From Chthoniobacter flavus (lineage in GTDB: Bacteria > Verrucomicrobiota > Verrucomicrobiia > Chthoniobacterales > Terrimicrobiaceae): a stretch of DNA of 46,737 bases. Position 1 is the stretch's first letter. Each line of letters starts with the position of its first letter. The stretch covers positions 1-46,737 of the forward strand of contig CAMCXK010000017.1 of NCBI GenBank assembly GCA_945883435.1, read 5' to 3'. Position numbers and translations under genes: made by a program. The notes under the pieces are model-generated. The model did not search any database. It saw only the letters and a list, made by a program, of their open reading frames with translations, and had not been told where the DNA came from. Below, one piece after another: positions 1-46,737 of this stretch.

Positions 1-471
1 CAATGCCTGGCGTTGGCCACCGGAAAGCGAGCCGATCGCATTGTCGAGGCGGTTCTCAAATCCCATTCCCAACGTGGCCACGCGATCACGGATTTCCCGG
101 CGCAGGCGACGGTCCAAGGCCCAGGCAAGCCCCCGTGAAAGCCCGCGGCGCGCCGCCATGGCCAGATTTTCCTCGATCGACATGTCGGGAGCGGTGCCAA
201 TGAAGGGGTTTTGAAAAACGCGGCCGATCAACGGGGCTCTTCGATGCTCCGGCCAACAGGTGATCTCGCGACCTGACAGGCGGATTGTTCCCTCATCCGG
301 CGGAAATGTTCCTGCCACGGCATTGAGGAGAGTGGTTTTCCCCGAACCATTGGTGCCGATGACAATCACGAAACTACCGGACTCGATCGTGAGCGAGACG
401 CCCCGCAAGGCCGCCACCTCATTCGGTGTCCCGGGGTTGAAGGTTTTGTGAAGACAGAAAATCTCAAGCAT
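1..471 (-). CDS. ABC transporter ATP-binding protein (partial, C-terminus outside window)
   Basis: This gene runs off the left edge; 157 codons from ATG at 471 are visible. It is the nucleotide-binding subunit that powers the adjacent permease by ATP hydrolysis on the cytoplasmic face. Seen directly: Walker A GTNGSGKT at residues 39-46, the Q-loop Gln near residue 87 (VFQNP) and the ABC signature LSGGQRQ at 149-155. Walker B and the switch His lie beyond the edge. The start overlaps the permease stop by 8 bases, so the two are translated together. With the permease and the COG2984-like binding protein it forms a complete importer of the type represented by TrpXYZ (COG1101 ATPase). The family is confident; the substrate is not readable from the sequence. 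Confidence 0.9.
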   Translation of the reverse strand, partial: MLEIFCLHKTFNPGTPNEVAALRGVSLTIESGSFVIVIGTNGSGKTTLLNAVAGTFPPDEGTIRLSGREITCWPEHRRAPLIGRVFQNPFIGTAPDMSIEENLAMAARRGLSRGLAWALDRRLRREIRDRVATLGMGFENRLDNAIGSLSGGQRQAL

Positions 472-1390
472 GGCGGGGGACTTTCCATTTTTTCAACATT
501 CCGGGAGCGACAAGAGCGATGAAAACGAAGGCTGCAGTGACGATTTTCAGGTCGTTCGGATCAAGACCCCAGCGCAGGGCGATCGCGACCAGAAGCCGGA
601 AAAGAACCGAACCCATGACCGCACCGGCAATGACGAGACCCAAGCGACTGGAACCAACCAGCGATTCGCCGATGATCACGCTGGCCAGTCCCCAGACCAC
701 CATGCCGATCCCCATTTGCACATCCGCGAAGCCGCTGTATTGGGCCAAAAGCGATCCCGAGAGGGCGATAAGCCCGTTCGAAAGAGCCAGGCCGAGAACA
801 AGAAGGACATCCACGTCGACACCGAGAGCCCGTGTCATTTGGGGATTGTTCCCTGAGGCCCGCATCGCCGTGCCAAGCCGGGTGCGGAAGAAAAGGTAGA
901 GGGTCAGGGCCGCCAGCAAAGTGATGACTGCCATGCCGAGAAGGACCAGCACATCGCGCAGCCCCAATGTCCAGCCGACGATATGCAGGTCGCCATGAAG
1001 GCCAAAAAAAAGCCCCGCCAATCGCTCCGCCTCGCTGGCCAGCGTGGGTTGGTTGAGCAGGGGCATATTACTTTTTCCCATCACGCGGAGATTCACGGAG
1101 TAAAGGGCGGTCATCACGAGGATCCCGCTGAGAAGGCCATTGATCCGGAACTTCGTGGCCAGAAGCCCCGTGCAGGCGCCGGCGACCAGACCCGCACCAA
1201 AGCCCGCAATCGTTGCCGGCAAGGGAGAAAAGCCGCCCACGATAAGCGTGGCGGAAACCGCCGCCCCGAGCGTGAGGGAACCATCGGCTGTGATATCCGG
1301 AAAGTTGAATACCCGGAAACTCAGATAAACACCCAGCGCGAGCAGGGAGAGGATCAGTCCCATGGTGAGAGCGCCGACAAGAAGACTCAT
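464..1390 (-). CDS. ABC transporter permease, COG4120/TrpY type
   Basis: A 308-residue, strongly hydrophobic integral membrane protein with about eight to nine predicted helices, rich in Gly/Ala/Leu, with the look of BPD/ribose-type permeases. An upstream in-frame start at 1474 exists, but ATG 1390 is preferred: it gives the natural MSLLVGALTMG membrane start and a 4-base ATGA overlap with the binding-protein gene. The segment after the first helix (FNFPDITADGSLTLGAA) is typical of the COG4120 permease family. It presumably forms the inner-membrane channel as a homodimer with the downstream ATPase. Substrate unknown; characterised relatives carry tryptophan or other small amphipathic molecules. 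Confidence 0.85.
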   Translation of the reverse strand: MSLLVGALTMGLILSLLALGVYLSFRVFNFPDITADGSLTLGAAVSATLIVGGFSPLPATIAGFGAGLVAGACTGLLATKFRINGLLSGILVMTALYSVNLRVMGKSNMPLLNQPTLASEAERLAGLFFGLHGDLHIVGWTLGLRDVLVLLGMAVITLLAALTLYLFFRTRLGTAMRASGNNPQMTRALGVDVDVLLVLGLALSNGLIALSGSLLAQYSGFADVQMGIGMVVWGLASVIIGESLVGSSRLGLVIAGAVMGSVLFRLLVAIALRWGLDPNDLKIVTAAFVFIALVAPGMLKKWKVPRHA

Positions 1391-3390
1391 GGGTTTGAAG
1401 GGATTGAGGGTTTTTCGGGCAGGCCTTCGGGAATGACCAGGCCGAAAGACGCGGCCAATGGACGGTCGACCCACTCGATTTTTTCACTGACATTCCGGAT
1501 AGGCAATTCGGAAGGTGCGGTTCCATGAAGCACGCGGACCACCATGCCGGAGGCTTCCAAACCGGGTTCATAAAAACCGGTGCCCGCACAAGCCACCGCC
1601 CCCCCCTGCGCACCGGTCGGATCATCGGTAAAGAGGGGGATGCGCGCATCGGCAGCGGCTTTCACAAGCGCCGGATAGGCTTGGGAAACGGTATTGTCGC
1701 CTTGGACGTAGATGGCATCCACCACACGGCTCGCCAGCGCCTGCGCGGCTTGAAGCACATCGGCGCTGGATCCCACGGTGATCTCCTGCAAATTGAGCCC
1801 GGCTTGAGGAAAAAGCTCCCGTGCCACACCGATGACTTTGACGGAATTTGCTTCGGAAGCGTTGTAGATGGTTCCCACTGTTTTTGCCTTCGGCATCAGG
1901 GTGCGGATCAAATCAACCATGGCCATGACCGGAGGAAAGGATCCGATGCCGGTCACATTGGGGAGGTGGTCCACGAACGACTTGCCGGCGCCTGCCGCAA
2001 TGGGGTCCGAGCAATACGTGAGCACCACGGGTTTGTTACGAACGAGGCTGCAGGCTGCTGAAATCACTGGCGTGCTCATGGGCACGATAAGATCGACATC
2101 CGACGAAGCCAGAGCCTGGACCATGGATGGAATATTGGAAATGTCGCCTTGGGCATGCACACGCCTGACAAAGAGGTTTTTTCCCTCCTCCAGGCCCTGG
2201 GCCCGGAGGCCATCGAGAAGTCCCTTCATGCAAAGGTCTGCCTGCTCCTCCGGGGCGAAATAAGCAATTCCGATGCGATACGTGCGACTGGGGACTGGAG
2301 TGGGCATGGGAGGTCCGGCACGGCCATCGGAAAGCTTCGTTTCATCCGCTGTAATCCACCCGCTTGCCTCCGCACGGATCGATGCGGGAATCCGCCAGGG
2401 ATCGCGCAGGCCGGCCAGCACGGTTTCGTTGTAGAGCAGAACTTTGGGAACGATGTTTTCGACCGGGATCAAGGCGGGACTTTTGCCATCCAGAACATCC
2501 GCGGCAATACGCCCGGTAACTCTTCCGACCTGGATGTAATCGGCGCCCAAGTCGAAAAGCGAGCCGGCCTTCACCTCCGAAGGCAGCGACGTGAAAACTG
2601 GAATCCCTGCCCTTCGGGCAACGGCGATAATTCCGGAGGAGGCTTGCGAAACCGTGATATCGCCGCTGATCCAAATGGCTTGGACTCCCCGCGCACACAA
2701 CGCGGCGGCAGCCTCCAAGGCGTTTGGCGCCGAGTCGACCGGGGACTCGACCAGATCGATGCCGAGATCCTTGCAGACCTCGCGGGCCAGCTTGGTTTGG
2801 GCCAGCGAATTGGATTCGGAGGGGTTCCAAACGAGTCCCACCGAATGGAGGGCCGGGTAGAGCGCACGGGCCGTCTCGAAGCATTCCCGCACGGGTTGGA
2901 GACACCCGGAACCGGTCATGTATGGCGGATGGATCGAGTGGTCGGAGGGATCGATGCCAACGCCCGCCGAAAATGGATCGGTGACGAGACCGAAAACATG
3001 GGCGGTGCCATTTTTGTTCGCAGCGGCCACGGTTTGAAGCGACGGGGTGCTCATGGTCACGATGAGATCGTAGCCACCCGAAGTCACCTGTTTGGCGATG
3101 GCCGTTGCGGTGGCCTGGTCGCCTTGGGCATTGAAGCGCCGGATCGTTGCGCGGGCTCCATCGGCGTAGCCGCGTTCGGCCAACTGCAGAAGAACTCCCT
3201 CTGCCCCCTGATCCAAGGCGGGAATCGATCCCTGCTGGACCAGAGCGATCCGAAAAATCCGCTCGGGCTCCATTCCCATGAGCATCCGCGCCGATCGCCG
3301 GGACCCCAGGTCGCCAAGGAGCAGCGCGGCAGATGCCAGCAGAATCAAAAAAATCCCGGGCAACAAATGGCGGATGGAACGTTGGATCAT
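1387..3390 (-). CDS. ABC transporter substrate-binding protein with two tandem COG2984 (TrpX-like) domains
   Basis: A 667-residue protein, about twice the roughly 320 residues usual for this family. After an N-terminal hydrophobic anchor (about residues 8-28) there are two homologous binding domains, about 45-345 and 368-655. Each has the family landmarks: domain 1 shows FRIALVQQG, YDLIVTMSTPSLQ, VGLVWNPSESNS and AIWISGDITVSQ; domain 2 shows YRIGIAYFAP, VDLIVPMSTPVIS, VGTIYNASEANS and AIYVQGDNTVSQAY. The paired S-E-x-N-S and GD-x-TVSQ motifs show an internal duplication rather than a fusion of unrelated parts. No lipobox is evident, so the N-terminal helix may tether it to the inner membrane. 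ATG 3390 overlaps the NRDE gene stop (ATGA), and its stop overlaps the permease start. Confidence 0.88.
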   Translation of the reverse strand: MIQRSIRHLLPGIFLILLASAALLLGDLGSRRSARMLMGMEPERIFRIALVQQGSIPALDQGAEGVLLQLAERGYADGARATIRRFNAQGDQATATAIAKQVTSGGYDLIVTMSTPSLQTVAAANKNGTAHVFGLVTDPFSAGVGIDPSDHSIHPPYMTGSGCLQPVRECFETARALYPALHSVGLVWNPSESNSLAQTKLAREVCKDLGIDLVESPVDSAPNALEAAAALCARGVQAIWISGDITVSQASSGIIAVARRAGIPVFTSLPSEVKAGSLFDLGADYIQVGRVTGRIAADVLDGKSPALIPVENIVPKVLLYNETVLAGLRDPWRIPASIRAEASGWITADETKLSDGRAGPPMPTPVPSRTYRIGIAYFAPEEQADLCMKGLLDGLRAQGLEEGKNLFVRRVHAQGDISNIPSMVQALASSDVDLIVPMSTPVISAACSLVRNKPVVLTYCSDPIAAGAGKSFVDHLPNVTGIGSFPPVMAMVDLIRTLMPKAKTVGTIYNASEANSVKVIGVARELFPQAGLNLQEITVGSSADVLQAAQALASRVVDAIYVQGDNTVSQAYPALVKAAADARIPLFTDDPTGAQGGAVACAGTGFYEPGLEASGMVVRVLHGTAPSELPIRNVSEKIEWVDRPLAASFGLVIPEGLPEKPSIPSNP

Positions 3391-4130
3391 GAAGGATTCT
3401 TGAAACTGGTCTTGATTGATAATTCCAAATCCACCGGCGTTTGATCAAGACAGGGGGGGCCATCATGGTAGCCCATGAAAACGCGGGATTCCGTGAAATC
3501 CATCGTTGTGAGGCTGACCGTGGAGGCATCCGGGCGGTGCATGCAAATCGAATAGGCGGAAGGCTCCGGGATATGCGAGCGGTGAAGCCGGAGAATCCAC
3601 TCCCGCGTTCCTGCATCGGAATCCGACATCGCCCCGCGCGCAGCGGATCCTCGCAACCGCTCCGCCCCCGCCTCGTCAAGACCCGACGAAAACCAATGCC
3701 TGCGGACCCATGCGTGGGAGCGGGAACCCAAGCCGACGCCATCCCACATCCACTCGCTCAGGTGCCGTTCCCGGGGAAATGTCATGATCAGACGGAACGG
3801 CTTGGTGCGCGTGAGGTCGCACCCCTCAAGGATCGCGGCCGCCTCGCAAGGGTCACTCCCCTTCAGAAGCAGAGGGATCAGGCGGCCCCGGCTTTCAAGA
3901 ATCGGCACGTGGGGATCCGGACAGGAATTCCAATTCAACAGGGCAAAGGCGAGGCCGCGCTCATTGACACCCATCCATGTGCCGCCACCCGGTTCGGAAG
4001 GGTGGATCGCGGCGAGGTTCCCACACAAAGCCAAGGCAGGAGGGCGGGCCCGCGGCCTGGTGAACAGCTCGTCGCGGTTCATCGCCAAAAAGACCCCATT
4101 GGATCGAGGAAGAAAAGAAAGGGAGCACAC
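3387..4130 (-). CDS. NRDE/TANGO2 family protein
   Basis: A 247-residue protein starting at GTG (MCSLSFL); the N-terminal MCxL followed by the signature MNRDE near residue 17 defines the NRDE (TANGO2) family. Further family-like blocks are GGGTWMGVNERGLAFALLNW (about 47-66) and the conserved FRLI segment near residue 111. The Cys at position 2 resembles an N-terminal nucleophile as in Ntn hydrolases, which is the proposed fold. The biochemical role is not settled; the eukaryotic relative is linked to heme or lipid handling. It lies in a coupled run of minus-strand genes, starting 3 bases after the ATP-grasp gene and overlapping the binding-protein start by 4 bases. Confidence 0.8.
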   Translation of the reverse strand: MCSLSFLPRSNGVFLAMNRDELFTRPRARPPALALCGNLAAIHPSEPGGGTWMGVNERGLAFALLNWNSCPDPHVPILESRGRLIPLLLKGSDPCEAAAILEGCDLTRTKPFRLIMTFPRERHLSEWMWDGVGLGSRSHAWVRRHWFSSGLDEAGAERLRGSAARGAMSDSDAGTREWILRLHRSHIPEPSAYSICMHRPDASTVSLTTMDFTESRVFMGYHDGPPCLDQTPVDLELSIKTSFKNPS

Positions 4131-4133
4131 GGT

Positions 4134-5204
4134 TCAATCCGCAGACGGGTGGGATTCGCTCAGGCGACGGTAGCGGCGGAGTTCTCGCAGAATCAAGCGG
4201 GCCGGGGAGGGCTTGTGACCCGCCCGACGGTTCGCCGCGCCGATTTCAAACACGAGATCCCACTGTTTGAAAAGAAGAGCATAGGCGGAACGGAGGGGTT
4301 TCGAGGCGTCGTAGGCGCTCGTGGCCTCGGAGGAGGCCCCGTTGAGTTCCAGAATGTAAAACTCCTCCCCGCGCCGTAGCTTTTCCGGGCAGGAGTAGCG
4401 GACATCGTAGCGGCCGATAAAAAATCCCGGCACCTGGCGCGAGATGCGGTCGATCCGGTCCTCCAAGGCCTCGCTCCACAGGTGCATGCCGTCCTGAAAA
4501 AGGCAGCCTTGCGCGTGGTTGCCAGCCTCGACGAGCCGGATCGTCTCGCCACTTGTCGGCACAAGACCGGACCGGCCCGCAAAGCGCCGCAGATAGGTTT
4601 CCGCAATGAGAGAGGCCCGGGGATCGGCGGTGATCAATTCACGCAATGTGCGCACGCCGTCGCCGACCAGCGCGGGAAAAACCTTGTCGGTAATCGCGAG
4701 GAGCCGACCCCTGTCGGAACCCGGCATTCGATAGTAGAAAAGCCCGGCCTCAAGGGGCCCCTCAATGAAGGTCTGGGCCACAATGGCGGACGGCATCGCC
4801 GCAAGGTAGGCCTCTGCGGCGGAGCGTTCGCGAATGACCTTGAACCCGCTTCCACGCTGGCCGATGTCGGGTTTGAGGACAAATGGAAACACCAACGCGC
4901 CCGAGTCCAGCAGGCAGTCGATCTGTCGCAGGCGGTCGCCACCGGGCAGAACACGGTGGCTGGCGGCGGTGAACTCCGGACTGGTGCGTTGAAGGGTGTC
5001 GAGAATCGAAAACTTCGACTCGCCGATGAGGCCGCCTGTAAAAAAGCCCGGGTTGGCGCACGTGGGGACGGTTGCACTGCCGTGACGGATCGCAAGGCGC
5101 GCGTAGTGAAGCGCCACGGGAAGGTAGAAAATCCAAGCCGGCCAGAATTCCCACTGGCGCAGGCGTGATTTGCGAGGGCAACCGGCGGGGATTTGAACCG
5201 TCAC
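4134..5204 (-). CDS. ATP-grasp family protein
   Basis: A 356-residue protein from a GTG start at 5204, chosen because it forms a GTGA overlap with the DinB-like stop; the frame stays open upstream to 5324 with no family-like sequence there. An N-terminal stretch rich in aromatics (WEFWPAWIFYLPVALHYARLA) may be a membrane-associated helix. ATP-grasp features follow: FPFVLKPDIGQRGSGF with the nucleotide-contacting Lys and glycine-rich loop, an acidic VAQTFIEGP segment, and the late metal-binding FYILELNGASSEAT with Glu and Asn. These enzymes join a carboxylate to an amine or thiol with ATP. The substrate cannot be told. Similar proteins are often annotated D-Ala-D-Ala ligase-like or carboxylate-amine ligase, but no specific role should be assumed. 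Confidence 0.72.
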   Translation of the reverse strand: MTVQIPAGCPRKSRLRQWEFWPAWIFYLPVALHYARLAIRHGSATVPTCANPGFFTGGLIGESKFSILDTLQRTSPEFTAASHRVLPGGDRLRQIDCLLDSGALVFPFVLKPDIGQRGSGFKVIRERSAAEAYLAAMPSAIVAQTFIEGPLEAGLFYYRMPGSDRGRLLAITDKVFPALVGDGVRTLRELITADPRASLIAETYLRRFAGRSGLVPTSGETIRLVEAGNHAQGCLFQDGMHLWSEALEDRIDRISRQVPGFFIGRYDVRYSCPEKLRRGEEFYILELNGASSEATSAYDASKPLRSAYALLFKQWDLVFEIGAANRRAGHKPSPARLILRELRRYRRLSESHPSAD

Positions 5205-5716
5205 TGCTCGCGCCGGTATTCCACAGTCGAGGGGGCGAGGCCTACATCGCCCGGAGGCATCCGTCCCGCGATCACGGTCATCATTCCGACCATGGCGTGA
5301 TGGTGAATCGCATGGGAGACGCAAAACATGAGCTCCCTTCCGAGCGTCGAGGACACCAGCGGAGCCTCGCCGGTGTAGGAAACCTTGCAGCGGACGTTCA
5401 GCGGATGTTGGCTGCCGAGCGCACGCAAACCCTCCAGACGGTCGAGCAGATTGCGAATTTCCTGAAGCGCGGCACCGGGGGACGACTCGATCAAAGGATC
5501 GCGGCGCCGGGCATCGTAATCGACCCTTCCGGATTCCGCTGCCTCCACCAGATTGCGGAAATGGTCCAGCAAATGGCGGGTGTGGGCTCCAATCGAGGCG
5601 TCAAAGGCCTGGGGAACCTTGCGCGTGTAGTCCGCCACCGCCATCCCGTCGAGGAGGTGGCCGCTTTTTTCCAAAATCTCCCGCGCAGCGGCCAATGTCT
5701 CAAAATCTCCGGTCAC
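5201..5716 (-). CDS. DinB-like (DinB/YfiT four-helix bundle) protein
   Basis: A 171-residue protein of the DinB/YfiT superfamily. The expected metal-binding His are visible: HTRHLLDHF (about residues 45-53) and HAIHHHAMVGMM (about 134-145), the usual H-x3-H pair placed late in the bundle. The family contains metal-dependent thiol-S-transferases and DNA-damage-induced proteins of unknown activity, so no reaction can be assigned. The ATG at 5716 overlaps the DoxX-like stop (ATGA) and its stop overlaps the ATP-grasp GTG, so all three are translationally coupled. Confidence 0.75.
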   Translation of the reverse strand: MTGDFETLAAAREILEKSGHLLDGMAVADYTRKVPQAFDASIGAHTRHLLDHFRNLVEAAESGRVDYDARRRDPLIESSPGAALQEIRNLLDRLEGLRALGSQHPLNVRCKVSYTGEAPLVSSTLGRELMFCVSHAIHHHAMVGMMTVIAGRMPPGDVGLAPSTVEYRREQ

Positions 5717-6138
5717 GAGAGGATTTTCCCCAAAACAGGAATGTTTCGCCGACCAAGAAAAAGCACCGCCACGGAGCAGATCGAAACAACCACCGCCAAA
5801 GCAAACAGCGAACCGTTGTCACCCTGGACATTGATCCCCAAGATAAACGCGTGGCTCGCGATCGCACCTCCCATGATGCCCAGCGCCAGGAGCGCACCGA
5901 GCCAACTGGCGACCGGCACCAGAAGCAGAATCGAAGCGATCAACTCCCCCACCCCGGTGCCGATGCGGCCCCATGGCTCCATGAATGGAAGATGCGCGAA
6001 CTTGCCGACCTCGGAGAAGATGAACACCGACTCGGGCGCGGCCGTGAACTTGAAAAACAGAGTCTGGAGCATGATGGCGGCGGCCGCGAGGCGGCAAACC
6101 CAGAGGGCCACTGCGGCAGGTTTGGAAAGTCCGGTCAT
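5713..6138 (-). CDS. DoxX-like integral membrane protein
   Basis: A 141-residue protein with four predicted membrane helices (about residues 8-28, 58-76, 82-100 and 112-130). The start at 6138 is 5 bases after the YHS gene stop and gives the expected MTGLSKPAAVALWVCRLAAA N-terminus. The pattern LFFKFTAAPES after helix 1 and the GELIASILLLVP segment are typical of DoxX-family subunits, which sit in the cytoplasmic membrane and in some bacteria partner with oxidoreductases under oxidative stress. The YHS-domain and DinB-like neighbours are often redox or metal related, but a shared job is only an inference. Confidence 0.75.
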   Translation of the reverse strand: MTGLSKPAAVALWVCRLAAAAIMLQTLFFKFTAAPESVFIFSEVGKFAHLPFMEPWGRIGTGVGELIASILLLVPVASWLGALLALGIMGGAIASHAFILGINVQGDNGSLFALAVVVSICSVAVLFLGRRNIPVLGKILS

Positions 6139-6143
6139 GGAAT

Positions 6144-6593
6144 TTACTTTCCTTGGCTCTCGACCAGCGCGGGCCAGTTCGATTGGGCCTTTTGGAGGTT
6201 GCCTGCTTGATCCTGATTGAATTTGGCGAGGATGTCCTTGCTGTATTGGAGGTAGAGCTTCCCGTCGATGACCTGGAATGCCGTGGGGTCGATGTTCACG
6301 GCTTTGTTGATCGAAACCCCATACGCGCAGTAGCCGCCGAATTGTGGGAGATACTTCGCCGGGTCGGCGTCGAAGAGCTCCTTGTGCTCCTTGGAGGCGA
6401 AATAATAGGCCGCGCCGTTGAGTTCGGATTTGAAGTCGGAAGAGCCCTCCACCGCCTTGTTGTCGGTGAAGTAGGCCACGGGGTCGTAACCCTTCACAGC
6501 GGCTCCGGTCCAAGTGGTGTTCAACAATTCCTTGGCTTCGATCGATCCCGAAAGAAAGACACAAGCCAACGCGGCAAGGAGGAGTTTGTTCAT
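6144..6593 (-). CDS. Secreted YHS domain-containing protein
   Basis: A 149-residue protein with a Sec signal peptide (MNKLLLAALACVFLSGSIEA, cleavage near residue 20). The mature part is one YHS domain: KGYDPVAYFTD (about 34-44), YYFASKEHKELFDADPAKY (about 62-80) and the Cys-containing QFGGYCAYGV (about 83-92). YHS domains bind metals, classically copper or iron, and this periplasmic variant is common in bacteria. It lies immediately upstream of the DoxX-like gene, with a 5-base gap. A 6-base inverted repeat (6597-6602 and 6611-6616) sits just before the start codon; its role is unknown. Confidence 0.82.
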   Translation of the reverse strand: MNKLLLAALACVFLSGSIEAKELLNTTWTGAAVKGYDPVAYFTDNKAVEGSSDFKSELNGAAYYFASKEHKELFDADPAKYLPQFGGYCAYGVSINKAVNIDPTAFQVIDGKLYLQYSKDILAKFNQDQAGNLQKAQSNWPALVESQGK

Positions 6594-6671
6594 CAGTCAA
6601 GCATCACACAGCTTGATCCCTACAATGGCAAGGTTTCTCCGGTTCGAGCAGGCGACTCCGAAACCGACGGG

Positions 6672-7490
6672 TCACGGCAGAATGGCAAACGCGCGGGCCG
6701 GAAAGCCGAGTCCCGCTTTGACCTTCGGCCATGTGACGACAATCAATGCGCCCGTCGGCGGCGGTTCATCCAGATTCGCCATAGCCTCGATTTGATAGTG
6801 GCCGTGCTTCAGGAGCCAAGTTTCGGAAAGCAACTTCTCGCTGGTATCGGTGTCGAGGGATTCGTGTCCCGTGGCCGTGACGCCGCGCTGCGTGTAAAGA
6901 AATTTGATCGTTTGAAAATCCCAGGCGGGAAACGGACTGCGTTTGAATTTTTCAGGGGTGTTCCAGTCTTTGGAAAGATCGGTGCGCAACGCGACGAAGG
7001 AACCGGGCGGAACCCTGCCATGCGTGCGTTCCCAGGCCAGCAGATTATCCACGGAAAACGCATGGTTCGGATCGGCTTTCAGATACGGAGTGGCATCGAG
7101 AACAACGAGCGGAAGGATCATCTGTTTGAGGGGAATTTGATCCATCGTGGCTCCCGTCGATGAGAAATGGGCCGGCGGATCGACATGGGTGCCGTATTGG
7201 CCGACCATTTGATAAAACGTCGCACGGAATCCGTCCTTTGCGAGGGTGTAGGGAATACCGGTTTCAGGATTGGTTGCCGGGGACATCCTGGCTTGGCCAA
7301 AGCCCGCCCAGACGGGTGTGTCGGGACTAAAGCGGTGGGTCAAATCGACAAATTTTTTCGAGGCGAGCGTCCGATAGGCGGCCGCGAGATCCCCGGTCGG
7401 CGGTTCGGACTTCACCCCGCGATGGGATTGGAGGGCCGTGCACCCGCTGAATCCGCTCAAGACAAGTGCGGCCAGAAGAAGATTTTTCAT
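6672..7490 (-). CDS. Lipoprotein cyclase-family (kynurenine formamidase-like) hydrolase
   Basis: A 272-residue protein with a lipoprotein signal peptide ending LSGFSGC (Cys about residue 17), so it is probably membrane anchored on the outside. The body is the cyclase fold (Pfam Cyclase): VDLTHRFSPDTPVW near residue 53, then the metal-binding GTHVDPPAHF (about residues 109-118), which matches the family H-G-T-H-x-D-x-P-x-H pattern except that the first His is replaced (QYGTHVDPPAH). Family members hydrolyse formamides or cyclic amides with divalent metals. Secretion is unusual for kynurenine formamidases, so the true substrate may differ. ATG 7490 overlaps the ion-channel-like gene stop by 4 bases. 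Confidence 0.78.
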   Translation of the reverse strand: MKNLLLAALVLSGFSGCTALQSHRGVKSEPPTGDLAAAYRTLASKKFVDLTHRFSPDTPVWAGFGQARMSPATNPETGIPYTLAKDGFRATFYQMVGQYGTHVDPPAHFSSTGATMDQIPLKQMILPLVVLDATPYLKADPNHAFSVDNLLAWERTHGRVPPGSFVALRTDLSKDWNTPEKFKRSPFPAWDFQTIKFLYTQRGVTATGHESLDTDTSEKLLSETWLLKHGHYQIEAMANLDEPPPTGALIVVTWPKVKAGLGFPARAFAILP

Positions 7491-8551
7491 TGGTTTGGCG
7501 GGGCGGTGGCACCCGGTTCCGCACCGAGCACCGGAGGACGACGCGAATCTTCAAACCAGTCGTGCAGTGGTTGGTTTCGTTGAATGAAAATCCAGATGGC
7601 CAGGGAAGCCCCGCCGATCACAGCCAGAAGCAGCCCCGCCCAACGTCCGGCGAGGCGAAGTCTTCGAAACTTCTCCGCCTCGCCACGCTTGGCCGCCCGG
7701 AAGGCCAGCACCGAACAAAGGCCGATAATGGCGAGGTTCAGATAAAGAAGGGTGAATGCGAGAGTGTTTCCTGTGGGATAGGAAACATTCGGCTGGAGGT
7801 TGATGGAGGAAAATGCCAACGCTGTGGCGGCAAAGAGCGAGGCCATGACGGCCCGGGAGGAGGCGCTTTCCTCCTTCCACCAGAGGGACGAGTAAATCAC
7901 GGCAAAGATCAGGCCGAGGGGAATAAACACCATGATCAGCGACCGGGAAGGACGATGGTTGGCATCGACGAAGACACCCAGCGCCTCGACATCGGAAAAT
8001 CCCAAAAGATTTTTATCCATCGACCAGACCTCGAAGTAGGGCCCGGTTTGCAAATCAATCTGCTTGATCGAGTAGGAGTCCGACTCCGTCACGGCCGGCG
8101 GGGAATGCCGATGGGCGACTTCGGCATCGATGACGTTTACCGCGATTCCCTGATGTTTTGGCAATTCGAAGATGATCGGCAGTCGAACCCGGTTGAATGG
8201 ATAGGCCGAAAAATTGTTGGTGGCATCAAAGAGTCCCCTGACCGCGATCAAAACACCCCGCATCCCATCGGAATTGGTGGGGGTTAATAACACCGCCCGC
8301 TGGTCCAATTCCGAGGCGCGGTTGAGAAAATTCAGCTTTTCAATTTCAAATCCGGGGAGATCAGCGGAGTTCCAAGTAAAAACAAAAACCGCATTCGCAC
8401 GAAACACCTGGGGATCCTCGCGCTCAACCCTGAGGGAATGGATTTCAAAGGTCATTTCCACAAGCGGACGTGCCGGACGGGCATCGCCGCTCGCTTTCAA
8501 AGGCCACGCCAAAGCGGCCCACAATCCGATGAGAAAATGAAACAGACGCAC
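7487..8551 (-). CDS. Pentameric ligand-gated ion channel-like membrane protein
   Basis: A 354-residue protein with a signal peptide (about 1-21), a beta-rich extracytoplasmic domain (about 25-195), four helices (about 203-224, 233-255, 261-283, 300-322) and a short polar tail. The arrangement matches prokaryotic Cys-loop receptor homologues (GLIC/ELIC type). The domain has FVFTWNSADLPGF where that family has its beta-2 region and SAYPFNRVRLPI in place of the FPFDxQ loop; helix 1 has the conserved Pro (VFIPLGLI); helix 3 begins VSYPTGNTLAF where relatives read SYLT. No Cys-loop cysteine pair is seen, as in bacterial members. Assignment is by pattern only. It is the first gene of the minus-strand run and is coupled to the lipoprotein cyclase. 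Confidence 0.6.
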   Translation of the reverse strand: MRLFHFLIGLWAALAWPLKASGDARPARPLVEMTFEIHSLRVEREDPQVFRANAVFVFTWNSADLPGFEIEKLNFLNRASELDQRAVLLTPTNSDGMRGVLIAVRGLFDATNNFSAYPFNRVRLPIIFELPKHQGIAVNVIDAEVAHRHSPPAVTESDSYSIKQIDLQTGPYFEVWSMDKNLLGFSDVEALGVFVDANHRPSRSLIMVFIPLGLIFAVIYSSLWWKEESASSRAVMASLFAATALAFSSINLQPNVSYPTGNTLAFTLLYLNLAIIGLCSVLAFRAAKRGEAEKFRRLRLAGRWAGLLLAVIGGASLAIWIFIQRNQPLHDWFEDSRRPPVLGAEPGATAPPNQ

Positions 8552-8749
8552 GATTGCCAGTAATCAGCTGTGGAAGCGGATGGCAAGAATTTCACCGGCG
8601 TTCCGGGGACATGCAAAAATGGTCTAAAAACAAACGTGCGCTGTGTTCAAACGGGTCCCGGGAAAGTGGAGGATTGTGGGCCATAGCTGCTTGGAAAAGG
8701 GCAATTTGGTTCGACAGATTGCACACACCGACCCACAGAATAAGGCTGG
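8552..8749. promoter_or_regulatory. Divergent intergenic region between the channel-like gene and the lipid cluster
   Basis: These 198 bases separate two divergent operons and must carry both promoters. No clean -35/-10 pair could be named. An AAGG followed by five bases precedes the ATG at 8750 and is the likely ribosome binding site of the OlsB-like gene. A short plus-strand open frame crosses the region but has no ribosome site or family resemblance and was not called. Confidence 0.4.
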
Positions 8750-9499
8750 ATGTCAATCACGCCTCGATATGAAGCCCGGATCGCCCAATCCCGGAAGGAG
8801 GTCGAGGAGGCATGCCGATTGAGGTTCGATGTTTTCAATGTGGAAATGGGAATCGGACTCGCATCGTCAGTGCTCTCCGGGATTGATCAGGACCCTTTCG
8901 ACGGAATCTGCGACCACCTCGTGGCCTATGACAACCATCAGGAATGCATCGTCGGCACCTACCGGATGCAAACCGGCCAGCGGGCCGGCGGGGAGCTGGG
9001 ATACTACAGCGAGCGGCAGTTCGACCTCACGGCATATGGGGATCGGAGGACCTCGATCCTCGAGCTCGGCCGGGCGTGTGTGCGCAAGGACCACCGGAAC
9101 TTTACCGTGATCGGGCTCCTCTGGCGGGGGATCGTGGACTACGCCTTGGCACACCATTGCCGGTATCTTCTGGGGTGCAGCTCCGTGTCCTCGCAGGATC
9201 CTGCGCTGGGTTGGGCCATGTATCGGCGTTTTGAACGCGAGGGCCAACTCGCGAGCGAAGAATGGATGACCTCGCCGAAGGACGGCTTCGTTCTTCCCCA
9301 TGCCGAGCCGCTTGCGGAGTCCCCGGCTCCTCCGAGGTTGCTCGCGGCTTACCTGGGTGTGGGAGCCCGGATTTGTTCCCCTCCGGCACTGGACCGTGAA
9401 TTCAAAACCATCGTTTTTTTAACGATGCTCGATTGTCTCAACGGATCGCCCGGCGCAACGGGTCGCTTTCTGGATCGAATGCCCGGGCCGACGGCATGA
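8750..9499 (+). CDS. OlsB-like N-acyltransferase (GNAT/hemolysin-like, ornithine lipid first step)
   Basis: A 249-residue protein of the acyl-ACP-dependent GNAT family that includes OlsB, which transfers a 3-hydroxyacyl chain onto the alpha-amine of ornithine. Seen: CRLRFDVFNVEMG (about 23-35), DPFDGICDHLVAYD (about 48-61), IVGTYRMQTGQRA with the acceptor-binding Tyr-Arg (about 67-79), ILELGRACVRKDHRN (about 102-116) and GCSSVSSQDP (about 143-152), all in the order of OlsB/hemolysin-like proteins. The next gene, a PlsC/OlsA-type acyltransferase, overlaps by 4 bases, as in ornithine-lipid operons. The amine acceptor is not proven; a linked adenylation enzyme raises the possibility of another amino acid head group. 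Confidence 0.82.
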   Translation: MSITPRYEARIAQSRKEVEEACRLRFDVFNVEMGIGLASSVLSGIDQDPFDGICDHLVAYDNHQECIVGTYRMQTGQRAGGELGYYSERQFDLTAYGDRRTSILELGRACVRKDHRNFTVIGLLWRGIVDYALAHHCRYLLGCSSVSSQDPALGWAMYRRFEREGQLASEEWMTSPKDGFVLPHAEPLAESPAPPRLLAAYLGVGARICSPPALDREFKTIVFLTMLDCLNGSPGATGRFLDRMPGPTA

Positions 9500-10260
9500 A
9501 AAACGTCAGGGCGCTCGGAAGGTTTTTGTGGTTCGTTTGGATCGTCGCCAGCGGGATCGTCGCGGTTTGTCCCTCGTTTCTACCCGGCGGGAATCGGGAT
9601 CGCCGGGCGGCATGGATGCAATGGATGAGCCGGAGATTGCTGCGGATGCTGGGTTGCAAGGTTCTTGTGACCGGGCGGATTCCCGTCCGTGGTCTCGTGG
9701 CTTCGAACCACCTCGGGTATGTGGACATTCTGGTCATCGGCTCGGTTTGCCCCTGTGTGTTCGTGGCAAAAAGCGATGTGCACGCTTGGCCGGTGTTCGG
9801 TCTTCTGGCGCGGTTGGCCGGCACGGTCTTTGTCCGGAGAAAAGCTCCCGCCGATGCCGCCCGGCAGGTGGATGCGCTTGGACCGGTATTGCGCGGGGGG
9901 CATCCGTTGGTTCTTTTTCCCGAAGGGACGAGTTCGGGGGGCGAAAGCGTGCTTCCATTCCGCAGTTCGCTGTTCCAAGCCGCGATTGCAGAAGATGTCA
10001 AAATGATTCCCGCGGCGATTCATTACCGGGTGGATCCACCGTTCTCGGTCGAACGGGATATCGCACTGTGGGGCGACATGAAATTGCCATTCCACCTTTG
10101 GAATCTTCTTGGGATCCGGTCGTTCGAAGCGGTCTTGGCATTTGGCGATCCGCTCGCGCCCGGTCGTGACCGCAAGATGGCCTGCCACCAGCTTCAGAAG
10201 GCGGTGGAAAAAATCCACATGGGGATCAGACCCTCGGGGCAAAATCAGAAGAAAAATTGA
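9496..10260 (+). CDS. PlsC/OlsA-like 1-acyl-sn-glycerol-3-phosphate or lyso-ornithine-lipid O-acyltransferase
   Basis: A 254-residue membrane-associated acyltransferase. ATG 9496 overlaps the OlsB-like stop (ATGA); the frame is open earlier, but only this start gives the usual short N-terminus and hydrophobic helix (about residues 8-27). The catalytic H-x4-D motif is NHLGYVD (about 71-77) and the phosphate-binding motif is FPEGTSS (about 140-146), both canonical. After an OlsB-like enzyme the likely job is the second step, esterifying the 3-hydroxyl of the N-acyl amino acid to give a two-chain aminolipid at the inner membrane. A phospholipid PlsC role is the alternative. The downstream gene starts within its stop codon. 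Confidence 0.82.
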   Translation: MKNVRALGRFLWFVWIVASGIVAVCPSFLPGGNRDRRAAWMQWMSRRLLRMLGCKVLVTGRIPVRGLVASNHLGYVDILVIGSVCPCVFVAKSDVHAWPVFGLLARLAGTVFVRRKAPADAARQVDALGPVLRGGHPLVLFPEGTSSGGESVLPFRSSLFQAAIAEDVKMIPAAIHYRVDPPFSVERDIALWGDMKLPFHLWNLLGIRSFEAVLAFGDPLAPGRDRKMACHQLQKAVEKIHMGIRPSGQNQKKN

Positions 10261-12659
10261 TCGTGGCACTCGATCAGATGGAAGCACAGGAGGCACAGCC
10301 ATTCGCGGAGCTGTGGGCGAAAATCGTGGCAGCACACGGCCAAATCACGGCTCTTGAAACCGTTGACCAGCGCTTGAGCTATGAAGAGTTGGACGCTTCG
10401 GCAAGGGCTGTGGCAAAAGGACTGGTCAAAAAGGCAACATGGCGGGCCGGAGCCCGGATCGGCCTTGAAGTTTCGAAGCCCGGTTTTTTTGGTGAACTGA
10501 TCGGCGTATGGCTCGCAGGTGGGGTGCCCGTGCCACTTCGAGAGGCGGTGCTGGCCAAGGAACCCGCGCTGCAGCGTCTGATCGATTCAATTTTAGAGGG
10601 GCGGGTGGAAACCGCCGAACTATCCTGCAAGCCACCCCTCCCCGGCGAGGAGTCTTGGCATGCCATTTTCTTCACTTCCGGTTCAACCGGTGAGCCCAAG
10701 GCCGTCGTGCGGGGATGGCGACAGGCTTATCACGAAGCCCGGTGCTATGCCGAATTGCTCGGGCTCGCGCCGGGAATGCGAACGGCGATGCTGATCGACC
10801 CGGTTTTCGGGGCATCCACCAAGCACTTTTTGGGATGCCTTTTGTCAGGATGCCTTCAGTCGTTCGGTTCCCGCTCCACGCGGGCGGGACATGTTCTTTA
10901 TGGCACGCCCGCCCAAGTGGTGGCCTTTGCAAAAGCAGGGTCTGCGAGTTTCGAGTGGGTCAGCCTCACCGGCGAGGCCTGCTCCCTGCAGGCTTGGCAA
11001 GCATCTGCCGGAGCAACCACTTCAAACGGCAAAATCCTGAATGCGCTCGGAGGATCGGAGTTCGGGGTTGCCGCAAACCAGGTTTTGAGTGCCCACTCCG
11101 AACGGCCCACATCGTTTTGTGGAGTGCCAATACGCGGCAAGACGCTTGAGGTCACCGACGAAGCCGGATCACCCCTCGCATCCGGCGAAGCCGGCCTGCT
11201 CCGGGTGGCGTCCAAAAATCTGGCTGAAGGCTATCTGGTGCCCTGTGGCGACGGGGCGCGACTGGAGCCTTTTCCAGAGCGGGCGGGCCATCGTTTCTTT
11301 TCCACGGGAGACGTGGGATGGATCGACCGAGACGGGCATTTTCATCATGCGGGCCGGGCCGGCAAAATGCAAAAGCGCGGGGGGCGCTGGATCGACACCA
11401 CGCCACTCCGTCGGATTTTGGAGTCCTGCGAAGGTATCCGCGATTTTCTCATCGATTGGCCCGCTGGTTCGCTTCGTCCCTTGGTCTGGTGCGTCATCGA
11501 AAAACCATCGACTTGCGGGTTGGAGTCGATTTCCAGCCGTATTTTGGCCAGTGACATGCCCGAACAATTGGTGCCGGTGGAACTCCGCGGCATCGGCCAA
11601 TTTCCAAGAAACCGGCATGGAAAAATCGACCTGACTGCATTGAGCGGCTCCCGGACCGGTGAAAAAGTTGATTTCGCCAAACTCGAGATTCCCGGCCGCA
11701 TTCAGCTTGTGGCGGACGCTCTGGAGCGGAGTGACTCTGCGGCCTTGATTTTCCGTGGAGTCCGATCATTGGCTTCGTTCGGCTTCGACTCCCTGTCGAT
11801 GCATGAGCTTGCGGCACGCCTCTCGGAGCGCACCGGGCACCCTGTATCGCCAGCCACTCTTTTAGCGGATGTGCCGATCGCGGCACTGGCTGCCCATCTT
11901 CGGACAAATGCCAAGGCGGCACTCCGGGGTTCGGAAGCCGCCGCCGGACGACCGCTGTTGCTATGGTTTGGCGACGGTCTGGTTGCGCTGCACGGTCGCT
12001 TGCCCCGGACTGTGCGACTGGAGGGAGTGGACTATGAACGCGCCACAACGGGATACGAAATCGCGGGGGTGGATGATCTCCACCGGTTCGCCGGGATACT
12101 CCTTGAGGCGAAATCCAGCTTGATCGGAGACCACCCCGTAGTGATTGGCGGGTTTTCCTTTGGATCATTGCTTGCCCATGAGGCCGGGATCATTTTTCAG
12201 AGGCGCAATGTGCCGGTGGCGGGCGTTTTTCTTGTTGATCCCCCCGACTTGGCTGCCCGCGCCATCCGCACCCCCTGGCGCTGGAGCCGCTGGAAACCGT
12301 GGATCTGGATCGCGGTTCTGACACCATGGCGCGGGGTGGCTCCTGCGATTCTTCAAAAGCGATTGTCCCGGGAATTCCGTTTGCTGCATCGTGAACGCCG
12401 CCGCGATTGGATGCGGAAATACCGGCCCACACCTTCAGACATCGAGACAACCCTATTCTGCTGCAGGGCTCACCTTGAAGATTCCGCAGCGCTTTTTGGC
12501 GCAACTTGCAGGCGGTTGAAAATTCACTCCCTCCCGGCAGAAACCCATCTGGATGTGCTTCGGGAAACGTCCTCTATTGAGGTATGGACAAGCCTGCTGG
12601 CAGCAGGGATTGAAAGAGGAGGGATTACCGGCGGTCGGGGTCGAACCGACACTTCGTAA
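10257..12659 (+). CDS. Single-module NRPS-like enzyme: adenylation - carrier - thioesterase
   Basis: An 800-residue protein. Adenylation domain (about 15-465): core A3 FTSGSTGEPK at about 138-147, an A5-like LNALGGSEFG, A7 FSTGDVGWIDRDG, A8 GRAGKMQKRGGRW and the A10 Lys in NRHGKIDL. Carrier domain (about 480-555): phosphopantetheine Ser 512 in FGFDSL. Thioesterase domain (about 565-785): nucleophile Ser 634 in GFSFG, with His in a late AETHLDVL segment as the likely base. No condensation domain is present. The start is a TTG in a TTGA overlap with the acyltransferase; GTG at 10263 is an alternative. The operon suggests it activates and releases an amino or hydroxy acid used by, or made from, the two acyltransferases. 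Its 3' end overlaps the convergent tRNA-Leu by 34 bases. Confidence 0.85.
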   Translation: MIVALDQMEAQEAQPFAELWAKIVAAHGQITALETVDQRLSYEELDASARAVAKGLVKKATWRAGARIGLEVSKPGFFGELIGVWLAGGVPVPLREAVLAKEPALQRLIDSILEGRVETAELSCKPPLPGEESWHAIFFTSGSTGEPKAVVRGWRQAYHEARCYAELLGLAPGMRTAMLIDPVFGASTKHFLGCLLSGCLQSFGSRSTRAGHVLYGTPAQVVAFAKAGSASFEWVSLTGEACSLQAWQASAGATTSNGKILNALGGSEFGVAANQVLSAHSERPTSFCGVPIRGKTLEVTDEAGSPLASGEAGLLRVASKNLAEGYLVPCGDGARLEPFPERAGHRFFSTGDVGWIDRDGHFHHAGRAGKMQKRGGRWIDTTPLRRILESCEGIRDFLIDWPAGSLRPLVWCVIEKPSTCGLESISSRILASDMPEQLVPVELRGIGQFPRNRHGKIDLTALSGSRTGEKVDFAKLEIPGRIQLVADALERSDSAALIFRGVRSLASFGFDSLSMHELAARLSERTGHPVSPATLLADVPIAALAAHLRTNAKAALRGSEAAAGRPLLLWFGDGLVALHGRLPRTVRLEGVDYERATTGYEIAGVDDLHRFAGILLEAKSSLIGDHPVVIGGFSFGSLLAHEAGIIFQRRNVPVAGVFLVDPPDLAARAIRTPWRWSRWKPWIWIAVLTPWRGVAPAILQKRLSREFRLLHRERRRDWMRKYRPTPSDIETTLFCCRAHLEDSAALFGATCRRLKIHSLPAETHLDVLRETSSIEVWTSLLAAGIERGGITGGRGRTDTS

Positions 12660-12707
12660 GAAACGCGATTTTGAGTCGCGCGCGTCTGCCAATTCCGCCA
12701 CGCCGGC
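12626..12707 (-). tRNA. tRNA-Leu (anticodon CAA)
   Basis: Read on the minus strand from 12707. The acceptor stem is GCCGGCG with CGCCGGT (one G-U pair at 1-72), followed by discriminator A. The D-arm contains GGAATTGGCAGAC. The anticodon stem is CGCGA/TCGCG around loop CTCAAAA, giving anticodon CAA for UUG codons. The long variable arm has a TTC/GAA stem, as expected for a class II leucine tRNA, and the T-arm GTCGG-TTCGACC-CCGAC is perfect. The 3' CCA is not encoded. The last 34 bases lie within the convergent adenylation-carrier-thioesterase gene. Confidence 0.96.
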
Positions 12708-12719
12708 TACGCAACCTAA

Positions 12720-12748
12720 CGCATAACGGACTCGCCGGGACGTTGCAA
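12720..12748 (-). promoter_or_regulatory. Candidate promoter of tRNA-Leu
   Basis: On the minus strand TTGCAA (12748-12743) and TATGCG (12725-12720) are separated by 17 bases, a sigma-70-like arrangement ending 12 bases before the tRNA 5' end at 12707. The match is partial. Read-through from rsmH, whose stop lies 100 bases upstream, is the alternative source of transcript. Confidence 0.4.
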
Positions 12749-12806
12749 CTTGAATCACCGCTTCAAAGGGCCAATGCGCGGCGGGTCCGGCTTTTTTAAA
12801 AACCCG

Positions 12807-13871
12807 TCAAACACCGTTGCCGGAAGCAGAGCAGGAATCACCCGCAGCCCGGGGTGCCGCGATTGCCCAGCGAAGTTTGGCTGGCGTCGAGCGGGGATTG
12901 GCCCGGCGCTCGGCGGGGGAAGCCCGGAGAATATCTCCCGCGATGTCCGCATATTGGCCCGTGCGCCAACCGGCTTGAAATGACAACTTCACCCTTCGGT
13001 CCTCGCCGGAGTGAAAACTGATCAACGCGGCCCGCCCGCCGGGCTTCAAGCAGCCGGGAATCTGACGCAACAGAGCGTCCAGAGCCGAAAATTCCCCGTT
13101 CACCGCGATGCGGACGGACTGGAACACCCGGCGGATCGATTTATCAACCTCCCCGGCAGGGCGGTTTCCAAGCGCCAAGCGAACCGCCCGGGCCAAATCC
13201 CCTGTGGTCGCAAACGACTTTCCAGCGATGGCGAGAGCCAACCCGGAAGCGTGAGGCTCGTCGGCATTTTCCTGCAAACAAAGTGCCATGCTTTGAGCCG
13301 AGGTGCGGGCGATCCACTCGGCCGCCGTGACTCCGCGCGAGGGGTTGAGCCGCATGTCGAGCGGGCCTTCGAACTTCGACGTAAAGCCACGGGCGGGGTC
13401 GTCGAGTTGCATCGAGGAAACTCCCAGATCGGCAAGCAGAACGTCCACTCTGGGGCATCCCCAATCCAGCAGAGCGGTGCTGAGGCCCGCGAAATTCGAA
13501 CGGGCGGCATGGAAACATTCAGGACCCCAGCCTTCGGCCCGAAGGACCGCCTCCGTCCGGGGAAGCTCCAGCGGGTCGGCATCCAAGGCAAGAAGACGGC
13601 CACCGGGTTGAATGGCCTTCAGCAGGGCCCGGGTGTGGCCTCCCCGGCCGAGCGTGCAATCCACCACCAAATCGCCCGGCTTCGGACTCAAGACCTCGAG
13701 TGTTTCCCGCAAAAGCACAGGCACGTGGGAACCGGCTGGCGTTTTTCCTGCGGAGAGGACTTTCCCCAGCGTTTCCGGATCGCCCTGATGTTCCTTGTAA
13801 CGCTGTTCAAAGCGCCGCGGGAATTTCCCGGAGTAGCGGGGACGGCGTTTGCGGACCGGCCCGCCGCTCAC
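12807..13871 (-). CDS. rsmH: 16S rRNA (cytosine(1402)-N4)-methyltransferase
   Basis: A 354-residue RsmH (MraW), the SAM-dependent enzyme that N4-methylates C1402 in the 30S P site. Seen: HVPVLLRETLEVLSP (about 49-63), the SAM loop VDCTLGRGGHT (about 69-79), LALDADP (about 94-100), LADLGVSSMQLDDPARGFTSKFEGPLDMR (in two blocks) and the C-terminal LISFHSGEDRRVK. The GTG start at 13871 overlaps the MazG-like stop and gives a basic N-terminal extension of about 47 residues not needed for the fold. RsmH usually heads the division/wall cluster before ftsL; here no ftsL or penicillin-binding protein follows, and a tRNA comes next. Confidence 0.95.
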   Translation of the reverse strand: MSGGPVRKRRPRYSGKFPRRFEQRYKEHQGDPETLGKVLSAGKTPAGSHVPVLLRETLEVLSPKPGDLVVDCTLGRGGHTRALLKAIQPGGRLLALDADPLELPRTEAVLRAEGWGPECFHAARSNFAGLSTALLDWGCPRVDVLLADLGVSSMQLDDPARGFTSKFEGPLDMRLNPSRGVTAAEWIARTSAQSMALCLQENADEPHASGLALAIAGKSFATTGDLARAVRLALGNRPAGEVDKSIRRVFQSVRIAVNGEFSALDALLRQIPGCLKPGGRAALISFHSGEDRRVKLSFQAGWRTGQYADIAGDILRASPAERRANPRSTPAKLRWAIAAPRAAGDSCSASGNGV

Positions 13872-14242
13872 AATTCCGAATATTTTTTATTCGAGCCTCG
13901 GGCCTTGTCGGCTGGGTATCGGGACTCATTCAATCGGAGTTTGGCATCGATGGCATCGGGCAGGGAAATCCCGGAATTTTCGGCCATTTCAAAGAGTAGG
14001 ATTGCGATGTCTGCCATCTCGGAGGCAATGGCCTCCCGGCGCGCGGACAAGCGCTCCAGGGATTGCTCCGGCGATTGCCAAACGAAATGCTGGAGCAACT
14101 CGCCCGCCTCCGCGCTAAGAGCCACGGCCATTTCCTTGGGATTGTGGAACTCCATCCAGTCGCGGGCATCGCGAAAAGCACAAATCCGCCGGGTCAGACA
14201 GGAGATGGAATCAGAGGAGGCGGAATCAGGGACGGCGCTCAC
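13868..14242 (-). CDS. MazG-like nucleotide pyrophosphohydrolase (short form)
   Basis: A 124-residue all-alpha protein with one MazG-like domain. GTG 14242 is chosen because it overlaps the lipoprotein stop as GTGA; the open frame extends to 14305 without family sequence. Motifs: RDARDWMEFHNPKEMAVAL, SAEAGELLQHFVWQ with the E-x2-E-like metal ligands, and the later SEMADIAILLFEMAE providing E-x3-D. Such enzymes cleave non-canonical NTPs or dCTP to NMP and pyrophosphate for nucleotide-pool cleaning. It differs from the full-length mazG at 37345. It ends within the rsmH start codon, so the two are coupled. Confidence 0.82.
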   Translation of the reverse strand: MSAVPDSASSDSISCLTRRICAFRDARDWMEFHNPKEMAVALSAEAGELLQHFVWQSPEQSLERLSARREAIASEMADIAILLFEMAENSGISLPDAIDAKLRLNESRYPADKARGSNKKYSEL

Positions 14243-14424
14243 CGGGTGCCTTGCATGGCAGCGCCCAGAGCCCCGGCTCCCTCCCAAGAGGCGGGACGGT
14301 TCCAAGGGATCGAACCGCCGGTTTTGTGAGCGGATTCAGACTCCAGACCGGCACAACCGGTCAGGATGGAGAGGGCAACGAGTGCGGCGAGATTAAGCGC
14401 CAGGGGCTTGATAAGTGACTTCAT
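14239..14424 (-). CDS. Small lipoprotein, 61 residues
   Basis: A very small lipoprotein: a Lys-containing N-terminus, a hydrophobic core (about 8-21) and lipobox LTGC (Cys about residue 24), leaving a mature peptide of about 38 residues. The tail (GGSIPWNRPASWEGAGALG) resembles small Verrucomicrobial lipoproteins with NRPxSWEG-like endings, though no function is known. It overlaps the coiled-coil gene by 32 bases upstream and the MazG-like gene by 4 bases downstream, so it is part of a tight operon and likely real. Confidence 0.72.
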   Translation of the reverse strand: MKSLIKPLALNLAALVALSILTGCAGLESESAHKTGGSIPWNRPASWEGAGALGAAMQGTR

Positions 14425-15178
14425 CTCCGGGTTGGATGCTCATGCCGCGACCGAGGGCGGTGGGCAAAATGTCGGCAATCGAGGAGGCGGGTTCAACGGT
14501 GGTCACCCGCACCTTGCCCACCAAGGTGGTGCCCCGGCGGACGACGAGCTCCATGTTCGATTCGACTCCTTGTTTGTCGCCGAGACTCAAAACAACAAAA
14601 TTCCATGCTTGATTCACGGCCAGGATGCGGCCGGTGATGCGGGTGAGGGCCTGTTTGGTCTCGCGCTCGCGGGCCGCTTTTTCGAGGTTGTTGGCCTTGG
14701 TTTGGGCGCTTTCCAGATCGGATTGGAGCTTGGAGTTCAAAGTTTCGAGCTCGGTGATGCGCGTTTTGGATTCGTCCGTGGCGGCGACTTGGGATGCGGC
14801 GGCGATTTGCTCGTTCAAGCGGGCGACCTCTTCGGACTTTTGCTGTGCCTCGGCCTTGGCTGCGGCGAGTTCAGCATCCTTGGCGCTGAGTTTGGTGGTG
14901 AGATCAGTGATTTGGGAGGATTTCTGAGCCACCTCGGACTTGAGTTTGTCCACCTCGGACTTCGAGACTTGGAGTTGGGATTCGGTGTCGGCGAGCGATT
15001 TTTTTGTCTCCTCGAGGCTGGCTTGTTTGTCTTGGGCATCCTTCTTGGAGGCGGCCAGGTCGGATTCCGTTTGCGCGAGATTCGATTTGGTAAGGACGAA
15101 TTGAGAGCGGTTGAAGAAGCCAAGGCCTGCGGCGGCAAGCGACAGAACGATGGATACAATAACGAGGATTTTTCCCAT
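14393..15178 (-). CDS. Membrane-anchored coiled-coil protein
   Basis: A 261-residue protein from ATG 15178: a single N-terminal helix (about 3-22) followed by a long Lys/Glu/Ser/Ala-rich coiled coil (about 25-175), then a compact beta-rich domain (about 178-261). That end domain (GRILAVNQAWNFVVLSLGDKQGV, then VRRGTTLVGKVRV) has the pattern of small beta-barrels found in MreC-like and related periplasmic proteins. The coiled coil would project the domain into the periplasm. No exact family is recognised; a structural or envelope role is plausible. It is the first gene of the minus-strand operon leading to rsmH. Confidence 0.75.
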   Translation of the reverse strand: MGKILVIVSIVLSLAAAGLGFFNRSQFVLTKSNLAQTESDLAASKKDAQDKQASLEETKKSLADTESQLQVSKSEVDKLKSEVAQKSSQITDLTTKLSAKDAELAAAKAEAQQKSEEVARLNEQIAAASQVAATDESKTRITELETLNSKLQSDLESAQTKANNLEKAARERETKQALTRITGRILAVNQAWNFVVLSLGDKQGVESNMELVVRRGTTLVGKVRVTTVEPASSIADILPTALGRGMSIQPGDEVTYQAPGA

Positions 15179-15288
15179 GAGGAGGTTGGAGGTCGTGCGC
15201 TGGTGTAATGGCCAAGGGCCGCGCGGGCAAGTTCGATTTTTGGCGATTGGGGGCGAACTCCCCATTTCGACGCCCCCGGGAACCGCCC

Positions 15289-17112
15289 ATGTTGCGCGCC
15301 GTGAAAACCACACCCTTGATTTGGCGCTTGATCATCATGGCCCTGGTGGCCGGCAGCGGACTGGCCGTCTCCTCCCCGGAGGTGGCGCTTCGAATGAAAG
15401 TCCCGCTTTTTTCGCCGCCGGGTCATCAACTGAAAGGTCCCGGGGCAAACAGCGAAAGCGCGTTTTTGCTGCCCCACCATGTCGAATTGATGCCCGGTGC
15501 GGAATTGCGGCTTCGTCTAACCGGCTCGCCCCTGCTGAAAAGCGGCTCGATTGTCACCATCGAGCTCAACGACCGCACCGTGACGGCATTTCCCTGGGAA
15601 AATCCGCCACCCGGGCAAGCTCAGGAGGTTGCGCTTCCGTTGATCGAGGGAGTGTTGCAGCCCGGATGGAACAGGGTGCGGGCGCGGGCGGCACTGGTTT
15701 CGAGTTTGGAGGAACCGTCCGGAAGCGACAATCCGGCGGCCTGGCTGCAATTTGAAAACGGCACGTGCATCGAGGTTCCATGGGCCCGCGGGGAGGAATT
15801 CCCCGAGTTGGCGCGATTTCCAGCCACCCTTGTGGAAGAGCATCTGCTCCGACAGGACGCACCTGAAGGGGAAACCCTCACGATTCTCTTGCCGGAGCAT
15901 CCGGACCAGTCCGAATTGAGAACGCTGCTCATTGCCTGTGCGCGCTTGGGACAGTCCAGCTGGATCCGGGCCGGCAACATCCGGATCGGCTCGCTCGCGG
16001 ATTGGCCGGAATTGAAAAGCCATGGATTTGGGCTGCTCATCGGACGAAGTGGCGAATTGCGAGGCCTGGGTTTGCCAAAGATCACCGGCGACGCCTTGAA
16101 ACGACTTCAGGAAGGAGAGGGACTTCTGGCCGACTTGGCGGGTGAGGACAGTTGCTCGCGGTGGATTCTGGCAAGCGGGGCTGATCCCGCGGGCATGGAC
16201 AAGGCAGCCCAGGCTCTTGGCAGCAGCCGCTCGATCAAAAATGCACCCTCAAACCAGTGGATCGTTCAAAACAATCCGGGTGATCCAGTGGCCGATGCGG
16301 CAACCGCCTCCAGCCAGGCGGCGAGGGCGGGTGGTTCAATCGGGTTGAATGATCTTTCCGACCTCCGGGCGATCGGAGCAAGAGACGCCCTCTTGAAAAA
16401 GTCCGTCGTTCTTGTTCCCGAAGAGAACACGCCGGCGCGGCAGGAAATTCTGAAAATTCTGGGCCTCGAGTGGGGTCGGCGTTGGAGCGAATCTCCGATG
16501 CTCTGGCCGGAGTTGGCGACCTACGGAAACGGCAACCCGCCTGCATTGGAGCGCGTGAAGGACCGGTCGGGATATGTTTTCGGGTCCGCGTCCCAGTGGG
16601 TGGACGCCTTCGAGAAAGATGGTTTGCTGGCAATCGATGCGGACTCCCAAGGGCAACTTCGATTGCGCAACGAACGGATGGTCGGCAGCACAACAGACGC
16701 CGAATGGTGCTTTGTGCAATGGGTCCCCTCCCCGTGGACCGCGGGAGAGGCTTTTGCGGTATTCGGAGGAGCCCGGGATTTCGGAGGAGACGCGCTGGTG
16801 CGCACCCTCACGATACCTGAAACCATCGAGCGCGTCGCAGGTTCGGTCGCGGCGGTGGATGTCGATGGACGCGTCGTCTGCTACGACACGCGAACCGCGC
16901 AGCCATTTTCCCTGTCAGAAAAGCTCGCGCACGAGGGCCAACAGGCCCCCGGAGCCATCGAGACCGAACGGGCTAGGATAGGCGAAGCGGAAATCCAAGC
17001 CGGTGTCGTCGACACATCGCTGTTGATCGCGGGAGCCCTTTTCTTGGGAGGCCTGTTTGCATGGCAACGCTGGGCTGTTCAGCGCCGGAAACAGCGGGAG
17101 GTCTTGAAATGA
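15289..17112 (+). CDS. BcsB-like polysaccharide synthase periplasmic/inner-membrane subunit
   Basis: A 607-residue protein with an N-terminal signal/anchor (about 10-28), a large extracytoplasmic region and one C-terminal helix (about 575-595) followed by a basic tail (RRKQREVLK). This one-helix C-terminal topology, the N-terminal beta domain with the VTIELNDRTV and VALPLIEGVLQPGWNRVRA strands, and the position before a glycosyltransferase match BcsB, which docks to the synthase and guides the glycan across the periplasm. Similarity is architectural and weak in sequence; repeats of the VPLFSPPGHQLKGPGA type near the start hint at the BcsB carbohydrate-binding domain. ATG 15289 is chosen as the nearest start before the hydrophobic segment. 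It overlaps the next gene by 4 bases. Confidence 0.6.
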   Translation: MLRAVKTTPLIWRLIIMALVAGSGLAVSSPEVALRMKVPLFSPPGHQLKGPGANSESAFLLPHHVELMPGAELRLRLTGSPLLKSGSIVTIELNDRTVTAFPWENPPPGQAQEVALPLIEGVLQPGWNRVRARAALVSSLEEPSGSDNPAAWLQFENGTCIEVPWARGEEFPELARFPATLVEEHLLRQDAPEGETLTILLPEHPDQSELRTLLIACARLGQSSWIRAGNIRIGSLADWPELKSHGFGLLIGRSGELRGLGLPKITGDALKRLQEGEGLLADLAGEDSCSRWILASGADPAGMDKAAQALGSSRSIKNAPSNQWIVQNNPGDPVADAATASSQAARAGGSIGLNDLSDLRAIGARDALLKKSVVLVPEENTPARQEILKILGLEWGRRWSESPMLWPELATYGNGNPPALERVKDRSGYVFGSASQWVDAFEKDGLLAIDADSQGQLRLRNERMVGSTTDAEWCFVQWVPSPWTAGEAFAVFGGARDFGGDALVRTLTIPETIERVAGSVAAVDVDGRVVCYDTRTAQPFSLSEKLAHEGQQAPGAIETERARIGEAEIQAGVVDTSLLIAGALFLGGLFAWQRWAVQRRKQREVLK

Positions 17113-18317
17113 TCCGGGCACTCGTTGCGGCCGGTCTGGCCTGTGTGCTGCCGGTGCAGGCGTCTCCCGAGGTGCTCATGGTGAGCGACGCGCCCGCAAA
17201 GCCGTTTTCGACCTTGAACGAGATCACTCCGGTGGAACTCGCCCTGGCAAGATTCGGCATGCGGTTGAAATCGTGCTCGACCACCGACCTTACTGCGGAC
17301 GATCTGGCGGCAGCCGATTACATCGTGGTGATGGGAGTGGCGGAATTTCCTCCGCCTGAAGCCGCGCGGATTTTGAAAGAGGCGAAAAAGCCGATCTTTG
17401 CCCTTGGAGCGGCTTGCCCACTGGCAGGAGACGGAATGCCGGTCCCGTCGAAGCCCACAGGACCGGTCGACGTGGGATATCGCGGCGCAACGTGGCACAC
17501 GTCATTGGACCCCTTTTACCCGGTGCGTTCGCCTGCGGCGATCGTCCTGGCCAGAGCCAGCGGACAAGCGACCCCTCTGGCATGGAGAATCGGAGAGAGG
17601 TTTGGCATGGCCACACTGCCCGGTTCGGGGCCATTGTCCCTGATTTTCGCCGATCTTCTGCAAGACTTTTTCCAATGGCGTCCCGCCTGGCCCTCCGGAT
17701 TGGTTTTGGTGTTGGAAAACTTTCATCCCGGCTGCGCGGCCGGAGATGTCCAACGGGTCGCGGACTATCTGGCGCACCGAAAAACACCCTTTGTAGTGGC
17801 GACCCAGATGAGCGATCTCCCCGCAGGAGAGCTCCCGATGCCGAAGGAGGAGTTTTTGGACTCGCTTCGATATCTTCAAAACCGCGGTGGAAGAATGTTT
17901 CTGACCGGAGGCGTATCGACCCGGTCCAAGTTCGAGGAGGCGGGGCTTGCCATCGACGGCACCATGACGTCGCCGCCCGGCGACGAGGGAGAAAGGGAAA
18001 TCGGTCTCGAATCCATTCCGGGCCTTGATCGACGCGATGCGAGGGAGTTCCGCATGGTTCTTCCCCGGCGTGGAACTTCGGGAGGCTGGCACCTGCCGGT
18101 CGGCGCCCGGGGAGGACTGGACGGCGAAATGAACCAACACCTTGCCGGGGACTTGAAACAACTGGGAAGCCTGCGCGGAGCGGTCGTGGTGCTGTTGATT
18201 CCCGCCTGGCTTCCCTTCAGGGCCCAGCGTGAAACGATCGACACCGCGCTCGCCAGCGGACTGGAGGCACTCGATCCGGTGCAGGCATTTCCTTTCAGCA
18301 AGGGGGAAATCCAATGA
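17109..18317 (+). CDS. Periplasmic DUF2334-like (polysaccharide deacetylase-fold) protein
   Basis: A 402-residue protein with a signal peptide (about 1-18). The first half (LNEITPVELALARFGMRL, ADYIVVMGVAEFPPPEAARI, KPIFALGAACP) resembles a glutamine-amidotransferase-like beta-alpha fold. The second half contains GLVLVLENFHPGCAAGDVQRVADYL and TPFVVATQM, which match the DUF2334 pattern (a position-specific acid or His early and an xPF segment). DUF2334 is related to polysaccharide deacetylases, so it could trim or modify the exported glycan, but metal ligands could not be confirmed. It is coupled by ATGA overlaps on both sides and is therefore part of the polysaccharide operon. Confidence 0.6.
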   Translation: MIRALVAAGLACVLPVQASPEVLMVSDAPAKPFSTLNEITPVELALARFGMRLKSCSTTDLTADDLAAADYIVVMGVAEFPPPEAARILKEAKKPIFALGAACPLAGDGMPVPSKPTGPVDVGYRGATWHTSLDPFYPVRSPAAIVLARASGQATPLAWRIGERFGMATLPGSGPLSLIFADLLQDFFQWRPAWPSGLVLVLENFHPGCAAGDVQRVADYLAHRKTPFVVATQMSDLPAGELPMPKEEFLDSLRYLQNRGGRMFLTGGVSTRSKFEEAGLAIDGTMTSPPGDEGEREIGLESIPGLDRRDAREFRMVLPRRGTSGGWHLPVGARGGLDGEMNQHLAGDLKQLGSLRGAVVVLLIPAWLPFRAQRETIDTALASGLEALDPVQAFPFSKGEIQ

Positions 18318-19876
18318 AGCGGACTTTGATCGTTTTTGTTACACCCCTCGCGTTGTTTGCCGGGGAGGATGCCCGCTCCACGGCCGAGAGTCTGTCGAAT
18401 CAGGGACGCCACGCCGAGGCGGTGGAATACTGGGAATCGGCCCGCTCCCAAGAACCCGGCAGCGAGGAACTGGCCATGGGCCTTGCCGCCGCACTGGTTT
18501 TCTCCGATCGCCAAAACGAAGCCCGGCCACTCTTGGAAGGATTGCGGAAATCGTGGAATCCCGAGACCGTGCGAATCGCTGAAACCAGCCTGCGCGCGCT
18601 CGAATCCGCGCGGGAAAAGGAACAGGCGGCCAAATCCGTGGAGGCAAACGCACGGGCAGAGCGGGATCTCCAGCGCCAGAAGCAGGCCCTTCTTGACAGG
18701 CGGCAGGCGGTTTACAGGCTCATCGACAGAGGACGGGACGAGGAGGCCGTGAGGGCCATCGATGCTCTGGAAGTTCGGGGCGAGGCGACTCCGGATCTGA
18801 TGCTCGAGAAATCCCATGCCTTCGAGCGCCTCGGCGATCCACTGGCTGCGATCGTCGTGTTGCGGGATTTGGCGCATCCGGAAAACCCCGACACCCGGCC
18901 GCGACGGCAGTTGGCCCATCTTTTGACCAAGCTGGGCCGCCCGGGCGAGGCCTACGAAATGTGGGAATCCCTGCGCGGAGGCCCCGATGACCTTGAGGCG
19001 CACAGGGCGATGCGCTCCCTGCCACCGTCGGCCCGAAACGATCAATGGTCGTGGGGGGAACTCGATCTCTACGGCACATTTCTCTCACGCTACGACATTG
19101 GAATTTCGACCGGCAAAATGCGACAGGGAACGTTTGTGCCCGGCCTCCGCTGGATCGAGCCATTCGTGCAGGCCGATTTCAGTCTCGACTCGACGGCCGG
19201 AGCCGACAGCGGGGGTATTCCCACCATCTACAATGAAAATTTGGCCGGCTTTCATGCCGGGGCGCGGGTTCGACCCTGGGCGGAAAGCGCATTTGTTCTT
19301 TACGTTCTGGGAGGAGTTCAAAAAGACCTGAGAGGAACGATTCAGAGGCAAGGCAATTGGTTTCCCGAAGTGATTGCCGGTTTCAACACGTTTCACTCCT
19401 GGGGGCCTGGAAGGAACCTCGCGCCGCCGGTTTTTGAAAGTGCCTCTCCCGCCGGAACGGGACCGGACGGGCGAACCGCAAACGGAGAACATCCCGTTTT
19501 CCTTCAGTGGCGGGGCGACTGGTTTGTCGAAGCCGGAGCCGACGGAGCCTACTACTCGAGGCTCTCGAACGCCATTGGCTACGGCCAGCTCCGCCAGGGC
19601 CTTCGCATCGCCAACTGGGGACGGGTCGCCGCGATGGATGGCTACGCCGTTGAAAACCTCACGATGGACACGCGGGGAAACTACTACGACAACTCCGCCG
19701 AGATCGGACCGGGGGCACGTTTTGTGATCAGCCCCTCCCCCGCGACAACCGTCACGGTCAGCACCGACTATGTGCTGGGAACCTATCTGGGTCGAAACGC
19801 CGGGGACACCCGGGGAGACACGGCTTCAAACTATGCGGATTTTCGCTTCACCGTCGCACTCTCGCTTCGCTGGTAA
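18314..19876 (+). CDS. NfrA/BcsC-like outer-membrane polysaccharide porin with TPR domain
   Basis: A 520-residue protein: signal peptide (about 1-16), a helical TPR-like region (about 20-225, e.g. LSNQGRHAEAVEYWESARS, LIDRGRDEEAVRAIDALE, LTKLGRPGEAYEMWESLRG) with a Glu/Lys/Ala-rich insert, then a C-terminal beta-barrel (about 235-520) of alternating aromatic strands ending in SLRW, the terminal aromatic expected of outer-membrane barrels. TPR plus barrel is the plan of BcsC, PgaA and NfrA. The barrel segment with GMRQ-type loops and PFVQADFSLDS is closest in feel to the NfrA C-terminal domain, and the next gene is NfrB-like. It is much shorter than E. coli NfrA (about 990 residues). It would export the glycan. 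Confidence 0.68.
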   Translation: MKRTLIVFVTPLALFAGEDARSTAESLSNQGRHAEAVEYWESARSQEPGSEELAMGLAAALVFSDRQNEARPLLEGLRKSWNPETVRIAETSLRALESAREKEQAAKSVEANARAERDLQRQKQALLDRRQAVYRLIDRGRDEEAVRAIDALEVRGEATPDLMLEKSHAFERLGDPLAAIVVLRDLAHPENPDTRPRRQLAHLLTKLGRPGEAYEMWESLRGGPDDLEAHRAMRSLPPSARNDQWSWGELDLYGTFLSRYDIGISTGKMRQGTFVPGLRWIEPFVQADFSLDSTAGADSGGIPTIYNENLAGFHAGARVRPWAESAFVLYVLGGVQKDLRGTIQRQGNWFPEVIAGFNTFHSWGPGRNLAPPVFESASPAGTGPDGRTANGEHPVFLQWRGDWFVEAGADGAYYSRLSNAIGYGQLRQGLRIANWGRVAAMDGYAVENLTMDTRGNYYDNSAEIGPGARFVISPSPATTVTVSTDYVLGTYLGRNAGDTRGDTASNYADFRFTVALSLRW

Positions 19877-19881
19877 TCACC

Positions 19882-22512
19882 ATGGACACCTTGCATTCCG
19901 TCTTTGTTTTTCTGGCTTACACAGCCGCCGTGGGATTTCTCGTCTTTGGCTTGGACGATCTCTTTTTCGACCTTCAATTCCTGCGGGCACTGCGCCGGAA
20001 GGAAAAAGAAACACCCGTCACGCTGGAAGCATTGAAAAACGAACCGGAGAAGCGGATCGCGATCTTTGTGCCGGCTTGGATGGAAGGCGGCGTGGTGGAT
20101 CGCATGGCGGAATACGCGCGGCGGATTTTGATTTACGACCGCTTCGACATCTTTGTGGGCGTCTATCCAAACGACGAAGAGACGAACGGCTGTGTGGATG
20201 CGCTGTGCGCACGGGTTGGCCGCATCAAGAAGGCGACAGTCCCCCATCCGGGGCCGACATCAAAGGCCGATTGCCTGAACGCCATTTTTGAGGAGATGCG
20301 CCGACAGGAGATTCCCGGGCGCATGCGCTACGAGATTGTTGCCTTGCACGACGCGGAGGATGTCCTGCACCCGCTGACTTTGAAGGTCTACAACCACCAT
20401 GTGCCGGATCGCCTTGATATGGCGCAAATCCCGGTCTTTCCCCTGGAATTGCCACCCTTGAGATATTGGGTCGGCAACTCGTATGCGGACGAGTTTGCGG
20501 AGTGGCATGCCAAGGATATGCATTCCCGCGAGGCGATTGGCGGCGTCGTGCCATCGGCCGGCGTCGGAACCGCTTTTTCCCGGAGGGCACTGGAGTTTCT
20601 CGCTCTCAAGCATGATGGAGGCCCGTTTCGCAACGGCCAACTCGCGGAGGACTACATGGTTGGTCTCGAACTGTGCCGCGCCGGCTACCGCACCGGATTC
20701 ATCGATCATCCAGTCGAGCGCGAGGCGCGCAAGGGCGAGGGTTCGCCGCGTCGAATCCTGGAGCGCGTGGCCGTGCGCGAGCATTTCCCGACACGATTCC
20801 GGGATGCCGTCCGTCAAAAAGCCCGCTGGATCATGGGAACAGCCTTTCAAGGCTGGGAGCATGGCGGTTGGTGGGGTTCCCCGACGGTTCGCTACACATT
20901 GCTGCGGGACCGCCGGGCCCCGGTCGTGCATGTGCTGAACGCGGCCGGTTACTGCGTGCTGGGATACGCCGCCTTCGAGTGGATTGTTCAAAGCACAAAC
21001 CTGCGAAATTCGGTCTATCTAAGGCCTCTTTTTGAGCAAGGCAGCCTTCTGTGGCGGATTGTTTTGGTCGATACCGTGCTGCTCGGCTACCGGGTGGCGC
21101 AAAAAGTGGGCTGCGTAACGGATGTTTACGGTCCCCGCCAAGGAATCATGGCGATTCCAAGATATCCGGTGGCGAGTGCCGTGAACCTGGGCGCCACCGC
21201 GCGGGCGGCGTGGCTTTACGGTGCGCACCGGATCTTCAACCGTCCGTTGGCATGGTCCAAAACCCGGCATGACTTTCCAGGCGCGGAGGCGCTTGACGAA
21301 TTCCATGGATCCATCGAAGACCTGCTCGTCGAGCAAGGATATGTAGACCGCGACAAGCTGGACGATGCGTTGAGACAAGCCAATGGGCGATCCGCCCCTC
21401 GCACCCTTTTGGAGATGCATCTCCTCGACGAGGATGAGTTTCTTCAAGTCTGGGCGCGTCACTCCGGCCTCCCGGCCCGCACCACTCGACTTTGCGGGCT
21501 CAATCCCGGAATTGTGGACACCTGGCCGGAGAAAACGGCTCTGCGTCTCGGAGCCATGCCGCTGGAAATCGACGGGCGGGCCATATGCGGCTTTTCGGAA
21601 CCTCCTGCGGAGAATGTTATCGCGGAATGCGAAAAGATTCTGGCTTGCCCGGTCGAGCCCGTTTTGTTGCGCCCGTCCAATCTTCAGGGCGTGCGGGAGT
21701 TTATCTATCCGCGCCGGCAGGCAACCATGCGGACCCGGGAGGCTTGGGATGGAATTCTCGCCGCACTGGCAGAGGAAACGCGCCGCCGTGTTGAAGAGGA
21801 TGCCGCCTGCCAACTGCGGAGCGTCGGCGAGTCGCTCACGATGGCGGGAGGAGCAGATGCGGCGGAACTAAGAGAGGCAATGGCGGATTGGTGCGGCGCG
21901 GTGCCAGCGGATCTCACAAGATCGACCCTGAGCGTCTCGCTTGCGAAAGCCCTGGGAGGGGTGTTTTGCGAAGTGCAACGGATCATTCCCCGCAGCGACG
22001 GGACCATCGCAATTGCTGCTCCCTTGCCGACTGAGCTGAAGGCCCATATCGCAGACATTCTCGGGGATGGTTTGGAATTCGTCACCGACACGCCGGAGCA
22101 GTTGCAAAGAGAGTGGTCCGCCCTTCTGCGCCTGCGTCTCGGCGAAGAGGAGTTCGCCAGGGCGCTGACCGCGAGTGGAGAGATTTCACCCGAGCAATTC
22201 CGCCGAGTGATCGAGATGCGGCGGCTCATCGCATCCCCGGTTGATGCCCTTTTGGAGCAACTCGGCCTGATCGGAAGAGAGCAGGCTTTGAGAGCGCTGA
22301 AGCGCTCCTCGAAACTTCCGGCAGCCAGGCCGGCTCCCGGCGACACAAATGAACTGCTCGCTCCCGGCTTCGCGGAGCGCACCGGCGCGCGGGTGCTTGA
22401 TCCGCGAAGCGACGGGCTGGTGATGATCATCGAGCGCCTGCTTGCGGAGGACGATCTGCGTGAGATCCACCGCCGCTGCGGACATGCCCCACTGATTTTT
22501 AAAATCCCATGA
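19882..22512 (+). CDS. NfrB-like processive glycosyltransferase with MshEN/GspE-N-like c-di-GMP-sensing modules
   Basis: An 876-residue protein. Two N-terminal hydrophobic stretches (about 8-28) precede a family 2 glycosyltransferase domain (about 50-330): IAIFVPAWMEGG, the metal site HDAED (about 155-159), the catalytic LAEDY (about 254-258) and QKARW (about 312-316) as the processive Q-x-x-R-W motif. Several membrane helices follow (about 350-440). The C-terminus has at least one GspE-N/MshEN-like module (about 476-615; LLVEQGYVDRDKLDDALRQ) and a second, similar one (about 700-830). MshEN domains bind c-di-GMP in related proteins, but the signature Arg-Leu-Gly is only partly kept here. In E. 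coli NfrB makes a ManNAc-containing glycan under c-di-GMP control. Longer than E. coli NfrB; a 5-base gap separates it from the porin gene. Confidence 0.8.
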   Translation: MDTLHSVFVFLAYTAAVGFLVFGLDDLFFDLQFLRALRRKEKETPVTLEALKNEPEKRIAIFVPAWMEGGVVDRMAEYARRILIYDRFDIFVGVYPNDEETNGCVDALCARVGRIKKATVPHPGPTSKADCLNAIFEEMRRQEIPGRMRYEIVALHDAEDVLHPLTLKVYNHHVPDRLDMAQIPVFPLELPPLRYWVGNSYADEFAEWHAKDMHSREAIGGVVPSAGVGTAFSRRALEFLALKHDGGPFRNGQLAEDYMVGLELCRAGYRTGFIDHPVEREARKGEGSPRRILERVAVREHFPTRFRDAVRQKARWIMGTAFQGWEHGGWWGSPTVRYTLLRDRRAPVVHVLNAAGYCVLGYAAFEWIVQSTNLRNSVYLRPLFEQGSLLWRIVLVDTVLLGYRVAQKVGCVTDVYGPRQGIMAIPRYPVASAVNLGATARAAWLYGAHRIFNRPLAWSKTRHDFPGAEALDEFHGSIEDLLVEQGYVDRDKLDDALRQANGRSAPRTLLEMHLLDEDEFLQVWARHSGLPARTTRLCGLNPGIVDTWPEKTALRLGAMPLEIDGRAICGFSEPPAENVIAECEKILACPVEPVLLRPSNLQGVREFIYPRRQATMRTREAWDGILAALAEETRRRVEEDAACQLRSVGESLTMAGGADAAELREAMADWCGAVPADLTRSTLSVSLAKALGGVFCEVQRIIPRSDGTIAIAAPLPTELKAHIADILGDGLEFVTDTPEQLQREWSALLRLRLGEEEFARALTASGEISPEQFRRVIEMRRLIASPVDALLEQLGLIGREQALRALKRSSKLPAARPAPGDTNELLAPGFAERTGARVLDPRSDGLVMIIERLLAEDDLREIHRRCGHAPLIFKIP

Positions 22513-23657
22513 AAAAAACCATCGCTGTCGTTCTGGGCACACGCCCGGAGGCCATCAAGCTGGCCCCGGTCGCCCGCCGCCTTCAATCCTCGGAATCACT
22601 CCAGCCTTATGTCATCTGCACCTCGCAGCACGGCGAGATGGCTGCTTCGACCCTTCGGCGCTTCGATCTGCAACCCGATCTCGACCTTCAAGTGATGCAG
22701 CCCCGTCAGTCGCTCCACGGACTGACCGCCGTCCTGGCCTCGCGCCTCGGGGAGGCGTTGCAGGAGCGGGAGATCGACGCTGTGCTGGTTCAGGGCGACA
22801 CCACCACCGCCATGGTTGGCGGGCTGTGTGCGTTTTATCATCGCATTCCCGTGGGACATGTGGAGGCGGGATTGCGATCCCACGACCGCTACTCGCCCTT
22901 TCCCGAGGAGATGAACCGCTCACTGCTAGGCCGGATGGCCACCTGGCATTTCGCGCCGACAGACTTTTCGGCCACCCAGTTGCTGCGGGAGAATATCGAC
23001 CGCGAAAGCATTCATGTCGCGGGCAACACCGTGGTCGACGCGCTCGAGTGGATGATTCAGAGGAGTTCCTCCCGTCCCCTTCCGGCAGGAGTTGAGGACG
23101 GGCGCTCGCGCATGATTCTGGTGACATGCCACCGGCGCGAAAACCACGGACAGCCCCTCCGATCGGTGGCGCTGGCCGTGCGGCATTTGGCGGATGGGCA
23201 CAGCGATTTGCGGATTGTTTTGCCCCTGCACCCGAATCCTGCGGTTCGCGAAGCCGTGCTGCCAGTGCTGGAGGGTAGCCCGCGGATCACAGTTTGCGAA
23301 CCTCTGGATCACGAGGATTTTTTGGCTCTTCTGCAAAGGGCCTATTTTGTGTTGTCGGATTCGGGAGGCGTGCAGGAGGAGGCCACCGCGCTGGGCAAAC
23401 CGGTGCTGGTTTTAAGGGAGGAAACCGAGCGCCCCGAAGGAGTGGAAGCCGGCACCTTGCGCCTGGTGGGCACCGACACGCCACGCATTTTACGGGAAGC
23501 CGAAATCCTGCTTAACGATGCGGATGCCTACCGTGCGATGAGCCGGGGATCTGGCGTCTTCGGAGACGGCCATGCCGCCGACCGCATCGCCGGCGTTCTC
23601 GAGCGGCATCTGGGCGGCGGTGCGGGAGACCCGGTTTTATCGAAAGGTTGGTTATGA
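22509..23657 (+). CDS. wecB: UDP-N-acetylglucosamine 2-epimerase, non-hydrolysing (WecB type)
   Basis: A 382-residue enzyme that interconverts UDP-GlcNAc and UDP-ManNAc in the cytosol. Canonical blocks: GTRPEAIKLAPV (about 10-21), QGDTTTAMVG (about 96-105), VEAGLRSHDRYSPFPEEMNR (about 119-138), the SDSGGVQEEA nucleotide site (about 284-293) and EETERPEGVEAGT (about 304-316). It starts inside the glycosyltransferase stop (ATGA), so sugar-nucleotide supply and polymerase are co-translated. This strongly suggests the exported glycan contains ManNAc or a derivative, as for the NfrAB glycan of E. coli, where WecB is also required. Confidence 0.93.
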   Translation: MKKTIAVVLGTRPEAIKLAPVARRLQSSESLQPYVICTSQHGEMAASTLRRFDLQPDLDLQVMQPRQSLHGLTAVLASRLGEALQEREIDAVLVQGDTTTAMVGGLCAFYHRIPVGHVEAGLRSHDRYSPFPEEMNRSLLGRMATWHFAPTDFSATQLLRENIDRESIHVAGNTVVDALEWMIQRSSSRPLPAGVEDGRSRMILVTCHRRENHGQPLRSVALAVRHLADGHSDLRIVLPLHPNPAVREAVLPVLEGSPRITVCEPLDHEDFLALLQRAYFVLSDSGGVQEEATALGKPVLVLREETERPEGVEAGTLRLVGTDTPRILREAEILLNDADAYRAMSRGSGVFGDGHAADRIAGVLERHLGGGAGDPVLSKGWL

Positions 23658-24034
23658 ACAGCCCCCTGCCGCCAACTGTTTTGATCGATGACGACCCGGA
23701 CGTTCTGGCGAGTCTGGGCGAAGTCTTTCGGGCATGGCCATGCCCAAGGATTGTTTGCCACGAATCGCCATTCGAGGCCGGCGCGGATGCCCGGGAGGCC
23801 GGGTTGGTGGTCTGCGATTACCGCTTTCCAGGAGCGAGCGGAGTCGAGTGGATTCGTGGATTGCGCGGGAATGGATGCCGCACGCCGGTGCTTCTCTTGT
23901 CGGGATCACCCGACCATGGAGCCGTGCTGGAGGCGTCCGGTCTCGATGCCTGCTGCTTTTTGGCAAAGCCGTTTTCACTGGATCAACTCGCCGGGGCACT
24001 CAGGGGCCTCTTGAGGAGCCTTGAAACTCAGTAA
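23654..24034 (+). CDS. Stand-alone response regulator receiver domain
   Basis: A 126-residue protein that is only a CheY-like receiver. The acidic triad is IDDDPDV (about 11-17), the phospho-acceptor Asp lies in VVCDYRFPG (about 56-64), a Ser follows in LLLSGSP, and the switch Lys is in LAKPFSLDQ (about 105-113). No output domain follows. ATG 23654 overlaps the epimerase stop. Single-domain receivers act as phosphate sinks, diguanylate cyclase partners or direct protein partners; here it could regulate the polysaccharide synthase. Its 3' end overlaps the convergent exosortase by 7 bases, so no terminator separates them. Confidence 0.88.
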   Translation: MNSPLPPTVLIDDDPDVLASLGEVFRAWPCPRIVCHESPFEAGADAREAGLVVCDYRFPGASGVEWIRGLRGNGCRTPVLLLSGSPDHGAVLEASGLDACCFLAKPFSLDQLAGALRGLLRSLETQ

Positions 24035-25050
24035 TCGTCGCGCGGAGGAGCGGGTGGATTGGCGGCAGACCCAGGCGCCCCGGGCGCCCCGGGAGGTTCG
24101 CTGCTTCGGGAAAAGTTTGCCAGCAAGCTTCCCAATCCCGCCATTCCCCCCAAGGCGACCACAAACACAACGTAGCCCGCCGCCATGTGGAACCAGGAGG
24201 GATCGGTCAGTGCGTTTTTTCCAATCGCGAATTCCGACCCGAAAACGATCGTTCCCAATGTCAGCATCAGAATGCGGGCGAGATTGCCAAGGATCGCCAA
24301 AGGGGCCGAAAACGCGAACAGCACGAGTTTTTGCCACCACGATTTCAAGGTGAACTGGGCGTAAAGAGCGCTCACCATCATCAAAGCAAAAAGCGAGCGG
24401 ATGCCCGAGCAGGGGTCCGCCACGTCCACGGCGAATTTGTGCCCGGCCGGAATGCCCAAGCCGGGGACAGGAGCGGAGAGAATGCCGGTGCCGTTTCGCA
24501 CCACTTCCAACCCAAGGGTATCCAGCACAAAAACCGCCCCGTGCGACATGAGCACCCGGAGAGGGAACGCAATGTAGTTGTCCAAAAAGGGCAGCGGCCA
24601 AGCAAAGACGAGAAACAACAATGGAAAGGCAAATGCCAAAAGAGTGCGCCCCCCGAGAAGGAACCAGACGCTTCCGATGAGCAGTCCCTGACACGCAAAA
24701 AAGCCTAAGTAATGGGTCGACATGCGGTAGCCGAGCCAGAAGAGAACAGCAGAAAAAACCACCACTCCAAGTCCGGCGAAAGAAGTCCCCACCGAGGGAA
24801 CCGGGGAGGCTTGAATCAAATAAACAAAAATTCCCAAGGCCAGCGGCAGGACCAAAAAGCAATGTTGCCAGTCCTCACCCTGGCCGCAGATGTTCGACCA
24901 TTGCTCGAAGAGAGGCACGCGCACCGCCCCGTATCCCTCCGAATAGGGCAGGAAAAAAAACAGCAGCGCGGGTATCATCCAAGCCACCACCGCCAACGCC
25001 AGCCAAGCCGGGGATGCATGCGACCGGATTTTTTCGATATAACCACTCAT
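24028..25050 (-). CDS. Exosortase family protein
   Basis: A 340-residue membrane protein with about eight helices. The transpeptidase triad of exosortases is visible: Cys 214 in DPCSGIRSL, Arg 259 in LGNLARILML and His 288 in SWFHMAAGY, in the correct order and between the expected helices. Exosortases recognise and cut the PEP-CTERM tripartite signal of secreted proteins, and a PEP-CTERM protein is encoded nearby at 26172. The C-terminus is a cytoplasmic Pro/Gly/Ala-rich tail with a short GAPGAPG repeat. ATG 25050 overlaps the stop of the upstream unknown gene. The subfamily number is not assigned. Confidence 0.88.
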   Translation of the reverse strand: MSGYIEKIRSHASPAWLALAVVAWMIPALLFFFLPYSEGYGAVRVPLFEQWSNICGQGEDWQHCFLVLPLALGIFVYLIQASPVPSVGTSFAGLGVVVFSAVLFWLGYRMSTHYLGFFACQGLLIGSVWFLLGGRTLLAFAFPLLFLVFAWPLPFLDNYIAFPLRVLMSHGAVFVLDTLGLEVVRNGTGILSAPVPGLGIPAGHKFAVDVADPCSGIRSLFALMMVSALYAQFTLKSWWQKLVLFAFSAPLAILGNLARILMLTLGTIVFGSEFAIGKNALTDPSWFHMAAGYVVFVVALGGMAGLGSLLANFSRSSEPPGAPGAPGSAANPPAPPRDDY

Positions 25051-26060
25051 GGATGCCGAGGAATGGACCCGAAAACACCGGTGGTTTCAATGCCCGAGGC
25101 ATCGTTTTTCACCGGATGAAGCGACCAGGCGCCTTCCGCCAATGCCTTTTGAATCGAAGGGCGCCGGGATTCAACAGACTGAACAAAACGGTTTTGATCA
25201 CCGAAATCCGCCAACCGGAATCCAAGCCGGGCCGCAGTCGTGGGCAGATCCATTTCCAAATACCAGTTGGCCAGCGAGGCGTCGGCGCTGACCGCCTCCC
25301 AGGCGGCACGTTTCCAGAAGTGGCCGGTGCCGAGCATCGAATAGGCCGGTTCAGACGGGTATGTGCACGACACGCAACTTGTCCAATGGGGGTGGGTGCT
25401 TCCATCGATGCGGCCCAAGTGGTAGCCAAGAACATCCGCACCGCGTTGGGCCAACCGCTCCAACACGCGGCGCGAAAGATCCGAGCAGAGCGGCAGGTGG
25501 TCGCCCTCGTGAAAAAGAACGTGGGTGTGGGGCGCATCACGCAGCCAAGCCGAAACGCGATCGAAGACCTCCCGGTAGCTCTGACGGTCGCGTTGATGGT
25601 CGCGCGTGCGGTGCGCCTTGCCCGCGAGGAGAATTTTGTTTTTGGCAGTCAACCGGTTGAATTCGACGGAGGGCCCTCCGTAGATCAGAAGCAGATCCTC
25701 ATCAGCAAACCCTGCCGCCCTCCACAACTCGAGAATGCGGGCTGCAATTTCAGGTGATCGGTGCTCCATGACAACCAGCAACACCCGTGCTTTTTCATCC
25801 AGTGGAGAGGATGGATAAACACTTGGCTCGTCCGGAACCGTCCAACCAATCTCCTGGCACCAGTAGGTGAGACGTTTCTGAGGCAAGGGAACCGGGATCA
25901 CATGGCTCTCAAAACCCAGGGTCCACACACGGCCTTCCCACGCCACGACCAGGCCGCGGCCAAGTTTGCGCCCGGTGCGACAGTCCCGGATCTCGGAACC
26001 AATCATCCGAAAAAACGCCACGCCGGCGTTGCGCAGGGCTTGTTTGAAGGCTCGAAACAT
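25047..26060 (-). CDS. Conserved-looking hypothetical protein coupled to the exosortase
   Basis: A 337-residue soluble protein I do not recognise. It has no signal peptide or helix. Features: a central stretch typical of nucleotide-sugar or hydrolase folds (ARVLLVVMEHRSPEIAARI, about 91-109; EDLLLIYGG), a histidine-rich THVLFHEGDHLPL (about 177-189) that might bind metal, and a later GTGHFWKRAAWEAV. The fold resembles a glycosyltransferase-like alpha/beta domain in outline, but no motif settles it. ATG 26060 has no Shine-Dalgarno; a terminator hairpin ends 9 bases before it. Its stop overlaps the exosortase ATG, so it probably functions with exosortase or glycan. Confidence 0.62.
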   Translation of the reverse strand: MFRAFKQALRNAGVAFFRMIGSEIRDCRTGRKLGRGLVVAWEGRVWTLGFESHVIPVPLPQKRLTYWCQEIGWTVPDEPSVYPSSPLDEKARVLLVVMEHRSPEIAARILELWRAAGFADEDLLLIYGGPSVEFNRLTAKNKILLAGKAHRTRDHQRDRQSYREVFDRVSAWLRDAPHTHVLFHEGDHLPLCSDLSRRVLERLAQRGADVLGYHLGRIDGSTHPHWTSCVSCTYPSEPAYSMLGTGHFWKRAAWEAVSADASLANWYLEMDLPTTAARLGFRLADFGDQNRFVQSVESRRPSIQKALAEGAWSLHPVKNDASGIETTGVFGSIPRHP

Positions 26061-26097
26061 AAAAACCAATCGGCGAATCCTTATGGGATTCGCCGAT
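26061..26097 (-). terminator. Rho-independent terminator after the PEP-CTERM gene
   Basis: A perfect 12-base inverted repeat (26069-26080 and 26086-26097) with a 5-base loop is followed on the minus strand by GG and five T residues, ending beside the ATG at 26060. This has all parts of an intrinsic terminator for the PEP-CTERM transcript, whose stop lies about 75 bases upstream. It also sits directly in front of the unknown gene, so it could attenuate read-through into that gene and the exosortase. Confidence 0.82.
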
Positions 26098-26171
26098 CAG
26101 CGGACTTCATGCAAGCGAAGTTGGAATTTCGGTTTTGAGAGGATCTGCGCTTGGAGCTCTTCAAACCGACC

Positions 26172-26942
26172 TCAAGCCCTGCGGCGGGCCAGACGGAACA
26201 TGATCAAGACCACCCCCATGCCCAGGAGACCCAGGGTGGCTGGTTCAGGAACGATCGAAAGGTTGTTAAAATACATTTGGCGCTGGTCAACCCCAGATTC
26301 CGTGGCGTTGAAATAAAACTGGAAGTTATCTGCCCGTCCGGCCAGACCGGTAAATGTGTTGTCGTAGCTTTCCGAACCGTTGCGACCCGTTCCGTAGACA
26401 CGGATGCTCGTTTCGGAAACTTGCTGGAAGTTTAAAACAAAGGCTTGGGAGCCATAGTTGGTGAACATATTGCTGCCATTGATCTTGATCGTGGCAGAGT
26501 CACCCATATTAATGTTCAACAGCTGGGAGCCACCGCTTTTGAGGTTGAATCCCCGATTGGAGGAGGCGTTGAAGCTGTCGTAATTCAAGCCCCACTGGAA
26601 GCTGAACGTCTCGCCGTCTTGGAGAGCTTGGCTGAAACCGCGGCTTGCATCGATGTTCGCCCCCGAGCCAATCGGATTCGCATAGAAGCCCCACGAATTC
26701 GAACTCATGCCGGAGATTCCGGCCGCTGAGGGATCACCGATAAACGTTCCCGCCGCACCGCTGCCGGCCGTTACAGCAAAGCCCCAGCCTCCAAAGCCCG
26801 TGCCGCCATTGGCGCCATTGGATGCCCAAGCCGGCTCGCCAGATCCATTATAATTGCTGGCATCGTCCGAGGCGATGATGGCAAAGGCTTGGGAAGCGGC
26901 CAACGAGGTGGCCAGCACACCGAGAAGGAGGGTTTTTTTCAT
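26172..26942 (-). CDS. PEP-CTERM sorting domain-containing secreted protein
   Basis: A 256-residue protein with a Sec signal peptide (MKKTLLLGVLATSLAASQAFA) at the N-terminus and a PEP-CTERM tail at the C-terminus: VPEPATLGLLGMG, hydrophobic helix, then RLARRRA. The middle is rich in Gly/Ser/Asn and beta strands, without Cys, like many surface PEP-CTERM proteins of unknown function. ATG 26942 is used because it gives a clean signal peptide; the frame stays open to 27002. It is a likely exosortase substrate. A perfect TTGACA promoter box lies upstream and a terminator follows, so it is a single-gene unit. Confidence 0.93.
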   Translation of the reverse strand: MKKTLLLGVLATSLAASQAFAIIASDDASNYNGSGEPAWASNGANGGTGFGGWGFAVTAGSGAAGTFIGDPSAAGISGMSSNSWGFYANPIGSGANIDASRGFSQALQDGETFSFQWGLNYDSFNASSNRGFNLKSGGSQLLNINMGDSATIKINGSNMFTNYGSQAFVLNFQQVSETSIRVYGTGRNGSESYDNTFTGLAGRADNFQFYFNATESGVDQRQMYFNNLSIVPEPATLGLLGMGVVLIMFRLARRRA

Positions 26943-26969
26943 GTGTATGGGGTGGGTTGGGGTTACGGG

Positions 26970-27002
26970 GATATAAATTCCCAATTTGAACGTTCCTGTC
27001 AA
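26970..27002 (-). promoter_or_regulatory. Candidate sigma-70-type promoter of the PEP-CTERM gene
   Basis: On the minus strand a perfect TTGACA (27002-26997) is followed, after 21 bases, by TATATC (26975-26970), or with closer spacing by a weak AATTTA. The -35 is exact, the -10 partial. The transcript would start about 25 bases before the ATG at 26942; no Shine-Dalgarno is present. Confidence 0.45.
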
Positions 27003-27098
27003 CGGGGCGGGAATGCTCCTGCAGCGGAAGAGGCTGGGGCGGGGAGGCGAAAAGCCGCATCTCGAATCGATTTGAACGATTCAACAAAACGCTCGCTC

Positions 27099-27140
27099 CG
27101 AAACGCCCCGCATGCGTTGACGCGTGCGGGGCGAGTTTCG
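27099..27140. promoter_or_regulatory. Long GC-rich hairpin/palindrome before the amylase gene
   Basis: An inverted repeat with arms 27099-27116 and 27121-27140: twelve pairs (one G-T wobble) around the loop TTGA, a 2-base bulge, then six more pairs. It ends 15 bases before the GH13 start codon. There is no T-run on either side to make it a terminator. It may be an operator for a maltose-type repressor or a leader hairpin masking the start. Confidence 0.5.
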
Positions 27141-27154
27141 ATAGTGCCGGGCGC

Positions 27155-29062
27155 ATGAACAGTCTCCCACCGTCACCACAAAAATCCAATTTCAAATGGT
27201 GTCTTTTTGCTGCGGTCCTCGGATGGACCGTGGCGATGGCCTGCGCGGCCGGCGAGCGACGCACTCCCGATTGGGCGCGGGATGTGGTGTGGTATCAGAT
27301 TTTCCCCGAGCGGTTCCGTGACGGCGATCCTGCAAACAACCCGGGGCGGGGATCCTTGGAGTGGCCGATTGTGCCGACCGAACGGTGGCGGATTTCCCCG
27401 TGGACTGCCGACTGGTATGCGCGCGACGCCTGGGAGACGGAACTGGACAAAGCGGCGGACCTGGACCCCTCGCCCGCCTTTTACAAGGCCGGGGTTTTCG
27501 ACCGTCGTTACGGCGGCGACTTGCAAGGAGTGATCGACAAGCTCGACTATCTGAAGGAACTGGGCGTCACCGCGATTTACTTCAACCCGGTCTTCTACGC
27601 CCGTTCGATGCACAAATACGACGGCAACAGCTTTCACCACATCGATCCGTATTTCGGCCCCAACCCCAAGGGCGACTTCGCGATCATGGACACCGAAACC
27701 GCCGATCCGGCGACATGGAAATGGACCTCGGCGGACAAGCTGTTCCTGGATTTGTTGCAGCAGGCAAAAACGCGCGGTATGCGGGTGATCATCGACGGCG
27801 TCTTCAATCACACAGGCCGGGACTTTTTTGCCTTTGCCGACCTTCGCAAAAACCAGGAGAAGTCGCCCTACCGCGAATGGTATCAGGTGGAGTCGTTCGA
27901 CCGGAGCGACACCACCCGGAACGAGTTTTTCTACCGGGGATGGTGGGGCCACAAAACACTTCCGATTTTTGCAGCGACCCCGGATGGAAAAGACATGGCT
28001 TCTGGCCCCAAAAAATACGTCTTTGACATCACACGGCGCTGGATGGATCCCGACGGGGACGGAGACCCCTCGGATGGCATCGACGGATGGAGGCTGGATG
28101 TCGCCGACGAGCGGCCAGCAAAATTCTGGGCCGATTGGAACGCCCTGGTCCAATCCATCAATCCCGAGGCCTACACCACCGGCGAGGTGTGGGGGAATCC
28201 TCTCGAGATGATTGCGCACGGTGGCTTCTCGGCGACGATGAACTACTACGGGTTTGCCATGCCGCTCACAGGCTTTTTCATTGATGAAAACCTGACCGCA
28301 TCCCGTTTCGCGGCGATGATGGATGAGCGACGCAACGCGTTGCCGCCCGGCACCGCCCCTGTGATGCAAAACCTCATGGACTCCCATGACACCGACCGGG
28401 TCGCCTCGATGGTGGTGAACGGCCACAACCACGGAAATCCCGACCACTTGGATTTCAACAATGCCAGCAACGCGCGGGCGTCCTCCGGTTACCAGATCCG
28501 CCGCCCCGACGGGCGCGAGCGGGCGATCCAGAGAATGATCGCGTTGTTTCAAATGACCTATGTCGGCGCCCCCATGATTTACTACGGCACCGAAGCCGGG
28601 ATGTGGGGCGGCAATGATCCCGACGACCGCATGCCCATGGTTTGGGAAGACCTGCATCACGAACCGCAGGCCATCGATCCCCGCGGGCATCCCCGCCCGC
28701 CCGATGATATCGGATTTGACAAGGAATTGTTCACATTTTACCGGACGGCCATTGGACTCCGGCGCCAATATCCGGCCCTCCGTCGTGGCGACTACCGTCT
28801 TCTGGGCGCGTTCGACGACCAGAAAACCATGGCCTTTGTCCGCAAGGACAGCGATTCCGCGCTGGTCGTGGCCTTCAATCGCAGCGGGTCGCCGCAAACG
28901 GTCTCGTTTGATTTGGAGCCCGACGAGGCGGCCCGTCTCGCGGAGGCCAGGGAAGTTTTCAATTCCATCGGCTACTCCAGCGGTGTGGAATGCAATCTGG
29001 TCGGCCGCCGGATGACATTGTCCCTGCCAAGCTTGACCGGTGCCGTGTTTTCAAAATTCTAA
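27155..29062 (+). CDS. Secreted GH13 alpha-amylase family glycoside hydrolase
   Basis: A 635-residue enzyme with a Sec signal peptide (hydrophobic about 15-30, cut near residue 32). The GH13 (beta/alpha)8 barrel shows region I DGVFNHTG (about 214-221), region II GWRLDVADE with the nucleophile Asp (about 312-320), region III TTGEVWG with the acid/base Glu (about 340-346), and region IV SHDTDR with the third Asp (about 413-418). WYQIFPERFRDGD near residue 46 and the EW-rich N-terminal insert are typical of neopullulanase/cyclomaltodextrinase-like subfamilies, so it likely cleaves alpha-1,4 and perhaps alpha-1,6 glucans outside the cytoplasm. A C-terminal beta domain follows. The transporter gene is 12 bases downstream. 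Confidence 0.93.
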   Translation: MNSLPPSPQKSNFKWCLFAAVLGWTVAMACAAGERRTPDWARDVVWYQIFPERFRDGDPANNPGRGSLEWPIVPTERWRISPWTADWYARDAWETELDKAADLDPSPAFYKAGVFDRRYGGDLQGVIDKLDYLKELGVTAIYFNPVFYARSMHKYDGNSFHHIDPYFGPNPKGDFAIMDTETADPATWKWTSADKLFLDLLQQAKTRGMRVIIDGVFNHTGRDFFAFADLRKNQEKSPYREWYQVESFDRSDTTRNEFFYRGWWGHKTLPIFAATPDGKDMASGPKKYVFDITRRWMDPDGDGDPSDGIDGWRLDVADERPAKFWADWNALVQSINPEAYTTGEVWGNPLEMIAHGGFSATMNYYGFAMPLTGFFIDENLTASRFAAMMDERRNALPPGTAPVMQNLMDSHDTDRVASMVVNGHNHGNPDHLDFNNASNARASSGYQIRRPDGRERAIQRMIALFQMTYVGAPMIYYGTEAGMWGGNDPDDRMPMVWEDLHHEPQAIDPRGHPRPPDDIGFDKELFTFYRTAIGLRRQYPALRRGDYRLLGAFDDQKTMAFVRKDSDSALVVAFNRSGSPQTVSFDLEPDEAARLAEAREVFNSIGYSSGVECNLVGRRMTLSLPSLTGAVFSKF

Positions 29063-29074
29063 AATCCCCCACCC

Positions 29075-30406
29075 ATGACGATGAAAAATCCCACCCCGAT
29101 GAATCTGCTTTCGCTGTGCAACATGAGCTTTGGATTTTTTGGAATCCAATTCGGCTGGGGCCTTCAGATGGCCAACATGTCCTCGATCTATCAAATGCTC
29201 GGGGCCGACGAGGCTTCGCTGCCGTTGCTGTGGCTCGCGGCGCCGGTCACAGGCCTTCTGGTGCAACCCATCATTGGCCACATGAGCGACCGGACGTGGT
29301 GCGGTCTTGGTCGTCGACGCCCGTATTTCCTGATCGGCGCGGTTCTGGCCTCGATCGCGCTGGTGTTCATGCCGCATTCCTCGACGCTTTGGATGGCCGC
29401 CGGTCTGCTGTGGCTGCTGGACGGATCGGTGAATATCAGCATGGAGCCGTTTCGGGCGTTTGTCTCCGATCTTCTTCCCGAGCAACAGCGCACCCAGGGC
29501 TTCGCGGTGCAAAGCCTGTTCATCGGCCTCGGGTCGGTGCTGGCATCCTCGCTGCCGTTTGTTCTCACGGAATTGTTCGGCGTGGCGGGAACCGCCCCCT
29601 CGGGACAAATTCCGCCCGCGGTGCACTGGGCATTCACCATCGGCGCCGGGGTCTTTCTGGCGGCGGTGTTGTGGACGGTGGTCACGACGCGAGAGCATCC
29701 CCCGGCCGACATGGAGGCCTTCGAGCGGATGAAGGCCGAATCGGCGGGGCCGCTTGGATTTTTGCGCGAACTCGGCGAGGGCCTGGCCTCCATGCCCCGG
29801 ACGATGCGCCAACTCGCCGCCGTGCAGTTTTTCACTTGGAGCGGGCTTTTCTGCATGTGGATTTATTTTTCACCGGCGATTGCGAGTCGCATTTTCGGAG
29901 CGGTGAAGGGACAACCCGGATACGAGGAACTCGTGGCTCAAGCCGGCCAGTGGACCGGGGTTTGCTTCTCGGTTTACAACGCGGTGTGCTTCGTTTTTTC
30001 GTTTGCCTTGGTCGCCTTGGCCCGGCGTGTCCCGGCGCGGACGCTTCACATCGCCTGCCTCTCGCTGGGAGGTCTGGGCCTTGCCGCCGTGCCGTTCCTG
30101 CCGGGCAAGGATTTTCTTTTTCTCTCGATGGCCGGAGTCGGAATCGCCTGGGCCTCGATCCTCTCGATGCCCTACGCCCTTCTGGCCAACTGCATCCCGG
30201 CCGCCAAAACAGGCTTCTACATGGGTGTCTTCAACTTCTTCATCGTGCTGCCCCAAATCGCCATCTCCCTCGGACTGGGCGAAGCCTTGCGATTTTTCCC
30301 GGCGGTGGATTCGGCCATGATCGTCATGGGGGGCGGCTTTTGCTTCCTGCTGGCGGCGGGCCTGACGTTCCGGGTGGGCGGCAATTCGCAATCCTTTCAA
30401 CACTGA
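29075..30406 (+). CDS. Major facilitator sugar transporter, SLC45/GPH type
   Basis: A 443-residue transporter with about twelve helices. The loop after helix 2 is GHMSDRTWCGLGRRRPYFL (about 69-87), carrying the D-R-x-G-R-R-x-P signature of the SLC45/glycoside-pentoside-hexuronide group that includes bacterial maltose and sucrose symporters. FGIQFGWGLQMANMS in helix 1 also fits. It probably imports maltose or maltodextrins released by the co-transcribed GH13 enzyme by proton symport. The distance of 12 bases suggests one operon. An alternative in-frame ATG two codons later (29081) would also serve. Confidence 0.85.
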   Translation: MTMKNPTPMNLLSLCNMSFGFFGIQFGWGLQMANMSSIYQMLGADEASLPLLWLAAPVTGLLVQPIIGHMSDRTWCGLGRRRPYFLIGAVLASIALVFMPHSSTLWMAAGLLWLLDGSVNISMEPFRAFVSDLLPEQQRTQGFAVQSLFIGLGSVLASSLPFVLTELFGVAGTAPSGQIPPAVHWAFTIGAGVFLAAVLWTVVTTREHPPADMEAFERMKAESAGPLGFLRELGEGLASMPRTMRQLAAVQFFTWSGLFCMWIYFSPAIASRIFGAVKGQPGYEELVAQAGQWTGVCFSVYNAVCFVFSFALVALARRVPARTLHIACLSLGGLGLAAVPFLPGKDFLFLSMAGVGIAWASILSMPYALLANCIPAAKTGFYMGVFNFFIVLPQIAISLGLGEALRFFPAVDSAMIVMGGGFCFLLAAGLTFRVGGNSQSFQH

Positions 30407-30480
30407 CCGGAGGTTCAACTGTTCAAAGAGAAAACGTCTGAGACTTCGAATGCCCGGAGTCCTTTTTTTGAAAAGCCCCT

Positions 30481-31065
30481 ATGAGAAAAACTACCCATTC
30501 CGCATTTACATTGATCGAGTTGTTGGTCGTCATCTCCATCATTGCCATCTTGGCCGCACTGGCCTTTCCGGCCGTTAATGGCACACTGGACGCAGCTAAA
30601 AAAGCAAAAGCCAAAAATGACGTTGTCCAACTGGTCATGGCAGTGAAGGCCTATCAAACCGAATACGGGCGCCTGCCCACCGAAGTTGTCTCCAGCGGAG
30701 ACGGACCGGAAGCCAGCCAAGGGTGGTTTCAGAGCAACAATGACCAAATCGTTCGCGTGCTGACTGGAGAGGATTACAACAATCTCAATCCCCGCAAGAT
30801 TGTCTTTCTGGAAGCGCGGCCGGCAAAAGGCAACAAGGACGGAGTCGGCACGGATGGCAAGTTCTACGACCCGTGGGGAACCCCGTATGCCATCAAGCTC
30901 GACACAAGCTACGACAACAACCTCGAGTATTACGGGACAAGTTCCGTGAACAACCTTCGCCTCACCGCGCTGGCAGTGAGTTTCGGGAAAAACAAGGAAC
31001 AACAAGATGTCACGAAATCGACCGATGCCAAGGGGCGGGTGGATGATGTTGTGAGCTATCAGTAG
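30481..31065 (+). CDS. Type II/IV pseudopilin (GspG-like) with prepilin leader
   Basis: A 194-residue protein. The leader MRKTTHSA is cut before the N-methylated Phe of FTLIELLVVISIIAILAAL, the pseudopilin helix with Glu5. The -1 residue is Ala rather than Gly, as is common in Verrucomicrobia and Planctomycetes. The globular part contains VVQLVMAVKAYQTEYGRLPTE and FYDPWGTPYAIKLD (about 135-155), the calcium-site PWG signature of the GspG major pseudopilin, so it is GspG-like. It stands alone, without other type II secretion genes. It converges on the phosphate transporter with a 12-base gap. A weak 4-base stem plus T-run upstream (30440-30476) is not convincing as a terminator. Confidence 0.85.
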   Translation: MRKTTHSAFTLIELLVVISIIAILAALAFPAVNGTLDAAKKAKAKNDVVQLVMAVKAYQTEYGRLPTEVVSSGDGPEASQGWFQSNNDQIVRVLTGEDYNNLNPRKIVFLEARPAKGNKDGVGTDGKFYDPWGTPYAIKLDTSYDNNLEYYGTSSVNNLRLTALAVSFGKNKEQQDVTKSTDAKGRVDDVVSYQ

Positions 31066-31077
31066 CCCCCTCGTTCC

Positions 31078-32574
31078 CTACGACACCCCCAAGAGGGCGA
31101 TCAAGTTCAAGGCGGCGGCAAAGAGGGCGGCTCCGAGGAAAATGCAAACCGGCAGGGTCAGCACCCACGCGAGGAGGATATTGCGCACGGTGGCCATTTG
31201 AAGTCCCGAGGCATTCGCAGCCATGGTTCCGGCGATTCCGGAGGACAAGACATGTGTGGTGCTGATGGGAAGACCAAAGTGGTCGGCCACCATGATGGTT
31301 GACATGGCCACAGCCTCCGCCGAGGCGCCTTGCGCATAGGTGAGGTGGTCCTTGCCGATTTTTTCACCGACGGTGCGCACGATGCGCTTGTAGCCGATCA
31401 TGGTGCCGAGTCCCAAGGCAAGGGCGACCGCGTATTTCACCCAGTCGGGGATGTAGTTGGTAAGTGCGTCGGCGTGCTTGGCCAAGGCCATTTGATTTGT
31501 GCGAACAGCAGGATCGTTGTCGAGCTTCCCTGATTTATCGAGTTTCTGAATCGCCTTGGAAACAAGGTAAAGGTCGGTGCGGATGTCTCCGCGCTCATTC
31601 GGGGGAAGGCTTTGGAAAGTCTCGGCGTTTTTGAGCCGCGCGCTTATGTCGTCGCACATACCGGCGAGAGCGGCGAAAACGTCGGCATCCGGCTTTCCGG
31701 AAGGCTTGATGAAGGAGGAAAGAATATTATTGGCCTCGGTGCCTTGGATGCGGCCGCTGCCGGATTTTTCGAAAATCGCCGAGAGCGCCTCGGCCTCCCG
31801 GGCGATGCCCTGAACCGTTTGGTTGTCGGCGGACATCTTCAGCGCAAAGGTGCCCGGGAGGATGCCAACAAGGATCAGAACAATGAGCCCCATGCCCTTT
31901 TGGCCATCATTCGAGCCGTGGGCGAAGCTGACGCCGGTGCATGTGAGCATGAGGATGCCGCGAATCCAAAGTGGGGGGGCCTTTTCCCCCTCGGGGGCCC
32001 TGTAGAGTTCGGGATTTTTCACAAGGACCTTGAGGACGATCAGCAGAAGGGCGGCAGCCGCGAATCCGATCAGCGGAGAAATCAACAATCCGAGACCGAC
32101 CTCTTGCGCTTTGGCCCAGTTGACTCCATCGGTGACCGAGTGGCTGGGACCGATCAAGGCATTGGCCACGCCGACACCGATGATCGATCCGATCAACGTG
32201 TGCGAACTCGACGCCGGCAGGCCCAGCCACCAGGTTCCAAGATTCCACACGATCGCCGAAACCAGCAGCGAAAACACCATGGCGAACCCCGCCGAGGAGC
32301 CGACGTTGAGAACCAACTCCACTGGCAGGAGGGCCACCACACCAAATGCCACCGCTCCCGAGGATGTGAGAACGCCGATCAGGTTCCAGATTCCCGACCA
32401 GACGACGGCGGGAGTCGGTTTGAGCGTGTGGGTGTAGATGACGGTGGCCACGGCGTTCGCCGTGTCGTGAAAACCATTCACAAACTCGAATCCCAGAGCC
32501 ATGCCGATGGCGAGCACGAGGAAAAAGTAGGTGAGAAACGTTGGATCCGAGTAGGCGGTCGCGAGTAGTTCCAT
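31078..32574 (-). CDS. PiT family inorganic phosphate transporter
   Basis: A 498-residue membrane protein from ATG 32574; the frame continues to 32700 but the MELLATAYSD start gives a normal N-terminus. PiT proteins have two inverted half-repeats, each with a GxNDxxN-like signature: here GFHDTANAVATVIY (about 40-53) and SFAHGSNDGQKGMGL (about 210-224), the latter canonical. LPASSSHTLIG and LPISTTHVLSSG are the paired second motifs. A cytoplasmic, helical, highly charged loop of about 130 residues (about 245-375) sits between halves. It drives phosphate uptake by cation symport at the inner membrane. It lies 73 bases after ybeY; no PhoU-like partner is seen. Confidence 0.93.
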   Translation of the reverse strand: MELLATAYSDPTFLTYFFLVLAIGMALGFEFVNGFHDTANAVATVIYTHTLKPTPAVVWSGIWNLIGVLTSSGAVAFGVVALLPVELVLNVGSSAGFAMVFSLLVSAIVWNLGTWWLGLPASSSHTLIGSIIGVGVANALIGPSHSVTDGVNWAKAQEVGLGLLISPLIGFAAAALLLIVLKVLVKNPELYRAPEGEKAPPLWIRGILMLTCTGVSFAHGSNDGQKGMGLIVLILVGILPGTFALKMSADNQTVQGIAREAEALSAIFEKSGSGRIQGTEANNILSSFIKPSGKPDADVFAALAGMCDDISARLKNAETFQSLPPNERGDIRTDLYLVSKAIQKLDKSGKLDNDPAVRTNQMALAKHADALTNYIPDWVKYAVALALGLGTMIGYKRIVRTVGEKIGKDHLTYAQGASAEAVAMSTIMVADHFGLPISTTHVLSSGIAGTMAANASGLQMATVRNILLAWVLTLPVCIFLGAALFAAALNLIALLGVS

Positions 32575-32647
32575 GTGGAATTGGTTAGCGGGAACCGCCC
32601 ACATGGAGCAAACGGATGTTGGTAACGATTCCGACAAAATCACCAGT

Positions 32648-33079
32648 TCAAAACCGGACGGTCGAGGCGATTCCGGATTGGCGAATGGCCATTTCCTCAA
32701 ATCCCGCGGGTGTCAGGTCGTCGTATCCGGACAGGTGCAGCAAACCGTGAATGCCATAGAGGAGGAGCTCGGCGGTGGTCGAGTGACCGAATTCTCCCGC
32801 CCGTTCGTGCGCCACCGGCGCGCACAGCAAAATTTCCCCGTATGGAAACGTGATCACATCGGTCGGGCCTCGAAGATTTAAAAAATCCCGGTGAACCCGG
32901 GCCATGGCGGGCTTGCCGAGAACGGTGAAATGGACCTCGGAAAGGGTGTGCAGCACCGCCTGACGGGAAATGGAGGACTCGAGGCAGGGCTCAAGGGCGG
33001 CGAGCAAGCCCCTGGACAAGGCAGACCGGTCGTATTCCACGGACCGGCAGCGGCAGGAAACAACAATCCCGGGCCTCAC
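32648..33079 (-). CDS. ybeY: Endoribonuclease YbeY (rRNA maturation)
   Basis: A 143-residue YbeY, the zinc-dependent single-strand RNase for 16S rRNA 3' processing and ribosome quality control. Family blocks: [17 protein letters not shown] (about 69-85), and the metal site [11 protein letters not shown] (about 110-120). The first two His are present, but the third ligand, His in the usual GYDH, is Asp here; such GYDD variants occur in some lineages, so activity is likely retained. The GTG start at 33079 overlaps the trpG stop (GTGA). A 73-base gap follows before the phosphate transporter. Confidence 0.9.
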
Positions 33080-33639
33080 ACGCTGAGAAAATTCGAAAGC
33101 AGGGATTTTCCGTGCTGGGTCAGAATCGACTCGGGGTGGAATTGAACACCGAAGACCGGATGGATCTTGTGGGCGAGGCCCATGATTTCGCCCTCTGCGG
33201 TTTCCGCCGTGATGCGGAGGCAGTCCGGCAGCGAAGCACGACGCACGAGAAGCGAATGGTAGCGGGTGGCCTCAAAGGGGCTGGGAATACCGGCAAAAAC
33301 GTTTTCTCCGGTATGCAAAATCGGAGAGGTTTTGCCGTGCATGAGACGGTCCGCCCGCACCACCTCGCCGCCATAGACCTGACCGATGCTTTGGTGCCCG
33401 AGACAAACTCCCAGAACAGGCGTGGTCGGGCCAAAAACGCGGATCACATCGCAACTCACCCCCGCTTCATTCGGCGTGCAAGGCCCCGGCGAAACCAGAA
33501 TCCGCTCGGGAGCCATTGTGCGGATCTCATCGATGCCGATCCCATCATTGCGGCGGATGAGAAGCTCCGCGCCGAGTTCGCCCAAGTATTGAACCAGGTT
33601 GTAGGTGAACGAATCGTAGTTATCGATGACAAGAATCAT
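33076..33639 (-). CDS. trpG: Anthranilate/aminodeoxychorismate synthase glutamine amidotransferase
   Basis: A 187-residue class I glutamine amidotransferase subunit that supplies ammonia to the chorismate-binding partner. Seen: [19 protein letters not shown] (about 5-23), the oxyanion [11 protein letters not shown] (about 50-60), nucleophile Cys 79 in GVCLGHQ, and the His-Glu dyad in [10 protein letters not shown] (about 163-172). HGKTSPI is typical. It overlaps trpE upstream and ybeY downstream by four bases. TrpG and PabA are not separable by sequence; the neighbouring trpE suggests anthranilate synthesis, perhaps shared with folate. Confidence 0.94.
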
Positions 33640-35120
33640 GGGATCATGCGGGCATGGTCGATGGCGCGCAGTCCGGCCATGGCTTTGTTGACAGTTTCCT
33701 GGTATTCGCCCTCGGCGGTCGAGTCCGCGACCACGCCGCCACCGGCTTGAACATAGGCTTTGCCGTCCTTGAGAACGATGGTGCGAAGGGCGATGCAGGA
33801 ATCGTGATTGCCGTCGAAGCCGAAATAACCAACCGCGCCGGAGTAGGAGCAGCGTTTGCTTTTTTCAAGGCTGTTGAGAATTTGCATGGCACGGACCTTG
33901 GGAGCTCCCGAGACGGTTCCCGCCGGGAATGTCGCCCGCAGCACATCGAAAGCACTGCGACCATCTGCCAGGCGCCCGGAAACATGGGAAACGATATGCA
34001 TGACGTGGCTGTAGCGCTCGATGGTCATAAAGTCCGAAACCCGCACCGATCCATACCGGGCGATGCGACCCACGTCATTGCGGGCCAGGTCGACCAGCAT
34101 GAGGTGTTCCGCCCGTTCCTTGGGGTCCGCGAGGAGGTCGTCCGCATTCGCCTGGTCCTCGGCAGGCGATTGTCCCCGACGCCGAGTTCCCGCGATCGGA
34201 CGGATTTCCACGAGATCGCCAGTCAGGCGCACGTGGACCTCCGGAGAGCTTCCCACGAGGGCATAGCCACCGGGACAGCGCAGACAAAACATGTAGGGCG
34301 ACGGGTTCACGAATCGAAGCGCGCGGTAGAGGCTGAGGGCATCTCCGGAAAAAGGCGTTTCAAAGCGCTGGGCGAGCACGATCTGGAAAATATCCCCCGC
34401 GCGGATGTCCTCTTGGGCGCGATGAACCATGGCGTGGTAATCCTCGCGGGTGGTGTTCGAGGTTGCAGGAGACGACACGCCGTGCAATGACGTCGGGAGG
34501 GGGGGCAGAGCCAGCGGGCGGCGCAAGGCGTCCAGGACCCTTTCGATAGCCGCCACCGCACGGGCGTGACACCCGGCACGGTCCCCTTCCCCGGGAAATG
34601 TGAGGCAGAGAATGCGCAGGCGGCGCTGGCGGTGGTCGAAGGCCAGAACGGTTTCCGGCACCATGAAAAACAGGTCGGGAATGCCCAATTCGTCCGGAGG
34701 AGGTGCCGGAATGGTGGGTTCGAACCAGCGGACACAATCGTATCCGATGTGGCCCACCGCACCGCCTGAGAAATTCGGCAATCCAGCGACCGGGGTCACC
34801 CGGTAGGGCTGCATCCATTTTTCCAACTCCGCCAAGGGGTCGGCCTCGGAAAGGAAGGTGCGTTCGACTCCATCCTCGCAAATGGTCAAGGTTTTTCCCC
34901 GGGCCGAGAATGTCGCCTTGGCACCGAACCCGAGAAATGAAAACCGGCCGACGTGGTCGTTTTGCTCCGCCGATTCCAAGAGAAACGAAGGGGCCTCGGC
35001 ACAAAGCTTGGCAAAAACTGAAACCGGCGTTTCCGAGTCCGCAACAATCTCGCATTGCACCGGAACAAACGGGGCACTCCCGGACAGAAACTCCTCAAGG
35101 GTCGGCGAGACGGCGATCAT
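33636..35120 (-). CDS. trpE: Anthranilate synthase component I
   Basis: A 494-residue chorismate-using enzyme. ATG 35120 is chosen because it overlaps the LemA stop; the frame is open further upstream without homology. Near the N-terminus [20 protein letters not shown] (about 45-64) matches the LLES tryptophan-feedback element of TrpE. The catalytic part has [51 protein letters not shown] and the [13 protein letters not shown] block. With TrpG it makes anthranilate from chorismate and glutamine, the first step to tryptophan. No trp leader peptide or attenuator was found; lemA stands upstream. Confidence 0.94.
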
Positions 35121-35728
35121 GAAAACGACACGCGGGGGGCTTGGCGCTCGGCGGTTTCCGTGACGGCAAACAGTTCGGCCGCCCGGAAGCCGAAAAGACC
35201 CGAAAGAAGGTTTGCCGGGAAGATCTCGCAAGCCGTGTTGTAAGCCATCACGGCGTCATTGTAGGCTTGGCGGGCGAAGGACACTTTGTTCTCGGTGAAT
35301 GTGAGTTCCTCGGTGAGCTGAAGCATGTTTTGGTTCGCCTGCAGCACAGGGTAGGCCTCCGCCACGGCGAAGAGCCGCACCAGGGCACCCGTCAATCCGG
35401 CCTCGGCGGCCGCCAATTCCTTCATTGCCGCAGGATCTCCGGGTGACGAGGCGGCACGCACCCCCGCGTCGCGGGCAAGGGCCCGGGCTTGAACGACCGA
35501 TTCCAACGTGCTTTTCTCGTGGTCCAGGGCGCCTTTGGCCGTTTCCACAAGGTTCGGGATCAGGTCGTGGCGGCGCTTGAGTTGAACATCGATTTGCGCG
35601 AACGCGTTCCGGAAGCGGTTGCGCAGGATGACGAGCCGGTTGTATTGACCGACAACCAGCATCAGGACAAGGCCGGCTGCGGCAGCCACCACGAGCAGGA
35701 ATACAAAAGCGGTTCCCATCCGTATCAT
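35117..35728 (-). CDS. LemA family protein
   Basis: A 203-residue LemA: one N-terminal helix (about 5-28) then a four-helix bundle. Typical blocks are YNRLVILRNRFRNAFAQIDVQLKRRHDLIPNLVETAKG (in two parts, about 28-65), an Ala-rich middle, and ELTFTENKVSFARQAYNDAVMAYNTACEIFPANLLSGLFGF (in two parts) near the end, with the P-x-N-x2-A motif as PANLLSG. Start: ATG 35728; ATG 35719 is equally possible. LemA proteins face the outside of the inner membrane; their function is unknown. It is first in an operon with trpE, trpG and ybeY, an odd partner for tryptophan genes. Confidence 0.92.
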   Translation of the reverse strand: MIRMGTAFVFLLVVAAAAGLVLMLVVGQYNRLVILRNRFRNAFAQIDVQLKRRHDLIPNLVETAKGALDHEKSTLESVVQARALARDAGVRAASSPGDPAAMKELAAAEAGLTGALVRLFAVAEAYPVLQANQNMLQLTEELTFTENKVSFARQAYNDAVMAYNTACEIFPANLLSGLFGFRAAELFAVTETAERQAPRVSFS

Positions 35729-35820
35729 TTTGCACAGCCCGTGAACCGCCTGCAACCGCAAACCCCCTTGCAAATCGCCACTTGCCCGGAGGCGCCCGGC
35801 TTTCTAATTTCAAGGAAATA

Positions 35821-36645
35821 ATGTTCATCCGAGACACAGACCACAACGGGCCGTTGACATGGATGGGCGGGTTTCCGGTTTATGTGAGCACGGTGATAGC
35901 CGGAGTGCATGGGGTGGCATTGATCCTCAGCGCCCTCGCCATGGCGGCCGGTTCGGAGATGCTTTTGCAGACATTGGGGTTCTCGAGCATGGCCGTTGGG
36001 CAACAGGGATTCGTGTGGCAATTGTTCACCTATGCCTTCATCCACACACCCCCCTATTGGATGTTTCTCATTGAGCTTTACCTGCTGGTGGTCTTCGGTC
36101 GCGAGGTGGAAAGCCACCTCGGACGGGCCGCGTTTATCCAACTCTACGCCTCTCTGGTGCTGGCCCCCACGGTCGTTTTGACCGCTCTTGGGTGGGCTGG
36201 TTGGAACACTGTGACAAGCGGATCCAGCGCCCTGCACTTCGGGGTTTTTGTGGCGTTCGCCTTGATTTACCCCACGGCCGAGGTCTTTTTCTCGATTCAG
36301 GCGCGTTGGGTGGCGCTGGCCCTGCTCGCCATCAACTCGCTCCAGTGCCTGGCGCTCTCGAGCTACGACGCATTGGCCGTGCTGGCGGTGGATTGCGTGA
36401 CCGCCTGCCTTTTTGTCGGGTGGCGGTTGGGACGCTTCGACCGGCCCAGCGCACCACTGAAGCGCCCTCCGGTGTCGTCGACCCGGCGACAGGAGAAGCG
36501 GACGCCGGTGGATGACAATCCGCTCGACGCCGTCGATCCGATTCTGGAAAAAATCTCCCGCCACGGAATGGGCAGCCTCACGGCCCGCGAGCGGGAGCGC
36601 CTCGAAAGCGCACGCAGCCGCCTGCTTGCCCAGGACCGCGATTGA
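35821..36645 (+). CDS. Rhomboid-like membrane protein with DUF6576-type C-terminus
   Basis: A 274-residue protein; ATG 35821 follows a good AAGGA ribosome site. About six helices (about 15-185), then a basic linker and a soluble tail DPILEKISRHGMGSLTARERERLE as in the DUF6576 helices often fused to rhomboids. Helix features fit rhomboids: the WQLFTYAFIHT (about 61-71), FGREVESHLG (about 89-98) and GSSALHFGVFVAF block where active enzymes have GxSG. The Ser is present but the last-helix His-x-x-G is not seen (DCVTACLFVGW), so proteolysis is doubtful. It may be a pseudo-protease that binds membrane proteins. Confidence 0.7.
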   Translation: MFIRDTDHNGPLTWMGGFPVYVSTVIAGVHGVALILSALAMAAGSEMLLQTLGFSSMAVGQQGFVWQLFTYAFIHTPPYWMFLIELYLLVVFGREVESHLGRAAFIQLYASLVLAPTVVLTALGWAGWNTVTSGSSALHFGVFVAFALIYPTAEVFFSIQARWVALALLAINSLQCLALSSYDALAVLAVDCVTACLFVGWRLGRFDRPSAPLKRPPVSSTRRQEKRTPVDDNPLDAVDPILEKISRHGMGSLTARERERLESARSRLLAQDRD

Positions 36646-36649
36646 TTCC

Positions 36650-37357
36650 ATGTCCCACGCCGCCACTCCGCCCGCCGAAAAACAGCTCGATCCGAACCTC
36701 AAGGATCCTTGCTACGTCAACGCCCTGTCGCATTTCTACCGCGGGGAACTCGGGCGGATCATGATCTGGCGCCAGCGCCTCGATGTCACCACCACTTGGG
36801 CGATCACCACCAGCACCACCATCATCGGTGTGGCATTTTCGATTCCCGGGGTTCCCCACATCATCTTTTTTTTCAACCTGACCCTAGTGTGGATCATGCT
36901 TTGGATCGAGGCCCGGCGCTACCGGTTCTACGACGCCTTTCGCGGGCGCGTGCGCATGCTCGAGTCGCATTTTTTGGTGCCGATCATTTCGCAAAGCCCG
37001 AAAATCCTCGATGGCGAGTGGCGCCGCCTCGTGTGCGAGGATCTCATCTTGCCGTCTTTCAAAATCACCAAGCTCGAGGCTGTCGCCCGCCGGATGAAGC
37101 GGAACTACGCCTTTATCTTCGGAATCGTGCTCCTCGCCTGGACCCTGAAGATTTTCATCCACCACTCGAAGCCGATCTCCACCTTTGGCGAGTTTTACGA
37201 GGCGCTCGCGGTTCAGCAACTGCCCTCGTGGATGGCCTTCACGGCTTATGCCGGCACGATTCTGGCGATCGCGCTCTTAATGATCTTCATTTTGCGCAGC
37301 AGCAGCGAGGAGGTCACCGAGTTCGGCCAGTCGAACAGTTCGCTATGGAAAATCTAA
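36650..37357 (+). CDS. DUF2270 family predicted membrane protein
   Basis: A 235-residue protein with four membrane helices (about 42-62, 65-82, 155-175 and 200-220). The DUF2270 pattern is visible: HFYRGELGRIMIWRQRLDVTTTWAITTS (in two parts, about 27-54), IEARRYRFYDAFRGRVRMLE (about 84-103) and the middle WRRLVCEDLILPSFKI. No function is known. It starts at ATG 36650, 4 bases after the rhomboid-like stop, and overlaps mazG by 13 bases. Confidence 0.85.
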   Translation: MSHAATPPAEKQLDPNLKDPCYVNALSHFYRGELGRIMIWRQRLDVTTTWAITTSTTIIGVAFSIPGVPHIIFFFNLTLVWIMLWIEARRYRFYDAFRGRVRMLESHFLVPIISQSPKILDGEWRRLVCEDLILPSFKITKLEAVARRMKRNYAFIFGIVLLAWTLKIFIHHSKPISTFGEFYEALAVQQLPSWMAFTAYAGTILAIALLMIFILRSSSEEVTEFGQSNSSLWKI

Positions 37358-38118
37358 AGCCCGTGGAGCGCCTGGCAGAAATCGTGCAAAGGTTGCGCGC
37401 CCCCGACGGATGCCCGTGGGACCGGGAACAGACGCACGAGAGCCTGCGGGGACTTCTGGTCGAGGAATGCCACGAGGTGGTCGAGGCCATCGAATCGCGC
37501 GACGACACGAACTTGCGCGAGGAACTGGGCGACCTTCTTCTGCACATCGTCATGCATGCGCAGCTCGCCAGCGAGCGCGGGGCCTTCGCGCTATCCGATG
37601 TCGCCGGGACCATTTGCGAGAAAATGATCCGCCGCCATCCCCACGTGTTCGGCGGAACGCAAATGGACGATTCCGAGGCGGTCTTGAAGCAATGGGATGA
37701 AATCAAGCGCGCCGAGAAGCCCCACCGCAAAAGTGCGTTGGATGGCATCGCAGGCGGTCTTCCCGCCCTTCTGAAAGCCCAGACGGTGCAAAAAAAAGCA
37801 GCCCGCGTCGGCTTCGACTGGCCGCACATCGAGCCGGTTTTTGAAAAAATCCAGGAGGAAACGCTCGAGGTCCGGGAGGCCTTGGCGGGTGACGATAACA
37901 AGGCTCTCGAGGCCGAAATCGGCGACTTGCTTTTCTCGGTGGTGAATCTGGCACGCAAGTCCGGAGTGGATGCCGAAACCGCGCTGGGAGCGACCGTGCG
38001 TCGATTCACTCGCCGGTTCGAATTTGTCGAGCGGAGCATTGAGGCGGCGGGAAAAACAATGACAGGATCCACCTTGGAAGAACTCGATGGCTTGTGGGAG
38101 CAGGCCAAAAAGGCATGA
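37345..38118 (+). CDS. mazG: Nucleoside triphosphate pyrophosphohydrolase MazG
   Basis: A 257-residue full-length MazG with two tandem domains, hydrolysing all canonical and aberrant NTPs to NMP and PPi. Domain 1 (about 10-115): RLRAPDGCPWDREQTHESL, LVEECHEVVEAIES and EELGDLLLHIVMHAQLA (E-x2-E and E-x3-D metal ligands). Domain 2 (about 130-255): KAARVGFDWPHIEPVFEKIQEE, EVREAL and EAEIGDLLFSVVNLARKSGVD. ATG 37345 gives the standard MENLKPVERLAEIV start. Its stop overlaps a 47-codon small ORF as ATGA. A separate short MazG-like protein lies at 13868. Confidence 0.95.
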   Translation: MENLKPVERLAEIVQRLRAPDGCPWDREQTHESLRGLLVEECHEVVEAIESRDDTNLREELGDLLLHIVMHAQLASERGAFALSDVAGTICEKMIRRHPHVFGGTQMDDSEAVLKQWDEIKRAEKPHRKSALDGIAGGLPALLKAQTVQKKAARVGFDWPHIEPVFEKIQEETLEVREALAGDDNKALEAEIGDLLFSVVNLARKSGVDAETALGATVRRFTRRFEFVERSIEAAGKTMTGSTLEELDGLWEQAKKA

Positions 38119-38258
38119 AGTTACGGATTCTGAATACCGGCGGCAGGCGCTCCGGAATCCCGGGCGGCGGGATGATCCGCAACGCGACCGATTGGTTTGG
38201 ATTCGAGGCCTCCACCCGCGCCCTGAACGGGTTCGCCGGGCGCCCCCGGCAGCAATGA
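38115..38258 (+). CDS. Small ORF (47 residues) coupled between mazG and a glycosyltransferase
   Basis: ATG 38115 overlaps the mazG stop as ATGA, and the TGA at 38256-38258 overlaps the next gene start at 38255 in the same way, so the peptide fills the gap exactly and all three are translationally linked. The product is Gly/Arg rich (begins MKLRILNTGGRRSGIPGGG; net charge strongly positive) with no helix or signal. No family is recognised. The double overlap supports translation; an alternative is that this is merely a spacer. Confidence 0.5.
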   Translation: MKLRILNTGGRRSGIPGGGMIRNATDWFGFEASTRALNGFAGRPRQQ

Positions 38259-39019
38259 CTGGCATCTCCGCATTCATTGTTTGCAAAAATGAAATCGCCG
38301 CGATGCCCCGGTGTCTGGAGAGCGTGGCTTGGTGCGACGAGGTCGTGGTGGTCGACTCGGGATCAAGCGATGGCACCTTGGAATTCTGCCGTGCGCGAGG
38401 GTGCCGGGTTTTTGAGAAGACCTGGAACGGCTATGTTGAGCAAAAGGCGTTTGCCCTCGCACAGTGCACAGAGCCTTGGATTTTGAATCTCGACGCGGAC
38501 GAGGAGGTGTCGCCGGAGCTGCGGGATGAAATCCAAAGCCTGCTTCGCCGCGATGCCGCATTCCCGCTGAGGGAGGACGGCTTCGAGTTGATCCGGGTGG
38601 TGTTTTATCTCGGCCGGTGGTGGCGGAAAGGCGGTTGGCATCCGGAATGGAGATTGCGCCTGGCACGGCGGGAGCGTGTCACCTGGCACGGGGAGGAGCC
38701 GCACGAACACGCCCGCATCCCGGGACTGGCGGGTCGGCTGCAGGGTGAACTCCGCCACTTCACCTACCGTGATCTCACGGATCACGTGCGCCGCCTCAAC
38801 ACGCACTCGACCCAGGCCGCCGAGGCACTCCACCGGAAGGGACGGAGAGCGCGGACGGGAGATTGGATTTTACGGCCGGCCGCCCGTTTTTTCAGGTTTT
38901 ACATCCTGCGAAAAGGCTGGTGCGAGGGGTGGCCCGGGTTCGTGGCGGCGGGAATGGAGGCGTTTTACGCGTTTCTGAAATACCTCAAGCTCGCGGAACT
39001 CTCGCTCACAAAACGGTGA
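38255..39019 (+). CDS. Family 2 glycosyltransferase, WaaE/KdtX-like
   Basis: A 254-residue GT-A glycosyltransferase. ATG 38255 gives MTGISAFIVCKNE, the usual start of this group (ISAxIxxxNEE), followed by VVVVDSGSSDGT (about 30-41), FEKTWNGYVEQKAFAL and LNLDADEEVSPEL with the D-x-D metal site (about 79-91), and HPEWRLRLARR (about 128-138). WaaE/KdtX enzymes add beta-linked glucose to the lipopolysaccharide inner core, which would fit a Gram-negative envelope. The end overlaps rpiB by 14 bases in convergent orientation. Confidence 0.86.
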   Translation: MTGISAFIVCKNEIAAMPRCLESVAWCDEVVVVDSGSSDGTLEFCRARGCRVFEKTWNGYVEQKAFALAQCTEPWILNLDADEEVSPELRDEIQSLLRRDAAFPLREDGFELIRVVFYLGRWWRKGGWHPEWRLRLARRERVTWHGEEPHEHARIPGLAGRLQGELRHFTYRDLTDHVRRLNTHSTQAAEALHRKGRRARTGDWILRPAARFFRFYILRKGWCEGWPGFVAAGMEAFYAFLKYLKLAELSLTKR

Positions 39020-39464
39020 CGTTCCGCGGGGCGGCGTCAACTTTTGCCAGGCGCCGCAGATGGCGCTCCTCGCCGCTGAAGCAAGCCTCCAAAAACGTGC
39101 GCACCAGATCCCATGCGACCTCGACGCCCACGGTTCGACCGCCCATGCAAAGGATGTTCATGTGATCATCCTCGACACCCTGCCGCGCCGAGAAGTGGTC
39201 GTGGATCAGGCAGGCACGAACTCCCCCCACCCGATTGGCGCAAATCGATGCTCCGACGCCGCTGCCGCAAATGGCGATTCCACGCTCGCAGGTTCCATCC
39301 GCCACGCAGCGCGCCATGGGAAGAACGAAGTCCGGGTAATCGTCGCCGGGGGAGAGTTCATGCGCACCAAAGTCCACAACCTCATGGCCGAGTTTTTTTA
39401 ACCGGGCGACAAGATCTTCTTTCAAGGGAAATCCCCCGTGGTCGGTGGCAATGGCGATTTTCAT
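39006..39464 (-). CDS. rpiB: Ribose-5-phosphate isomerase B
   Basis: A 152-residue RpiB/LacAB fold isomerase of the pentose phosphate pathway. ATG 39464 starts MKIAIATDHGGFPLKEDL with the substrate-binding Asp-His. Downstream: VDFGAHELSPGDDYPDF, the CERGIAICGSGVGASICANRVGGVRA block (in parts) with the catalytic Cys and GxGxG-like turn, HNDN replaced by DDHMNILCMGGRTVG, and the closing AWDLVRTFLEACFSG. It converges with the glycosyltransferase and diverges from the kinase-like gene at 39570. Confidence 0.93.
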   Translation of the reverse strand: MKIAIATDHGGFPLKEDLVARLKKLGHEVVDFGAHELSPGDDYPDFVLPMARCVADGTCERGIAICGSGVGASICANRVGGVRACLIHDHFSARQGVEDDHMNILCMGGRTVGVEVAWDLVRTFLEACFSGEERHLRRLAKVDAAPRNVTVL

Positions 39465-39569
39465 GCTGCGAGGCATCCGACATCCTCCGCCCGTTGGCAA
39501 GATTTCATCCGGAAAAAATCTGCTTTTTCGAAATCACGGGACGGTTAGGTTGGTTGCGGGAGAACGGCC

Positions 39570-41132
39570 TTGAAATCGAAAAATCCTGCATCATCCAAGG
39601 AGGGAGGCCCATTGTCCGCGGTGGACGGGGATTTGCGGGCTTTGCGTCAATGGAAACTGAGGGCCGAGGGGGTCATGCTTGCAGCCGGGCAGATCCTCCG
39701 CGAGTGGGACACCTCCTCCGACGAATCGGTCTACTCGGGAGCGACCGAGGAGATTCTTGGCATCCTGCCGCACGAACTGGGGGGCGGCTTTGAAACGTGG
39801 CTCGAACTGATCCACCCGGACGACCGGACCGCCTACCGCAAGGAAATCCAACGCGTCCTCGTCGAAGGAGGACCTTTTGAAGCTGAAGTGCGCATTCGCA
39901 AGCACAACCGCCGCCACCGGCAGATTCTGGAACGCGGATACTTTATTACGCCTGGACATGGTGGCAGTGCGGTTCTGACCTCGGTCATCAATGACGTCAC
40001 CGAGTTGCGTGAGATGGAGTCCCGACTGAAGCAATCGCAGCGCGTCGAGGCCTTCAGCCAACTCACGGGGGGGGTGGCTCATGATTTCAACAACATGCTT
40101 TCCGTGGTCATCGGCTACACCCAGTTGATGCTGGAGGAGAATGCCATGAACCCCGGCGAGCAGGGCTTTTTGCGCGAAATCGAAAAGGCTGCCCTCCGCG
40201 CATCCTCGCTCACCAACCAACTCTTGGCCTTCAGCCGCCCGGCCCCGGTGAGGCGGGGCAATCTGGCTTTCAACGAACTTCTGGTGGAAGTCGTGAAGAT
40301 GTTGAAGCGTCTCTTGGGAGAGCAGATCGAACTGGTTATCGAGCCGGGTGATGCGCTGCCTCCGGTTCAGGCGGATCGAAGCCAGATCGAGCAGGTTTTG
40401 ATCAACTTGGCGGTCGCCTCGCGCGAAGCCATGCCCGATGGCGGGAGGTTGGTGGTCGCGACCCGTTGCGAGGTCGTTTCCGAGGCACTCACGATACGTG
40501 AGACGGTCGTTCCTCCCGGTTCCTACGTGGTGGCCCGGATCACGCACACACCGGTGACTCATCGAAGCGCAGGGAAGCCGCTGGAAAGACACAAGGCGAT
40601 CGGCACCTCCGCAGGGATCATTGCGGAGAACGAGGGCCATCTTGCCGTGTATCCAGCGGATGATTCCTCGACCCGGGTGGATCTGTATTTGCCCACGGCG
40701 GCCGATCCACGCGCCGCCACGCCCGCCGGGATTCCCGAGCGGATTTCCCACGCCTGCTCGATTCTGCTGGTGGAGGACGACTCTTCCATGAGGCAGTTTG
40801 CCAAGACGGTGCTCACCCGCGTAGGGCATCACGTCATAGAAGCGGAGGACGGGCTGGCTGCCCTCGCGACGTTGCGCAGCAACCCCGCCTTCCGGCCCGA
40901 TCTGGTCATTTCGGACATGGTGATGCCGAGGTTGGGGGGGCTCGAACTGGTGCTTCAGCTCAAGGACCTGTTGCCGGAAGCCCGGTTTCTTTTAATCTCT
41001 GGCTATCCCGATCAGCAGGCATTGGCGGAAAAGAAGCGCACTGCAGCAGCATTTTTGAAAAAACCATTCGCGGTCGGCGAGTTGATTTCGATCGTCGGAA
41101 ACATCCTCGAAACCACCCGCGATCAGCAGTAA
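39570..41132 (+). CDS. Hybrid histidine kinase-like protein with PAS, HisKA, degenerate ATPase and receiver
   Basis: A 520-residue protein from TTG 39570 (GGGAGA ribosome site; ATG 39675 is an alternative). Order: a PAS domain (about 40-150; WLELIHPDDR, VINDVTELREMESRL), a HisKA H-box with His 171 in GGVAHDFNN, an ATPase-like region (about 265-390) and a receiver (about 400-515; LVEDDSSM, Asp 449 in ISDMVMP, Lys in LKKPF). The N-box INLAVASREAMPDGG is partly kept, but where the D-x-G-x-G, F-box and GTGLGL motifs should be only a shortened THTPVTHRSAGKP and AIGTSAGIIAENEG are seen. It probably cannot bind ATP normally and may act as a phosphatase, scaffold or partner. It overlaps the convergent gene by 10 bases. 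Confidence 0.8.
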   Translation: MKSKNPASSKEGGPLSAVDGDLRALRQWKLRAEGVMLAAGQILREWDTSSDESVYSGATEEILGILPHELGGGFETWLELIHPDDRTAYRKEIQRVLVEGGPFEAEVRIRKHNRRHRQILERGYFITPGHGGSAVLTSVINDVTELREMESRLKQSQRVEAFSQLTGGVAHDFNNMLSVVIGYTQLMLEENAMNPGEQGFLREIEKAALRASSLTNQLLAFSRPAPVRRGNLAFNELLVEVVKMLKRLLGEQIELVIEPGDALPPVQADRSQIEQVLINLAVASREAMPDGGRLVVATRCEVVSEALTIRETVVPPGSYVVARITHTPVTHRSAGKPLERHKAIGTSAGIIAENEGHLAVYPADDSSTRVDLYLPTAADPRAATPAGIPERISHACSILLVEDDSSMRQFAKTVLTRVGHHVIEAEDGLAALATLRSNPAFRPDLVISDMVMPRLGGLELVLQLKDLLPEARFLLISGYPDQQALAEKKRTAAAFLKKPFAVGELISIVGNILETTRDQQ

Positions 41133-42382
41133 ACGAGCAACTGCCGGGGCAGGGACGAAGAGCGGTTGAAGTTGCGGATTTTTGCGATCGTGCCTTCGTC
41201 CAAATGGTAACCGTCGGACACGAGCAGGACACCGGCCGGATTGTAAATGCCTGTGGCAAGCTGCATTCCGACCTGAAGTTCATCGACCATGACCTCCCGC
41301 ACGAGGCGCGGCAAAGGAGTCGCCTGGGCACAGCGCAGGAAAAGGCGCGTGGCATCGGGGTCGAAGGCGGTGCCAGACTGCTCCAGAATGCGGTCGACAG
41401 CCTGCTCCTGAGGAAGGCCACAGGTCACATAATAAACGACCACGGCAAGGCAGCGCGCGGTCCAAGGAATCATTTCGCCCGCCAAGCCGTCCGGGAACCC
41501 CGTTCCGTCGTAGCACTCGTGGTGGGAGCGGATTGTTTCGCCGACCGGTTTGAGCAAATCAACAAAAGAAGCCAGCGTTTGGCCATGAATGGTGTGGTTG
41601 AGAAATGCCGTTTTAAGGTCGGGACTGAGATCCGATGAATTGTTCTGAACAGCCGTCATGGAGCCGTGGGGAACGGCGGTGAGTCCGATGTCATAAAGGC
41701 GCGCACTCACATCGAGCACATGGCGCTGCTCGTCGTTGAAATACTGCGTCTCCGACATGGTGCGGCAGATTTTGGCAGCCGCCTTGGCCTGCTCGCCCAG
41801 GAGGGGATTGAATGTCGTGAGAATGCGCTGGCAGAGCTCGAGCGAGCGGCTGAAGTTCGTCTTCATCGCCTCGTGGGAGAAGTCGATTTCCTTTTTTCCA
41901 GCCTCGAGCTCGCGGAGTTGGCGCTCGAGTTGCGCATTGGCTTGGGAAAGACGGTCGTTGAGTTCCTGGGATTTTTTTTCGAGGGCCTGATTCGACTGGA
42001 TCAACTCGAAGCGCTGGACCGCATTGTGAAGTGTCGCGATCATCTCGGCCGAAATCCACGGCTTGGTCACGAAGCGGAAGATTTCCCCGCTGTTCACAGC
42101 CGAGGTCACGACGTCGAGGGATTTGATACCGGTGATCAGAATCCGCGAAGCGGCAGGTTGCATGAGCGCCAGACGGCTCAGCAAGTCCGCCCCCATCATA
42201 TCCGGCATGTTGTGGTCGGCGATGACAACTGCGATTCTTTTCTCAACAGCCAGATGAAGGGCCTCCTCACCGGTGGTGGTGCAATAGGCTTGGTAGCCAG
42301 CGCGCGTGATCAGATCTTCGAGAACCTTGAGAATGATCGGATCGTCATCAACACAGAGAATGGCATGGGAGGTGGTGTTCAC
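41123..42382 (-). CDS. Response regulator with degenerate HD-GYP domain
   Basis: A 419-residue protein from GTG 42382; the frame continues to TTG 42433 inside the upstream gene. Domains: receiver (about 8-125; VDDDPIIL, Asp in VIADHNMPDM, Lys in VTKPW), a coiled coil (about 130-190) and an HD-GYP-like output (about 200-400). HD-GYP enzymes hydrolyse c-di-GMP. Here HD is Tyr230-Asp231 (ARLYDIGL, not HDIGK) and the early H-S-x-R His is missing, while NHTIHG and HHECYDGTGFP (His 287-288) remain. The metal centre is likely impaired, so it may bind c-di-GMP without cleaving it. It lies between two degenerate kinase-like genes. Confidence 0.82.
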   Translation of the reverse strand: MNTTSHAILCVDDDPIILKVLEDLITRAGYQAYCTTTGEEALHLAVEKRIAVVIADHNMPDMMGADLLSRLALMQPAASRILITGIKSLDVVTSAVNSGEIFRFVTKPWISAEMIATLHNAVQRFELIQSNQALEKKSQELNDRLSQANAQLERQLRELEAGKKEIDFSHEAMKTNFSRSLELCQRILTTFNPLLGEQAKAAAKICRTMSETQYFNDEQRHVLDVSARLYDIGLTAVPHGSMTAVQNNSSDLSPDLKTAFLNHTIHGQTLASFVDLLKPVGETIRSHHECYDGTGFPDGLAGEMIPWTARCLAVVVYYVTCGLPQEQAVDRILEQSGTAFDPDATRLFLRCAQATPLPRLVREVMVDELQVGMQLATGIYNPAGVLLVSDGYHLDEGTIAKIRNFNRSSSLPRQLLVYC

Positions 42383-42393
42383 AGATTTCGGGT

Positions 42394-43152
42394 TTAAGGG
42401 GTGAGGTGCTCGACGGGAAGACTTATCAGGCAAAAGGTGGTGAGTTCAGGTCCGGGAATAAAAAGCAGGGCTCCTTGGAGTTCGCCGGCCAGCAATTCCA
42501 CTTTTGCCATCGAGATGTCGGAGGCGCCGCGTCGCTCGAGGTATTCATCCACCTCACCCGCGCCGGACATCGTGCCCGGGAGCTGGAAGCCCACCGCGGC
42601 ATGGTCGCTCAATCCCCCAAAACCCGCCTGATCAAAGTGGCCGCGCAACTCGAGTGATCCCCAGACAACCAGCGGAATGCGCATCTTGACAGCTCCAAAA
42701 AATCCGCGGACAGAGACTGCCAACGCCAAAAGCGCGGTGCGAAACGTGTGCTCGGCACATTTGATGTAGACGGTCTCGGAGCAAGGCAGAATCTCAAGGC
42801 GGGCAGTTTTGGGGAACAGAATGCGAAGCAAATCAGCTTGAGAAGCGGCCAGGCTTTCCAAATCATGATAGCTGACCTCACGCTCGGCCGCATTGAGATG
42901 AATACGCGTGGCCCGGTCAACCAAGTCCCGGAGGCGTTCAACGCCGGCTTGCATCTCGGCCAACATTTCGGCAAGCGGATGCCCACGGTCAACGAGTTCG
43001 CGCGAGGCATCGAGATGAAAAAAAATTCCGGTTAGAACATTGTTGACATCATGGATGAGCCCGGGAGTTAGTTCGGCATTTATTTCCTGGGAAGAACGGC
43101 GAAGAGCCAAAGCCCCATCGGCAGGCACAGGCGGGTGGGCAGCTCCGTTCAT
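42394..43152 (-). CDS. Histidine kinase-like protein with H-box but no recognisable ATPase
   Basis: A 252-residue protein. Residues 25-45 (ELTPGLIHDVNNVLTGIFFHLD, in which His 34 is the putative phosphoryl site) match the HisKA H-box AHDFNNxLT. The second half has the length of an HATPase domain and residues LEILPCSETVYI and FRTALLALAVSVRGF in the place of the N-box, but the Asn is Ala and no glycine boxes follow. It resembles the phosphotransfer/pseudokinase architecture. It shares its strand with the HD-GYP-like regulator (gap 11 bases) and probably acts with it. Confidence 0.68.
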   Translation of the reverse strand: MNGAAHPPVPADGALALRRSSQEINAELTPGLIHDVNNVLTGIFFHLDASRELVDRGHPLAEMLAEMQAGVERLRDLVDRATRIHLNAAEREVSYHDLESLAASQADLLRILFPKTARLEILPCSETVYIKCAEHTFRTALLALAVSVRGFFGAVKMRIPLVVWGSLELRGHFDQAGFGGLSDHAAVGFQLPGTMSGAGEVDEYLERRGASDISMAKVELLAGELQGALLFIPGPELTTFCLISLPVEHLTP

Positions 43153-43154
43153 CG

Positions 43155-43895
43155 CTAGCGAGTCGGCTGGGGAACTGGAACAGGCGGAGCCAGCGAGGCA
43201 AAAGCCTCGTGGGCGACGAAGGCGGCATAAAGGCGCGGGCTCTGGAGAATGATTTGGTTGCCACTGCCATTTTCACGCTCGCGACCTTTTTTAATGGTCG
43301 AACTGATGTAGCGCATTTGAAGGCCAGAGTCGGAAAAATCCGTTGCTGCTTGGGAAACCTCCGGTTCAGCGGAGTCCACGATGCCATCGGCCATCCACAG
43401 CACATTCAGCGACCGGACATCGACAATTTTGGTGCGCACACCAATCGCCAGCGGGCGATAGGGACGGAAGACAGTAAAATCGGTGAAGAGCACCGCATCC
43501 GCTCCATATTTGTTTTTCAGCATCGAGATCACAGCTGCCGGAATAATTTCGGCGGAACCCACCGCTTCGCGATTGATGGCTGCGAGCATGTCGGCGCGAC
43601 TCACTTGCACGATTTCATATTTCACAACCTTCGAGAGTTCCGCCCGGAAAATTCCGTCCATATCGCGCTGGGTGTCGTCAATCGGACGCTGGGAATAAAT
43701 CGGCAAAACCGCCAGACGCCGCATGCCGGCGGGCCAGGCAACCCCCGGGTTGGCCGTCAGGTCTTGGGCGGGCAATTGCTGGATGCGTCCGGTCTGGGCT
43801 GCCTTGGAGGCTTTGTCATTAAGGGCTTTTTCTTGCCGGGATGAGCACGAAGCCACAAAAAAAAGCAGCAAGAGAAAGAAAACGTGTTTCAGCAT
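43155..43895 (-). CDS. Lipoprotein with FlgO/LpoB/CsgG-like domain
   Basis: A 246-residue lipoprotein from ATG 43895; signal MLKHVFFLLLLFFVASC with the lipobox Cys at 17. The body has the mixed fold pattern of the CsgG/LpoB/FlgO group: MRRLAVLPIYS (about 57-67), DGIFRAELSKVVKYEIVQVSRAD (about 80-101) and YGADAVLFTDFTVFRPYRP, then GVRTKIVDVRSLNVLWMADG (about 152-171). FlgO-type proteins are outer-membrane lipoproteins of flagellar basal bodies, and csrA-fliW-flgL-flgK begin 148 bases upstream, so a flagellar or envelope role is possible. Sequence similarity is low; the exact member is unknown. Confidence 0.62.
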   Translation of the reverse strand: MLKHVFFLLLLFFVASCSSRQEKALNDKASKAAQTGRIQQLPAQDLTANPGVAWPAGMRRLAVLPIYSQRPIDDTQRDMDGIFRAELSKVVKYEIVQVSRADMLAAINREAVGSAEIIPAAVISMLKNKYGADAVLFTDFTVFRPYRPLAIGVRTKIVDVRSLNVLWMADGIVDSAEPEVSQAATDFSDSGLQMRYISSTIKKGRERENGSGNQIILQSPRLYAAFVAHEAFASLAPPVPVPQPTR

Positions 43896-44042
43896 GAAAT
43901 AAAGTGAGCAGTTTTCATGCCGTTCCAAAATCATGAAATTTTGCAAAGCGGGCTAGGCCGGAGGCGCACGCCATGAAGAGGCCTGGGGAGATTTGCGCGA
44001 TTCGGAAAAAGAAATTTTGAGCGAGGCGCCAAGCGGAGGCAA

Positions 44043-44351
44043 TTATGGCTCGGCGGGTGGTTGCCCGGGAGGATTCGATGAGGCAACTGGTTTGGCGGCA
44101 CCGGCACGAACGGCTTGGGCGGCAAGGCGAAGTTTCCCGAGATTTTGCTTGGTAAGGGAGGTTTGAGGATTGCGAATGGCTTCGAGGTTTTGCGCCTTGA
44201 TTTCCTCGTAAATTTCGCCACGGTAAATGGGAATACTTTTGGGTGCCTCGATGCCGATCCGAACCACATCGCCATCGATCCGCTTGATAATCAGAACGAC
44301 GTTGTCGCCGATCTGGATCGTCTCGTTGATTTTGCGGGAAAGGGTGAGCAT
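44043..44351 (-). CDS. csrA: Carbon storage/translation regulator CsrA with C-terminal extension
   Basis: A 102-residue CsrA, the RNA-binding homodimer that blocks translation at GGA sites. The core [20 protein letters not shown] and [22 protein letters not shown] (about 30-51) keeps the RNA-contacting Arg equivalents. Usual CsrA is about 60-75 residues; here about 40 extra residues follow, ending Pro-rich ([12 protein letters not shown]). fliW ends 9 bases upstream, matching the FliW-CsrA antagonism that controls flagellin. A 9-base gap and no terminator suggest one operon. Confidence 0.95.
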
Positions 44352-44360
44352 GGCGGCGAA

Positions 44361-44810
44361 TCAGGCGGTTTCATCGATCAGCACATGGGCTGTCGAAAAG
44401 TCCTGGTAGTTGAGCAGCACAACCTGCTTGCCGATGCGTGTTCGGCGATTGATCAAGATGGGCGCCGCAAGATTTAATGTCACTTTTTGAGGCTCGTAGG
44501 ACTTGATGGTCGCAACATTCAAAATCAAGGGATTCGCATCCTCTCCCACCAAGCCCAGAAACTCCGCATCCGGATCGCTGATATCAAGTTTGTATCCATC
44601 CACAAGCCCCACCGGTTCTACGGCTGGGATTTGAATTTCATCGCCTTCGATGGAGCGCAAGACGACGAAAGGAAGCGTGTCGGGATCGACAAAAAGCTCA
44701 AACTTCTGAAAGTCCGGCAGGCCAATAAGACCTTCGGGCATCACAAATTTGTTGTTGGATTCGTCGGGAACGAATTCCTGCTGTCCCGAGATCGATGCTT
44801 CTACCAGCAT
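44361..44810 (-). CDS. fliW: Flagellar assembly factor FliW
   Basis: A 149-residue FliW, the allosteric antagonist that binds CsrA and is displaced by flagellin. Typical features: FVMPEGLIGLPDFQKFEL (about 23-40), PFVVLRSIEG, GYKLDISDPDAEFLGL and the NPLILNVATIKSYEPQKVTLNLAAPILIN stretch (in parts), ending RIGKQVVLLNYQDFSTAHVL. It is 19 bases after flgL and 9 before csrA. Confidence 0.95.
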   Translation of the reverse strand: MLVEASISGQQEFVPDESNNKFVMPEGLIGLPDFQKFELFVDPDTLPFVVLRSIEGDEIQIPAVEPVGLVDGYKLDISDPDAEFLGLVGEDANPLILNVATIKSYEPQKVTLNLAAPILINRRTRIGKQVVLLNYQDFSTAHVLIDETA

Positions 44811-44829
44811 GTGGAAAATTTAACCCGAC

Positions 44830-45744
44830 TCAGCGCAAGTAGTCCAGCAAAGAATTACCCTGGATCATGGCACCACTTTGAATGGCCGCTTGATAGGCCA
44901 TTTGAGCCCGGTTGAGGCGAACCGTCGCCTCGGCAAAATCGATATCAGCATCCGTGGAAATCAATTGCTCTGTGCCCTCATAACGGATTTCCAAGTCTTT
45001 CATCGCTGTCTCGAGCCGGTATTGCACACTGCCCGCACGAGACATGGTCGAGAGCATTTTATCTTCAAAATTTCCATCCCCGTCGGTTAAGCGGGTGCGC
45101 GCGGCGAGAACGGCATTGGCATCTTGATTTTTCAGGGAGTCCCGAAGAGTGACAAGCTGGTTGAGCATCGCCGCCATGTCTTTGTTTTCCGCCGGATCGG
45201 TAAAAGTCGAAATGCTGCTGGTCTCGGAAATATTGATTTCCGCGACGGTTTCGCTGCCTTGATAGGTGAAATTGGAAATGAAACCATCGGCGTCGCGATC
45301 CGCCTTGAATGGCGCAGTGGCAGAGCCCGAAGCATCTCCGGCAAAGAGATAGCTACCGCGCAACTTGGTATTTGCCACATTCAAGCCTTGTTCGATCAGT
45401 TGGTTGATTTCGGAGAATTTCGCTTTGAAATCCTGCTCGCTGGTGACGCCCGAGACATTACTGGACAGCTCGGTGGCGCGCGTGAGCAGGTCGCTCATTT
45501 GGTCGAGGGTGGAGAACGACGTCTTGCTGATTTCCAAGCCATCAATCGCATTGCGATAAAATTGCTGGTTTTGTTTTTTTTCAGCCCTGAGATTAAGGAC
45601 ACGCTGCATGGCAGGCGCATCATCGCTGGGAGCCGCCAATCGTTGGCCGGTGCTCAGTTGAACCAAGGCCTTGTTTTGCTCGCTGCCAAGCGATTGAAGA
45701 CGGCCCAGAAGAGTATCGGGGAAGGAATTAAAGGTGACGCGCAT
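44830..45744 (-). CDS. flgL: Flagellar hook-associated protein 3
   Basis: A 304-residue FlgL (HAP3), which joins the hook to the filament. The flagellin-like N-terminus is LGRLQSLGSEQNKALVQLSTG (in parts) with SDDAPAM, and the C-terminus TVRLNRAQMAYQAAIQSGAMIQGNSLLDYL gives the conserved terminal coiled coil. The middle (KLRGSYLFAGDAS) is the usual FlgL GsYLFaG block. It follows flgK by 15 bases and precedes fliW by 19. Confidence 0.95.
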   Translation of the reverse strand: MRVTFNSFPDTLLGRLQSLGSEQNKALVQLSTGQRLAAPSDDAPAMQRVLNLRAEKKQNQQFYRNAIDGLEISKTSFSTLDQMSDLLTRATELSSNVSGVTSEQDFKAKFSEINQLIEQGLNVANTKLRGSYLFAGDASGSATAPFKADRDADGFISNFTYQGSETVAEINISETSSISTFTDPAENKDMAAMLNQLVTLRDSLKNQDANAVLAARTRLTDGDGNFEDKMLSTMSRAGSVQYRLETAMKDLEIRYEGTEQLISTDADIDFAEATVRLNRAQMAYQAAIQSGAMIQGNSLLDYLR

Positions 45745-45759
45745 GGCTTGTAGTATTTA

Positions 45760-46737
45760 TTAGCCCACTCCGAGGCGGTTAACGACTTGTTCAAGAAGAG
45801 TATCGAGCACGTTGATATGCCGGGCCGAAGCTTGAAAACTCCGCTGAAACTTCATCAGGTCGGTCATTTCCTCGTCTTGGGAAACACCGCTGTATTGGTC
45901 ACGATTGCTGATGGCCATTTCTTGGCTGAGTTCTTGGTCTTCCAAGCGGATGTTTGTCGTATTCAGCGTCTGGCCAAGCTGGCTGACCGTGCTATTAAAC
46001 GAGGCAATAAAAGTGCCATCGATTTTATTGGCGGCTTGGGTCGAAAAAACTTGGTTTGCCAGTCGCGCGACAGCAAGGGCTGCTTCATTCGCGCCTTGAT
46101 TCGTTGTTAAGGTTGCGGAAAGACTGGAGACCGTAACCGAGGGATCGACCGTTACAGGAATGTCATTTGTGGATGCGGCAAAGAACGCGCGACCGTAAGC
46201 CGAGTTTACCGACGTTTTCAGTTGAGACGCAAGGTCAGCAATTTGATCACGAACGGCTTTCACATCCCCATTGCGGGCTTGAATTTGGGCTCCCAGACTC
46301 CCGCGGGAAAAGTCCATCTCAACGCCCCCGAAGGAAAATTTACCGGTCGTATTGTTAATCGTGACCGTAGCGTCGTTAGGAACGGCAGAGCCGGCCACAA
46401 GAATCGTTGATGATCCATCGGCTGCACGGGCAGTCACTTTGATTTGCCCATTTCCATCGGGGATATTGGAAAAACTCACATCAAAATACTTGGATAGCTC
46501 TTCCAATTTGGCCTGCCGTTGATCTCGCAAATCCACCGCCGAATAGGGCTTCACATTTTCTGCCTTGCCGATGGCTTGGTTCAACTCCGCCAAATTTTTG
46601 AGGATATCATTGACCGCAATGAGGTCGGTATCGATTTGCGCATCGACATCCGATTGAACGGTGGCCAACCGTTCGTCGGTGGAGTTAAACTTTTCCGCCA
46701 GAATTTGTGCTTTTTGGATCAAAAGTTGTTTGACCCC
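45760..46737 (-). CDS. flgK: Flagellar hook-associated protein 1 (partial, N-terminus outside window)
   Basis: The C-terminal 325 residues of FlgK (HAP1); the reading frame is open to the right edge (GVKQLLIQKAQILAEKFN), so the N-terminus is beyond the window. FlgK features: LNQAIGKAENVKPYSAVDLRDQRQAKLEELSKYFDVSF (in parts), and the C-terminal GVSQDEEMTDLMKFQRSFQASARHINVLDTLLEQVVNRLGV (in parts), which forms the helical D0 domain. First gene of the flgK-flgL-fliW-csrA run on this strand. Confidence 0.95.
   Translation of the reverse strand, partial: GVKQLLIQKAQILAEKFNSTDERLATVQSDVDAQIDTDLIAVNDILKNLAELNQAIGKAENVKPYSAVDLRDQRQAKLEELSKYFDVSFSNIPDGNGQIKVTARAADGSSTILVAGSAVPNDATVTINNTTGKFSFGGVEMDFSRGSLGAQIQARNGDVKAVRDQIADLASQLKTSVNSAYGRAFFAASTNDIPVTVDPSVTVSSLSATLTTNQGANEAALAVARLANQVFSTQAANKIDGTFIASFNSTVSQLGQTLNTTNIRLEDQELSQEMAISNRDQYSGVSQDEEMTDLMKFQRSFQASARHINVLDTLLEQVVNRLGVG

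Follow-up and report, generated by a model that had tools for sequence, protein, structure and literature searches.

The locus at positions 15289-24034 (plus strand) raises the question of what an NfrB-type polysaccharide operon makes in a freshwater Verrucomicrobiota bacterium, and whether its synthase still obeys c-di-GMP. The window (the whole stretch of DNA analysed, 46,737 nucleotides) was labelled in the first-pass annotation as carrying a c-di-GMP-type exopolysaccharide operon. The NfrB-type family is normally activated by c-di-GMP, and NfrB is, to our knowledge, one of the few polysaccharide synthases with an MshEN-domain switch.

Six coupled genes and their products

The six ORFs are co-directional and tightly coupled, and the proposal of six coupled genes agrees with their coordinates: four of the five junctions are 4-base ATGA overlaps, while the junction between the pore and NfrB genes is a 5-base gap with no overlap. 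All six frames are open, and the key features of the glycosyltransferase, WecB and the receiver are intact. The operon is present in 12 of the 16 genomes of the genus (all genomes compared are MAGs, and the count includes the window genome) and is retained in small genomes too. The order BcsB, DUF2334-like, pore, NfrB, WecB recurs in those congeneric loci that extend far enough, a recurrence far from chance. Some congeners are without the operon, and a TM-MshEN remnant is all that stays there. The exosortase gene at 24028-25050 was rejected as an operon member, as it lies on the opposite strand and was not found in the flanks of congeners. A promoter scan found none and is uninformative.

The first gene (15289-17112, plus strand) encodes a membrane-anchored, BcsB-like periplasmic subunit, identified by the PF03170 profile (E=1.7e-15; 56.8 bits, gathering cut-off 21), in agreement with the earlier assignment. 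A search against PDB sequences reported no match, and hhalign related it to proteobacterial BcsB with a probability of 95%, but over only ~115 columns. The window protein is without ~130 residues (alignment columns 402-515) corresponding to a second carbohydrate-binding-type region, which is present in nine relatives, including all congeners compared.

The second product (17109-18317, plus strand) is a DUF2334-derived periplasmic protein, composed of a glutamine-amidotransferase-like N-terminal domain and a deacetylase-like C-terminal domain. Its own match to DUF2334 (E=0.23) was rejected as insufficient, and profile-profile comparison was required: hhalign gave 98.1% (E=6.6e-14 over 263 columns), and the genus profile also matched bona fide DUF2334 proteins, so that the DUF2334-like subunit named in the first-pass annotation is borne out by the profile comparison and not by the single sequence. 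The suggested structural comparison with deacetylases was answered in part: in the AF2 model (pLDDT 77.8), matches of the N-terminal domain to glutamine amidotransferase-like structures dominate (Z 15.8), and the chitin deacetylase 2vyo comes no higher than rank 36 (E=7.3e-4), which means that the deacetylase-like domain is weakly tested. The motifs HGxTHQ and FFxHP, invariant in six proteobacterial and myxobacterial DUF2334 members, are missing from the window protein and from every other Verrucomicrobiota homologue aligned, which suggests that this protein is non-catalytic. DUF2334 is barely mentioned in the literature searched, therefore the loss of activity is argued from motif logic.

The third product (18314-19876, plus strand) is a TPR protein (TPR_14, 2e-11) that ends in Trp and, from its position and C-terminal pattern, probably forms an outer-membrane barrel at its C-terminus and acts as the export pore. 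It had been described as an NfrA-like TPR/barrel porin, of which the TPRs were found and the NfrA_C domain was not: PF13283 gave no match in the window at E<=0.1, whereas the same profile recognized the NfrAs of Citrobacter and Stenotrophomonas at 6.4e-60 and 4.1e-23, respectively, and in hhalign the match between the genus pore and real NfrAs is confined to the TPR part. By these comparisons the pore protein is not a member of the NfrA_C family.

The last two genes correspond to the earlier calls. WecB (22509-23657, plus strand) is a non-hydrolysing UDP-GlcNAc 2-epimerase (TIGR00236, 443 bits, cut-off 210), translationally coupled to NfrB in the window and adjacent to it in congeners; supply of UDP-ManNAc by this enzyme is a well-founded inference. 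It is followed by a lone single-domain receiver (23654-24034, plus strand, ATG start; Response_reg, 6.9e-13) whose phospho-acceptor residues (DDD, CDYRFP, SG, KPF) are intact, as seen in the genus alignment. The receiver is the last operon gene in most congeners whose contig reaches that far. No receiver was aligned as such among the ORFs chosen beside the NfrBs of loci L047-L049, a selection that was not exhaustive.

The MshEN tail and c-di-GMP machinery

The gene at 19882-22512 (plus strand) encodes an NfrB-type GT2 polymerase with a long MshEN tail (NF008411, E=1.8e-128; 430 bits, below the equivalog cut-off of 1170). Its catalytic domain (residues 58-319; 20053-20838; Glyco_tranf_2_3, E=1.2e-37) keeps the motifs HDAED, AEDY and QKARW, where DxD/ED, (T)ED and QxxRW are expected, and these are essentially retained across 12 Verrucomicrobiota NfrBs; both profile matches uphold the call of an NfrB-like glycosyltransferase. 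At the level of sequence the tail is a weak match (MshEN: 20.3 bits, cut-off 23.1; NF053729: 27.4 bits, below the cut-off of 38). The AF2 model of the tail matches MshE (5htl; Z 13.4, rmsd 3.0 over 135 residues), and the proposed MshEN-like C-terminus thus passed the fold check. The matched module 1 (residues 474-614; 21301-21723) is the equivalent of the c-di-GMP module of E. coli NfrB. It is followed by two MshEN-like modules, module 2 (residues 615-752; 21724-22137; hhalign to module 1: 97.8%, E=9.8e-13) and module 3 (residues 752-876; 22135-22509), which hhalign relates to module 1 at 96.5% (E=9.7e-10) and to module 2 at 93.4% (E=2.5e-7).

Both c-di-GMP motifs of module 1 are erased. SIE replaces RLG/PLG at 21310-21318 (the position of L490-G491 in E. 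coli) and SAP replaces RLG at 21391-21399 (the position of L518-G519). The Gly at position 3 is changed to Glu in the first motif and to Pro or Ala in the second in every Verrucomicrobiota NfrB examined; the motif Gly is absent at both sites from 12 of 12 Verrucomicrobiota NfrBs and present at both in 61 of 67 others (Fisher p=3.6e-10). As the Verrucomicrobiota NfrBs are related, forming a single clade (100/100) in which the window protein has a long branch, this loss is to be counted as one event and not twelve. A 10-residue consensus motif was not found anywhere in the seven NfrB tails scanned, and the further MshEN-type proteins detected in the window genome lack RLG motifs too. In E. coli, the NfrB change G491L blocks N4 infection completely, and G519S lowers it (PMC8669472). 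A PilF GSPII construct loses binding when position 1 of motif II is Ser, and binds more weakly with Ala in place of the Gly (PMC12002112).

The signalling enzymes appear to be missing as well. The window genome (97.6% complete) revealed 0 GGDEF, 0 EAL and 0 PilZ domains, and all three are missing from the congener G017 (100% complete), while G013 and G012 contain only cyclase/phosphodiesterase fragments. An intact GGDEF was found in one of the 12 operon-bearing genomes of the genus versus three of the four without the operon. The exception, G025, combines the operon with an intact GGDEF and EAL set; its NfrB ends before the MshEN tail, at the contig end. The L049 genome has four GGDEF matches despite an erased NfrB motif, hence loss of the motif and loss of the cyclases are not strictly coupled. 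No PilZ protein was found in this genus; in sister genera PilZ matches occur in frames of 750-780 residues. With both motifs of the aligned module gone and GGDEF, EAL and PilZ absent from the window genome, the label "c-di-GMP-type" has to be withdrawn. An MshEN match, or an NfrB annotation that names c-di-GMP, is no proof of control by c-di-GMP.

Proposed function and alternative explanations

We propose, with a probability of roughly three in four, that the operon is a UDP-ManNAc-fed exopolysaccharide synthase and exporter that descends from a c-di-GMP-activated ancestor and has since been uncoupled from c-di-GMP. WecB would convert UDP-GlcNAc to UDP-ManNAc, the NfrB-type GT2, seated at the inner membrane, would polymerise the sugar and pass it across, and the BcsB-like subunit would take over the polymer in the periplasm, where the DUF2334-derived protein may bind or guide it without deacetylation; the TPR/barrel protein would then let it pass through the outer membrane. 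The product is predicted to be a ManNAc-containing (or ManNAc-derived) exopolysaccharide. The Verrucomicrobiota lineage would have kept the tail, three modules long, while losing its c-di-GMP sites, and most of the genus would have lost the cyclases and phosphodiesterases too; with sites and enzymes gone, the synthase may therefore be constitutive or under another input. A fold kept after the loss of the ligand site and of the ligand enzymes amounts to a natural experiment on synthase gating and re-regulation.

The operon's own receiver is the nearest candidate for a replacement input. It is conceivable, although rather doubtful, that its phosphorylated form acts as a switch for the synthase by docking onto the three MshEN modules of the tail: the intact phospho-acceptor residues and the terminal position in most congeners reached are consistent with this, and MshEN-fold domains can bind proteins (the PilB N-domain with PilZ, 7lko, is among the fold matches). 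On the other hand, G015 and G017 have the operon with no adjacent receiver, and no kinase gene was recognised among the partly annotated neighbours. We regard as similarly speculative the broader scenario of a rewired synthase, whose tail would sense the phosphorylated receiver or another ligand after c-di-GMP signalling had been lost altogether. That the window NfrB tail still responds to c-di-GMP seems improbable: the fold is clearly kept, motif position 1 is variable among other c-di-GMP binders (PMC11731258), and GGDEF domains persist in G025 and in the L049 genome, but the replaced position-3 Gly in both motifs, the missing consensus, the RLG-less MshEN proteins of the same genome, and the loss or decay of the enzymes in the window genome, G017 and two relatives all argue against it.

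The nature of the product and the integrity of the operon can be doubted as well. BcsB is typical of cellulose-type machines, so the glycan could be cellulose-like or of another kind, with WecB serving a different pathway; we consider this unlikely given the coupling of wecB to NfrB here and its adjacency in congeners, and since NfrB-bearing species that lack another wecB have one beside nfrB (PMC8669469). Very little speaks for a relic in which synthesis has ceased and the genes are drifting. The shortened BcsB and long-branched NfrB of the window would fit such decay, as would the losses in congeners that left only the TM-MshEN remnant; against it stand six open, coupled frames with the key features intact, and retention in 12 of 16 genomes of the genus, even small ones.

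Relationship to known systems

PMC8669472 and PMC8669469 describe the E. coli NfrA-NfrB-WecB system (NGR glycan, the phage N4 receptor), which shares with the window operon the NfrB-type GT2 with an MshEN tail and a WecB for UDP-ManNAc supply; its TPR/barrel-type export pore has a probable counterpart in the window's TPR protein. Compared with it, the window operon adds BcsB-like, DUF2334-like, receiver and wecB genes, and has three MshEN modules, lost c-di-GMP motifs and a pore without NfrA_C. The Bcs cellulose synthase likewise combines a BcsB-type periplasmic subunit, a GT2 synthase and a TPR/barrel pore; here the synthase is NfrB-type, with MshEN in place of PilZ. Three tandem GSPII/MshEN domains are known from PilF of Thermus thermophilus, but PilF is a pilus ATPase, two modules of which bind c-di-GMP (PMC11731258, PMC12002112).

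The suggestion that the combined architecture is new did not hold. In Achromobacter xylosoxidans a published cluster unites NfrA, NfrB, WecB and a BcsB homologue; unlike the window it has O-acetyltransferases, and the passage describing it in PMC8669472 does not mention DUF2334 or a receiver. Locus L087 of Ramlibacter pallidus contains wecB, DUF2334, BcsB and NfrB, i.e. four of the six window parts, for which reason the set BcsB, DUF2334, NfrB and WecB was rejected as unique. Its DUF2334 protein scores as a full family member (E=1.1e-45) and retains HGFTHQ, and its NfrB keeps the c-di-GMP motifs (RLG/PLG); both features are lost in the window. Our literature search found no paper naming NfrB together with Verrucomicrobi-, a search on GGDEF in Verrucomicrobiota gave nothing on this point among the matches listed, and the published survey of NfrB (PMC8669469) does not name the phylum Verrucomicrobiota. 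The known range of NfrB-type synthesis in company with BcsB and DUF2334 partners now includes freshwater Verrucomicrobiota. The gene combination is also partly present in Stenotrophomonas and Hyalangium.

Gene organization and distribution of the operon

The operon spans positions 15289-24034 and comprises six plus-strand genes, which encode a BcsB-like protein (15289-17112), a DUF2334-like protein (17109-18317), a TPR/pore protein (18314-19876), NfrB (19882-22512), WecB (22509-23657) and a receiver (23654-24034). ATGA overlaps join BcsB to the DUF2334-like gene, the latter to the pore gene, NfrB to WecB and WecB to the receiver, and a gap of 5 bases lies between the pore gene and NfrB. Pfam or NCBIfam calls were obtained for BcsB, GT2/NfrB, WecB and the receiver. 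We conclude that this operon is real and conserved; it represents a known kind, but its form here is apparently uncoupled from c-di-GMP. Its host genome (2.84 Mb, 97.6% complete) has as nearest named relatives Verrucomicrobiota MAGs under the labels Spartobacteria, Terrimicrobiaceae or Chthoniobacter, and the genomes compared are MAGs.

The family search of 26 genomes returned an NfrB match in 16 and the operon itself in the window's genus only, where 12 of 16 genomes carry it; G014 and G020 possess only a MshEN-tail protein, and G021 and G023 gave no match at all. The order BcsB, DUF2334-like, pore, NfrB, WecB is constant in all congeneric loci long enough to show it, with the receiver following in G011, G012, G013, G016, G019, G022 and G024, and no receiver beside WecB in G015 and G017. 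Kindred operons with BcsB and DUF2334-like neighbours occur at L047 (Limisphaerales) and L049 (a different family of the same order), and the search of 388 genomes sampled across the phylum found the DUF2334-like protein in the window's genus only. Additionally, G015 carries an extra NfrB and WecB copy on a separate contig (L018, G015:C39). Two operon-less congeners encode a NfrB-like first membrane helix fused to a MshEN tail without a glycosyltransferase domain (L029:3155-4615 and L028:9913-11412), adjoining a parA-like gene, and both genomes contain GGDEF proteins.

Genome contigs revealed related gene combinations elsewhere: an NfrB relative with wecB, BcsB and a strong DUF2334 protein (E=1.1e-45) in Ramlibacter (L087), BcsB, NfrB and NfrA in one Stenotrophomonas locus (L057), and NfrB, wecB and DUF2334 in one Hyalangium locus (L089). 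wecB is often linked to nfrB (PMC8669469), and in Achromobacter xylosoxidans the nfrA, nfrB and wecB cluster is reported to include a BcsB homologue (PMC8669472). The first-pass annotation correctly stated that the E. coli locus lacks BcsB- and DUF2334-like genes, but their presence does not mark a new machine; the BcsB/DUF2334/NfrB/WecB set is not unique, since Ramlibacter has it too. The Hyalangium NfrB (L089:7998-9593), which adjoins wecB and the strong DUF2334 gene, apparently has no MshEN tail.

The NfrB tail and the apparent loss of c-di-GMP signalling

The AF2 model of NfrB residues 465-876 exhibits a confident fold (pLDDT 86.4; AF2 input alignments were shallow, 13-16 rows), in which module 1 resembles MshE (5htl, Z 13.4, rmsd 3.0 over 135 residues). 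Profile alignments between segments of the tail identified three homologous modules (97.8%, 96.5%, 93.4%); Thermus PilF also has three in tandem (PMC11731258). The consensus c-di-GMP motif, (R/K/L)LGxx(LVI)(LVI)xxG(LVI)(LVI)xxxxLxxxxLxxQ, occurs in two copies (PMC11731258), which in module 1 of the window NfrB start with SIE and SAP, and the equivalents of E. coli G491 and G519 are both lost. In E. coli, the G491L substitution abolishes infection by N4 and G519S makes it less efficient (PMC8669472). Either glycine is kept in 0/12 Verrucomicrobiota NfrBs, and both in 61/67 others. Since the Verrucomicrobiota sequences form a single clade (support 100/100), the loss is best counted as one ancestral event, after which SIE/SAP were conserved; separate partial or full losses are seen in some Rhodanobacteraceae (Dyella, Rhodanobacter, Oleiagrimonas) and one Halomonas. 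At the site of window NfrB residues 255-258, the usual TED reads AED in 9/12 Verrucomicrobiota NfrBs and 0/67 others.

Searches that gave matches in the controls, E. coli included, found no GGDEF, EAL or PilZ domain in the window's genome, and the other MshEN-type proteins found in it have no RLG motif either. The switch of this NfrB is probably not c-di-GMP. Of the 12 genomes with the operon, G025 alone carries a GGDEF and EAL set that is intact; G012 retains an 87-residue cyclase fragment, and G013 adjoining cyclase and phosphodiesterase fragments 82-85% identical to the intact G025 genes. Such diguanylate cyclase and EAL phosphodiesterase fragments, apparently decayed genes, lie at L142:1829-2276 and L141:860-1120 in operon-bearing congeners. 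GGDEF is retained in 3/4 operon-less congeners (p=0.027, from small numbers of related genomes), and sister genera retain GGDEF, EAL and mostly PilZ. GGDEF was likewise not found in the L047 and L048 genomes; unlike these, the L049 genome has four GGDEF matches, so motif loss probably preceded cyclase loss.

Predicted export route and candidate input

By analogy with the E. coli model and from family knowledge, WecB would most likely supply UDP-ManNAc, NfrB would polymerize it and pass the chain across the inner membrane, the BcsB-like and DUF2334-like subunits would hold the chain in the periplasm, and the TPR protein with its putative barrel would export it. NfrA_C was not found in the window pore or in the other Verrucomicrobiota pores tested. 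The window BcsB lacks ~130 residues in alignment with all nine relatives, namely the middle region, together with the conserved Cys (CRDVDN) of the preceding first region, kept in all nine; the two losses are possibly coordinated.

Profile-profile comparison identified the relationship of the DUF2334-like protein to six proteobacterial and myxobacterial DUF2334 proteins (98.1%, E=6.6e-14). The HGxTHQ and FFxHP motifs, invariant in those six, align with LTGGVST and LLIPAW in the window protein and are likewise missing from the other aligned Verrucomicrobiota members, which predicts, at the level of sequence, that the protein handles glycan without catalysis. Its AF2 model (pLDDT 77.8) has a glutamine-amidotransferase-like N domain (Z 15.8) and a C domain weakly matching chitin deacetylase 2vyo.

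The receiver, whose phospho-acceptor residues are intact in all congeners aligned, is the nearest candidate for the input. Since two operon-bearing species have no receiver beside wecB, the synthase may instead act constitutively or respond to a different ligand.

Flanking genes

An exosortase gene (24028-25050, minus strand; Exosortase_EpsH 3.5e-41) is convergent with the operon end, near a PEP-CTERM protein gene (26172-27002, minus strand); no exosortase was found in the flanks of the congeners' operons. The gene overlapping it (25047-26069, minus strand) has no Pfam or NCBIfam match. Upstream, 10257-12659 (plus strand) encodes a small NRPS-like protein with adenylation, carrier and thioesterase domains, whose called 3' end is overlapped by a tRNA-Leu (12626-12707, minus strand).
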